Positions 1 through 64,000 of a DNA stretch of 64,000 nucleotides are shown here, in pieces. The DNA is taken from positions 124,001-188,000 of the forward strand of contig JAHLTZ010000031.1 of assembly GCA_025786725.1 (NCBI GenBank), given 5' to 3'. The notes below the pieces were generated by a model. That model was not told the origin of the DNA, did no database searches, and saw nothing but the letters and a program-made list of their open reading frames with translations. Both the position numbers and the translations under genes were made by a program. This DNA is from Syncephalis fuscata (lineage: Eukaryota; Zoopagomycota; Zoopagomycetes; Zoopagales; Piptocephalidaceae). Positions within the stretch are counted from its first letter, which is position 1. Every line of letters begins with the position of its first letter.

Positions 1-681
1 TCAAAAAGAACAATACAGATAAATGAACGCAAATACAATGAGGCAAGCAGAGCAGGCGTCCAGCTGCAAGTCAAACAAAAGAACAATGGCAATGAAATAG
101 ACGAGAAAGAGAAGAAGTAGTAGAAGTTTAGTAACAAGCACCTGACTCGCTATGTAGGTGAGCGTGTGGACGGACAAGCATGCTTGTGTTTCGACTATCT
201 ACAGTGGCAAGGCCTGCCTGTCCATGTTGGTTCCACACTTTGGCCATTCTGCAGAGAAAAAAAGGCGCAACCTGTTCTATTTCGATAGAAATAGCGATAA
301 CTAACCTGTCATACAGCAATAATAGCCATAAGGCAAATAGAACACTGCAGTAATAGTACAGCGAAATGATAATGGTAATAATCACAATTATTATAGTTAT
401 TTGTTTACACTGTTTGTGGTCAATGGTGGTACCATAAAACAAGATGATTTTGACATTTCTTAATTAGTAACATAATAGTTTATTGATCTAGTAAATCAAT
501 AGACAATCCAGGTGATGTCAAAAATACATCTAAACATAAAATGAATGTTTTAGTATTTTGCAGCCAAAAGCTGCTACGTAACTTTGTCCATCTCACTGTC
601 GATCTATTCGCGCCTATTTGTTTATCCTTATTACTATACGACAACGACAGTATCTGTCTGTGCCAATAACTCTGATCAACA
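1..681. other. Intergenic region upstream of CCT8
   Basis: No convincing coding exon is visible on either strand. The short open stretches are AT-driven and hydrophobic without motifs. The last 200 bases or so before the CCT8 start presumably carry its promoter and 5'UTR, but no clear TATA box could be assigned. Confidence 0.5.
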
Positions 682-3068
682 ATGGCTCTTCGCATTCCAA
701 AGGCATCTGCGCCACAACTGTTTAAAGATGGCTACAAGGCAAGTGTAGACGTCATTTGATGGATCGGTTGATTGTTGATTGTTGATTGTAAGCTATGCTT
801 GCAATGCAATCTGTATGATGTCATTAATACGGATCAAATGATCAAACGCGTTTTACTTGCATATGCTATGCGGTCGTGCTGATGCTTGATGATGCGTTGT
901 ACTCTGTACTATATTGTGTTTTACAGTGAGATCTAACGATGTGTTTTTTGATCAGCTATTGCAAGGTGTTGATGAGGCAGTATTGCGCAACATTACTGCT
1001 TGTCGCGAACTGACCGAGATTACTCGAACATCTTTCGGTCCTAATGGTAAGTACAAGCAAGTAGAGAAATAAAGATAACATAAAATAATGGATCAGCGAT
1101 GACGAAACTAACCTATATCCATTGACTATATACTAGGCCGTAATAAAATGGTGATCAACTACTTGGACAAGCTATTTGTTACCAATGATGCTGCCACTAT
1201 TATTCGTGAGCTTGAAGTTGTGCATCCAGCTGCAAAGATGCTTGTTATGGCTAGCCAGCAACAAGAGTCGGAATTGGGCGATGCTACAAACTTGGTGATT
1301 GTTATTGCAGGAGAGTTGCTTAAACAAGCTGAAAATCTACTTCGTATGGGATTGCATCCAAGTGAGATTGTGCAAGGATACGAGATTGCTATCCGCAGAG
1401 CCGATGAGATTCTTCAAGGTAAGTAATAACGTTGGTAAATAGCTTATATATTAATATGTGTTTTACCAACTAATTAACTAATTAATTAATAGAATTATCG
1501 GTTGATGCCGTTACTGAGCCACATAATCGTGATCAGCTATACAAGGCAGTCAAGCCAGTTATTGCTGCTAAACAATATGGACACGAAGAACTATTGACCG
1601 ATCTTGTCGTCGATGCATCAATGACGGTGATGCCTAAGAATGCTAGTAACTTTAGCGTTGACTCAGTACGTGTGGTTAAGGTCATGGGCGCAAATGTATT
1701 CGATTCGCGTGTCATTCGTGGTATGGTTTTTAATCGTGAGCCAGAAGGTAAGACAAATGGATAAAATATAGAACAAGATAAATAAGTTACTTATTGCTGC
1801 TATTTAATTAGGTCATATTCGCAAGGTTGAAGGAGCTAAAGTAGCAGTGTTTTCATGTGCTTTGGATATTTCGCAGACGGAAACAAAAGGCACCGTTCTT
1901 ATTCATAACGCCGAGGAAATGTTGAACTTTTCTCGTGGTGAAGAAGAGTCGCTTGAGCGTGCCATTAAAGAATTGGCCGATGCTGGTGTCAAGGTTGTTG
2001 TATCGGGTAATGCCATCGGTGAATTGGCATTGCACTACTTGAATCGATTCAATATATTCTCTATTAAGGTACCTAGCAAATTCGATCTACGTCGTCTTTG
2101 CCGTGTTTGTGGCGCCACTGCTCTATCCCGTTTGGTAAGTCTTTTGTATAATTTGCTTGACAATGAGTTGTTCATACTTTGATTTACAGGGTGTTCCAAT
2201 GGCCGAGGAAATGGGCTACTGCGAGGTTGTAGAGTCATTGGAGATTGGTGGTGATCGTGTCACTGTATTCCGACAGAGTATGTGCCAAATGATTGATACA
2301 TTTATAAGATGTGCCTAATTGTGATGCTGTAGACGATGAGGCCACTAAGACTGCTACCGTTGTGTTGCGTGGTGCTACGCAGAACCAATTGGAGGATTTG
2401 GAACGTGCAGTCAACGATGGTGTTAACATTATTAAGGCTGTGACCAAAGACGGCCGACTAGTGCCTGGTGCTGGTGCTGCCGAGGCCGAACTATCAAAGC
2501 GTCTATTCGCTTTTGGAGAGGTTAGTGTTGATCACTTTGTTAGGTGTATTATGCTGATATATATATTATTTATTTATTTAGAAAACACCAGGCCTGAATC
2601 AGCATGCTATTAAAAAGTTCGCCGAAGCTTTAGAGGTTGTGCCACGTACATTAGCTGAAAATGCTGGTATGGATGTAAGTATTATTAGAATAAATAGCAT
2701 TATTTATTAATGTTATGATTATTAATTTACTGCTACTAATTACAATAGGCTACCGAGTTTTTGTCTCGCTTGCGTGCTGCACATCATCAATCAGAGAGTG
2801 GCGCTGCTGGTGTGGATATTGAAAGTGAAACACCAGATACGCTAGATGCCGTTGAACACAAGATCTTCGACGTGCTCTCCGTTAAACAATCAGCCTTACA
2901 ATTGGCCGCCAATGCTACGCTAACCATCCTTCGTGTTGATCAGGTATGGTGCCATGCTTCTATTTATGATTCTATTATTAACTGCTTTTGTTATCACAGA
3001 TTATCATGAGCAAACCGGCAGGTGGACCCAAGCCACCTAAGAATTCGCAGAATTGGGATGAAGATTAA
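682..3068 (+). CDS. CCT8: T-complex protein 1 subunit theta (CCT8)
   Basis: Subunit of the cytosolic TRiC/CCT chaperonin, the ATP-driven double ring that folds actin, tubulin and other proteins. Ten exons: 682-738, 956-1046, 1137-1418, 1493-1747, 1812-2134, 2190-2277, 2333-2520, 2582-2674, 2749-2943, 3000-3068. The product runs from [19 protein letters not shown] to a tail ending in [19 protein letters not shown], the diagnostic theta-type C-terminus. Chaperonin hallmarks are visible: [14 protein letters not shown], the ATP-site segment [29 protein letters not shown] (GDGT-like, with Ala for Gly), and [13 protein letters not shown]. Full length for the family, with no frame breaks. Intron 1 (739-955) uses a GC donor (AAG|GCAAGT); only this choice joins exons 1 and 2 in frame. 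Subunit assignment follows from family knowledge of CCT8. Confidence 0.96.
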
Positions 3069-3399
3069 GTTACAGCTTGCGCGCAATAACGCCGTTCTTC
3101 ATGTTCTTTTGGTGTGAACCATGATTGACGGAAAAATAGCGAATAAAATATTCTATGAATTTCATTTCGAGTAAATTAGCATTGAGCATAAATGATTGAT
3201 TTAACAGCCAATTGTGTGCAAAGTGGCCATCATACAGCCATCTAAGCCACATCTGTGCAGCCAGCAGATACGGCAATGCTGTTGCAGTTACTTGAAAGTA
3301 CAAAATGTAAAATAAAATGAAGAAAAAGTATTAATTAGAAATCAGTAAACGTCATTAAAAATGATTATATAATTACCATATTATTTAAAGTCGATAAAT

Positions 3400-4235
3400 T
3401 CCAAGGAATATTAGCTTCTTCGAAACTAATCTGATATAATACCACTCAATCGTAGACTATCAAGAATATGTTTGAAATTCAAAGCATCAGCCAAGTCACA
3501 ATTCCATAATATTGCACCCGTAAAAGTTTTATGAGCTTTCTTACAATTTGGTTTGGGCACCTACAAATAATTTAGATGTTAAAATAAAATATTTATTTTG
3601 TATTAGTCTATAAATTATAGTACCTTATAAGTGTATGACATTTTACTTTTGAATGATTTCTATATTAATACGGAAGTGGATTATCAATTATTTCAAATGT
3701 TTCTAAACTTTGAGCTTGACGAGTGGGACAGGTTTTAGAGCTGTTATACTCATCAATTAAAAACATATTGAACAACTATTTTAAAGCGTATGCTTCAAGC
3801 CAGCACCTCAAATAGGTTCTTGAAACTTTACATGACTTGCAGACTAGTTACCAAATATTAAAGTAGCATTACTATCAAACTTGGATCTAAGCTTATTGAT
3901 AAGCTTTTGGTCAGCTTGCTGTTGTCTAATTTACAAAAATAGCTTTAGTTTTCTGAACAGCCAGTTTTGTTTGATAGAATGTATATTTGTTTGATAAGAG
4001 TAATATGATGCAAGATATTGGCAGACAACAGCACGAACGGCGAGATATTCTTCAAAATTAGATAAATTAACAGACCTGGTTTGACATTGAGATAATAAAT
4101 ATCCTTTTTTTTGAACATTGGAATACTTTGCTTTCAATTCCAATTTGATTCTGCGATACTTTTTGTTCCAGGTATTAAAATGTCTTTGATTTAAGTATAT
4201 CTGTAGGCCATTGGCTCTTGAATGGTGCTGAAGTT
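3400..4235 (-). pseudogene. Decayed Fanzor (TnpB/IS605 OrfB-like RNA-guided nuclease) remnant
   Basis: Read on the minus strand, the C-terminal half of a Fanzor-type protein can be followed across several frames. In order: a basic segment ending NWLFRKLKLF (about 3930), then RQQQADQKLINKLRSKF, then LIFGN-stop-SAS (3844-3852 holds GN-stop where the family has GDW), then FLIDEYNSSKTCP (3724-3765), CHTLIRCPN across a putative intron (3561-3623, GTAC...TTTGTAG), and LWNCDLADALNFKHIL (about 3470-3512), the counterpart of the RuvC-III motif WNRD..AALN. The RuvC-III Asp is kept; the RuvC-I Asp is Asn, followed by a nonsense codon for Trp. Several more stops and frame changes occur, and the N-terminal half is absent. 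Known family facts: Fanzors are eukaryotic homologues of TnpB that cut DNA using an omega-RNA. This copy cannot encode an active enzyme. No flanking inverted repeats were found. Confidence 0.75.
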
Positions 4236-4405
4236 ACAGTGTGTGTATAAGCAAAATAACTTTATAAAAATATAATTATTTAATCATTGAATTACATTAA
4301 CTAATTAATAAGTTGTATAATAATCCATTAGCTAATTTATTTGTAAAGACAATAATGCTAATGAAATAGTGAAATAATGCTAGGCAAAATCTATATCTAG
4401 TTTGC

Positions 4406-6323
4406 TTAACCTCTAACTATTCCATAATACGGAACAAAAACAGCACGGTCTGATGGTGGTTTATCGAATCTTGGATTAGGATCAAGTACAATATACCCGG
4501 AATATGACCATATTTCATTTTTTTGTATATTCATTGGCGTACTGATCCGTATCATAATCTCGCCTTTTTGCTTTGGCTGTAGATTAATAGATCCTGGAAA
4601 GGAAACAGCTGCAGTTACGGGTGATCTTGCCGTCATATCAATAAAATATGATACTTTTGAAGCAGCAGCAGCAGGAATGTGTGAGATTTTATACGAGAGT
4701 GCAGTGTCAAAAAGAAATGTAACTTTGATATGTAAATTCGCTGTATTGTCAAAAGTATTTTTCATATTAATTGAAGATGGTTCAACGTGAATGCGTTCAT
4801 TATCTATTAATTTGTTAAGATTAATCATGCCGGCACCTTGATATTCTACAGAAACGTAGTTATTTAGATTGCTGTGTTTGACTGGAATTGCATTGTTCTG
4901 TAGTATAGTTTTGATAGAGGTAATATCAATCGAGCTATATTGATTATGTTGAACTATCAATGCAGCTGCACCCGCAACATAGGCAACAGCAGCTGATATA
5001 TCGCTAAAATAAGGTTTGCTTATTGTTTTACGAGTGGTAGTAGTGTAGATTTTGTAACTCGGTGCCAAGATGTCAGGATAGAAAGGTGGTATAAGTGGTT
5101 CATTCTGCGGTCCAGCCGTATCGACAGTAACGCCGCCATCCTCAGTGTAGCCATACTTTTCTGCAAAAATATATTTGTATCCAAGCTTATTTCTATAGCC
5201 TTCTTTTATAAACAAAGCATCTTTTTCACTGATATCAAATAAGGGTATATCGCATTTTTGTTTTTTTTTAGAAGGACCGTTTACAATGATAAGCCCAGCC
5301 ATACCTATTGATTTAGCATACTCTAAAAAATAAGGCATTTTTGATTTGTCATACCACACAAGTGCAATGTCTTGTCTTTTAAGCCCAGTATATTCGATTA
5401 ATTTGCCCTTGATATTTTTAGGAATAATATCCGCTTCTTTGTTAAAGTTATAGCTCATGTTTGAACACGAAGAGGTAAACTCAATACACGGCCAGTTGTT
5501 TTTTCCTCAAACCATGTGATAAACGATATTCTTGTTTAAAACCACCAACGCTTAATACAGGAAGGCCTTGATATGAAAATATTGCTGATTTAAAATTATT
5601 AACTGATGCTGCAACAATCATAATCACACCATGTTTTGCAGCATCTTCTATTTCTTGTCCCAGCTGAGTGTCGTATTCATCTACAATGGCAATCTCCGGC
5701 AATACAATGATTTTCATTTGATCCTTGATTGCTGCTTTTATGGCTTGCAACACCAATGAGGTTGAAGTTGGACCTTTGCAGCCAAATACGCGATAGGAGC
5801 CAAAGGTTACCTCGGGGGCAATTCCAGTAAAATAATTGGAGTTTGCAATGACAATTCCGGTCAGCCTTTTACCGCGTTTGGTGCATTCAGATGAATCTTC
5901 AGTTTGATTATGAGCAGTAACTACAAAATTGTGTTTATACTTGAAATTCTCTTTAAACGCAATACTATTCTTATTGGCACCACTGTCAATAATTCCGAGC
6001 TTCACGCCTTTTCCTTTAAACCCCATGTTATGAAGTGCTTGAACACCAGTGGACACGTAGTAAGGTGTTACATAAACTTGTTTGCCAATGATTTTAGAGC
6101 TAATAAAAGGACGAGTGGATCTAGGTATTGTGTAAAAATCATTTTTATATGCTTTGGCACTGTCTACGGTAAAGTGTTGTGTTGAGCAAAATAACAACAA
6201 TGCGATAACCGCCAATTGCTGTGTGGTCTTGCTATCATTATTGTAATTGACTGTTGTATCGAAAATAATTGTATAATTTAATGTGTAAAGAGTGCCAATA
6301 AAAAGTAAATAAAAATGAGACAT
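4406..6323 (-). CDS. Subtilisin-like (S8) protein lacking the catalytic His; frame broken twice
   Basis: An intronless reading frame related to Vpr/C5a-type extracellular subtilases. The N-terminal part (6323-5481, 280 codons) has a hydrophobic signal-like segment near residues 36-47, then GKGVKLGIIDSG with the Asp at about residue 113, and YFTGIAPEVTFGSYRVFGC. The second part (5458-4406) carries a PA-like insert (IKGKLIEYTG, MAGLIIVNG), then PPFYPDILAPSYKIY and SDISAAVAYVAGAAALIVQ, where GTSMA has become DISAA with the Ser kept, and ends in a Fn3-like segment FVPYYGIVRG. The GHGTHVAG motif that supplies the catalytic His reads KRGKRLTG, so proteolysis is not expected. Total about 630 residues, shorter than the usual 850-1000. 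Two single-base losses near 5500 and 5460 would be needed to join the parts; they may be assembly errors or real decay. Confidence 0.7.
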
Positions 6324-7582
6324 TGTATATAAAGTAAAAATATTTTGAATAAGTACCTAGTAGCTATTTTTTAACTTCAAATAAATGCCATAAACGAATG
6401 TTAGCATGTATTAGATGCCATTTTAGATTGCCAAACACTTTAACCCAAGTGTATGTCCAAAATAGTACTAATGATAGTGTGGTAGTTGAATAGAAGTTGC
6501 AGTAATTCAACCGTGATTAAATTTCAATTTTGGTAATCATCGTGCAGTTTTATATTTTTTTAGTTAACTACCTCAATTTCATAAAATTTTATATGACACT
6601 AGTTGGCCGTAATATTACACATTAGTATATATATTTGCAATTATTTTGTAGATTGAATAGCTCAAATTGAACTACAATTTAGGCTATATGTTTTGATGAC
6701 TGATACTACTTACTACACGGCTCCATTTTGATAAAACAAATCTTCAGTTCAATTGCGCAAATATCATTAAATATAGCTACTTTACACCAAATTATAACCA
6801 ATTGCTAAAAAGCTGTTTGTAAAAACAAATTGTATAATAGTGTAAAATGGCCTGTTACAATGGGAGAATAAACATATATAAATAGATTTATTTCTAATGC
6901 AATGTGAGAATGGTCCTCAAAACGATAACTGTCGTACAATGTAAGAGCGTAATACCAATACTAATAGAAACATGTATAGTGTATTCGGCATCGCGGCAAG
7001 TGGTCTACCGAAACCTTTTTATCTTTGTAATACCAAGTGATATAAAAACCAAACTGATTTGTTACAGCAACATAGTAATTGCCAATAAGCTACAAAGAGA
7101 AATAAAATGATTATTGTAACTAACGCAAAATTATTCACTACAATTATTTGTATATTTGAATAGTTTTTTACTTTCCAATAGATATTGAATGTGTTATTTT
7201 GGCACAATTCGGCTTAATCCAAACGAAATTGGTATAGCACCACATCGCCAAGTTGTACATCTTGGCAATAGTAAATCATCTTTATTTTAATATTAAAATA
7301 AATAGATAGCAGTGATAGCGCCATTTTTGTAGTAGTCAATACAGAAACGGCCATCCACTTGCCTGTTTAAAATATCTTCTTTCTGGCTTTCAAATAGTAT
7401 ACAATGTAAGATGTTGTATTGTGCGTCTATCCATTCATAAATTCAATGTCTAACCAATGATTAACAAGCAAAAAAGGACCAAACAACAGACACACGTGCA
7501 AGCAAATTGTATAAAAATACATTTGACTGAGATGGTACGTGATACGCTCATTCCGCTTGACATTTACTAAAGCTCTGCAAAA
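6324..7582. other. AT-rich intergenic region
   Basis: Divergent spacer between the subtilase-like gene (-) and the esterase gene (+). Only short motif-free open stretches on both strands. No RNA gene or repeat of note was recognised. Promoters of both flanking genes presumably lie here. Confidence 0.5.
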
Positions 7583-9602
7583 ATGCGTAAGGCCTCCGCA
7601 ATCATGAGACGAGCTATAAAACGAGCGACTCAATTCGTAACTCCGCAACTGCTATTTTGGCCAACATTTGTGTATTTACTCCACGCTATTGAACAGTCTT
7701 ATCTCTTCTACCTCTTCTTCTTCTTATCCCTCTACTACTCCCGTACCAGTTACTGGCTTGTTATTAGTCTTGTTTTTATCAACTATTTGTTATTAGTAGC
7801 TATATCAGTTGCAATATGCTTTCATATTTTTCTACCAACGAGTCGCTTCGTGCCCGAGCAAAATCCATCTACCATCAGTATATACACGATTCGCCGCTAC
7901 TGAATCCATACCAGATTGATTATACGCAGGATATTCATCGTGGCATGCTAAAAGAAGCATTTGAGGGACTACCAAAGCAACTGAGCGTCTTTAATCCCGC
8001 ACAACTTTTATCAGCAATTATTGATTATTTACGCAATGGCCCAGGCCAACCTAGCTGGTCGTTAAACATGCACATTAGTGTGTTTGTACTGCGTAACCTT
8101 ACCGGTAACGGATTTGGCAATCTTAATACGCTTGAAGATGTCGCTGTTTTTCGCCAGACATTAGCCAAAGTATCTATTGTTCCAACACCTTGGCGGGCCA
8201 AACCGACGGACAAATACCTCAATGATCGCTATCGCTGTGATGCAACTCAAATGCTAGCTCAGTTAAATATTGATGTTTCGCATGTAAGACGGCTTAGCCG
8301 CACAAATGATGCCAAATTAGGTGTTGTTGATACAACACTCGAGCCACTACATGGCGAATGGATTGATTGGGTTGAAAACGATGAAAACAGTGAGAGAAAA
8401 ACAAATGATCGTAACTATTATCATGATGGCCATATGGCCGAATCAAAGCCAGGTGTAATTCTACACTTGCACGGCGGTGCGATGATTATTGGCTCGTCTG
8501 TATCGCATCGACCTTTGGCGTGGCGAATGGCACGGGACACCGGATGCCGTGTTTTCTGTAAGTAAATAATATTATCAAGCAATAGCAATGTATAAATACA
8601 ACTATAATGTATAATTATTTAGTGCCTAATTATCGTCTTGCTCCCGAAGACGCATATCCGTCTGGCCTTATCGACTCACTTGCTACTTATCTATGGCTTA
8701 TCGATGATGGTCCAAATGGTGCAGGCTATAGTCCGGAACAAGTAGTGATTGGCGGCGATAGTGCTGGTAAGTAATTAGTGATAAAATATTATAACCAACA
8801 ACAGTAACTAATAATATTTATTTAGGTGGATGTAAGTAACTTTCTAACACCGTCTACAATTAATTTCAATTCGTTTATACTAATATTTTTACAGGCTTGG
8901 CTATCTCTCTACTATATGTACTTCGTGACAGTTTATTGAAACAACCAGCTGGTGCTTATCTTTGGAGTCCATGGGTAAGTACAATTACTCAGCTATCGTT
9001 TATAAAATTGTATTAAGCTAAAACTAAATATATTTTTTATTAATAGGTGGACATTACTCATTCTTCTAAAAGTTGGATTACAAATGGCCAAAGCGACTAC
9101 TTACCAAATCCACGTACGACAAAGACATGGCGTGCAGATGATCCCGATGGACGAGAACATTTCTATGTACACAAGCGTAGTCTCATGCACTCACCTTATG
9201 TCAGTCCTTTATTTGGAGATGCTGATCGTCTTGCACCTATACTTGTGGTAGGTCGAAATACAGCATAAATGAACCTGTCGATTTTAACTAACTACGATTG
9301 GGAATGAATAGCAAACGGGCGCAGGTGAGCGATTGATCGATGAGTGTTTAGAATATGGTCGAAAAGTGAATACAGCAAATTTAAAAAGTGGTACACCGAC
9401 CCGGCTTGAAATCTACGAGGAAATGCCGCACGTTTGGCAGTTGTTTAGTTTTCTGCCATCGGCTAAGGAAGCAATACGACGTACTGCACTTTTCGTTATT
9501 GATGCCCAACAACGTGCCATCAACAACAACAGCCCCATCAAGATGAAGGGCTGGTGCGTGCAAGTAGATAGTAATGGTCAAGCAAAAACGATTTCGTGGT
9601 AA
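7583..9602 (+). CDS. Membrane-anchored alpha/beta-hydrolase esterase/lipase (HSL family)
   Basis: Likely carboxylic-ester hydrolase of the hormone-sensitive-lipase family. The N-terminus has two hydrophobic spans (about residues 22-78). The core shows LHLHGGAMIIGS (oxyanion-hole HGGG-like), PNYRLAPEDAYPSG, VIGGDSAGGCLA (nucleophile Ser) and EEMPHVWQLF (catalytic His); the Asp is probably in GERLIDECLEY. Exons: 7583-8557 (one missing base, see below), 8623-8766, 8826-8831, 8895-8974, 9047-9247, 9312-9602. The 6-nt exon is needed to give GDSAGG; skipping it gives GDSAGLA. The reading frame from 7583 breaks at a T5 run (7827-7831); restoring one base joins the membrane part to STNESLRARAKSIYHQY. 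If the break is real, translation could start at the ATG at 7816. The substrate is unknown. Confidence 0.82.
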
Positions 9603-10123
9603 GCGATGCGTTATTGTGTGGCGATTAGGACCAATATAAAGTATAATGGAATATTGGTTTTTATTTGAATCAACGTGTAAATGAATGATTAATATTTATA
9701 GACAATGTTTAAATAGCCAAAAGAAACTTAATTCTATTTTACAATATTACAACTACAGTAATAAGTATACTATTGAATTATGTGATTGTAAAAGTAATAG
9801 ACATAAACAGTCCAGCATTTAACTCATTGGTTGGCCACATGAAAAAAAGAAATAGAACGGCATTAATGTTCTATCTTTAACAATTATACACTACCTATAT
9901 ATTATATTAACATAAATACTGGCATATTTATTACTCAATAAATAGTTGTTATTTGAGAACTGTTGTAATAATTAACTGAAAGAAAACCAGTTATATTTTA
10001 TTTTTATTAAGTTAGCATTTATTAAATGAATAATATTTGAAAAATCAAGTAATAAATAATCAATCAATTACTGCACTAGAAATTTCTATAACGTGCTATG
10101 TAAATTGATTTTTATTACCTAGT
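9603..10123. other. AT-rich convergent intergenic region
   Basis: 3' flanks of two convergent genes. Very AT-rich, with several AATAAA-like signals. No gene is seen. Confidence 0.5.
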
Positions 10124-11558
10124 TTACATAGAAAACTTTCCACTTTTTGTCGCAACAAACTGATAACTGGCCATGGTGCCTTGTTTAATTACAGTAATGG
10201 CCCATGCTAAATAAATGGCCCATATCTTCCAGCGACGCTCTCCGTATTTAGCAATGATTTGCTCGCGATTATGCTCCCAATTCCAGTACCAACGCTCGTA
10301 AGTAGCAGCGCAATGAGCACTAGTATTTTCTGTCTGTTTCACGTCGAAGCTAGCTTTTTCAAACTTTTGTACGTACCAATGTACCGGCTTTCTATAGCCT
10401 TGATGCGCAAGAATAAAGCTTTCAAGAAAAATGGCCCAATTCCAGTCTTCAAGTTGCCAGGAGTGCCGCAAACCACCCGCTTCTAATAATAATACACCAT
10501 TATCAGCCAGCATATTGTGATATCCTGCAGCAGTTTATCAAAATCGTTTTCTTCTAAAGGATTTGGTACATTGATCCAGGTAATCTTATCGTAGTGTGAG
10601 CTGGCAATTGTCGAGTAATCTGCGCAAATAAAAAGTACTTGTCCACGTGATAAATTATGCTTTTCAGCAAGTTCTGTTGCTGCTTCAAGTGCATCAGAGT
10701 CAATAAGAATGGCTGTCGATGAAGACCGATGATTCCGTGCAGCATGGATAGCAAGATGGCCTCCGTCACTGCCCAGATCGAGGTGTCGATCGCCCGGCGT
10801 CAGATTAAGTCGTTTGCAAATTGATTGCATAGCCTTCTCTTGCATATCTTCAAGAGTCACCTGTTCATCGACATCGCCTAGCCTACCGTAGATCTGACCA
10901 GAGGTGCCGTCCAGATAGCCGTTATAAAAGGCTCGTTCCAGTTGTATCGAGTCTTGTGCACCTGTACGCGGCCATATCCTATCCATCCACGGGAGACGAT
11001 CAAGCCAATGACGCAGTAGAATGTGTGCGCCTGACAATGGTGGTAGAAAAGAGGCCCAGCTATAGCGCATCTCAAATATATCTAGCAAACTGTATCCTTG
11101 TCGGGGTACAATCCTACCCGACAGATAGCCATCAACAAACGTTAGAATAGGTATAGAACCTCGCGCAGAATAAAAATTAGCAAGATTGCATCAGCAAAAT
11201 TGAAGTATCGCTCTATGACGAGTCTTGCTTTATGCTGACGATTTCGTGCTGATTCAGCCAAGTAGCTAAATACGTAAAGATAAACTAAAAACAACGGTGC
11301 TGCCGAGATGACAACTAGAAAAGCAAACGAATGAAAGCTATAGCCATTAGCGAAGCTGAAATAGCCAGGTATACCGATAACTATAGCGACCGCAAGAGAT
11401 ATGGAAAATTCTCGACGTCCGACGCCGTCAGGTGTATTTACAAGTAAATGCACCTCATCTAACGAAGACGAAGACGATTCATTCTTAGTCATCTCGACGG
11501 GAGTCGCCCTCGCAGCGGCATCCGTATCCTCGATCCCACTAAAAGTCGAGGCAGTCAT
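10124..11558 (-). CDS. Membrane SAM-dependent methyltransferase, sphingolipid C9-methyltransferase-like
   Basis: Intronless. The N-terminus is Ser/Glu-rich and then has two transmembrane helices (ISLAVAIVIGIPGYFSF and FLVVISAAPLFLVYLYVF), as in fungal sphingolipid C9-methyltransferases, which methylate the sphingoid base of glucosylceramides at the ER. Next come SIPILTFVDGYLSGRI, the SAM motif GDRHLDLGSDGGHLAIHAAR, GVLLLEAGGLRHSW, and a C-terminal ERWYWNWEHNREQIIAKYGE with RIW-like WKIWAIYLAW, typical of the family. The family motif RDHYDRGNDFY is replaced by a divergent QLERAFYNGYLDG, so the exact substrate is uncertain. Two frame breaks (A5 run at 11172-11176; 10515-10516) are each explained by one lost base. 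It could also be a related cyclopropane-fatty-acid-synthase-like enzyme. Confidence 0.75.
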
Positions 11559-11829
11559 CTCTTTAGCTGGTAAGTTCTAATGGTGTATAAATATTCAACG
11601 AAATGTATGTAACATGAATAATACTGGCTGTATTGGCCAATGGCATGACTTTTGCACGCCTATGGTAAAGGCATTGTAACCAGTAAGGTTAAACAATACT
11701 GCTGGCCAGTCAATGGGCTTGCTAAACACAGTAACATTTTGTCAATAAAGTTCATTAGCTAATTCAATGTAAACAACTCCGCTACCTTAATGGTTTGTTT
11801 GTAGCTGACCAAATCCTTTAAACTGCTCC

Positions 11830-11868
<39 letters not shown>

Positions 11869-14313
11869 TTGACTGGTACACCTTCCTTGCTCCTCCTTTG
11901 CTCTCCTTTGTTTTCTACCTATTTATACCGCAGCTTTTAAAAGCTTTTATATACTTTGGTAAACAAATAGACAACTCCTCTAGTTCCACCACCTTGTATT
12001 CTTACCAAAATCAAGCCTGCTTTTAATGAAAGAGAAACGTTGTTTATTTATTTTGGCTCCAGTAATAGCCGTTTATTATTTTCGAATAGACCCCTTAAGC
12101 CTGAGTATTTTCAGCTGTGGCGGATCTTTGCGTTCAGGTGCATTGATATCGTAAAAATTGTGCGCTGAGTGTGTTTGCCATGCCGTTCAATTTAATTAAT
12201 TTACCAAATGGCTGTAACTTACGCATTGCCATTAAATCGCTATATTCATATCAAATGTTGGTAAATTAATAAATTGTTCTTATAACTATCAATTATAAAT
12301 TTACCAGGCTATGTGATAGCATTGAATATTAATAGATTTCAACTATTAAATACACATTTGTAAAATCTCATATATTTATTGTTTTACAATACACAATAAA
12401 TCTTTATCTTACTAAAATCATTAAATTAAAACCCAAAGCTGATTTCATTATAGTTTTCACAATAATTAAGTGTATTTCATACCATATGATGTATTAATTT
12501 ATCGACTCTGTTACTATCACAACTATTATCGCCATTATCGCCATTATCAATATTATCAGCACTATTATTTCCACTACTGCTAGCATCATTGCTATAACAA
12601 TTGGTTTTACGCTTACCAAAAAAAGATTCCCAACCTTCGGTCGGTGGCCTGTATCCACTGTGGCAACATCGCAACCCCCACGTCTGTGCGCACGCCCCAG
12701 TCACCGCCGCCATGCCTTACGTTCCCTATATCCGCCTACTCCTTGCTAGTTGTTCGCTCTCCTTTCCCGCAGTCACGAGTCCATGCGTAATGCCAATGCT
12801 ATTGCCATTATCATCCCTAGCTATCGTGAATCCCATCGCCATTACCGCCAAGCCATACCCATCGGTCTCTATGCTTGTCTGCGCAGCCATTATCGTTGCC
12901 ATCCACCGATATACTGCAGCAATAGTACCGACGCCGCGCTTTCATTAAATATCCACCTTTACTGGTCGTTGTCATTGTCATTATTATTATTATTATTGCT
13001 ATTATTATTATTACTGCTACTATTGTTGTTGCTGTTGCTGTTGCTGTTGTTGTTGTTGTTGTTATTACCGTCATCATCACATCATCATCACATCATCGTC
13101 TAAAATTGGTCGGTGTTGTCTTCTCCGTCACATCAACAAATCCATTATTCGATATTGTTGTTGTTGTTGTTGTTGTCGTCGTGCATGTGAGCGTGTTTTT
13201 TATTGATCCATCATTGTACCCTGTCTTGCCTGCACCTTGGATAACTCCTTTTTGGCCTTCTTGATCACTATTAACGCCTCCTCAATTGTTTCCTTGCCTT
13301 GTTTCCCCTTTGACTGTCTGCCAGGTTAAAGTGTAGGCCCACCGTTGCCCAACAACCGTGCAGAACCATAACAAACGACGCCAATTGGGTACTTTTTGTA
13401 TACGTACAACAACATTTGTAATTCTTTTTCTTTCTACAGGTTGCTCCGTTGTTTTCTTGGCTGCATTGCCATAGCCTAAATTCAGCGGCTGTCTCCACTG
13501 CTCATTTCATTGCCATTTCTTCCTCGCTATCTTCATTTACTGTGCCTACCCCTATATTCCATTCTATCGTATCCCCGCTGTTATCCGGGGCAGTTTAGCT
13601 TGTATATCTCGCACCTATCTTGCTGTATCTTTATTGCTATTGTTCTAACAAAGTCAAGACTCTGCAGCCTTTTTGCTTGTTTAACAAACAGGCAACACTG
13701 CCTTGTATACACATTATCCAATTGTATTTGCCTTCATCATTCGTGCTACCGTACACCAATAAGCATTGTTATTTGGTATTCATTTCATACTTGACTGCTA
13801 AATTGTGAAATATTGTTTTCGTCACACCAACACTTGTCCATATACACACATATATACATACATATATAGTTGTTGATTTTGTGTATCCCCATTGCGATAG
13901 ACAACATCTTTTGTTATATCTACATTATCATTATTTTTGATATTATTGGTATAGTTTATAGGCAATTTTGCGTAAGTAGCCAATCTATTACAGCGCTATA
14001 ATCTGCTGAAAATTGGTATTATTTTCATTTTATAAAATACTAGATTATTTTCGTATTGCAATACCAACCATTATTCTTTATCAATACAAGTAGCCAAGCT
14101 GTCTTGACTTCAGCATAGCTTTGTCCCACACTACTTGTTTTACATCTTGACCAGTTTTTCTGCAATTACCTTAATTCGTGCTGCTGTCTTTGTCATTATT
14201 GTTATCATCATCACTACCATTCTTATCTGCGTCAAGATCAGCAGACCATTCACCAAATAGCTGATTGCAGCATTTTGGTGACTCGTAATTGTTGCCATTT
14301 TCTACCATTTAAA
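11559..14313. other. Long intergenic region with microsatellites
   Basis: No gene supported. The segment holds an (AAT)n tract at 11832-11870 and trinucleotide TTA/TTG tracts around 12978-13070 and 13157-13176. Open stretches on both strands here are repetitive (Leu, Thr or Ile runs) and show no domain. Confidence 0.5.
11832..11870. repeat. (AAT)n microsatellite
   Basis: Uninterrupted trinucleotide repeat of about 13 units in the upstream flank of the methyltransferase gene. Confidence 0.9.
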
Positions 14314-15535
14314 ATGTCCCATTCAAATCCCGCTTTGCCTTGTAGCTGTTGTTCCAACCCAAACGATAGAATACAACAACAGCACATGAGCATGGCCGAT
14401 TCCTCCAACTGCGTACCGCTGTCTGAACCTAGTCTTGGCATAGTAGTTAACAACAGTAACCCGACTACGCAAAAATGCAGCACAATTTCTTCTCATACAA
14501 AAAATAGCTTACAGCCTACCAACAGCCTTTACCCAGCATTGGGACTGCATCGGGCCGAAATAAAAGAGAAATCCGCTCCTATGCTAAATTCCAATGCCAC
14601 GCCTACCCAACTATCATCTGTGCTTTATTTGCCAAAACCACGGCCAACAGGAAGCATTTCCTTACCTCGAGTGGGCATGGGCGAAATTAAGCCGCCTCAA
14701 AATAAAACAACTCATCAAAATCTGTCCGAATCGATACCCAGCGCAAATAAGTTGGAATTAGTGCCATCGAGTCAGCCTCGTATTGGAGCAAGTGCCATTA
14801 TGGATTTGTCGCCAAAGTCTGATGTATGTAGCTATATTGTAGATAAACATAAATACTATTTAAAACTAACACACATCACCTCTACCAGAATAACCAAGCT
14901 ACTAGGCATTTCAATAGCTTTGTCAAGCAAAACGGTCAAATTAACACTCGTTCTACGTCTATTTTACCTACGACACGAACGGCCAAACCGCCAAGTCCAG
15001 CACCGACAACTACCGCAATCAATACGACAAATGCCGTCAACAATACCAACACGTCGAACCAAGTTAATGGCCGGATAGCCCAACAAAAGGTTAGTATTGT
15101 AAAATTCTATGTATTGTTCTTTATATCCAATTGTATGTATTCATTTAAAACACCTGCACGCAACATTGTCTCGTCTATTATGAACTTTTTTCTATCTATT
15201 AATTATTTAATTTTCCTTTTTAAATGTGTTAGCAATGAGGTTTATTCTATTCATCTCTATTCCATTCACACCCTTCTCATCTCTCTGTGCGCTATCGCTC
15301 AATGGCTATGATAAACGAATAAGCGGTCGTTTACTCATAGCTCAGTACTAGTTGGCCTATCTGCTTTCTATTCATTACAATTATTCGTCCTTTCATCTGC
15401 AATCCGCAAACACAATTTCCTTTTTTGGAACAGCATGTGGAACCCATACTGCACATAGCTGAGCGCAGAATACTGACGTCAATGCTGACGTCAAAATTTT
15501 GTGCAGCATCTGTGGTGTATTTCTTACTTCTTTGA
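14314..15535 (+). CDS. Hypothetical Ser/Pro/Asn-rich protein
   Basis: Not recognised. Exon 1 (14314-14823, from the first ATG in frame) and exon 2 (14889-15089) join in phase 0 through a GTATGT...CCAG intron. Both are hydrophilic, low in hydrophobic residues and rich in Ser, Thr, Pro and Asn, unlike the AT-driven noise around them. Segments include CSCCSNPNDRIQQQHMS, SLPRVGMGEIKPP and RSTSILPTTRTAKPPSPAP. The last exon is a guess: an acceptor at 15433 would add HVEPILHIAERRILTSM and a stop at 15533-15535, but the intron would be 344 nt, far longer than is usual here. It may be a disordered regulatory protein; no domain was seen. Confidence 0.4.
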
Positions 15536-18500
15536 GAACAAGCTTCTGTTTTGATAACTTGGCTGTATGGATGGCTTTTAGTGGCGTTGTTTCTAACGTG
15601 TCATTGCAAAGGCATATTAGTACTTTAGTTTACACATTTTTTGTTTGTAAATCCACTTTTGGTTTACTTTCTTGGGCTAAATGGTTATACAATGATGATT
15701 CTATTTAATTTTCCGTTTTTGTATATTTACATTGACACAAACACTGCCATGCAGATTATTAGCACTTCAATTGACATGCTATCATGAGAAAGCGAGAGTG
15801 AAAGAAAGCAAAAATACTATGCCTTTTTATTTTATTACCCTTTTGGTCAGAAAAAGCAAACACTTGAATACTGCAGAAAAGAGAAAGAAAGAGGTCAAGA
15901 CAATGTATTAATACATTGCTCAAACACCAATCGGAGTCTGCGATACGTGCTAGTGTGCGCCAGTATAGTCGTCTCCCCCTGCCTATATTTGCACCCAAAT
16001 GCTAGTGCGTGTTAAAGCACACACACACACACCGTACACATTTACACACGCTTGTGTACACATGAATGAATACGGCCAGTTTACTTGCACAGAACGGCCC
16101 GTGATACCATGTACAAACGCATGTGTGTGTATATTTGTACGTATGCGTATGTGTGCGCGCGTGTGTGTGTAAATGGAGTAGGTGCCGGCATCGGGTCTAT
16201 AGTAGATGCTGCTACTGCCTATCTTACCTTCCTTTTTTACCATTTGTGCTCTAGCCTCTTACTGGGCGCGACTCGTTTGAGACGGTAAATATTTTTACCT
16301 ACATGGAAATGTAAACTTTGCATCACTTGCTTTTTTTGCATCTTAGAGTAATGATTGGCACATTGCATCAATGCCATTTCTACTGTTATTAGTATTCTAT
16401 TACTAGCAATGATGGTAACAGTAATGATACTGGCACCGACCTACTTTATTCATCGGTCATTTAATCAAAGTTTTGACAGCATGATACTTTCATGCTGTCA
16501 GCTGACGACCCGCATTAAGGGGCTACTACTCGTTTGTTTGTTTGTGTGTCCATGCTATACATACAGTCACAACTACAGATGATGATACTGTTGTTATTAT
16601 TATATTGTTGTTGTCGTTGTTGATATGTAGGTACACGAGGACCTGCATGTACAGGTTCTTGTGTATTATTATTATTCATTCATTCATTCATTCATGACGG
16701 TCGGTCCAGCCACAAAGAATGGCTGATTATCGTCTTCTCATTCGCCGCATTAGTGTGTAATTTCCTGCCATGGGGATAATGACAATGACGATAATATGTA
16801 GTACTACTACCAACATCGCACAAACAGTGCATTGATAAATCTAGCCCTATGCTGAGTGTTTTATTTGTTGGTTACATGATTATTTACGGGCCAATGCACC
16901 TGAACAAACTTGATAACCGGTGATGTACTCTGCATTGCTGGTTAGTTAGTTATTATGAATCTTGATGTCTGAGCATCAATAGTAATTGACCCGTATAGCC
17001 AATCTATTGAATCGATGCGTTAGTAAGGATGGGCATTGTACTAAATACGTACTATTTGTCTTCTCGCGCTCTAATGATAGTTGGCTCAATATTGGTCATT
17101 AATCTAAACGTGTTTGGTCGATGTCATATTTTTTGTACAGTCACATTGCTATTCTTATGGCCCGTACTATTTTGAAAGCGCATTGTTTATTTGTCAAACA
17201 TAATTCAGTGTCTACCAATTTGATGCTGTTTTCTTTTAGTAATATCGCACTTTGAGTACAGCACTGAAAGTTATACACATACACACAGAGAGAGAGACAC
17301 ACACAGATACAAAAATGTCTTTTGAACAATCCAAAGTTTGCCCATATATTTATTTTTATAATATGACCATAACCGGCCTATTAGCCATCATTTATTTTAT
17401 TTGATTACTATTGCGTATTAAAAATCCATTCCTTATCATCCCTACGCAATATACAAGTATGGTGGTGGTTAAGCACACTTCCATTTTAGCACTTTGTTGG
17501 CACAAAGATGCTTTCTCCTTTTCTCCATAACTCATTCATTCTCATTGTTTGTTCGCTTGCTTTCCTCTTCCGTTCATGCACATGCTTTTCCTGCAGTCTC
17601 ATTGCCACATGGACCGGTTTCCCTTTCACTTCAGCAACTTGTGTGCAACCTATATTATTCTTTTGGTTTGCGAATGCTTTTCTTGTGATTTATGGAAAAA
17701 TATGGCAATCATTCATGACGCCGCAGCATCGGACATCGTGACATTCTATCATCGTGAATCCCCCTTCCTTTTACTACCTACCATGCTTTTGTTTGGTTAG
17801 ATGTCCCTTGAAAATAGTGCGAAAGTTCATTATTCCTAATAGGCTTTTCATGTGGCCTACCATTTGTCGGACCTTCCGCGTCTTCTTCCTATGATTACTT
17901 GCGTGTTTTTCTGCACATTTGCACTACGTAATCGTAGTATTAGTAGCAGAAATAATTTATTATTATTAGCAGTAATAATTTATTAGTGGTAGCATTTTTA
18001 TTGTAACTAGTAATAATTGCAGTAATGATCTTTGGTTGCACTTTGTATTCGTCATAATTGTGTAAGATTGATACAAAGTGATAAGAAAAGGTTGGCCTAT
18101 TTGTGTACTGTGACCGCGTTATAGCAAACACACACGCACACACGTTAATACACCAATACGGATAGGCCATTATTCTTTTCATTGTATTCGTATTCGTATT
18201 CATTGTTGTTGTTATTTCCATTACCATTATTGCTTTTTGTTGTTTTTCATCGCCATGGCTATGTACCTGCGCGTATGTGTATGTGTATAAGGCCATCACA
18301 CGGCTACACATACGCATCTACATATCACATCGCATCACATCCATCCATACACACACACACACACATCCATTGTACACCGTACCCATACTTGAAATGATAC
18401 AAGCCAACTTGTATCGTTGTATTAATTCATAGTTTCCTTTTTTGCACTGATCTTTATTGGACGTATCAACAATGTATTTTTATTTGAGGATATTACGTCG

Positions 18501-20910
18501 TCCTCGTGATTTTTCTAATCCAAGACTTTCTCTTTGTACAAACACATACACATACACACAAACAGTCATAGTATTGGCTTTGCACCTTCATCTTTCTCGA
18601 TTCTCAACGACAGGCTTAGACGCGAAACATACGCACGCGCATCCCGCAGCCGTGGTTGGATTATCCAGGGCCTTTTGTCTACCTGCGTACACTCTGGCCT
18701 GCGTCGTTTCACATCATTTACATACACATTCTGCCATTTTTATTTTCTATTGCACAACGCATCATCGCTGGCCTGCTTAACACATTCGTGGTGGCAGCAA
18801 CGCATCCAATCTTGTATCTGCTGGTCGCGACGACGTGTTTAGTGTCTGCAACTACTTGCGTGCTGCCGTCGCCCCCCTTTGACTTACTCTTTAGCCTGCG
18901 CGTTTCTCCACTTTATTCCTAGTGTTTATCCTTTTCATTTCTTTTCGTTGCGTATTGTCTATTTGTTCTTTGCCCATCATCGACTAGGTCCTCTCTCTCT
19001 ATTTACCTTTCAACACACACTCTATTTGCCTCGCCTCTTCCTTCTACCTCTTTTGCCTCTTTTGCCTGTCCCTGCCATCGCTTGCTCTATCTTCATCTAA
19101 TAAGCCATCCTTTCCATCTCCTCTCTTCCTTATCCTAAACGTGACCTGCTGGTTATTCTGTTACACGATTCGTGGACGCGCGTGGACGCGAGCGTTAATC
19201 GATTCAGAATCCTCCGCGGCAGTTCATTTTTCCAAGTATTACGTTTATCGGTCATTTTATTACTCCTAGGCCCTTACCTGGCAAAGTTTTTCTTTTCTCG
19301 TTCGCTGTCGCTTCATTGGTACCTTTTTATCAGTCCATTGTTGTACCGCAATCATTCTATGGTCGCACGTTGTATTGGCTGCTCGGCTAGAACAGGAAAT
19401 ATTACGCATTGACATTTCTTAGCTTATACTTTTTGATCTCTATCGATTTTATTGTCATTGCTCTTTCTCCTTCCTTCCTTCTTCTTTCTTTCCATATCTT
19501 TTACTTGATCGTTGCTTGCTCGTTTGCTTGCTCGGCCCGTTTGTCCACCCATCTGCCCATCCGCGCGCTGGCCTGTCCGACCGCTTGCCGTCGACCTAGC
19601 GATTTCCTTTTCTCCCATCCTTTTGTTTTACTTATCGACGATTTGATTTACTGTGTGATTTGCTGTGTGATTTACAGTGTTGGCGCTTGCACTACGCTTC
19701 ACGAGTTTAGTTAATCTATTATCGTGTGTGTGTGTGTGTATTGTGGTATAGCTAGTCTTCACGTGGATCTGGTCTTGTTTATCGAGGTTTTTCATCTCCG
19801 TGCGGTAGTCACGTTGGTACTTGCCTATTCCTCGAATTGGCTGCTCAGCGTGGTTTCTAAACTTTCTGTACGGTTGCCTTGTAGAACCGTTCGTTTCAAG
19901 GTTTTTACGCACCATTTCAAACCCATATCAAACCACGCGGTAATTTCCGGCCTTTTATTTCGAGAAGGTCTCTTTCTCTCTCTCTCTCTCTCTTCTCGAT
20001 ACCGTGTGCTGTTTTTACCTGTCCTTCTGCCTAGCGGCGTGTGCTCGTATTCTACGGTGGCCTGGTTAATGTATATATGGTTGGATTGACCTGTGCACAA
20101 CGAAGCCATTACAACGAATAACCTGACACATTTCCACATTTTTATCAAACTTTTCTCACACTACATTATATCTTTTATCGCAACCATTCTTTTTCTCTCT
20201 TCTCTTGGTCATATCCGATCTTTGCTATTTTCTTTGAATTGTTTATTCGTGACTACTGCTTTTACTTGTTGCGATAGTGCAATTCTATTCTATTTACCTA
20301 TTTTGCGGATCCGACCCGGTTTCTCCAACTTGGCAGCGCCTGACCTACGCGTATTCAAACTCCGACCCCCTTGATTGAAACCACGCGCACCGACCAACCG
20401 TACACACACAAATCCATTATCCACACCACACCACGCACAAATCCACACACAAAGATCATTATTTTATACTATTTTGCACACACATACACACAAACACACA
20501 AAGGCACACATCAATATTGGCAAACAAAGATTGATAGTAATAATATTAATAGTAATAATATTAATTTTTGTTAGTATTAGTATTTTATTGTTATCTTTCT
20601 TTCCTTATTCAACCTTTTGCCATAGTTGATCGATTGTTTTCTCGATTTGTGTTTTTTGATTTGATATATATATTTATTATATATATCTGCCTATCGTGCG
20701 ACTGCCCCCGACCAAGGCTGTGTAGGCTTTATTTTGTTTCCTTTTTATTGTTGCTACTGCTGCTACTGCTGCTACTGTTGCTATTACTGCTACCGCTTAT
20801 CGCTACTGTTTATCACTGCTACAAAGACGGCTTACTTTTTGTTTCTACTGACTTGTGCACACAAATATCCACACTCTCTCCTACTTACATATACTAACTA
20901 ACCAACCAAT
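15536..20910. other. Gene-poor, pyrimidine-rich region upstream of the C2H2 gene
   Basis: More than 5 kb without a supported gene. Contents: CA/TG dinucleotide tracts (16018-16033, 16155-16170), an (ATTC)n run near 16674-16695, a perfect 11-bp inverted repeat at 16474-16500, a GT tract near 19722-19738 and a CT tract near 19970-19994. From about 17.5 kb onward the plus strand is strongly C/T-rich, giving Phe/Ser/Leu-rich open stretches with no domain content. It is probably the promoter and long leader of the C2H2 gene at 20911. Confidence 0.5.
16474..16500. other. Perfect 11-bp inverted repeat (hairpin, 5-nt loop)
   Basis: TGACAGCATGA (16474-16484) and its exact reverse complement TCATGCTGTCA (16490-16500) are separated by TACTT. 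It is not inside any supported gene. It could be a structured RNA element, a protein-binding palindrome, or chance. Confidence 0.7.
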
Positions 20911-22824
20911 ATGTTATCTATGGGATCGTGTTCGGTGCTGGCACCGCAGTCAAAGCGCTATCAATGCGATCAATGTGGCATGGAGTTCAGCCGTCTACAT
21001 AACTTAAAGACACACCGGCTTATCCACTTTGATATTCGTCCTTATGAGTGTGGACAGTGTACACACCGTTTCCGTCGCAAACACGACCTGGAGCGACACT
21101 TGGTGGCTCACGCCGGATTAAAGCCATATGTATGCGTTGCATGCACTAAAGGATTCACGCGTATGGACGCCCTTAACAAGCATTATCGCGCTGAGCCCTT
21201 GTGCAAACAAGAAATGGAACTGCAGCGCGGTCAAGGTGTATTACGTACGACTGCAGTGGCTCGCCAAGTTAAAACGCATCTTGGTCGTTTGCATGGACTC
21301 GTTAACGGCGAACCGGTTAATGGAAGATGTGCACGTGGTACGTTGACTGCGGCAGCTGTGGCTGGTAATGTTGTTGAAGTGTCGCCAGCACTTGCTTACG
21401 CTTCATCTTCATCTAACGCTGCGGCTGAAGTGAATGCGCCTGCATTTACGCCCCCTCTTCGATCAACGATGACATCTGGCTCTGATACAAGCTCAATTGC
21501 CTCTAGCACATCATCACAGATATCATTACGCATTAATGGTACCTGGTCCCCCAACTCAATGATGCTACAAGAGGCTGATCCAACATCGCATACAGCCGCC
21601 ATATCTGCATCACCATACTTTGGCCGTGATCCATCATTCGGCCCAAGTGCGCCCAGATACGATCGGCCTTATGAGCAATACTCGCCGGTATCATTGCACG
21701 ATGCATTATCCGTATCGCCTCCCATGAAAGCGGCCAACGTCGATCTTTGCCATACCGAATCGTCGCCTATATCACCAATCAGCCTACCACCTATTAGTAC
21801 GTTTGATTTTCCGTCCTCTACAACCAATGGATCTGATGGCCATCGTCATCACCACCATAGCCGCCACAACAGTGCTAGTGACCATTCATCTATGCACTAC
21901 ACCAGCACGATGGATAAATCATCTCGTGTATCTATGAGGACCCCCGATACTCCAATGCAGGCCATTAAAGAACGGGGACAAGCCTGTTCATCGTCGTCAT
22001 CGTCATCGTCTTCAGCGTCGTCATCGGTATCATCATCGCCACCACCGCATTCATCGGGAAATTTGTCGCCTATTCAGTATCATCATAATACTAATAACAA
22101 CAACAACAACAACACTAATAGCCATAATACTAATAATATTAATAATAATAATCATTCTAATTATTATTCAACTTATCCACAGCCACGAGATGGGCATGGA
22201 TTGCCACCACCATCGCTACGTACAACATGGCCGGCTGATAGATATGGCCGCAACTCTACACCCCGCATAAACCAATCGGGCTCGCCCATTTCACCGCTAC
22301 GCAGTCCAATGGATGCATCCTACAACGGCGCGTCTTTTCTACCATACGCTACAATAACCAATGATAAGTCGTCCGTCTACTCGTCATCGGGTGACAGTTT
22401 CAGCCAGTTAGGTGACGATAGTCGACGTGGTACGATGCCTTGTACACCCGTCGTTTCTCCGCGCAGTCTTATGCCGTCCCAGGCTGCATCGCCTAATGCA
22501 CGCATTTACCATGCTCAGCCAGACTCGCCATTCAACTCAAATTACAGCATGCATCAGAAATTTGATCATTTTGAGTTACCAGCATCGGTTGCGTCAACGT
22601 CTTATCCACCGCCAGGTCATACCAATACATCATGGTCATCTGAACATCAACATCATTATCAGCAACAGCACCATGAGTATCAGCGTCATTACTCGCATAC
22701 TAATCATAATGATCATGCCATGCAAATTGACGAGCCTACCGAAAGCTTGCCCATGTCACCTGTCGATGCCGCTCAAGTCATGGTGGACTGGACACGACAT
22801 CAGCGCCATCAACGCCATCGATAA
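20911..22824 (+). CDS. C2H2 zinc-finger transcription factor
   Basis: Intronless, 637 residues. Three tandem fingers at the very N-terminus: C19-X2-C22-X12-H35-X3-H39, C47-X2-C50-X12-H63-X3-H67, and a third with C75-X2-C78-X12-H91-X6-C98 (C2HC ending). The linkers FDIRPYEC and AGLKPYVC are of the TGEKPY type. The remainder is disordered: Ser runs, Asn runs (about residue 395-420), His-rich stretches, and many SP/TP dipeptides (candidate proline-directed kinase sites). Probably a sequence-specific DNA-binding regulator in the nucleus. No orthologue name can be given from the fingers alone. The lack of introns and the very long CT-rich 5' flank set it apart from the intron-rich neighbours. Confidence 0.9.
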   Translation: MLSMGSCSVLAPQSKRYQCDQCGMEFSRLHNLKTHRLIHFDIRPYECGQCTHRFRRKHDLERHLVAHAGLKPYVCVACTKGFTRMDALNKHYRAEPLCKQEMELQRGQGVLRTTAVARQVKTHLGRLHGLVNGEPVNGRCARGTLTAAAVAGNVVEVSPALAYASSSSNAAAEVNAPAFTPPLRSTMTSGSDTSSIASSTSSQISLRINGTWSPNSMMLQEADPTSHTAAISASPYFGRDPSFGPSAPRYDRPYEQYSPVSLHDALSVSPPMKAANVDLCHTESSPISPISLPPISTFDFPSSTTNGSDGHRHHHHSRHNSASDHSSMHYTSTMDKSSRVSMRTPDTPMQAIKERGQACSSSSSSSSSASSSVSSSPPPHSSGNLSPIQYHHNTNNNNNNNTNSHNTNNINNNNHSNYYSTYPQPRDGHGLPPPSLRTTWPADRYGRNSTPRINQSGSPISPLRSPMDASYNGASFLPYATITNDKSSVYSSSGDSFSQLGDDSRRGTMPCTPVVSPRSLMPSQAASPNARIYHAQPDSPFNSNYSMHQKFDHFELPASVASTSYPPPGHTNTSWSSEHQHHYQQQHHEYQRHYSHTNHNDHAMQIDEPTESLPMSPVDAAQVMVDWTRHQRHQRHR

Positions 22825-24167
22825 ACATGGCCATTTACTATGTGTAGACTTCAACACTTATAGATTTCATGTTTTCACTCACTCTCACTATTCCATTTCC
22901 CTTGCTCTCTCACTCCACTCTTTTCGTTAGTAACTAACTTTTTCTTTTGTTCCATAAGTGCTTTGTGTTCCTAACGCATTAGGATGACTTGTCGCGTGGA
23001 ACTTTTTTCCATTGTAATGTCATTCATTGGCTATTGCGTTGTTTTCATCTTCTCTTGAACTGGCTATCTCTACGGTTTTTGTTTTTTACCACTACTATGG
23101 CCATGATTATTACTATTATTATTATTACCATTACTACTACTATTATTATTACACTATTCGATCATATATAGTTATATGTGATTTATGACTTGTACCTGTT
23201 GAAATGAAAAGTCGCATACGTGACTTGCCAATTCAGCCTAGCATCCGTCTAAACTAATTTACAGTTCAGCCGTAACACATCTCCATTAGGCCATGAATTC
23301 AAGATGCGCTTGATATTCATTTATTCCAAAGGCCCGTTTGCATCACAGACTCAGACACACCGACGCCGACATCAGCACACATTATATCATCATATCATCA
23401 ATCATCATCATCATCATCAGTCATTCGTATATTATTGGTCGCATCAAGATCGATATAGCAAAAGTTGACAGTCCTTGCACACTCTCTAGCCGTGTACCTG
23501 CCTGTGCATGCTTGCATCTGTACACACCTTCGCCCCTTTACGGGCATTCTGCCATTTACCATGCGTGTTCACCGTTATCGCTACTGTCCTTTGCATTAAC
23601 ACCAATACCACCGCCATCACTATTACCGCTAACATCGTGCCATTCTATCATTATCACTACGCGATTGTTGTCACTTTAACTCTCTCTCTCCTCCCTATCT
23701 CTTTCTTCCTCTCTCATTTCTCGCTTTACCTCTTGTCCATTTATTTCTTCCGTTAGGTTGAAACTTGCTACTCAATGTTATCTTTGATTTCTATTATTAT
23801 TCCATTTGTCATTCAATTTTTTCTGCTTAATGTACGGTTTTGAAAATAAGCATCTTTTTCTTCTTCTTCCTGCTTAACCAATCGCTCTTTCATTTATATT
23901 TGCGTTTGGTAAAGGATTGTGATAGCCTGCTTCATTTTTACCTTAACATTGGCCCAAAAATTGATATACTATTGACTGGTCTCAAAGTATCAGCCAATTT
24001 ATCGTTGTTTACCTCCGCCCCTTGCTTTTCATTTTATCTGATGCGCTCTAGTTCATCAGAAGCACGCAGCGTCAAGGTCAATCGTTGTTTTATATAAATA
24101 CATTTATTACTAAAATTAAAGCTTTGATGTATGTAATTTTATTAATATATTTAAGTGATATGTTTTA
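22825..24167. other. 3' flank of the C2H2 gene, CT-rich
   Basis: No gene supported. Contains trinucleotide tracts (ATT/ATC) near 23104-23150 and 23395-23420 and pyrimidine-rich segments near 23680-23750. It probably contains the 3'UTRs of two convergent genes. Confidence 0.45.
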
Positions 24168-26149
24168 TTATGATGGATTAAGTGTCGGTTTTACTCGGCA
24201 CCGATAGCATCGACAGCCCAAGCGCTGTTGTATTCCATTGGGTAGTGTAATCATATGGATACTTGTTGATGCTATAGAACTGCTGCTATTATTGTTATTA
24301 TCAATTACGTGGTGTTGTTGTTGCTCATTCTTGCGTAATAAATCCGTTTGATTGGTAGTCGTCCATGTTGAGGTTGTTGACTGGTCATTATGGCGTATTC
24401 GTTTATTATAGCCAAATTGTTTAGTAGGTGATGATGCAGCCGATGAGCTTGATATGACACTACTGCCACTGCCCCATAATCCACCGGCTGTGGCACTGGC
24501 TGTATCATTGCCATTACTATCATTGTCATCACTATGACTGCTACTACTATTACTGCTACTACTCGTGTCACTACTACTGTCATCGCTACTTGGCGGTAAT
24601 CGAGGAATGGTTTGTAGACAGGCAATACGTAGACGTAGACCGGCATACCAGATTGATGTGCCATCTGTACCGTGCATAGCCATTCTATTTAACTCTCGTA
24701 TAAATCGCTGCGCCATACGAGGTCGGCTATAACGAGCACGCAAATAAACATACTCGATATTAGTTGAAGAACAAAAGTTCTGTGTGACAGCAATAGTTAA
24801 ATCTATTATACATATAATGATTAATTAATTAATTAATTAATATTTATTATCTACATGTTAAATAGCCATTATACATACCAAGATTCATAACAACATGTGC
24901 CCATCCACCGGGTACAAAAACAGTTTCCTTTGGACGCTGTACCATTTCTACCATGCCGTAATATTCAGCCGCACTTTTGCCATTGTATTCCGCTGAAGGT
25001 ACAATCAATCGAGGGTAGACATGAGTGAACCAAGCTACACCTTCATGATCATATGGCTTCATTGGAGGATCATAAACAGCTGCTGGCGTATTGGGCGGGA
25101 AAAGCACCCATCTAAATAATAAACGCGATTAGTGTTATTATTATTAAATAAGATGTATTAAATTTAATTGTACTAATTATTTACCGTTTATGTCCAGATA
25201 CAAGTGTATTCCACGCACTTGTTCCTACACATCATTTAATTGCTACATTCACACATTGATCTTATTCACATTACCTAATGGATCAATATGGATGCTAAAT
25301 GACATGTAAGTATATTTAATTTAATTCAATTCAATTCAGTTCAATTCAATTAATATATGTTACCTACCCTGTACCGCTACGAGCACCACCCATTACAAAC
25401 CAACGATAAGGTGGCCGTCGACTTCCCGTTAGTTTAAACAGATCTTCTGAGAAATAATCTGGTGATGCATAGTCAGTGAGCAAAGAACGCTTGGTTGGAC
25501 GCGACGAAGAGTGGGAATCACGCTTTGGTTCTCGAAAAGAGCTTTCAAAAATGTATAATGGCGAATCATCTTTTTGACTCATTTCAGAATTCAAGTAATG
25601 GATAAAATATTTGAATTTTACGCGTACCGGGTCTCCTTCGTCGTCTTCGCCTACTTTAAACGGACTTTCTGCATAGTCTTCCAATAAACGCTACAAATAC
25701 GCCATCGATTAATAATATAGTCACACATAGTATTGATGCATTATTTACATCAGGTGTCCAGCGCCGTTCGGCTGGCCATTGTCGTGTACATCCTAGGATG
25801 ACTACCGGCAATCTAGGCTTTTCATACAGCCTAACAAAGTCTAATTTGGATACACGGGCGCAATCAATACGTGGTACGCGGTCGGTATCTTTGGCCGGCC
25901 AATAGTTATTATAGTGATAGCCCCAACGGTGCCAGTCATTAATATCCAGTTCTGCGCGATGTAGCCATAACAGCATCAGTATCAAGAAGTAGTTGTTTTC
26001 TACGTTGGTCGAATACGCCTACCCGGTCGACATTTAGATTTGGCTCGAAGTATACGACGCTCATGACGGTGTGGGTCATGACGCTTTCGTTTTTCCTTGC
26101 CATGACTTGAAAGCTGACTTTCAGTCAGATGCGTTGAAACATGAGCCAT
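24168..26149 (-). CDS. JMJD6: JMJD6-like JmjC-domain 2-oxoglutarate oxygenase
   Basis: Fe(II)/2-oxoglutarate-dependent hydroxylase homologous to JMJD6, a nuclear lysyl hydroxylase (arginine demethylation is disputed). Seven exons: 26149-26023, 25951-25749, 25690-25368, 25294-25275, 25224-25185, 25111-24879, 24802-24168. The predicted protein follows JMJD6 closely: [74 protein letters not shown] (His and Asp iron ligands), FVPGGWAHVVMNL (distal His), and DLTIAVTQNFCSSTN. After the catalytic domain comes a Ser/Asp-rich run (SSDDSSSDTSSSSNSSSSH), matching the poly-Ser segment of animal JMJD6. The iron-ligand HxD motif lies on a 20-nt exon. Divergent from BCP1 across about 240 bp, probably a shared promoter. 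Confidence 0.93.
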
Positions 26150-26392
26150 TACTGCAATAATAAAAGCGATGCCGTCTAGGATGTATATAAAGTGCTATGA
26201 ATTGATAATAAAACGATAATAGAATTCAAACGATATCAAGAAACAAAATTTTTGTTAATCGGCATGGAAATTTTAGTATTGTTAATTTTTGGTCCGATTC
26301 ATTTTATTTAGTTTTTTACGGCTATTGAAAAAATAAAACATTCCACAGACCGATTGTTACCCATTTACGAATCATTTTACTATTCAGACACT

Positions 26393-27570
26393 ATGGGCAA
26401 GCGAAAGACCGACGATAGAATGGAGGGCATGGAAGACGATGCTGAACAGCACTCGTCTAGCCAGGCTGAATCGAATGGAGACGACTCTATGGATGTAAGT
26501 ATTATTGAATGAATTCGCTGTATTACAGTAAATTGGTACAAACAACTGCTAGATACTAATACAATTGAATAGGAAGATATGGCGAATTTAGACGTTGATG
26601 AGAACGGCATGATTAATGTTGATTTCGAGTTTTTTGATCCACGTCCAAGCGATTTCCACGTAGTAAAGCGATTCTTGGCTCAGTTATTTGGGCCGGATCA
26701 AGAATTGTTAGCGTTATCGGCACTGGCTGATATGACCGTCGAACAACGACTCCTTGGTACATGTATCAAGGTAGACGGTAGTGAATCGGATCCGTATGCG
26801 CTACTGACTGTGCTCAATCTTACTGAGCATGTTGGTTTGCCACACGTTCGTGGACTTATCGATTATCTCGTTGATCGATGCCGTAAACATCCAGAGTCGA
26901 CCGAGGTGTTGCAAGGTGCACTCCAGCGTCGACCAGGCAATGCAATGGATGTGGCATTTCTTGTTAATGAGCGGCTTATTAATATGCCTGCTCAGGTTGT
27001 ACCACCAATGTTTAAGATGTTGTCCGAGGAGATTGAATGGGCACTCGAAGATGTAAGTAGCACTATTATGAAGCTCAACTATTTTATTAGGAATTAACTA
27101 TCGTTTTATTTAATTAGAATGAGCCATATAAATTTTCATGGTATTTGTTATTGTCTAAAACATATCGTGAAGTAGCACCGGTGGCCGATGAAGAACTACC
27201 AGATGCACCACTACCTCAAGGCAAGAAGAAGAAGAATAAGGTATAAATAGTAGATAGAACAATATAGTAAAAATATAACTAATGTATTTATTAAATAGGC
27301 CACTGAACCAACAATATTCCATTATCATCCTGAAGATGAGATTATTGAGCAAGTAAGTAAATCGGCTGTAATTAATTAATTGTTATTAACAGGATGGTTT
27401 AGTTTGCGGAAATTAAACACGATTTTACATTCCGTAAACCACCTCCAGTGGCCGATGCCATGCGTGCCTTCCAAGAAACGGGCATTGCACCGGCACGTCG
27501 ACTCTATTTTATTCGAAGTGAAAAAATGCCAGCACTTTTAGCAGCATTAGAAGCGGGTATTCAAGCTTAA
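26393..27570 (+). CDS. BCP1: BCP1/BCCIP-family protein
   Basis: Homologue of yeast Bcp1 and animal BCCIP; in yeast it is a nuclear chaperone for ribosomal protein Rpl23 and takes part in nuclear export. Five exons: 26393-26494, 26573-27052, 27118-27240, 27299-27352, 27413-27570. An acidic N-terminus (KTDDRMEGMEDDAEQ) is followed by family segments VDFEFFDPRPSDFHVVKRFL, HVGLPHVRGLIDYLVDRC, NMPAQVVPPMFKMLSEEIEW, YKFSWYLLLSKTYRE, a basic GKKKKNK stretch, and FHYHPEDEIIEQ then FRKPPPVADAMRAFQETG. Full length, no frame breaks. It faces SEC15 convergently across about 220 bp. Confidence 0.94.
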
Positions 27571-27793
27571 ATGTTTGATTATGAAATAATAAATATTATA
27601 TAAAACATTTATGATATTACTTTAATAGATAAATGAATGAATTTATTGTTAAATCAACACTCTAATCATAAATAATAATAATAATAACCATCAAATCCAT
27701 CTTTATTAGTATTTAAACAGTACATACTAATTACGGAACCTATAAACAATCATTAGTCTATAGCTAGTCATTAATAATAATAATAATATATAA

Positions 27794-30700
27794 TTACTTC
27801 TCAAATAGCGACATGACCAACGCTGGCTTAAGACGTGAGTATTTACGATTACGGATTTGTATATCAAGATATTCTTCTTGGTTATTAGACATCAATAATG
27901 TAATGACCTATAATTAAAACTAGTTAATATGCCTATTACTGTTAATGCTACATCAGCAATACCTGTCTTAATTCAACAAATACATCCAACATCATTGGAT
28001 CGCCAAGTTCCTCAACAAATCTTTCGAGGAATGACACATCCACGTCCATGTTGGTGACAAAATTCAAATTAAACTTTTTAACCTTGGCTCCTAGTAACAG
28101 TTCCTATTTATCATTTGATTATTGTTAATTGTTGTATGGTATTAAGTAATAGTTAATAGACCACTTACATTCATTGAAGTAGCCAAATGGTCCATTGCTT
28201 CAAATGTTACTAGCGACTTGATATTGACCGGTAAATGAACCAAAGCAGTGGTAAACATTTCCTTTAAATAGCTGACCAAGTCTATATTGATTATTGTTTA
28301 ACTTGGTTACAACGTTATATCCAATATCGTTTACTTACCTTTTAAATAAGCTGCTGGTTCAGTACGTGGTTTTCTCGGCATCCTAATCATTGCCATTATA
28401 ATTAGTACCTGCAATAGTCTCATTATTGCTATTGCTATTATGCGTTTCCTACCAATCATAATCAGATGATGCAACAAATGCATCAAGCTTTCCGTTAATC
28501 AGCTCGAAAATACGCTTTTCGGCCAACTTTCTTATTTCTTCAAATGCATCACGTGCCTTTAATTTAATCTTTTCTTCACTGGTTGTATTAACAACACTAT
28601 ATATACAGATTTAATTAGTTATTGAAATCAATTAACAATTAATACAGTTACTTACCGACGATCAGTTAAAAACTTTTCGAATTCGCTACAAACATTATCG
28701 AAATGTTCAACATTTGCATTTAACTGCACAACTTGCAACATGGCCGTTGTTTTAAGCTCCAACTTTAACACATCGGGGATGGTTTTTCCTAATAATAAAT
28801 CCACTGCCTAATAAAAGGACAGATATAAGCTATCTTCGTATAGCTATTAGTGTAGCTTACATTCTGTACAATCATATCGACTTGAGGCACAACAGGCTGT
28901 CCGGAATCATTAACAGCAAATTTATAAAATTGATCGACACTTCGTTTTATGTCAGCACAGGTTAAAGGTACAACACTACCAAAAGGTACAGTACGAGGGA
29001 ATCTATATTATATAGTTAGTATAAAAGACATATTATTATCTTGATAACTATCATAGAGCGCACCCTTGTTTACGAGCATCAGAATCTTCAGGGAAGCGAT
29101 ACAGTCCACGCAATACTTTATATTCCTTCTCATCATGGATCTTCATAGGTTGGAATCCTTTATCGGCTACTTTCTAATCGCAGAGTTAATAATAATAGTC
29201 ATAGTAGTTAATCGTCCATGTTTTTTACCTCTTTAAATTGTGTACTGCATGTCATGAGTGTTAATGAGGCAGCCCGTTCAACGAGTATTTGTGTCAATTC
29301 TCTTGGTTTACGTGTATCAAACATATAACGCTATAGTCCACCGAAAGTTAATACGGCTACTATTAATTATTACCAAATATATACCTCAAGGGCAGGTACA
29401 AAGAATGAAATTGACTGCTTAACTTCATTTAGTGCTTCAGTATCGGGACACTGTCTAATGGTGTCGGATATCATACGTGTAATACGCTCAGCCACCATAG
29501 TCCATAGTACTTCAACCTAATAACACAATTACTATAAATTAAATCACTCTACATCCTTAATTACTTGTAACGTACACGTGCTTTTGATCTGAATTCTCTT
29601 GTTGTATGAGCTACTCGATGCTCAACAATAAAGAATCCCAATATTTCACGTAGCATTTCGCCTAATGCCTTTTGCCCTTCAGGACTTCGATCAATCTTGG
29701 CCTTTAAAATCAGATCGACTTGAGCCTATTATAGGAGTTAGATGCCAGATATTACTTTAGATTGCAATAGTTACCTGTCGATCCTCTTCATAATGTTTCT
29801 TAAACTCATTTTTACGGCCTAGTTTCTCGTGTATATGAATACACTGATAAAGTGGTTTACAATCAATTTTGACTCGTTCATCCTCAAGTAAATCGGCTGA
29901 TTATAAACAGCATTTAATTAATGAATTAATTAACTGGCTGACCATTAATACTTACTGCCATTCTCTTCATCCAATACTAATTCCAAGGCTGTATCAACAT
30001 TTTCTCCTTTGGGTGACTTTGACTGCAAATCACTTGCATCTTGCATGGCCAGTTCGCCAATAATACGGGATTTCTCACGTAAACTAATAAAAATTAAACA
30101 ACAAATATAGATTCTATTAAAGCGTTGCTTACTTGAATAGCCATTCTTTCAAATCAGACATGACAGAATTTTTAATGTTTTCTTTCATCATAGGAATCCA
30201 TTTCTCTATTATTAAATATTAACATTAGTATTCAGCATTGTTAACATTGTTATTGCTCTACTTGCCCATATGCTTGGCAAATTCATATTTTGCCACTTTA
30301 CGTAAATGAACATCTTCCAATTCCTCCAAAGTCTATTATATATTACGTTTATTACAATTATTATTTATTCATTGTCATTTCACTTACACGCAATCCAGTA
30401 TAATAATTACGATTCTCGAGTTGGACACGTACTTTATTGGCCAGCTTAAGAACGTGCAAGCATCGATGTAGCTGATCAATACCCGACTGTAAGTTCTCTC
30501 GAATACGTTGTGCGGCATATAATTTAGCACGCTATAAATAGACGGCTTAGTTAAATGATCTATACTATCCATATCTATTTACCTTGGCCACTAAATCCTC
30601 TCCTGACACTTGCAATTCATCATTCAAACGCAATACGTCGTCTTTAAGTGCCACTGTGCCTTGTCGTACAAGTAGTAATTCCTCTACTGCTCTAATAAAG

Positions 30701-31160
30701 TCCTATTCATACCATTAATCAATAAAAAAGCGATACTAGGCCAAATATAGCAACTTACTTGGTAGTGCATATTACATAGGCGTTCAATCTCGCCCTCTTT
30801 CCGTTCAACGAATCCAGATACTTCGTGGATAAATGCTTGTTCACGACCAGTTTGACAAATCGCTTGAATAGCGGGACCCATTTGGTCGAGTGAGTCGAAT
30901 TCAGTGCCAGCATCGGAAAGTAGAGCGAATTCGCGCGACGGTGACTTTAACGATAGCGAAGTGGCGCCGGCCGAAGCAGTGGTGTTCACCGACAAGTGGC
31001 GTGGGTTATTGCGGCCGCCTGGACCAGACTTGGCCGGTGGAGGCGAAAGAGCCTGTGTAGTGCCATGAATGCTGCCACTTGTTTGGTGATGCGAGAAGCG
31101 TGGTGAATGTAGGCTCTGCTGGTGCTGACGCTCACGAGCATCAGAAGATGACGGCGACAT
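27794..31160 (-). CDS. SEC15: Exocyst complex component SEC15 (EXOC6)
   Basis: Subunit of the exocyst, which tethers secretory vesicles to the plasma membrane; Sec15 binds the Rab Sec4 in yeast. Eighteen exons from 31160 down to 27794; all junctions are in frame. A disordered Ser/Pro-rich N-terminus precedes family segments VEELLLVRQGTVALKDDVLR, NYYTGLRTLEELEDVHLRKV, MSDLKEWLFNLREKSRIIGE and MQDASDLQSK in the order expected. The C-terminus is QEEYLDIQIRNRKYSRLKPA then LVMSLFEK. The intron at 30206-30265 has a GC donor (TGG|GCAAGT), required to give the MEKWIPMMKE family sequence. Only about 180 bp separate its start from the 3' end of the PMT1-like gene on the same strand. Confidence 0.94.
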
Positions 31161-31337
31161 TGGTTGGTAGTAGTAGTAGTGTTACTAAGATGAATAGATG
31201 AAGGTATAAGTGGTAGTATTTAAAACAAGAGACATTAAACATTTCAAGTTATAATCAAATAAACAGCTGATATAATTATAATATTAATCAATTATATTCA
31301 TTAATATTAACAAAGAAATGTGCAACGCTTCATAGAT

Positions 31338-34083
31338 CTATTGGCTATGCACTTGATCGACGGCAGGACAGTCCCACTTCCAACGCGATAATAGACGGGC
31401 CCGTTCACAGTAAGTGCGGGTGACTGGCAAACCATAGATCCATGGAGAATAGACCCAGAACGTTCCTGTTACAACTACGGCAAAGATAAAAAGAAGTGCA
31501 TGGGATATTGTAGATGATTTTTTATGCAAATAGTTGAATACCACATCGGACATGGTACCACTTAGTAGAATGGAAAAGTAAAAGGCCGGCAAGTAAGTGT
31601 GTAGGAATTGCTGATGTTCTGCACCAAGATACGAAACGTAATAAATGAACCAGCCCATGATAAAAAATCCACCTGTGCCCATAATATCTGATCGATGGCC
31701 TAATAGAAATAAACAAATAAATAATATTAATTAATTAATTAGTTAGTTAGTTAATCATTATTAATTACTAATAGCGTTTATATTGCTTATATATGTCATT
31801 TAATTACCTTGTAATGTATCTTTATGACCACGCTGATCACGTAGAATAAGAATAAATTGTAATCCAAGCCAGATAAAGACGGAGCTGGCCGCAAATAGCC
31901 AGATCAACAAGTTACCCGTAACAAATATATGGAATTCTGATGTATTAATAAAAGAAATACCCGTTTTTACAATAGGCCACCAAGCAGAAGGACGTGAACT
32001 TGATGGATGAATTTCACCTGATGGAGAGTGGATTCTCTTCATTACTGTATGGGCCTCGGCCACTTTTGACCAAAGCTAGGTGGAGTAATTTGTGCTACAG
32101 GTGCATCAGCCGGCATGGTTGGATGCTTATGGCTCATAATACGCCATACAAGGTTCTCCTCCTTGCCATCGGGTACACACGTCACTTCAACTTGTCCAAA
32201 GCCCCATGAAGGGAGAACAGCACCGTGCGATGAAAGATAGCAGCCTTGATTAGCATGACGTATACGGAAATGCGTGTAGAAAGCCATGATCTGGTTCTTT
32301 GACTGTGGTAAATCGCGGTTATAGTCGACTACTTCAATGAGCCAGTCATCGTTGCTATCGCCATCAAAATCGGGAAATCCATAGGCACTATGATCATAAT
32401 ACAATACGTATGCATATAGTCAATTATAATACATTATAGAGCATATATATATATATTATACTTACGTTACTTCTTTATGGTGTTCATTCTCCGTGACAGG
32501 CGCTTTATGATCGTGACAATGTAGGCGAGTATTAGTCTGCATATGCCAAAGACGAACACGTTCTCCATTGTAAATTGGCATGGGCTCTCGTTGATCGTAT
32601 GGCATCTCTGGTGGATGGAATTGTTCAACCCGCCATACATTAAAGATATCTTGATGCTGGTAGACGGTCACTTGTTGTTGTTTACTGCCCGAGGGATAAT
32701 AGTGCAAATGTGAATGCAAGTAGCCATGGATTTAACGTGTTCTATGGTGATTTCTGAACCAAAAGCAATATCTCGTGGCATTTCTAACGGTATATTGTGA
32801 CCAATCAGTGTAGATCGCAATTCTGGTGACAGAATACTGGCTGAATTTGTATGATTTTGAAGTAGACTAAAGTGGACGGCAAACCAGAACAAATAAATAG
32901 TCGCTGGAATGACAAAAAGAGAGATAACACGAGCTACAAAGTGTTTACCCAACTGACACTAATAGTAAATAGTAATAAGTTGGTTAATTAGAGTTAAATA
33001 AATGGGTACTAATATAAAAATACATAGTAATAACACTTACTAAACCAACACGACGATCACCTAATAATCGATAGAATTCACCTAGAGTAGCTACACCAAG
33101 AATGGTTAACAATAATAAACCCGAATGTTTAATGCTAATGACCGATGCTACATTAACACTTGTGGCTACAAGCCAGCTCCACCAGCCACACGTAAAAGCA
33201 TATTCGTCATAACGACGGAATACAGTGTAACTAAAAGAGTGGCCCCGATAAAAAAGAGTATAATCGGCTCAAGTACAATATAGCGTGATTCGGTAATTAA
33301 AGCATGATCTATTTAAATAAATAAAATATGTTAAATAAAAGATGTTAAGTAAATGTATTAAATGAAATGTGTTAATTAATATATTAATTAAAATATATTA
33401 ACCAATTAACTAATCAATTAAATCGTTTACATTCATTAGTAACCTACCAAAAACCACCATAATAGAGGCTAGTAGAGCAGCGGTTGAAGAACCATTGGCA
33501 GCTTTTATAGTTCCATAAGCAATAGGACTTAATAGCGCGCCTATAACGGCCGAGAATAACCGCATCTCCACATAAGGCACATTAGTTCCCATAAACGATC
33601 TATCATAAATTTAATATCGCGTCTATTAAATAAACATACCACTACTTACGCGCCTGCTTGATAGAAATCAAACTTGCCATCATAGCCAAATAGATAGGCC
33701 ACAGCTGTAAGTACCAATTTACCGAAGGGTGGATCAATATCAAGAAAGTAATCGCTGTTAATGTACTGCGACATAAATCCACCGGCGTGTGTTTCATCGA
33801 ATATAACTTGATGTGGATGCGATATGTAGAAGGAACGAATAAACAGCGCTATTATAGTGACGCCAAACATATATTGTTTATCGCTAGCTGTAAGAAATCC
33901 GGTGGGTGGCCGGTTCAATACAGCTGCACCCGTCTTTGACATATGAGTAGCGGTGTGCTTGGCATCCCTATGGGATTCTGTACTAGTAGTGATCGTGGTG
34001 GTAGTTTTTGTAGTGGTGGTGCTTGTTGCCGTCTTCGTTTCTACCGCCTTCGACGAGCCACCGTCGTGTGGTTGAGCAACCAT
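31338..34083 (-). CDS. PMT1: Protein O-mannosyltransferase, PMT1-like (GT39)
   Basis: ER membrane enzyme that transfers mannose from dolichyl-phosphate mannose to Ser/Thr. Exons: 34083-33650, 33599-33448, 33308-33041, 32958-32466, 32397-31808, 31699-31338. After a Thr-rich N-terminus come a first TM and VIFDETHAGGFMSQY (DE catalytic pair), YFLDIDPPFGKLV (family usually DVHPPLGK), then SPELRSTLIGHNIP, the MIR region YLHSHLHYYPSGSKQQQVT and AYGFPDFDGDSNDDWLIEVV, and C-terminal TM helices with QFLHTYLPAFYFSILLSG. The PMT1 rather than PMT2/PMT4 subtype is suggested by these strings. Three frame breaks (33233-33236, 32728-32729, 32064-32067) are each repaired by one base in a short run, so they are probably assembly errors. 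Confidence 0.88.
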
Positions 34084-34483
34084 CGATGGACACTATACTA
34101 AAGATTGGCCACTGTAATAACCACGATAACCTGAAGAAAAAAGAAAAAGAAACACTGGTAAAGGTGGCGGTGCAGTAGTATTTGTGTGGGAGTGTACGAA
34201 AGAGTGCAAGAAAGTGAGAGTGCGCGCAAGAGAAGAGAGTGAGAGAGCACGCGCAATAGGTGAGTTAGTGAGTGTGAGTACAAAGGTAGAGAACTAAAAA
34301 TGGACGCGTGTACAATGACCAGAAGTGATGTGTCGTTGTTAATGTGTGTGTGTGTGTGTGGATAGTGTTAATTATATATATATATTATTGATAAGAATGA
34401 TAAAAATAGTTAACACGTCATGATTCAGGAAGAGGCTAGACTTTTATTCCCAATTACTCCAGTTACGGCTACACGCTACCACG

Positions 34484-35214
34484 ATGATCAAGTCTATTCT
34501 CATCTTTAATAACCAGGGTAAACCACGTCTTACCAAGTTCTACCAACAAATAGTAGGGCGGTTTACGACTGATAGATAGCGTCAACGCATACTAAAGTCT
34601 ATACTGTTTCTAGGATACACAATCGCAACAGCAAATCTTACAAGAAATTCATCACTTGCTAGTACAGCGACCCGAGACGGATTGTAACTTCCTTGAGGGC
34701 ACTCGTCTTGTAGGCGGTGAAGATACGCGGGTTATCTATCGCCATTATGCAACGCTGTATTTTGTATTTGTTGTTGATCGTGCCGAAAGTGAACTGGGCA
34801 TTTTAGATTTAATTCATGTAAGTTAAATGTGTTCTGTTATTAGTAATATTGACAGTTTACGACTAGACATTTGTCGAGTGTTTGGATCGTTGTTTTGAAA
34901 ATGTTTGTGAACTTGATCTAGTAAGTTGTTGTTGTTGTTGTTGTTTTAATATTATAAATGATAGATTACTAATGGATACATGATTAAATAATAGATCTTT
35001 CACTTTGACCAAGTACACAATATACTGGCTGAGATGGTATGCGGTGGCATGGTATGTTGTAGATGGTATGACTACTGATTAATAGTAATTAAATTTATGG
35101 TATGAATAGGTACTAGAGACGAATGTCAACGAGATAACCAGTGCCGTTAGACAAACAAGTAAACCAACAAAGCGTTCAACGGCTGTAGGACTTGTCTCTG
35201 GACTAGGACATTAA
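34484..35214 (+). CDS. APS3: AP-3 complex sigma subunit
   Basis: Small subunit of the AP-3 adaptor, which sorts cargo to the vacuole/lysosome. Five exons: 34484-34552, 34614-34817, 34867-34920, 34995-35051, 35110-35214. MIKSILIFNNQGKPRLTKFY is the typical sigma start, followed by CNFLEGTRLVGGEDTRVIYR, HYATLYFVFVVDRAESELGI, TFVECLDRCFENVCELDL and MVCGGMVLETNVNEIT. The AP-3 type (not AP-1 or AP-2) is indicated by FLEG..LVGG and VHNILAEMV. The C-terminal tail is short, about 160 residues in total. It diverges from PMT1 over about 400 bp. Confidence 0.95.
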
Positions 35215-35453
35215 TTAATATGAATAAAATTATTATTGTTATTGTTATTACTATTAACATTAGTTACTAATAAATATTAGTAAATTGACACTATTAATTA
35301 ATTAATTAGTTATTATTTATTTATTTTCATTTTGATCATTTATCTTATCCACTCAGTTTTAACTTTAAACACACGTCGGCATTGTACGCCACACTTTTTC
35401 TTTTCACATTATTTACCACCGTTCTATTAGTTGATTATTGTGATTCCGACACT

Positions 35454-36313
35454 ATGATTGCTCGTCGTCTATTGTTGCAGCAACAGTCGCGCGTGTTGAG
35501 TCCCTCGTTGTTGGTGCGTAGCGAGAGTAGCATTGTTCGATCGGGTCGACGATATGTGTCGGTAAGTACGGCCTCGTCAACGCCGTCAGCCCAAGTCGCT
35601 ACAACAACACAGACCGTACGTGGATCTACAAAGGGACGCGGTCGTCTAGGTGCCACGTAAGTAGATCAGAGATGATTGGCTAGGTGGCATTATTCTATCT
35701 TTTGAGTGAATATTACGGATACTATCCTTTTATAAGCTTAATATTATATATATATATATATATATATGTGTGTGATCGATGACTAGTATGCTTGGCTTCT
35801 TTATGGGTGCCACATTGACCGGTGTCATCGGTTGGTATGAATTCCTTGATGACTATCTATACGCTTCACGCACACTACTTGAATCCGTTGAAGATCTTGA
35901 GTCATCAACCCGTAAGGTATGTATAAATAATAATATATTGATATATTCATGTTAATGTATTGATGTTAATTATTCATGTTAATATATAGGTTCGAGACTA
36001 TGCTCGCAAGATTGAAAAGGTAGAGACTACTTTACGCCGTTTGGAAGAACAAGCTATTACGCAAACATCACTGGAGGATATGCGTAAAGAGTTACGCACC
36101 ATTATGGTAAGTAGAATAAATATTTATCAAAATACTAGTCTATCCTATCATATATTATATCATAGTCTATTCTATTCATTTAAATATAACTCAGTTAATG
36201 ACTAATCTATTTTATAGGACGCCAACGAAGAAAGTCGGTACGCTTGGCGTGGCCGCATTGTTGAATTGGAAAAAGATGTGAATACACTGTTGAAAAAGGC
36301 CCAACGTATCTAA
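35454..36313 (+). CDS. Small predicted mitochondrial membrane protein with coiled coil
   Basis: Four exons: 35454-35656, 35787-35916, 35990-36106, 36218-36313, about 180 residues. The N-terminus is Arg/Ser/Gln-rich without acidic residues (MIARRLLLQQQSRVLSPSL), which looks like a mitochondrial targeting peptide. One short membrane span follows (LGFFMGATLTGVIGWYEFL), then a charged helical stretch with heptad character (VRDYARKIEKVETTLRRLEE and further) to the end. It resembles unnamed fungal mitochondrial proteins with a GFxxGxxxxGxxGYY span, but no gene name can be supported. Start chosen at the ATG that opens the targeting sequence. Confidence 0.75.
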
Positions 36314-37929
36314 CCAACCAACCAGACTCTCTATCTACATCGAATAAATCTATCATTAACTTAATCCATTATTACTATTATTATTATATTAATGTTACTA
36401 CAAGAACTAGCAATCTACAAAGAACAATAAATTAGACCCAAAAGGATTGTCGTCATTATGACCATTGTAGCCAAGAGAGGAAAGAAAAGAACATGATGCA
36501 TATATTGTATGTGGTGGTATATGCATGCATAGACGAGATTTCAATCACCGCCATTCCTGTTTTAAAGACGTTGATAAATTCATTTGTTCTTGGCATAAGT
36601 ACTATTACTATTAGCACGGCTATAGGTGGATTTATCAATGACCTGTAGGTGCATGACCGGTCTAGTAGTCACCGGTTTACCCTTTAGCATTACAATTCAC
36701 GTGGACAACGTGCTATTGATCGTCGCTCATTGACTGTGGTTGTTGTTGTTGTTCTAGTGTTGTGGTTAGTAATACATCTATCCACTATCTACCATCAATT
36801 ACAACTATGATGGTAATTAAATATACCCTAAAGGATAGGCGCCACTCTTTACTTGGTGCACCTCTCCTTATTAATCCATTTTACTTTCTTCTTTTTCACT
36901 TTTGATTATTTGTTAATAGTCATTCTGACACACATTTCACCTATGCAGTTGTTTAAGTAGTGTGTATGTATGTGTGTGTATAGGTCTGCCTATTCTCGAT
37001 CCTTATGGTTACACTTTCATACTACTTGTCTACACACACACACACACACAACCGTTCACATTTCTATTAGTAGTATTCACTTTCACGCTCTGCCTTTTCT
37101 TTTATACCTCGCCTATCCATACTACTGCCACTACTCTACTACTTCACTACTCCACTACCATCTCATCATCCTTCCTCTCTCTTCCTCTCTTCCTCTTTTC
37201 TTTAAGATTGCACAGCAACAGTTGTAGTTGTACGTGTGAGTTTTTGGTTCTAGTATTGTTGTTGTTGTTGTTGTTGTTACTGCGGTTATTCGATGCCTAC
37301 GGTCGTCTATAATTGCAATTAGCATTGACGTTCATTGAACACTATTGTATACACTACAAAGACTGTATTGAATTGACGTATACTGCCAGCAGTACACATA
37401 ATAGTTGTTACGCCGTTAAGCTACTTCTATCGAATACTTTCTTTTTGTGTCTACATTGTATTGGATTGCAGTCATTTACTTACTACAGCGTTATTGTTGT
37501 TGTTGTTGTTCTTGTCAATTGGTACACAGTGTACGACCACGACTGAGTACGAGTATCGATTGGCCTGCTTTCCATTGACATCCCTTGAACGTTTTCTATT
37601 TGTAACAACAACGCCGTTTATTAGCAGTGGTTCATTCTAGTGTTTATTCGTTTGTTTAAACAGATTGTTCGGTGGTTGACTTGCTATTCGACGTAGACAT
37701 TGACTGGATAACTGGTATTTTGGTTCAACCTTTGGTTTACTGCATATAACGCAACATCCATTTATTGGCACTCTGACCACACACACACACACACACCACT
37801 CTTTTTCTTCGCTTTCTCCTTTCACTTCTACTATTTCCACTTCTTCTACTTCAACTACTACTTCTTTGTTACCGCCACTTCACTACTGTTTGTTCTGTGT
37901 GCACGTCTTTTAACCAACATACCTTTACC

Positions 37930-37961
<32 letters not shown>

Positions 37962-38697
37962 ACTATTACCACGCTACATCATCTTTGTCGTTACCAATCT
38001 AACTTACTCTATTATTCTATTCTATTATTACTATAGTGAGCAGCGTTATTCTTTTTCATTGCCTACTTTTTATTTTCTGTGTTCTTTCATTGCAAACTTT
38101 TTGGTACTGCTTCAATCTATTGAACCAGTCGTTTTAAACTTTCTATCTATTCATACTGTGTGTGTTGTCTCACTGTGGTTGTCCGTCTCGGTGTTTCTTT
38201 TTACGTTCCAACAACAACAACAAAAAAGCATCTCTTTGCATTGTTATCTCTCTCTTTTCCCTTTTACTACTGCCGTGACCACTAGTACTATTACTATTTA
38301 CTATTATTATTACTATTATTACTATTATTACTGTGTTACTGTGCCATCTTTTTCACTATCTTTTATTTGCTATTGTTAGTGAAATAATCGCTTGTTCTAT
38401 TGTTGATCTCTTCTTCCTTTGTGAGTGCTATTTCACACTGCTTTAGTTGTTTTCCCTTTTTTTACGCTACCACTACGTTATCGTCAATATCTATAACTAC
38501 GTTTGTTGTTAATCTGTAGGGTAAGTACATTATTTGGATAAGCGTAATACAACGATGTAATGTTACAACGCCTATGATGGATATGATTTAAATGCGAAAG
38601 AGGTGATTAGTCAGCGTTTATAGGATAGAAATTAAGCGATAAAATAGATTTAAAACAATTTATAAAAATATAGACTAACGATTAATATTTATTATAT

Positions 38698-38734
<37 letters not shown>

Positions 38735-39018
38735 GGCTAGCCCATTTCCAATTTTGCACATTTTATTAGCTTAAGTCATTACATCTCTTTGTCGTGTTTG
38801 TTTTATACGCTTAGAGGTTTTATTTGTTTGTTTGCACGTTCGTCTATTCAATTGTTTGTAATAGGCGCATAGCGCTTTATATCAAAATTCCGCATTCAAC
38901 CTCATCGCTGTTGCCTGCTATTTCCGCAGCCGCGGCTATTGGTTCAACTCATATTAGTAATACGACACGTCGCGAAATAGTAGCGACATCTGTCACCACG
39001 ACGGCAACAAACGCGACA
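36314..39018. other. Pyrimidine-rich upstream region and leader of the MRN1-like gene
   Basis: About 2.7 kb with no supported coding gene. Strongly C/T-rich on the plus strand from about 36.85 kb, with CA tracts (37031-37051, 37779-37797, 37929-37962), TTG tracts (37256-37277, 37494-37510) and a TTA tract (38704-38732). A strong 5'UTR intron lies at 38521-38735. An open frame continues upstream of the chosen MRN1 start to about 38824 but has no ATG. Confidence 0.6.
38521..38735 (+). other. Predicted 5'UTR intron of the MRN1-like gene
   Basis: GTAAGTAC donor, an ACTAAC branch-point-like sequence near 38673, and a T-rich TTATTATTATAG acceptor over 215 nt. It sits about 280 nt upstream of the chosen start codon. 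No coding frame crosses it, so it would be a leader intron of an otherwise intronless gene. Confidence 0.6.
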
Positions 39019-42000
39019 ATGCACAGCGCGGTAAATACCGCTGCTGCTGCTGCTGCTGCTGCTGCCACTTCCACTAACATGAAACGAGGCGTGGATCCAC
39101 CTGGCGACACAAGCAAACGTTTGCGGTATGCTGATCCATTTTCTTCGGCTGTGTTACTACCGTCAATGTCGACAAATACAGCTTGGGTAGGCTCATTGCC
39201 ATCTGCCACGGTAGCATCGTCGGTCAATGGTATTGCTGTTGAACCGGTAGATTTAACGACTGCACCACCTTCCATGTCTGGAGGGCCGTTGTCTAACAGC
39301 AACAACAACAACAACATCAATAACAATATCAATAATAACAGCAATAATAGCATTAGTATGGGACTTGGCGGCCTTAACCTTAGCGCATCAATGATGAATA
39401 ACGATGACGTAAAAGCACGTCAATTGGAGAATATATTCAACGATGGTGGACGTTATTCGGCCCAAGACCCGGCCAATATTAGTCTTCGTCGTCCTTCTCA
39501 GCCCACGCATATGTCGCCAGTAGCATCGACATTATCAGCATCGTCATCGCCATTTATATCTGTCCATGCAATGGATCATGCAGGTATGTCACCATCACGG
39601 TATATGCCCACCTCACCAGCCAATCTTAGCTTTGGTGGTGTATGGTCACCCAGTGCTGCCTCGTTAACGGCAGTGGCCGCTAATGCAAATGTCAGTCAAG
39701 GTGCATTTAGCCAGAATAACTACGGTTTTGGCCATAACGGCCATCAAGCCGATGACATGTATGCAACACTGCCACGTACGCCAATCATGTCACCGGCATC
39801 AACGGCAACACCATTGCCTTATGACACACCTATGTCACCTATGTCGCCGTTGTCACCGGCCTTTCCAGTTACTATTTTGCCTTTCCCAGCGCCACAGTCA
39901 GTTGCGATGGATTCAAGTAAAACAAATAGCAATGGTGGATCGCAGCGTGTACCGTTACCTTCTACACCGATGTCTGGATCTATCACGCCTAACCAATCGC
40001 CTATGCGACAGCCGTGCCGTACTATTTATCTAGGTGGTCTGCCATCCAATGCAGATGCCCGCGACATTCTAGAACAAATACGTGCGCATGGTGTAATTGA
40101 ATCGATTCGTATGCTGCCAGAGCGTGGCTGTGCTTTTGTTAGCTTTCTAAGTGCAGCGGCTGCATCAGCATTTCATAATGACTATGCTGGCTCGAATGCC
40201 AATGGCAATCATGGCGCGAATAACTCGGCTAACGGCAATGGCAACAATGGCAGCGGTCCAGCTCTTACACGTCGTTCATTAGTTGTTAGTGGTCAAGAGA
40301 TTAAAGTTAGCTGGGGAAAGCCATCTCCAGTACCACTTCATGTATTAAGAGCGGCCGAAGAAGATGGCGCTACACGAACTGTATTCATTAGCTCACTTGT
40401 ATTAGAAGATACAGAGCCGCGTGTACGCGATGCATGCGAACAGTTTGGTGAAGTTGAAACGCTACGCTGGTTCCCTGACCGTAGAATTGCTTTTGCTCAT
40501 TTTACTTCAATTGCTGATGCCATTCGCTGTGTTGCATGGTTCAGATCGGCCACTGATCAATGGTTTGGACGACATGTTGGCTATGGACGCGATCGTTGTG
40601 TACTTGTTAATGGCACACTTCAGCCAGATGGTCCTTCAACTGGCCTATCGCAACTCGATCGTATGGATTTAGGTCGTGGTGCTGTTTCTCAACAGGCCCA
40701 TCAACAATTGGCCCATCAGCAACAGCAACAGCAACAAGCACAGCAACAGCAACGAGTACAACAGCAAATGATTCAACAGCATCAACAGGCTATGATGTCT
40801 ATGAACGTACAAGGCATGCCTAGCAATAACAATCAAAATAACAATAATAACAGCAATAGCAACTCCAATAGTACTATGATGTATCCACCAAATGCTGTAG
40901 CTGCTATGGCATATGCAGCCGCCACGCGCAATCGTACGGATTCATTTGGTAATATTATTCCATCAGATATTCAACTGCCACCGGTGATTAATCATATGTC
41001 ATATAATGCGTCATCGCAGCCTCAATCGCCAGTTCAGCTGCCATCGTCACAAATGCAGAATCATTTGCCGATAACATCGATTGGAACGCCAGCAAACAGT
41101 ATGCTAGCGAATATGAATACAGCTGCTATGAATGCTAATGGCAGATCAATGGTTTTATCACCTGAACTTACAGCTACGACACTGGAGCAACAACAACAAG
41201 GTTCAAATTCAGCCTTGTCGGCCATGTCGTGGATACAGCCTACATCTATTACGGCCAATGCTAATATTAATGGATCTAATGCCAATTTATTCATGCAAAC
41301 GCCACAACCAGTATCGGCTCCACAAAGTATACAATCGGCTGTCTGTTCACCGCCATTGAATCCACAATCAATCTTGGCAGATCCAATGACGGCCACGTCC
41401 AATAACAATGGCAACGGTACTGCTACCGCTAATGGATCTGGCACCATTTTGTCCAATCCAGGTTCACCCACGGCAATGATGATGCTGGACCAGCCTATGG
41501 TACCACCATCTCCTGACCATCGTACCGTCTATTTGGGCAACTTAAAGCGTAGTACCACTGTTGAAGATCTATGCAATGTTATTCGTGGTGGTGCATTGGA
41601 GCGTATTCGTTTAATTCCGGAAAAACGAATTGCTTTTGTTAGCTTTATTACAGCTGATTCAGCAGCTGACTTTTACCGACGTGCACTGCATCCAGGATTG
41701 GTCGTTAAACACCAGCGTCTACGTCCTGGCTGGGGACGACCACGTCCATTGCCATCAGAGGTAATGCGTGCCGTCAGTGTAGGTGCTAGTCGCAACGTCT
41801 ATCTTGGCGGACTCGACGATGCACGTGTATTTACAGTCGAGCGACTTCGTGACGATTTTGCCGAATACGGCGAGATTGAACTCGTGAATACACTGCCTGA
41901 ACGTCAATGTGCATTTGTCAACTTTACGAGTGTTGCTGCGGCCGTTAAAGCTGTCGACGCCATTCGCGGCAAGCCTGGCTATGAACGTGTACGTGTCAAC

Positions 42001-42744
42001 TTTGGTAAAGACCGTTGTGCAAATCCACCTCGTCCTGAGCTAGATGCCAATACTGGCTCAGTTGGATCACCAGGCATGTCACCAGCTATGCTACCTACTG
42101 GTGAGAATTGGCCCAATCTTTCGGATGAAGCATTATACCAATCGCCATTACCATCGGTCGTTAATGGAGATCAGTCACAACTGGCTTTAACATCTTCGCC
42201 CAATATGTCCAACGGTTTAAATGCCTCATTAACTATGATGTTTGAAAATGGAGCAGCTGATAAGAGCCAGCATCAGCACCATCATTATCACCAGCACCAA
42301 TACTCGAACGTTGAAGTTGATCCTTCATGTGAGCCGCCTCAATCACCACCGGCAACACTATCGGCTTCATCATTATCGTCGCAATGGATGACTGAAGCCT
42401 TATTCTCAGCTCAAACGTCTACGCAATCTGAGATGAAATCGGCGGATACTGCAGCCATGAACCAGTCTCAGCTTGAAATCTTTCCGCCTCTTGATACCTG
42501 TCTACTCCAGAACCCAATGGAGGTCTCATTATTCTCCTGGGGCTCTCGCGGTCCACGGTCCGTTGCCGTAGGAGCAGAGCGTCAAGGCAGTAGTAACGAA
42601 TTGCTGCACAGCGATTTGGTTATTTCTGCACCTAGCAGTACGGGTGGTGCTGCTACGGCCACCGCCACCGATGCTATTACCGTTGTCAACCCATGGAAAC
42701 GTCAATCCTCTTTGGAGTCGCGTTTGGCCGGCCGTCTATGGTAA
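39019..42744 (+). CDS. MRN1: Four-RRM RNA-binding protein, MRN1/Nrd1-like
   Basis: Cytoplasmic mRNA-binding regulator family: S. pombe Nrd1 delays sexual differentiation, S. cerevisiae Mrn1 binds mRNAs and stress granules. Intronless, about 1241 residues from the first in-frame ATG (39019; another Met at 39079). Two RRM pairs: RRM1 from about residue 334 (RTIYLGGLP), RRM2 from about 453 (RTVFISSL), RRM3 from about 835 (RTVYLGNLK), RRM4 from about 925 (RNVYLGGLD). Each pair ends in a conserved tail, the last being RVRVNFGKDRCANPPRP, diagnostic for this family. RNP1-like cores are GCAFVSF, RIAFAHF, RIAFVSF and QCAFVNF. Poly-Ala, poly-Asn and a Gln-rich stretch (about 557-595) lie between, with many SP/TP sites. 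Frame fully open. Confidence 0.93.
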   Translation: MHSAVNTAAAAAAAAATSTNMKRGVDPPGDTSKRLRYADPFSSAVLLPSMSTNTAWVGSLPSATVASSVNGIAVEPVDLTTAPPSMSGGPLSNSNNNNNINNNINNNSNNSISMGLGGLNLSASMMNNDDVKARQLENIFNDGGRYSAQDPANISLRRPSQPTHMSPVASTLSASSSPFISVHAMDHAGMSPSRYMPTSPANLSFGGVWSPSAASLTAVAANANVSQGAFSQNNYGFGHNGHQADDMYATLPRTPIMSPASTATPLPYDTPMSPMSPLSPAFPVTILPFPAPQSVAMDSSKTNSNGGSQRVPLPSTPMSGSITPNQSPMRQPCRTIYLGGLPSNADARDILEQIRAHGVIESIRMLPERGCAFVSFLSAAAASAFHNDYAGSNANGNHGANNSANGNGNNGSGPALTRRSLVVSGQEIKVSWGKPSPVPLHVLRAAEEDGATRTVFISSLVLEDTEPRVRDACEQFGEVETLRWFPDRRIAFAHFTSIADAIRCVAWFRSATDQWFGRHVGYGRDRCVLVNGTLQPDGPSTGLSQLDRMDLGRGAVSQQAHQQLAHQQQQQQQAQQQQRVQQQMIQQHQQAMMSMNVQGMPSNNNQNNNNNSNSNSNSTMMYPPNAVAAMAYAAATRNRTDSFGNIIPSDIQLPPVINHMSYNASSQPQSPVQLPSSQMQNHLPITSIGTPANSMLANMNTAAMNANGRSMVLSPELTATTLEQQQQGSNSALSAMSWIQPTSITANANINGSNANLFMQTPQPVSAPQSIQSAVCSPPLNPQSILADPMTATSNNNGNGTATANGSGTILSNPGSPTAMMMLDQPMVPPSPDHRTVYLGNLKRSTTVEDLCNVIRGGALERIRLIPEKRIAFVSFITADSAADFYRRALHPGLVVKHQRLRPGWGRPRPLPSEVMRAVSVGASRNVYLGGLDDARVFTVERLRDDFAEYGEIELVNTLPERQCAFVNFTSVAAAVKAVDAIRGKPGYERVRVNFGKDRCANPPRPELDANTGSVGSPGMSPAMLPTGENWPNLSDEALYQSPLPSVVNGDQSQLALTSSPNMSNGLNASLTMMFENGAADKSQHQHHHYHQHQYSNVEVDPSCEPPQSPPATLSASSLSSQWMTEALFSAQTSTQSEMKSADTAAMNQSQLEIFPPLDTCLLQNPMEVSLFSWGSRGPRSVAVGAERQGSSNELLHSDLVISAPSSTGGAATATATDAITVVNPWKRQSSLESRLAGRLW

Positions 42745-43382
42745 AGAAGGATCAACGGCGACAAGGATGATCAACAGTAGTGCATCGTTATATTAGTATT
42801 ACTTTTCCGCGCGCCATGTAATCATGATACATCGATGGGCCTTTTTCTATTTAGCGATTACTTTTTTTAACATCATAACATTTATTTTTGAGCCGTTTTC
42901 TTTCGTATTTGCACACTTTGAAGCAATTTTCCTTTATTTGCTTCCTATCTTTACTGTTCAAATCTGATAGTATCCGCGTAACCTTTTCTACTGCTCGTCT
43001 TTCTTTCATTTATCGCTTTGACGATACCGATGATCATGGATGCTACTAGAACAACAACAACAACACTTGCCAGTAACTGTACTGGTACAGCGCTTTCTAT
43101 TTGATTGATTGGATCCAATCAATTATAGTTTGTGTCCGTATAGTTTTGCTTATCTTTTTGTTTTAATTGCTTTTATTTGCCCCTGTGCATGGCGTGTAAT
43201 ATCTAGATATGGTTGATCATAAGTGACAGCAATACTTTTACGTATAAATCAGCCATTTATCTATATAGATATACATAACCAAGTGACTAAAGATGCTTTT
43301 TACATATTACATATATTTGTTTAATTATAGTGATCAATCGATGTAATGTAGTGTTTTTGTTTTATTTTATTTTTATTTTATA
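42745..43382. other. Intergenic region
   Basis: 3' flank of the MRN1-like gene and promoter of the SAM carrier gene. AT-rich toward the right. No gene or repeat of note. Confidence 0.5.
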
Positions 43383-44669
43383 ATGGCAGAAATCTCCACA
43401 CAAAACCGTTCTATCTTGCCAGTACTGTCACCGCCAACGTTTACGCAATCACTTATGGTAAGCTAAAAGCAAAATGGCCATAAGTGATTCTTTTTAAACG
43501 TAAATACGTCTTACGTGGTTAGGCAGGTGCTGCGGCGGGTATTACGGTCGATTCAAGTTTGTATCCGTTAGATACATTAAAGACGCGTTTACAAGCTCGT
43601 GAAGGATTTATTCGATCGGGTGGACTACGCGGTATCTATCGCGGTATTCCCTCCGTATTACTAGGATCGGCACCCAATGGTAAATATTAATATTAATATT
43701 AGTAAGTGGTATAGTTATACTGAATATTGGCTGTGCTATTAGCGGCCATTTTCTTTTGTGTTTATGATCAATTGAAACAATGGTTTGGCCCGGCAACGAC
43801 AACGCAACAAGCGGCAAAGCAACATATGTGTGCAGCATCCATTGCTGAAATGGTAACTACTTGTTAATGTTATTTTTTGTTGTTATTACTGCGTAGTAAA
43901 TAACAGCTATAATAAATTGTATTTATTTTAATCTTTATGAATAGGCAGCTTGTTTAGTAAGAGTACCTGTCGAGGTAGTAAAACAACGAGCACAAATCAA
44001 TTTAATCGATCGATCATCATCATCATCATCTACTAGTACTACAAGGCATGGTACTTGGCGCGTAGCTACTAACCTATGGCGCCAAGATGGTCTATGTGGC
44101 TTTTATCGAGGATTTGGCACAACTATTATGCGCGAGGCAAGTGCAATATACAAAAAATGATATTACTGCTTGTTAATACTCTAATCTATCATTAGATTCC
44201 ATTTACTTGTATTCAATTTCCGTTGTATGAATATTTAAAAGTAATTTATTTATCATAGCTACTATTGTTTAAATATGTATTTATAGTAACTGATATCGGT
44301 GTTACTAGAACGTATGGGCTCATCAGCAAGATATTCCTGTCGTTGCTCCATGGCAAGCAGCCCTTTGTGGCGTACTAGCTGGTGGGAGTGCTGCAGCACT
44401 TACAACACCATTGGATGTATTGAAAACGCGTAAAATGCTATCAAATGAAGTAAGTAAACAAACTAATTGTATATTTAATCAATATCTAATAATAACAACA
44501 ACAACAATAGAAATATAATTCAATCACATTAGTACGACAAATGATTCGTGAAGAAGGTCCTCAAGTATTTTTAAAAGGCTTGGTACCTCGTATTTTATGG
44601 ATTAGCGTGGGAGGTGCCATTTTTCTAGGTGTTTATGAAAAAGTTATTAAAGAATTGACTCATTATTAG
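43383..44669 (+). CDS. PET8: Mitochondrial S-adenosylmethionine carrier (SLC25A26/Pet8 type)
   Basis: Inner-membrane carrier that imports SAM into mitochondria. Seven exons: 43383-43457, 43523-43679, 43743-43852, 43945-44136, 44196-44240, 44309-44449, 44511-44669. The three mitochondrial-carrier signatures are visible: [22 protein letters not shown] and [11 protein letters not shown]. The SAM-carrier subtype is supported by [20 protein letters not shown] with AAIFFCVYD, and [18 protein letters not shown] Ser run in the matrix loop after the second signature is unusual but in frame. Intron 4 (44137-44195) has a GC donor (GAG|GCAAGT), needed to give REIPFT. Confidence 0.93.
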
Positions 44670-44829
44670 CAGTCAGTGCCAATAAATTAATCATAAATCA
44701 TTACACAGTGTGTCTATTATATACTATTCAAATTAGAATTCAAGCTTGGATTTATTATCACATTGAATGTCGCAGCTATTACCGCTATTACTGGTGGCAA
44801 TGGTGGCGGTGCCATTTACATCAATCGCC

Positions 44830-45328
44830 TTACGTGTTAACCGACTGAATCACTGTAATGTTGTCGCCTTTAAGTAATATCCGACCTAATAGTATTGATT
44901 AGAAACTATTTTTTAATTAAAAGACTCGATATAAAACATACCAATATCTTTACGTGTATTTTTCTTTTTATCAACTTCTACAGCATCTTCCAATACCACA
45001 TTCATAAATTCATCAAATCCCTATTTCAATCGTTAGCTATTTACACGAATTATTGTATTAATAGTCCACATACAATAATACGACCTTCAATACGCGCATG
45101 GTGCTGTTCATATAGCCAGATTGACACGGTTGATTTCTATTGCAGCAAATAGCCAAATGAATACACATTTACTTGCTAGCTGCTATAAACTTACGTTTTG
45201 CAGATACCTGAAAATCAGATTCTATAGTGTAAAAACATGTAGGATTAGTCAGTGGTCTGATCTATTTTGATTTAATAACAACTTACGATCGGCTGCACCA
45301 TAACCTTTTGAACCTTATTATGCGACAT
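44830..45328 (-). CDS. SME1: Small nuclear ribonucleoprotein E (SmE)
   Basis: Core Sm-ring protein of spliceosomal snRNPs. Five short exons too small to stand out alone: 45328-45287, 45221-45195 (27 nt), 45136-45074, 45020-44942, 44885-44830. The spliced product begins MSHNKVQKVMVQPI, continues NLIFRYLQN, KSTVSIWLYEQHHARIEGRI, GFDEFMNVVLEDAVEVDKKK, and ends RILLKGDNITVIQSVNT, matching SmE throughout (Sm1 and Sm2 motifs; LKGDNIT near the end). About 90 residues, the normal length. It diverges from the NAD+ synthetase gene across about 320 bp. Confidence 0.95.
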
Positions 45329-45649
45329 TTTGTAACAATAACGACTAAGCGTATTTAGAGAACAGATTAACGTACGACAGATAGCACCACACTGGCAAAA
45401 CAACGGTGACTAGTAGAAAACTAAAAAAGACGATGTGGTGTGGAATGCAGTAGAGATAGATCTAGCACGGAACAACGCTAAAAACATCAATTGCAGAAAA
45501 ATGACTTGATCCAATTAGTATCGATAATTCAGTGAACTCGAACTAATTAACGAATCACGTCACGCTAGCAGCCGATGAATTTATTCTCATTTTATCTTTA
45601 TTGTCTACTAGTGGCTAGGTTGATTATACGTGGAGAATCTGCTAACAAC

Positions 45650-48600
45650 ATGGGGCCTTATGCCGTAGTAGCTACCTGTTCACTTAATCAATGGGCCTTG
45701 GATTTTAAGGGAAATCACACTCGTATTGTCAAGAGTTGTCAGTTGGCAAAAGAAGCAGGTGCCAGACTCCGTGTAGGCCCAGAGTTGGAAATACCGTAAT
45801 ATACATTCTATAACATTAATAGGCTTTATATTAATTCAAATGCATCCATTCGTGCTGATTATTAGTGGATATGGCTGCCAGGATCATTTTCTAGAAGGCA
45901 AGTCTAATAGACGCTATTATTGGTTATTTCAGTATATTTATACTTATTTAGGCGATACAATACTGCATTCCTGGGAAGTGCTGGGCAATCTATTAAACGA
46001 AGATGCCTGTAAAGATATTCTAGTGGATGTTGGCATGTAAGTCAGATGTAAACTAATATACATAAGATAGCTTATTTATGTACAGGCCCGTTTTGCACAA
46101 GAATGTCCGTTACAACTGCCGTATTCTTATGTACAATGGCCAAATTCTATTAATTCGTCCCAAACTCTATTTAGCAAATGATGGTAACTATAGGGAGGCA
46201 AGATGGTTTTCTCCTTGGAAGCATCGCCGAACAGTACAAGACTATTTACTACCACGAATGATACAACGAATTACCGGTCAGGTATGCTATTATTGATACT
46301 TGTTAATTAACTAATGCATTAGATAGGTTACTGTACCATTTGGCGATGCAGTCATTAGTACAAAAGATACGTGTGTGGGCGTTGAGATGTGTGAGGAGCT
46401 ATTTACGCCCAATAGGTACGTAATAGCTGATTTGTACTAAGCATTTGTTTTATGTGTTATTACAGCCCACATATTGGTATGAGTCTGGATGGTGTAGAAA
46501 TATTTACCAATAGTAGTGGATCTCATCATGAATTGCGTAAATTGCAGTCACGTGTGCGTCTTATTACTGAAGCAACATTGAAGGTAGATAACTATAAGGA
46601 TGATATGCTAAATGCTTATTGATGACTATTAGTGTGGTGGCGTATATTTGTATGCCAATCAACAAGGCTGTGATGGCGATCGACTTTATTATGATGGATG
46701 TGCCATGGTGATTGCCAATGGCAAAGTAGTTGGACAAGGCTCACAATTTTCACTTAAAGATGTAGTAAGTTAGTGAGTGATATCATATGAGCTATGTGTA
46801 ATGATATCAATTGTCAATAGGAAGTTATTACGGCTGTTGTAGATCTGGAACAAGTAAGATCATTCAGAGGAGCCATTCATAGTCGTAGTAGTCAGGCAGT
46901 TGAAACATCGCCTTATCCGCGAATAATAACTGATTTTGCATTATCAGCCGATGAATTTGATTTGTCACTTCATCCAACACTACCGATAGATTTAACATTT
47001 CATTTACCTGAAAAAGAATTAGGTAAATAAGATAAATACAATGAATAGATTAATCAAATGGATTATTTACATATATATATATTACAGTATGGGACCAGCT
47101 TGTTGGCTATGGGATTATTTAAGACGCAGTGGACTATCTGGATTCATGCTACCATTAAGTGGTGGTTTAGACAGTTGTGCAGTAGCGGTGATTGTTTATT
47201 CAATGTGCCGTTTAGTAGTGGCATCAGTACATTTAAAAGGTAAATAGCAAATGTATTAATACTAATAGTATAAAGCTAAATGAAATTGATAGATCAACAA
47301 GTAATTGATGATATACGTAGAGTATTGAAAGAACCGCCAAATAGTTCATTTATTCCTAAAGATGCACAAGAACTATGCGGGTAATAGCTTATTTAGTATT
47401 TAGTTAGATTATTTATATTTCATATCTATATTTAATATAGACGTATATTACACACATGTTATATGGGCACCGAGTATTCTAGTCAGGAGACGCGTGACCG
47501 AGCCAAACACTTGGCTGAAGCCATTGGCGGGTAATATTTGGGTTATTATGTTAACATCTAGTTACTAAATTTTTATTAGTTATCATCTTGATCTAAATAT
47601 GGATACGGTTGTTACATCGGTGCGTACACTCTTTGAGACTGTTACGGGCCGACGACCTGTATTTTCATCTCAAGGTGGTACGGCATCAGAAAATTTGGCT
47701 TTACAAAATATTCAAGTAATTTAAATGCTAAATTAAATGTTAATGATAATAACTGTTGATAAAGGCTAGATTACGTATGGTTCTAGCTTATCTATTTGCG
47801 CAACTATTACCATGGTGTAGAGGAAATAGCGGCTCATTATTAGTATTAAGTAGTGCTAATGTTGACGAAAGGTAATTAGATATTGTAGATGGGTCGATCT
47901 ATTGTTGTTAATTATTGTATTATTTAGTTTACGTGGCTATTTGACAAAATATGACTGTTCTAGTGCTGATTTGAATCCAATTGGCAGTATTAGTAAAATG
48001 GATTTATTCCGATTTATAAAATATGCTAGACAAGAATTTGATATGCCAATACTTGAAAGGTAAGTAACATTTATTGATATTTAATGACACTCTAGTGCTA
48101 ATTTATGTAAAAGTTTCCTTAATGCTATTCCATCAGCTGAACTTATTCCAATCAATCCTGATGAGCCGGTACAATCAGATGAGGTAATAAGATTTCTATA
48201 CTATTAAATTAATACTATATAAATACTAACAACAATACTATTTGTTAGACGGAAATGGGCATGACTTATGAAGAATTATCAATATTTGGAAGATTAAGAA
48301 AGCTGGAGCGATGCGGTCCATGGAGTATGTTCTCTCGTCTAGTGCATCTCTGGACGGAACATACACCAGATATTGTTAGTATTAAGCAAGGCTACTGTAA
48401 TGTATAACATATAGGCTGGCTAATTAACTGGTTTTACTAGATTGCGGACAAAGTAAAACGCTTTTTCTTTTATTATGCTATTAATCGCCACAAGTTGACC
48501 ACCTTGACGCCAGCATATCATGCAGAGGCATACAGCCCAGAAGATAATCGATTTGATTTACGTCCATTCTTATATCCTGCTCATTGGGTCTGGCAATTTG

Positions 48601-48692
48601 CTCGAATAGATAAGGCGATTGCAGCATTTCAATCTAGCAAAGAAGACATCAGTGAATCCAGTACAAGCGATAAAAGCTCAAATGAATCTTAA
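45650..48692 (+). CDS. QNS1: Glutamine-dependent NAD+ synthetase
   Basis: Makes NAD+ from deamido-NAD+, ATP and glutamine: an N-terminal nitrilase-type glutaminase feeds ammonia to a C-terminal synthetase. Seventeen exons between 45650 and 48692. Glutaminase: [20 protein letters not shown] at the start, [12 protein letters not shown] (Glu), [20 protein letters not shown] (Lys), [13 protein letters not shown] (Cys). Synthetase: [17 protein letters not shown] (SGGxDS ATP loop), [51 protein letters not shown]. Start chosen at MGPY by family length; upstream in-frame codons to 45575 exist. Intron 2 (45898-45951) is GC-AG and 54 nt without an in-frame stop. The exon 8/9 junction (47022/47088) is one base short of frame. 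The C-terminal Ser-rich tail is extra. Confidence 0.94.
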
Positions 48693-49280
48693 TAATCACT
48701 AATATCTAGCATATGTTTTAATTAATATCAATAAACTGTATAGTCAGCTAAATGTGAATGTTTAACCAATAATGTATTTCGTCACTGATTCTGTATTTTA
48801 TAAAGTTTAATTTTATTTATGTAAATCATATTAAAGTGATATTTCATCAAATACCAGTTTATAATAATATCTATACCATTGTAACGCCATCTACAGTGTG
48901 ATATATTAATAGTTCGTTAATATTACTATTCTAAGACATATCGTTTTACGGTTGGATTAATTAATAAAACAAAGAACATTGTTGTGATGCATTATCTGAA
49001 CATTGTATAATGTATAAATAAACATAGTAATGTTCTTCAAAGTGTATTTTTTATGCAACATGTGTTGCGTGAATGTGGATTATTTTAGGTCCTGAGTTAC
49101 ATAAAATTTGCAGAAATTTGCACTATAATACCAACCATAGAAAGCGGTAACCGACAAAAAAAGAAAATCCTAACCTAAGCATCAACAGGTTATGATGGCA
49201 GATTACAAATCTACATACTATATAAAATACTGCTTGCTCATATGCTTGCTGTTGCTTTTTTATCTTATAAACACTATTAT
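48693..49280. other. Intergenic region ending in a duplicated P450 promoter
   Basis: 3' flank of the NAD+ synthetase gene, then, from about 49100, a block similar to the upstream sequence of P450 copies 2 and 3, including a TATA box. Confidence 0.6.
49219..49227 (+). promoter_or_regulatory. TATA box of P450 copy 1 (orphaned)
   Basis: TATATAAAA within a promoter block shared by all three P450 copies (common strings include GGTAACCGACAAAAAAAG and CTACATACTATATAAAA). In copy 1 it lies about 60 nt before a deletion junction, not before a start codon. Confidence 0.7.
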
Positions 49281-50348
49281 TCATTGAGGTATAGTAGTTT
49301 ATGTTTAAGGCTTTATTAGACTAATTTAACTATCAATTTATAGTTTACACGCAATGCAATTCTTAAACGCATAGCAAGAGCAGAAGAAGACGAAAAAAAT
49401 GGCGTTGCTAATGAAAATAATAACGACGTGCTTATACGACTGATCAATTCAGAAGATCCAGAAACCGGTGAAAGACTAAGTGTTAATCAAATAGTTTCTG
49501 AGTCGATTGTTCAGCTGTAAGTAATAACATTTACATAATAAATAGTACCTGATGACTAACATTTATGCTATTGTTATTAGTATCGGTGGCACTGATACGA
49601 CAGCACTGACTATGACTTGGTAAGCGCACAATGGTTGCTATTAACGATATAAATAATACCAATGTATCGATATTAGGGCATTGCACTTGCTACATCAATA
49701 TCCAGCTGTATGTCAAAAGCTTTATGAGGAACTTGAAGAATGTATTCCAGACCGAACAAAAGTCATTCATTACAGTGATGTAAAGAATCTGACCTACCTT
49801 ACTGCTGTACTCTATGAGTCAATGCGTATATATCCAGCAGCAGGCGGTACCGCTAGAAAGAGTCCACCTGGTGGTATAGAACTATCAGGCGTATATATTC
49901 CTGAAGGTGTAAGTAGTACATTTGTGTATTAATATAGTATTTAATTATATTATATTATAGTATGAGATTAATACAGCATTACTATCGGTTCATTCCTCTA
50001 CTGAGGTTTATGGTAAAGATGCAGATGTATTCCGACCAGAACGTTGGCTAGAGGCTGAGCCGGAGCAATTAAAAGCTATGCGGCAATCATTTATAACGTT
50101 CTCTATGGGATCTCGTGCCTGTATTGGCCAGAAGTAAGTATTGATGTTATGTTATTTGTACACATATTAACACTGTTTGCTATAGTCTTGCTTGGATGGA
50201 ATTGCGTTTATTATTGTCAACACTAGTAAGACAGTTTGAATTTGTAGTCCCACTAGGTGAAGAAGTTGACATGACACCCGTATTCAAGTTTACTAATCAA
50301 CCCAATGGCGGCTGCTACAAAATTAAAGCGACTCATCGTGCCAACTAA
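49281..50348 (+). pseudogene. Cytochrome P450, copy 1: 5'-truncated
   Basis: Only the 3' part remains: the last bases of exon 7 and exons 8-12 relative to copy 2 (exon 8 starts at 49344). The intact pieces encode SIVQL plus IGGTDTTALTMTW (I-helix oxygen-activation motif), ESMR (ExxR), and FSMGSRACIGQ (heme-Cys loop), ending at the same THRAN-stop. Exons 1-6 and almost all of exon 7 are missing: the P450 promoter is fused at about 49281 straight to TCATTGAGGTATAG, the exon 7/intron 7 boundary. The membrane anchor and substrate-recognition half are therefore gone. Remaining splice sites look intact, so transcripts may still form. Confidence 0.88.
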
Positions 50349-51531
50349 ATTATTACGACTAAACTGCGTAGTTCGTATTTAAATAAATTTAGCTTCATAA
50401 ACTTTTATTTTAACAATGTTATTCATATTGTAAATATAATCAAAATGACTGACAACACAAATGCAAAACAATTACACCTATATAGCACATTTAAGTCGTT
50501 TCTTTCTTATCCAGCCGTCCCCGCTGACATGTCGGCTTACACGTCAGTCACCGGCTTTGGCCGCGCATACAAAGTCGCTGCTTTCAGTCGGTGTAACAGA
50601 AGATTGTTGCTGTTAGCTTGCGCTAGTGGTATTTAAGAAGCTGCTGGTTTTGGCTGGCAAATACAAACGCTGAATAACAATTAGCGCGCGATATGACTGT
50701 GGCGATTGTTGATTTCAGCTCACGGTAAATTGCGATGCTAAATGAACCCGTTATTTTATCGTTCTGTGGTATTAAACGGTCAGTGTTCCTAGGCCCCTAA
50801 ATATTATGCACTTAGTACCATAATCCATATCACTCCCCCCCCCCCTATTACTGGCCTTAGCTGCACCCGAAATAATTTAATTATCATTGTAGACGCAAGT
50901 TTACTGAATTAATAAAACATTAACTTTTATGTAGTGGCCAAACATAACAAAACATAGTTGCGTAATATGATAATAGTTTTATTCGATATAATGTGTGGAT
51001 ATTTGAATATAGTTAAATGTGGTGGTTGTAGTGTGTATATGATACTGCCATGCATGCGCGGGTATCAATACACGCAACGTAATACGCATTGCTATCTCAG
51101 GTTACACAGAACGTGTACCTCACATGTTATTTTTGCACTAAGCCGGGTTTCTCAGCAAGTTATTCTTATTTAACTTGCTTAAATGGAATAGGGCTTTGGG
51201 TTTTTACCATAACAGGCTCTTATGTAATCCCACACGAGAATTTAAGCGATACCGCAATAGCAGTTTAACTAAATAAAATGAATAAATAAAATGATTGTAG
51301 TACTTTCTCAGATCTTTGCATGGCATATAAATAGAAAGTGTATGGACCTCAAGGTGCGTTTTCTTTGTGCGATATCTATTGCATAAACACGAATTGCTTC
51401 AGGCCTTGGGTTACATAAACGCTACAGAAATCTGCACCTAGTGCCAACCATAGAAAGTGGTAACCGACAAAAAAAGAAAATCCTGACCTAAGTACCAACA
51501 GGTTATGATGGCAAATTACAAATCTACATAC
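50349..51531. other. Spacer between P450 copies 1 and 2
   Basis: The first 140 bases resemble the 3' flanks of the other copies. About 50490-51290 has no counterpart in the copy 2/3 spacer and no recognisable gene; it includes an 11-base C run (50835-50845). From about 51410 the shared promoter block of copy 2 begins. Confidence 0.55.
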
Positions 51532-51540
51532 TATATAAAA
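51532..51540 (+). promoter_or_regulatory. TATA box of P450 copy 2
   Basis: TATATAAAA 84 nt upstream of the copy 2 ATG, within the block conserved before all three copies. Confidence 0.75.
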
Positions 51541-51623
51541 TACTGCTTGTTCTTATACTTGCTGCACTTTTTTGTCTTATCGATACTACTGTCAACAGCT
51601 GGGTCTTTTTATTTTTTACTAAA

Positions 51624-53763
51624 ATGACTGTTTTATCAACGTTTGTTACTCCATTATTAGATATACTGCTTGACTGGAAGATGGTTGGAATTGCCGCAGG
51701 TGCCTGGCTGCTAGGTCAAGTAAGCTATAAAGAGTATTTGGAATTGTACTAACATAATATATAAAGATTATTTATGATGACTTCATTTCGCCAAATGCTA
51801 AAATACCTGGAATGCGGCCACTCATTCTAAGCAAGTGCATGTTTTTTTATTATGCAATACAAGGAAGATTATTTCATTATATGGCAGAAGCATGCCAGAA
51901 ATATGGCAGTGTTTGCCGGATTCGTGAGTTTTAATATTTCATTTTTACCACACACTTAACTAATAAATACTATTATACTATTGGTTAGAGCCGAACATAG
52001 TTTGTATTGATGATCCAGATGCTGTTCGAACCATCTGTGTGTCTTCAAGGTTCATTAAAGATGATATTTATAAATCTTTTGAGTTCCATGGACCTAACAT
52101 CTTCTCAACTCGGTAAGTGTATTATTTAATAATAATATATATCTACTAACTGTAATATATGACGATAGAGACGTTGGATCTCATCGGAAATTGGTTAGTA
52201 AATAGGTTATATAGCAATAGTATATCTAATATAGTAATATAGAAACGTACAATTGGTCCTGTGTTTTCGCAGACTTCAGTGGCAGATCTAGAGCCATTGA
52301 TTTATGAGACTGGTGTGAAGCATCTTGTAAACAAGATCAATGATAATGCCGAGTCAGGAATTACATTTGATATTGAGGAATTGCTTCATTATACAACATT
52401 GGTAACTATTAGCTTAATAAACTTATTGTTACTATTACTAATAGCAGTAATCAATAGGATACTATTGGTGCTATAGCATTTGGAGAATCTTTCAATACAC
52501 TGCATACAAAACCAGGTGAAAAACCACATCCTATAATTCATTGGATCAGCCATATTGGTTTTCTGGGATTCTTGGTAGGTATTAGATATATACATTAAGC
52601 AATAGTTTGACCTGATATAACTTTTATAGAAAAATACTTTAGGTGTCCTATGTAATCGATGGATATTCCCCAAGTATTTCAAATCCGAAAGGCAAATTAT
52701 TGAGGTATAGTAGTCTATGTTTAAGGTTTATTAGACTAATTTAGCTATCAATTTATAGTTTACACGCAATGCAATTTTCAAACGCATAGCAAGAGCAGAA
52801 GAAGACGAAAAAAATGGCGTTGCTAATGAAAATAATAACGACGTGCTTATACGCCTAATCAATTCAGAAGATCCAGAAACCGGTGAAAGACTAAGTGTTA
52901 ATCAAATAGTTTCTGAGTCGATTATTCAGCTGTAAGTAATAACATTTACATAATAAATAGTACACTGATGGACTAATATTTATGCTATTGTTATTAGTAT
53001 CGGTGGCACTGATACGACAGCACTGACTATGACTTGGTAAGCGCACAATGGTTGCTATTAACGATATAAATAATACCAATGTATCGATATTAGGGCATTG
53101 CACTTGTTACAGCAATATCCAGCTGTATGTCAAAAGCTTTATGAGGAACTTGAAGAATGTATTCCAGACCGAACAAAGGTCATTCATTACAGTGATGTAA
53201 AGAATCTGACCTACCTTACTGCTGTACTCTATGAAACCATACGTATGTATCCGGCAGCAGGCGCCACCTTTAGAAAAAGTCCACCTGGTGGTATAGAACT
53301 ATCAGGCGTATATATTCCTGAAGGTGTAAGTAGTACATTCAAATGTTAATACTTTCAGTTAACTTTATTATATTATAGTATTCAATCCATACAGCATTAC
53401 TATCAATCCATTTCTCTACCAAAATTTTCGGTAAAGATGCAGGTGTATTCCGACCAGAACGCTGGCTAGATACCGATCCTGAACAGTTAAGAATTATGCG
53501 TCAATCATTTTTAGGATTTTCCATAGGATCTTATGCTTGTATCGGCCAGAAGTAAGTATTGATGTTATGTTGGTTGTACACATACTAACGCTGTTTACTA
53601 TAGTCTTGCTTGGATGGAATTGCGTTTATTATTGTCAACACTTGTAAGACGGTTTGAATTTGTAGTCCCACCAGGTGAAGAACGACATGACCCCGTATAT
53701 CAGTTTGTTATCCAGCCTCGTGGTGGCTGTTACAAAGTTAAAGCGACTCATCGTGCCAACTAA
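51624..53763 (+). CDS. Cytochrome P450 monooxygenase, copy 2 (only complete copy)
   Basis: Twelve exons, all in frame: 51624-51719, 51767-51923, 51989-52112, 52169-52193, 52243-52401, 52458-52574, 52630-52704, 52759-52931, 52998-53036, 53094-53325, 53379-53551, 53604-53763. The N-terminal anchor is MVGIAAGAWLLGQ. Motifs: IGGTDTTALTMTW (I helix), ETIR (ExxR), FRPERW, and the heme loop FSIGSYACIGQ with the Cys ligand. In the loop the usual Arg (FxxGxRxCxG) is Tyr here, while copies 1 and 3 keep Arg. Likely an ER-bound heme-thiolate oxygenase; family number and substrate cannot be told from sequence alone. It sits in a tandem array with two defective copies. Confidence 0.9.
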
Positions 53764-54369
53764 ATTATTACGACTAAACTGCGTAGTTCGTATTTAAATA
53801 AATTTAGTTTCATGCAAGCTTTTATTTTAACAATGTTATTCATATTGTAAATATAATCAAAATGAACAACCAACAGACTTATAATAATTTAAAACTACAT
53901 AATACACTTAAATAAATGAGACAATAATGCTAAATGGCATCATTATGACAATTTTTGGTGAGCACGTGGCTGGTCGTCATTATACATACAGGTCATCGCA
54001 TGACATTTGTTTAATAATGTCGCTGCCTCTATTAATCCAAATAAAGAAGTTGGTTACTACACTAGATTGCGTATGGATAATGAATACACGTGTTTAGAAT
54101 GCTATTACAGTGCTGCAAACCAGTAGCAAGCCATCGGCGTGATGTCGCTGATTGTCGCCATATTCAAGCTTGCCCGCTTATCTGCAAACATCCTGTACAT
54201 TCACATGGTAAGACGCAATAATTGCACACTAAACCAAGCCTTTCAACGCTAATAGACTCTGCAGAAACATCCATTGCACAACTCAGCTATTCAAGATATG
54301 CAAGCAATCCAAAAAAGATTTGAACCTGAATACTAACCGGTTATTATAATAGAACACAAGCCTACATAC
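53764..54369. other. Spacer between P450 copies 2 and 3
   Basis: A 3' flank block shared with the other copies (to about 53940), then unique sequence, then the shared promoter block of copy 3. No gene seen. Confidence 0.5.
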
Positions 54370-54378
54370 TATATAAAA
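54370..54378 (+). promoter_or_regulatory. TATA box of P450 copy 3
   Basis: TATATAAAA 87 nt upstream of the copy 3 ATG, same spacing as in copy 2. Confidence 0.75.
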
Positions 54379-54464
54379 TGATGTTATGTCTGTCTACTTG
54401 TTGCTAGTCACTTTTCCTACCAATACTATTGCAAACACCAGAATTACTTTTGTTCATTGTTAAA

Positions 54465-56599
54465 ATGGCCGTTTTATCGACGCTTGTCACTCCACTATTA
54501 GATATAATACTTGACTGGCAAGTAATTGGAGTTGCAGCTGGTGCCTGGTTCTTGGGCCAAGTAAGCTACAAAGAGTATTTGGAATTGTACTAACATAATA
54601 TATAAAGATTATTTATGATGACTTCATTTCGCCAGGTGCTAAAATACCTGGAATGCGGCCACTCATTCTAAGCAATTATGTTTATCTATGCTGCAGTGAA
54701 GGGAAGAGCATTTCATTATATGGCAGAAGCATGCCAGAAACATGGTAGCGTTTGCCGGATTCGTGAGTTTTAATATTTCATTTTTACCGCACACTTAACT
54801 AATAAATACTATTATACTATTGGTTAGAGCCGAACATAGTTTGTATTGATGATCCAGATGCTGTTCGAACCATCTATATGTCTTCAAGGTTCATTAAAGG
54901 CGATATCTATAAATCTTTTGATTTCCATGGACCTAACATCTTCTCAACTCAGTAAGTGTATTTTTAATAATAATATATATCTACTAACTGTAATATATGA
55001 CAATAGAGACGTTGAATTTCATCGGAAATTGGTTAGTAAATAGGTTATATAGCAATAGTATATCTAATATAGTAATATAGAAACGTACAATTGGTCCTGT
55101 GTTTTCGCAGACTTCAGTGGCAGATCTAGAGCCATTGATTTATGAGACTGGTGTGAAGCATCTTGTAAACAAATAATGATAATGTCGAGTCAGGAATTAC
55201 ATTTGATATTCAAGAATTACTGCATTATACAACATTGGTAACTATTAGCTTAATAAACGTATTGCTATATTACTAATAGCAGTAATCAATAGGATACTAT
55301 TGGTGCTATAGCATTTGGAGAATCTTTCAATACACTGCATACAAAACCAGGTGAAAAACCACATCCTATAATTCATTGGATCAGCCATATTTCTTTTCTA
55401 AGCTTCTTGGTAGGTATTAGATATATACATTAAGCAATAGTTTGACCTAATATAACTTTTATAGAAAGACGCTTTAGGTGTCCTATGTAATCGATGGATA
55501 TTCCCCAAGTATTTCAAATCCGAAAGGCAAATCATTGAGGTATAGTAGTCTATGTTTAAGGTTTTATTAGACTAATTCAACTATCAATTTATAGTTTACA
55601 CGCAATGCAATTTTCAAACGCATAGCAAGAGCAGAAGAAGACGAAAAAAATGGCGTTGCTAATGAAAATAATAACGACGTGCTTATACGCCTAATCAATT
55701 CAGAAGATCCAGAAACTGGTGAAAGACTAAGTGTTAATCAAATAGTTTCTGAGTCGATTGTTCAGCTGTAAGTAATAACATTTACATAATAAATAGTACG
55801 CTGATGGACTAATATTTATGCTATTGTTATTAGTATCGGTGGCACTGATACGACAGCACTGACTATGACTTGGTAAGCGCACAATGGTTGCTATTAACGA
55901 TATAAATAATACCAATGTATCGATATTAGGGCATTGCACTTGTTACATCAATATCCAGCTGTATGTCAAAAGCTTTATGAGGAACTTGAAGAATGTATTC
56001 CAGACCGAACAAAGTCATTCATTACAGTGATGTAAAGAATCTGACCTACCTTACTGCCGTACTCTATGAGTCAATGCGTATATATCCAGCAGCAGGCGGT
56101 ACCGCTAGAAAGAGTCCACCTGGTGGTATAGAACTATCAGGCGTATATATTCCTGAAGGTGTAAGTAGTACATTTGTGTATTAATATAGCATTTAATTAT
56201 ATTATATTATAGTATGAGATTAATACAGCATTACTATCGTTCATTCCTCTACTGAGGTTTATGGTAAAGATGCAGATGTATTCCGACCAGAACGTTGGCT
56301 AGAGGCTGAGCCGGAGCAATTAAAAGCTATGCGGCAATCATTTATAACGTTCTCTATGGGATCTCGTGCCTGTATTGGCCAGAAGTAAGTATTGATGTTA
56401 TGTTAGTTGTACACATATTAACACTGTTTGCTATAGTCTTGCTTGGATGGAATTGCGTTTATTATTGTCAACACTAGTAAGACAGTTTGAATTTGTAGTC
56501 CCACCAGGTGAAGAAGTTGACATGACACCCGTATTCAAGTTTACTAATCAGCCCAATGGCGGCTGCTACAAAGTTAAAGCGACTCATCGTGCCAACTAA
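54465..56599 (+). pseudogene. Cytochrome P450, copy 3: full length but frame-broken
   Basis: All twelve exons are alignable to copy 2. Breaks relative to copy 2: a net loss of 2 nt in exon 2 (about 54678-54705), a net loss of 2 nt in exon 5 (about 55170, AACAAATAATGAT), one A lost in exon 10 (about 56010, ACAAAGTC) and one G lost in exon 11 (about 56239, ATCGTTC). The last two fit the one-base-loss pattern seen elsewhere; the two 2-nt losses do not and suggest true decay. Heme loop FSMGSRACIGQ and ESMR are present. Exons 8-9 match copy 2 best, but exons 10-12 match copy 1 best. Confidence 0.85.
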
Positions 56600-56859
56600 A
56601 TTATTACGACTAAACTGCGTAGTTCGTATTTAAATAAATTTAGCTTTATAAACCTTTTATTTTAACAATGTTATTCATATTGTAAATATAATCAAAATGA
56701 CTACAACACAAATGTAAAACAATCTAAAACTACATAATACACTTAAATAAATGAGACAATAATGCTAAATGGCATCACATTTATAGACATAAATAAATAG
56801 TGAATTTTCATATCATATATCGTTTGTTACCCTTTATGAACCGCGTCTTTTAATCTACC

Positions 56860-58529
56860 ATGGAACGGCAGGAGTTACGCAATCCAGTTCTTAAGCAATT
56901 GGTAATAAACTTGGAATCTAATATTAACGCCAAAGCTAGTGGAAGATTAAGATTACAAAATGATCGTTTACGTGTTCAGCTATTGGACATTAAACCAGTA
57001 AGTAACATGAATCCCAACTGTATTATATTAATGGTAGTATTGCTTATTAAACTGACTAATAGAAAGCAGATGGCCAGCAATGTCTGTAATCTCTGATAGG
57101 TTCAGCTACATTCCAGGCTTGTTTCACGCTAATAGTCTTTACAACAATGACGAAAGGTAATTGTTACGCAGTTTAGTTACAGTCATTCTTATTTATAATG
57201 AATAGTATTACACTAGTGAATTGTTAGAGTACAAATATGTGCTATTTACTATTACAGAATTTGCGTTACTTGGAAGAAACCGACAGAAAATAATGTACAA
57301 CTGCGATTAGAAATCTATAAAGCAAGTGTTTATGATATACCAATGTCATTGGTACAATTCGGCTCTCCCATTTCAATTACTACAGATCCATATATTATAA
57401 AACTATTAAATCTACCTGTAACATCTACTACAACACCTACTAGTAAGTATTAATAAGATATATAGCATGATAATTAATACAATAGTTATCTAGGTAAAAC
57501 AATTGATAAATCAACAACATAACAACAACAACAACGCCTGTTCCATTGGTTGATGTATGGGAAGTAAGTGTAAATAGTGTTTATTAAATTACATTAAATT
57601 AATTTTATTAGTTATTTGATATAGATAATGAAGATAACTATTTAACCGATAAAGAATTACAATCCCTTTTAAAAGAACTTGATGGTATGTAATTACTCTT
57701 TTATACACATTTATTAACATGTTACATGATAGAATGTAATAACAATAGTATGGATGTTGATGGATGTGCAGAAATGAACAAAGATAGTATGGATGTATCT
57801 CAGCCTTTACTATTTAAACAAGAGATTACACCATCCAACTTACTATTATGGACTACTAAACGAAATGATTATTTATACCAACAACAGCTATCTGATATAC
57901 AGTCGATGGTAGACATAATACCATTAAATGAAGATATAACCGCTTCATTAACTGAATATTTAGATCAATTGAATCTATCACCATTAAACGAGGATAATTC
58001 AGAAAGTGAAAATAGTAATCTTGATTTTATTACAACATGGGATACTATACCATCATTGTTAACAGTAACAGTAACTAATGAATCAAAACATACATCTACT
58101 GATTCAACAATACCATCAACATCAATGGATATATGTTCAGTAATACCAAATGAATCTATTACTGAACCAATACCATCAACATCATTATCCATATCAGTTA
58201 CAAATCCACTTCATTATCCTTGTATAGATACTGTAAAACAAATCACCCCTATTACTACACCCATTAATGAATCTCCATTAATTAATCCATCTATTGAATT
58301 GATACCATCTCCATTAACTAATCCATCTATATCAACCAATACAGAAATAACATCTACAACAATTAAACGACCACGAGAACCATCTACGCTTTCTAGTGTA
58401 CAACATCTATTTCTTAATTTATTATCTGTTTCACGCGATCCTCGTTATTATGAACGACCTTTTACTACTACTACTACTACTACTACATCAATACCATCTT
58501 CATTTAAACGACCTCGCATTAACAAATAA
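56860..58529 (+). CDS. Unrecognised acidic, Ser/Thr-rich protein
   Basis: Function not recognised. About six exons. Exon 1 gives MERQELRNPVLKQLVINLES plus a basic Asn/Arg segment; exon 2 ends RFSYIPGLFHANSLYNNDE; exon 3 (57259-57442) reads RICVTWKKPTENNVQLRLEI and SLVQFGSPISITTD; exon 5 reads LFDIDNEDNYLTDKELQSLL; the long last exon (from about 57734) is Ser/Thr/Pro-rich and acidic with two PLNED motifs, and ends in KRPREPS and FKRPRINK, possible nuclear signals. Ordered N-terminus plus disordered C-terminus suggests a regulatory nuclear protein, but that is only inference. Two places (exon 1/2 junction, and the ACA-rich exon near 57525) are one base out of frame. Its 3' end lies 45 bp from PGAP1, convergent. 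Confidence 0.65.
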
Positions 58530-58574
58530 CCGTATAATAATCACTTTTTTATTTGCTATACATATATCAATAAA

Positions 58575-61500
58575 CTAATGCTGCTTTTTACCATTAATTG
58601 CTAAATGGCGTCGAATATATGTCATTAGTGCTTTACCAGCCCGTGATCGTATAAAATGCAGTACAACAAGCCATGATACCGTCCAACTAGCCGCATCATA
58701 CATCATATACGTATCGCGTACACCAAACAATAAACATATAGCAATGTCACCCGTAAACAAAAGCGTGGATATCATTTGGGTAAATCTATAATAATAGCCA
58801 TAAGTATACAACTAGCCATTAATCCAAGCTATCCTTACCGTTTCTCAAGACGGGGTGGCATACTATTAGAGGCAATTTCTACGAGTAGTGTATAGGGTGC
58901 CACTATCCATAGGGCATGATCTGATGAATTGGGATCTACCCATAACACAGATATATTGCGTACCCAAGCGACTAATAATGGGCCAGTAAATGGAATACAC
59001 GCAAAGAATAACACTAACAGCGTAAATTGATAATGGAATCGATGCCAGGCCTGTCGTCGTAACTTGGGATCCATCTAGTGGTACGTAGTATTAATAGGTA
59101 TTTAGTTACACGACCGAAGCATCGCTTACTTCAGTTTCACCGGTTAGCCATGAACGGGCACAGGCCATCCAATGAACTAGAAAGGCCACTAAGAAGGCAA
59201 ATTGAGACGGCACAAAGGTAATAACGAGTAGAAAGAGTAGACCAGTAGAGATGGCCCGTCTACGGAATCGTTGACCATCCATGCCATCAGATCTAGCATC
59301 ATTAGATAAATGACATTAATAAAAGTAATTGCTCACCTCGAGAAGAGACGCGCCAGTCGTGGCCATCGTTTATCGATCCACACGGCAAATGACACGACCA
59401 TACCTAGTAGCAGCAATAAACTACTCGCTACTATCACCAGAATACCGATAGCTAGGAGTAGAAAGACGGTAGGCAAGAACCATAGACCACTTCCTCTATC
59501 CCCGGTGAATAAGGCCCGACCATTCCACGAGGATACATCCATTAAAGCGGCAGCATTCTGAACTGCCACTGAGGCCGTCACTACCGGGGTTGATGTAGAT
59601 ATATCGGTAAGAATGGCATCGAGTGATGGTGATCGCGTAGATGCCGTACTCATTGTATCATAATCATCAAATATCAAATTAACTGACAACGATATAATAA
59701 TCGTGCCAATAATCCAGTATCCCAAACGACGTCTAACAAATAGCGATAAACTCTCCATAAATGAAGGGTAGACACCGGTACGGGTCCATTGTTTTAACTG
59801 CATGTAAATAATGGCAAATAGTATGGCAAGTGGAAAGGCCAATACGGCCATATCTACTCGCTTTACCCATCTACCAAAACTACCATACAAATCAATAGAA
59901 ATGGATAGAGTAATAGGTCGTCGACATAGATTGTCCATCAGTAGAGATAACTCTAATCCACGCCATCCATTCAACCAAGGTGTAGAGGGTCCATAAGGAG
60001 AGGTCCATGAAAGTGAATATCTATATGACGTGCATTATAAAAGTATTTACTCTCATACAGTCTATCGGTAGATTGTCTAACCAGGGATGGAAAGGCAATT
60101 CTATCCACAAGTGATTGTTGTTCACAACTCGGTGATGCATCGATTGATAGATGGTAGGCCAACATTGGATTATTAATAAATGGGAATCGAATATGTGTAA
60201 ATAAAGAGTTTAACCGTCCATTAGGTGGGGTCAATTGAACATAAACACCGCCCAACAATAACTCTGTCAAATAGAGGATTACTATTATACATCTATCTAC
60301 TAATGTACCACTTACCTGTCCATGATGCATCTATTTGGTGGATAGATGATTTCTTGTTGGATAGTTCAACTCTTAATAGACGTGGTGGGTGTATAGTTGG
60401 ACGTGGTATAATAGCAATATAGGCATATCGTTGTTTAAGTACCTTTACCGGTAATTGTAATACAGTCCATCGACCTGTCTCACTATGTGGTATACTGTCA
60501 TAGTCATAATCACTATCGATATTATCCCATCGACTTGTATCTTTAGTAAGAGGAATACGCGTCTCCCATCCACTTGTACCACCCCCTCGTTGTGTGGCAT
60601 ATCCAGGCAATAGACCAGATAGATGACTTAGAGAAGCACAACTTAAATCATTAGAGGGTAATTCATTGGTTGATTTAGTGCCTATAAAGGCATCTTCTTC
60701 GTCACTTTAGTGTCATGACAAGCAAGAATATCCACTGGGCTATCACTGCTACTACCAAATGATCTATCTGAAATAGCCGTTAACCAAACATCTTCCTCTT
60801 CTTCTTCATTCTTCTCCTCTTCCTTCTCCCTTCCTTCGCTTCTCTATTTGGTAATGATAGGGGGAATAGTTGAATATGATCATGGGTATAGGAGAGGATG
60901 GATTGGTTGTGTAGATCATGAATACCTAGAGGTAATTGCTTTATGGGAGGCAATACAAGTATATCATCTCGACTAGTAGATAATGGGGCTGTTTACTTAG
61001 AGATATCTTAATGGTATCTTCTAATCGTGGATAATAGGCCATAGGTGATGTGGGTAGTAGAGACTTGTGGTTAGAGGTGGTTCTATCGGTATTTATACCA
61101 ATGGCCCCTTCTATGGCCTCTATATTAGTGGATTCATCTAGATGACCAAGTAGATGATGACGGAAGGCGTTTAATCGAGCACCCCGTGGTCTAGTTTGTG
61201 ATTCACGTCGTGCATCTATAACATCGTATAGAGTGTGTACAATAGACTGTACTGTAGATACACACCATAGAATACAATGATGATCCATCGATGACCATAC
61301 TTGGGGGATTGTGGTTGAATAGACGGTGAAGCCATGACTACGTGGCACAATACTTGCTACATCACATAGATCAGAGTTGATCATATTATCAGGTCGACCA
61401 CCCGAAATGGTTACTAAAACAACATCACGTAATGGATTGGCGGCACCAGGTCGTTCAAAACTACGACGCCAATAAGCATTCGTATTAAGGTAGATGTTAT

Positions 61501-62814
61501 TGATTTTACGGTCTAGAGGGGCGGGTGGGGCAATATGGGGTGATGATATAGTAAGGATGGTATTAATACTGCCCCGTTGAAAGTTAGGCAGTGTAAAGGC
61601 CACGCGACTTACAACACCGCCCATTGAATGACCTAGAATAATAACTGAAGTGGGTGCTGGATATAGTAATGATGCTCGATGTGATTGGAATTGAGTGGCG
61701 GGTCGACGTGCATGGTATAAGGTTAGAATATATTGTATAGCATCATTAATATATTCAGCCTGTTCCAACATAGATTGTCCATGAAATGCTGTAAACTCTT
61801 CATTTAAATCAACTATATATATATTATTATTATTATTATTAATAATACTGCTGTTATCTATTCTAATATGAAATACTTACGAGTAAAAAAGTCTAGTCCA
61901 AGTACACCACGTTGTGATGCAGTTGAATCACTTTCTAATTCTTTATGATAATAAATAGCTGCTTCTGAGCCAATAGATTTAACTTGTTTGTAACTACCGG
62001 CATTGCCATGGACAAATAGTATTGGAATACCGTTTAACTATTCATCTACGTATTAGTAGCGTCAGTGTTAAATAAAATAATTACTTACATCATCGAATGT
62101 GTCGTAACCATCTTCTCGGTAGAGATAGAGGGCGTATTTACCCGATAGACGTGTATATTCACTATCAAATTGATCAAGTTGTTTAAAACTAGGCCGTAGA
62201 TAGGACATATCACAAGTCTTTCGATCAAGCTGTCGCGTAAAGTAGGCATGACACGATACAAGAATAAATAGACAGGCCAGTAAAGTGACACTGAATAGAA
62301 GTGGTGACATACGTAGATGTCGTGTGGCCACTTTAAATAGATCCGATGATAAGTGTCGTCGATATGTTGCATCTCGTTGTTCACTGATAGTTGTTTCATT
62401 GTCAGAGTCACTATAGGAAGAACCGTTAGATTCACCTGATGGTGAACGGGATGCAGATTGAGAGGCACCTTGTTGAAGTCGATGACGACCACGAGGATAT
62501 GAGTTAGATGCAGTGGGGGGTGAGGGTGATGCATCTAAATACTCTTTAGTATTAAATGGGGTTGTTTTAATTAATGGTTCATTCACATCTTGATGATGCA
62601 TTGGTTCACTACACTGATTCGATAGTTCATTATTGATTTGATCTTTGGTAATAACTGGTGAGGCTAGTTGGTCGACTGCTACACCAATAAGGGCTGTATC
62701 TTCATCGATTAAACCATCTGTATCCTTGGATTGACTGGTTCCATTAGACGTCGTAATAGAATTATTGTATTCATTGGATGATTTCAATGGCATGGTGGCA
62801 TCATGTGTTGCCAT
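58575..62814 (-). CDS. BST1: GPI inositol-deacylase (PGAP1/BST1)
   Basis: ER membrane esterase that removes the acyl chain from the inositol of GPI anchors, needed for ER exit of GPI proteins. Seven exons: 62814-62089, 62037-61881, 61812-60316 (with breaks), 60263-59337, 59292-59130, 59074-58839, 58795-58575. A disordered Ser-rich cytosolic N-terminus and one TM (LFSVTLLACLFILVSCH) precede GIPILFVHGNAGSYKQVKS, the family hallmark, and VIILGHSMGGVVSRVAF (catalytic Ser). A lumenal region and several C-terminal TM helices follow. An acidic Glu-rich insert (about 60780-60840) is unusual. At least four single-base losses (60992-60994, about 60840, 60705-60707, about 59997) interrupt the frame; all are consistent with assembly error because the protein on both sides is well conserved. 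Confidence 0.9.
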
Positions 62815-63749
62815 ATAGTGAATGACGATAATGGCCGTAACAATAAATACTTCAATTTACTTTCTTTACCAATGGCTATCCTTGAACGGGCCTTTTCTAC
62901 AATCAATACCACACACACAAAAAAAGAGAGAAGAGATAGGTGTATAGTTGTGGACTAGACGTTTACGTTCAAGACGGTGAAAATGTCCGTGAAATAGGTC
63001 AGCAATTAGCAAGAAAGTAAAATAGTAAGTAGATTTGGAAGGCACAGAACGTGCTGGGAATAAATAAACGGAGTGCGATCTTTATAGAATCACCGAACCA
63101 ATAAATAGTTTGTATATGAGTATATAAGAGTAATGCGTATACACGCGTACGTGGGAAGTAAGGATCTGTCTGACTGTGACTAGCGTGTAGTCTACACTAC
63201 GGTGTGTTAAATAGAGCGAAATAAAAAGAAAAGAAGATTCAAGGAGTAGATGAGAAGAAGTAATCTGTGTTATGTCTTTTTTGCTTATTGAATCATTTCT
63301 TTATTGCATAAATCTGGATTACTAATAATAAAGATTAAATTAGAAGTTAAATGATGATTAAATAACATTGATCCCATTACACTGTTATACACTATTTATT
63401 GACGGTTATTTTAATTAGTATCTAATAGAATGGATATTAGTGGATACTATACTATATATATATATTGATAATAAAGGCTAATGATAGATGAATATTAACC
63501 ATATAGCTATGTCTTAAACATGTTCTATTACAATACATTTCGTAATCGTTATAATACAACTAAATATGCCGACGATGTTTAAAAGTAATACATGTATTTA
63601 TGCTGTTTCAGTAATAAAACATAGATGTATTATATAAATGAATAGAATAGTATAACAGAACATTATTTATTCATTATTCTTTATTCATTCACTCGCTCAC
63701 TATTATTTCACTGTATTATTTGAACCGTTAACCAATAACCAATAACAAC
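62815..63749. other. Divergent intergenic region
   Basis: Between PGAP1 (-) and the ECM15-type gene (+). AT-rich; no gene recognised. Confidence 0.5.
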
Positions 63750-64000
63750 ATGGCAGAACGACGACGACAGAATGAAGAACAGCAACAATCGCTGCCTCAT
63801 TTGGATACACATCCCTATTGTATAGGCAATGTCTCTATTGCACCTATTGGTGCTGATTCTTCAATGACAAAGTATACGGAAACATCGAATGCTTGTATGA
63901 AAAAGCATGGACTTAAGCATAAAGTGCGTGCTTGTAGCACGGAATTTGAAGGCCCCTTCGATGAAGTTATGGCGACCCTACGTGAATGTCATCAAGATTT
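63750..64000 (+). CDS. ECM15: ECM15/MTH1187-type thiamine-binding-fold protein (partial, runs off window)
   Basis: The open frame begins MAERRRQNEEQQQSLPHLDT and contains CIGNVSIAPIGADSSMTKY, MKKHGLKHKVRACSTEFEG and FDEVMATLRECHQD, the order and spacing of the UPF0045/DUF77 family (yeast Ecm15, MTH1187), a small ferredoxin-like fold reported to bind thiamine or related ligands. The family is about 100 residues; the visible 83 codons cover most of it, and the 3' end lies beyond 64000. No intron is visible in this part. Confidence 0.85.
   Translation, partial: MAERRRQNEEQQQSLPHLDTHPYCIGNVSIAPIGADSSMTKYTETSNACMKKHGLKHKVRACSTEFEGPFDEVMATLRECHQD

What the first reader, a model, noticed from the sequence alone, without database searches (positions are those of the whole stretch)
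3400..4235. Fossil Fanzor (eukaryotic TnpB homologue) between CCT8 and a subtilase-like gene
Across several minus-strand frames the C-terminal Fanzor order is preserved: RuvC-I region, LIDE..SSKTCP, zinc-finger Cys pairs, and RuvC-III WNCD..ADALN. The RuvC-I Asp has become Asn, and the following Trp is a stop. This places an RNA-guided-nuclease lineage in this fungus; an active relative may exist elsewhere in the genome. Reading motifs is direct; family assignment is from knowledge of Fanzor/TnpB.
Basis: partly seen in the sequence, partly recalled or inferred. Interest (0 to 1): 0.8.

Follow-up and report, generated by a model that had tools for sequence, protein, structure and literature searches.

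The report
Dead Fanzor fused to subtilase repeats
A broken half of a Fanzor gene (the eukaryotic relative of CRISPR-type nucleases) is not a lone fossil here but one arm of a repeated unit that carries an inactive-looking secreted subtilase gene and sits at many places in the genome of the mycoparasitic fungus Syncephalis fuscata.

Summary
The fossil is real and is Fanzor1: a Rhizopus Fanzor1 matches window 4173-3441 (minus) in three ordered pieces, E 3.6e-20 for the first two. Two details are wrong. The 'RuvC-I Asp turned Asn' lies in the GDWSA/GNWSA motif, which has Asn in some Fanzor1; the true RuvC-I lies upstream of the truncation at about 4230 and is absent. One zinc-finger Cys is lost. 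The piece is not solitary. In this genome (Syncephalis fuscata) 23 of 29 matches of this Fanzor lie within 1.5 kb of one multicopy subtilase family (0.18 expected), with the Fanzor 3' end pointing away from the gene in all 23. Six loci share the window's exact subtilase-Fanzor joint. Two loci have Fanzor arms on both sides as near-perfect inverted repeats, and one interior is inverted between two near-identical contigs. The subtilase family has Arg for the catalytic His (7 of 7 proteins). No intact Fanzor was found. Best reading: a dead Fanzor1 that serves only as a dispersed repeat, spread and homogenised by ectopic recombination. Transposition and Fanzor-guided homing are not excluded.

The parts
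3205..4230 (-). 5'-truncated Fanzor1 remnant (right-hand arm of the repeat unit), several frame changes and stops; RuvC-I missing
   Evidence: tblastn of Rhizopus Fanzor1; DNA matches 81-92% at 28 other places after dropping two UTR-only matches
3784..4173 (-). segment aligned to Fanzor1 residues 257-384 of P0074, includes the GNWSA-like string (FGN*SASH)
3701..3772 (-). RuvC-II region LIDEYNSSKTCPTRQ (Glu kept; second Cys of the first zinc pair lost)
3561..3623 (-). intron-like stretch GTACTA...CTAAAT...TTTGTAG inside the zinc finger
   Evidence: read by eye, same layout in the C68 copy L030; inference, no transcript seen
3441..3509 (-). RuvC-III region LWNCDLADALN (Asp kept)
   Evidence: E 0.005 on its own
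3205..3440 (-). 3' end of the Fanzor repeat, shared in part or whole by many copies; where an omega-RNA would be expected; no covariation support
4221..4230 (-). joint of subtilase 3' flank and Fanzor, shared by six loci; microhomology CAGCANCATT in the unjoined locus L020
4406..6356 (-). subtilase-family gene, one frameshift near 5481-5506; Arg where the catalytic His should be
   Evidence: window residue read by eye
6357..6690 (-). upstream part of the repeat unit, shared with other copies; left Fanzor arm absent here
893..3068 (+). CCT8 (T-complex theta), host gene; start not determined exactly; stop about 135 bp before the repeat
   Evidence: three pieces match, one compared with the PDB; last exon and stop read by eye

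Best explanation
The window holds a nuclease-dead, 5'-truncated Fanzor1 that long ago landed beside a secreted subtilase-family gene. A short-homology deletion then removed its N-terminal half with RuvC-I. Since then the Fanzor piece has acted only as a dispersed repeat. The subtilase-Fanzor block was copied to many loci, and the Fanzor arms recombine with each other, producing inverted two-armed units, an inverted allele and conversion tracts that keep the Fanzor part more alike than the gene beside it. Shown: family, truncation, shared joints, association, opposite orientation on two contigs, patchy identity. Inferred: that duplication and ectopic recombination, not a transposase, did most of the spreading, and that the piece has no coding or guide-RNA role now.
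For: Fanzor1 identity. Association: 23 of 29 Fanzor matches lie within 1.5 kb of a subtilase match, 0.18 expected; 15 of 15 on the 3' side are on the gene's strand, 8 of 8 on the 5' side on the other. Same 3' joint in six loci (window, L019, L021, L022/L023, L024, L025) and a second joint on the 5' side in six (L020, L022/L023, L031/L032, L034, L035, L024). L020 has the unjoined sequence and a longer Fanzor about 0.9 kb on, with CAGCANCATT at both places. Two-armed loci: arms 657/669 and 702/703 identical, against mostly 80-91% between loci. L022 and L023 have collinear flanks (99.3 and 99.5%) and an inverted interior. Window against L019: 0-1% differences over 5750-4030, but 19-33% upstream of that and 6-16% in the rest of the Fanzor. 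Six-copy mean distance falls from 0.29 upstream to 0.11-0.14 in most of the Fanzor, while dS between distant subtilase copies is about 0.3-0.7.
Against: Flanks of the window, L019, L020, L024, L025, L029 and L037 share nothing with each other at E 1e-6 (15 of 21 loci given, unit ends set by eye), as expected of a transposon rather than of large segmental duplication. The Fanzor 3' end is more diverged (0.199) than the rest of the Fanzor, so the gradient is not perfect. Distances of gene and Fanzor correlate by Pearson/Mantel (r 0.51, p 0.0002) but not by Spearman (0.07, p 0.56), 13 loci, three near-identical duplicates dropped. dS was measured for only three of the six loci that share the joint (window, L019, L024). 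Eleven of 31 subtilase matches have no Fanzor of this family within 1.5 kb. The inversion could be an assembly error across inverted repeats.
Confidence: 0.6

Rival explanations
1. The unit is a non-autonomous composite DNA transposon: outward-facing Fanzor ends act as long inverted repeats, the subtilase is cargo, and a transposase supplied from elsewhere (for example the MuDr/MULE enzymes present in this genome) moves it, as in Pack-MULEs.
For: Two-armed inverted units, unrelated flanks of seven units, shared inner joints, MULE transposase domains in the genome (14 matches, 10 over the cut-off). Fanzor1 of Rhizopus, Phycomyces and Mucor sits in MuDr-type elements without a transposase (PMC3627910, passages read).
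Against: No inverted terminal match above shuffles in the five Fanzor copies tested. MULE elements L039/L040 match nothing inside the Fanzor arms of the loci compared, though pieces match near some units (a MULE end at L029 276-515, about 2.2 kb outside; MULE interior upstream of the Fanzor in L001/L005). Ends ragged (about 3205, 3256, 3339). Target duplications not searched systematically. Fanzor arms less diverged than the gene's silent sites.
Confidence: 0.27
2. Fanzor-guided homing: a working Fanzor cut subtilase paralogues lacking the insert and repair copied the Fanzor piece with its flank into them, so gene-family members were converted outward from the Fanzor.
For: Identity is highest in the Fanzor and falls through the 3' UTR into the gene. 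The same joint occurs in paralogues with dS of 0.44-0.49 (L024 against window and L019). Protein-less ghost loci whose guide RNAs work exist in Spizellomyces (PMC10432273, passages read).
Against: No intact Fanzor found. No covariation at the 3' end, which is not especially conserved. Ordinary ectopic conversion predicts much the same pattern; window and L019 differ more in the Fanzor than in the neighbouring gene tract, against a Fanzor-centred tract in that pair.
Confidence: 0.08
3. One reading: a solitary Fanzor fossil whose RuvC-I Asp mutated to Asn, next to an unrelated subtilase.
For: The motifs are there in order; the Asn is there, and sister copy L027 has Asp at that site.
Against: Not solitary and not unrelated to the subtilase. 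RuvC-I is absent, and the Asn site is another motif, Asn also in Parasitella Fanzor1 and in P0074.
Confidence: 0.03

Closest known systems
Mucorales Fanzor1 (Parasitella parasitica PpFz1, PDB 9cf0; Rhizopus microsporus P0074; Rhizopus delemar P0075)
   Same: Best protein relatives found: L027 frame to PpFz1 E 5.6e-14; L030 read-through to P0074 E 4.9e-32, 28% identity over 97%. Same motif order.
   Different: Every copy looked at here is broken; the window copy lacks everything before about residue 257 including RuvC-I, and has lost a zinc-finger Cys.
Spizellomyces punctatus Fanzor1 and Spu-1 / ghost elements (PMC10432273, passages read; PDB 8gkh)
   Same: Fanzor1; multicopy; loci without a full nuclease; 11 Fanzor loci with further genes between the ends.
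   Different: Spu-1 has defined 30-nt inverted repeats and a shown omega-RNA; here no short terminal repeats or guide RNA could be shown, and the linked gene is a specific subtilase.
Chlamydomonas CRe-1/2/3 Fanzor1 elements of Helitron2 type (PMC3627910, passages read)
   Same: Often 5'-truncated Fanzor1 copies with preserved 3' ends; some with short extra sequence at the 5' side.
   Different: No Helitron Rep found here, though no control rang; a whole gene is attached; inverted two-armed units.
Pack-MULE gene-capturing elements (recalled, no call)
   Same: Gene between long inverted repeats, no transposase of its own.
   Different: Arms are Fanzor sequence and do not match the two MULE elements compared.

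Membership tests
Fanzor1 | significant protein similarity to known Fanzor1 in the right order | tested here: met
Fanzor1 | RuvC-I catalytic Asp | tested here: not met
   absent in the window copy: homology starts at P0074 residue 257, motif at 243; present in L027 (LLLD) and L041 (LIDP)
Fanzor1 | RuvC-II Glu and RuvC-III Asp | tested here: met
   LIDEYNSSK and LWNCD, in different frames
Fanzor1 | C4 zinc finger | tested here: not met
   CPTR for CPTC
Fanzor1 | open reading frame for a nuclease | tested here: not met
   at least three stops plus frame changes within 3400-4240
Fanzor1 | omega-RNA at the 3' end | tested here: inconclusive
   12 sequences, 12 predicted pairs, one with a two-sided change, energy -2.6; four single folds no better than shuffles; no RNA data
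Fanzor1 | RNA-guided DNA cleavage | not testable with these tools
   needs an experiment; the copy has no RuvC-I
MuDr/Pack-MULE-type composite element | long inverted repeats at both ends | tested here: inconclusive
   both arms in C112 and in C109/C13; one arm only in the window
MuDr/Pack-MULE-type composite element | ends like those of a MuDr transposase element | tested here: not met
   L039/L040 match nothing inside the Fanzor arms (two MULE elements only); no inverted termini in five Fanzor copies
MuDr/Pack-MULE-type composite element | 9-bp target duplication | not tested
   ends too ragged; no empty site available
Helitron | Rep/helicase in the genome | tested here: inconclusive
   no PF14214 match, but no control rang
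active subtilase (peptidase S8) | catalytic Asp-His-Ser | tested here: not met
   family matches PF00082 but the His position is Arg in 7 of 7 annotated S. fuscata family proteins that cover it (P0006-P0012 of the ten found); Ser kept in SDISAA

The most novel reading that the evidence does not exclude
A Fanzor1 lineage spread by RNA-guided homing inside a host gene family: insertion beside one secreted pseudo-subtilase gene, then Fanzor-driven repair copied the insert and its flank into paralogues, so that a eukaryotic RNA-guided nuclease shaped the sequence, orientation and number of a mycoparasite's secreted-protein family before dying out.
Probability: 0.08. Interest if true: 0.85.

Novelty: new variant of a known kind. 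Interest (0 to 1): 0.52.

Why it matters
The role of Fanzor cleavage is unknown (PMC10432273, passage). A genome in which some two dozen dead Fanzor1 pieces are tied, in the same outward orientation, to one family of secreted pseudo-proteases gives a countable record of how a Fanzor spread and what it left behind. Comparing Syncephalis isolates could separate transposition, homing and passive recombination. It also shows Fanzor1 in Zoopagales, for which a full-text search for Fanzor with Syncephalis gave no paper, and a possible recombination-driven way to shuffle secreted genes in a fungus that lives on other fungi (lifestyle recalled).

Tried and rejected
Horizontal transfer from Mucorales hosts: considered because the three hits of the Syncephalis query are all Mucorales; not claimed, identity is only 28-42% and Coemansia, also Zoopagomycota (recalled), has Fanzor1 too. 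Short terminal inverted repeats: none above shuffles in L001, L002, L003, L028, L030. MULE ends as source of the arms: no match inside the arms. Helitron: no Rep, control silent. Guide-RNA structure at the 3' end: no support; Rfam found nothing in window 1-9000. Positive selection on the subtilase: not supported, dN/dS 0.27-0.75 in usable pairs, highest in young pairs; pairs of non-overlapping pieces in that output are meaningless and were ignored. Many independent insertions: unlikely, because two shared joints account for 15 of the 23 linked Fanzor matches (L026 counted with L025). A working Fanzor: the fullest copies, L041 and L042 (97% alike over 2.1 kb), keep RuvC-I and RuvC-II in L041 but with stops and frame changes; L042 was not read frame by frame. 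A systematic target-duplication search was not done.

Full report
What was claimed and what is there. That is correct. The Rhizopus microsporus protein P0074, found from a sister copy, matches the window in three ordered pieces, 4173-3784, 3772-3701 and 3509-3441; joint E 3.6e-20 for the first two and 0.005 for the third. Five shuffled windows gave best E-values of 0.13, 0.39, 0.6, 0.26 and 0.004, so the third piece counts only by order and place. A better kept copy in the same genome (L027, P0001) matches the solved Parasitella parasitica Fanzor 1 (E 5.6e-14) and Spizellomyces Fanzor (E 9.9e-10). The window's 100-aa frame alone reaches only E 0.008 with Parasitella and no Pfam family, so the case rests on the multi-piece match and on the DNA relatives.

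What was misread. That residue is Asn in P0074 and in Parasitella Fanzor1, and Asp in P0075, in SpuFz1 and in the sister copy L027; the substitution may be real, the motif is another one. RuvC-I is LIDPGRRD at residue 243. It corresponds to LLLD in L027 and, by the alignment, to the IDPN of SpuFz1, whose metal-binding residues are D383, N385, E541 and D606 (PMC10432273, passages read); that correspondence is inference. The window's homology begins at residue 257, so RuvC-I is missing. RuvC-II Glu and RuvC-III Asp remain, one zinc-finger Cys is lost, and a 63-bp intron-like stretch at 3561-3623 explains part of the frame changes (the intron is inference).

The host. The open subtilase frame of locus L020 is 100% identical, over 97% of the query, to a Syncephalis fuscata protein on a contig of 995,840 bases, the length of C112 in the window's assembly. 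The genome held is 28.95 Mb in 299 contigs.

It is a repeat, and the subtilase is part of it. DNA search with the window's Fanzor gives 31 matches in the genome, its own included; two of them are only the subtilase UTR part of the query. Comparing loci showed that similarity runs on through the subtilase to about window 6500-6690 and stops there. Of the 29 remaining Fanzor matches, 23 lie within 1.5 kb of one of 31 subtilase matches entered (of 45 rows); 0.18 would be expected by chance. All 15 on the 3' side lie on the gene's strand and all 8 on the 5' side on the other strand, so the Fanzor 3' end points away from the gene in all 23. Counts include near-identical contig pairs (C13/C109, C228/C294, C245/C66) and are not independent insertions: the two shared joints below account for 15 of the 23. 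Six Fanzor matches have no subtilase nearby and eleven of 31 subtilase matches have no Fanzor of this family nearby. The tool calls its counts lower bounds.

Joints. The window's subtilase-Fanzor joint is found with matching sequence in L019, L021, L022/L023, L024 and L025. L020 carries the unjoined state: the subtilase flank continues past that point and a longer Fanzor, with its N-terminal half, follows. CAGCANCATT occurs on both sides, as expected of a microhomology deletion of roughly 0.9 kb (inference). A second shared joint, on the 5' side, links a Fanzor arm cut at about window 4025 to the subtilase upstream region in L020, L022/L023, L031/L032, L034, L035 and, as a remnant, L024. L034 and L035, both on C246, also share 619 bp beyond the unit at 96% and so come from one larger duplication.

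Two-armed units and inversion. C112 (L020) and C109/C13 (L022/L023) have both arms. The arms are 657/669 and 702/703 identical within a locus, against mostly 80-91% between loci. L022 and L023 share collinear flanks (99.3% and 99.5%) but the interior between the arms runs in opposite directions. Either two haplotypes differ by an inversion or the assembly erred at an inverted repeat.

Divergence. Among six units with the window's joint, mean pairwise distance is 0.29 upstream, 0.17 to 0.33 in the gene, 0.165 in the 3' UTR, 0.11-0.14 in most of the Fanzor and 0.20 at its very end. Window and L019 are 99-100% alike over 5750-4030, 19-33% different upstream of that tract and 6-16% different downstream of it, a patch typical of recent gene conversion. 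Silent divergence in the gene is about 0.3-0.7 between distant copies and 0.02-0.2 within the group L029/L031/L032/L034; of the six loci with the window's joint only window, L019 and L024 were measured (0.19 for window-L019, 0.44-0.49 against L024). Fanzor distances are 0.03-0.06 within L029/L034/L035 and 0.09-0.18 otherwise. So the present Fanzor pieces did not simply descend together with the genes. Distances of gene and Fanzor agree by Mantel test (r 0.51, p 0.0002), driven by the closest pairs, and not by rank (Spearman 0.07, p 0.56; 13 loci, L022, L026 and L032 dropped as duplicates).

The subtilase family. It matches PF00082, but Arg stands where the catalytic His should be in the seven annotated S. 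fuscata proteins that cover the site (P0006-P0012 of ten found), while the Ser is kept within SDISAA. A Syncephalis plumigaleata relative at 31% identity (P0016) lacks both motifs, and another (P0017) has the classical Ser motif and the His. dN/dS of 0.27-0.75 in usable pairs points to past, now partly relaxed, constraint. The window's copy has one frameshift near 5481-5506 and otherwise open frames. Its function is unknown; a secreted pseudoprotease is inference.

Mechanism. The best-supported account is a dead Fanzor1 beside a gene, copied with it and kept alike by ectopic recombination between dispersed copies. A composite transposon is the main rival: flanks of seven units (window, L019, L020, L024, L025, L029, L037) share nothing with each other (15 loci compared) and MULE transposases exist (14 matches, 10 over the cut-off). 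But ends are ragged, no inverted termini were found in five copies, and two MULE elements match nothing inside the arms, although MULE-like pieces lie near some units (L029 276-515, L001/L005 555-728). Fanzor-guided homing would also give Fanzor-centred similarity but lacks any working nuclease or guide-RNA signal, and the window-L019 tract is not centred on the Fanzor.

Search for a living relative. PF07282 gives 40 places, 26 over the cut-off. P0074 gives 33 matches, only three without stops, longest open frame 239 aa. No match covers both RuvC-I and RuvC-II, and none reaches RuvC-III; short exons such as the window's own RuvC-III piece are missed by that search. L041/L042 are the fullest and L041 is broken. 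The Syncephalis read-through query found three proteins in the protein database, all Mucorales. Of 201 relatives of P0074, the 120 listed bear no Syncephalis name; some have no name.

Known or new. Fanzor1 in fungal transposons is known (PMC3627910, PMC10432273, passages read); PMC10711439 does not mention Syncephalis (term search). Searches for Fanzor with Syncephalis gave 0 papers and for Fanzor with subtilisin 4 papers, which look unrelated by title (listing only). The link of Fanzor remnants with a multicopy pseudo-subtilase family appears unreported within those searches.

Noticed in passing
L022 (C109) and L023 (C13): Near-identical loci with the same flanks but the subtilase interior inverted between 99.9% identical Fanzor arms: inversion polymorphism or assembly error.
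   Followed up: partly
L041 (C244:40400-43400) and L042 (C24:575700-578900): Another Fanzor1 family: two 2.1-kb copies 97% alike; L041 keeps RuvC-I and RuvC-II but has stops and frame changes; fairly recent duplication.
   Followed up: partly
L001, L002, L003, L005, L006 (C223, C230, C267, C64, C146): A second, separate Fanzor family with a well-kept zinc finger and RDVNASRN motif in L002 and L003; copies end shortly after a short hairpin (CCCC..GGGG in L002).
   Followed up: partly
L022 535-586, L023 1806-1857; weakly L019 1325-1366: About 50 bp of the subtilase 3' flank recur directly after the Fanzor 3' end (83%; L019 only 42 bp, E 0.017), as if a long target duplication or an unequal exchange; unexplained.
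   Followed up: partly
window 6693-6849: Short dispersed repeat (71-88% identity at 12 other places) next to the unit's left end; perhaps what replaced the left arm.
   Followed up: no
L039 (C90) and L040 (C279): MULE transposase elements of about 2.4 kb with roughly 215-bp inverted ends, 99.3% alike, transposase frame of 243 codons open: perhaps recently active.
   Followed up: no
L027 2852-5278 (C190): A classical subtilase frame of 809 codons with intact HGTH and GTSMATP motifs upstream of a long Fanzor copy and a subtilase-family fragment.
   Followed up: no
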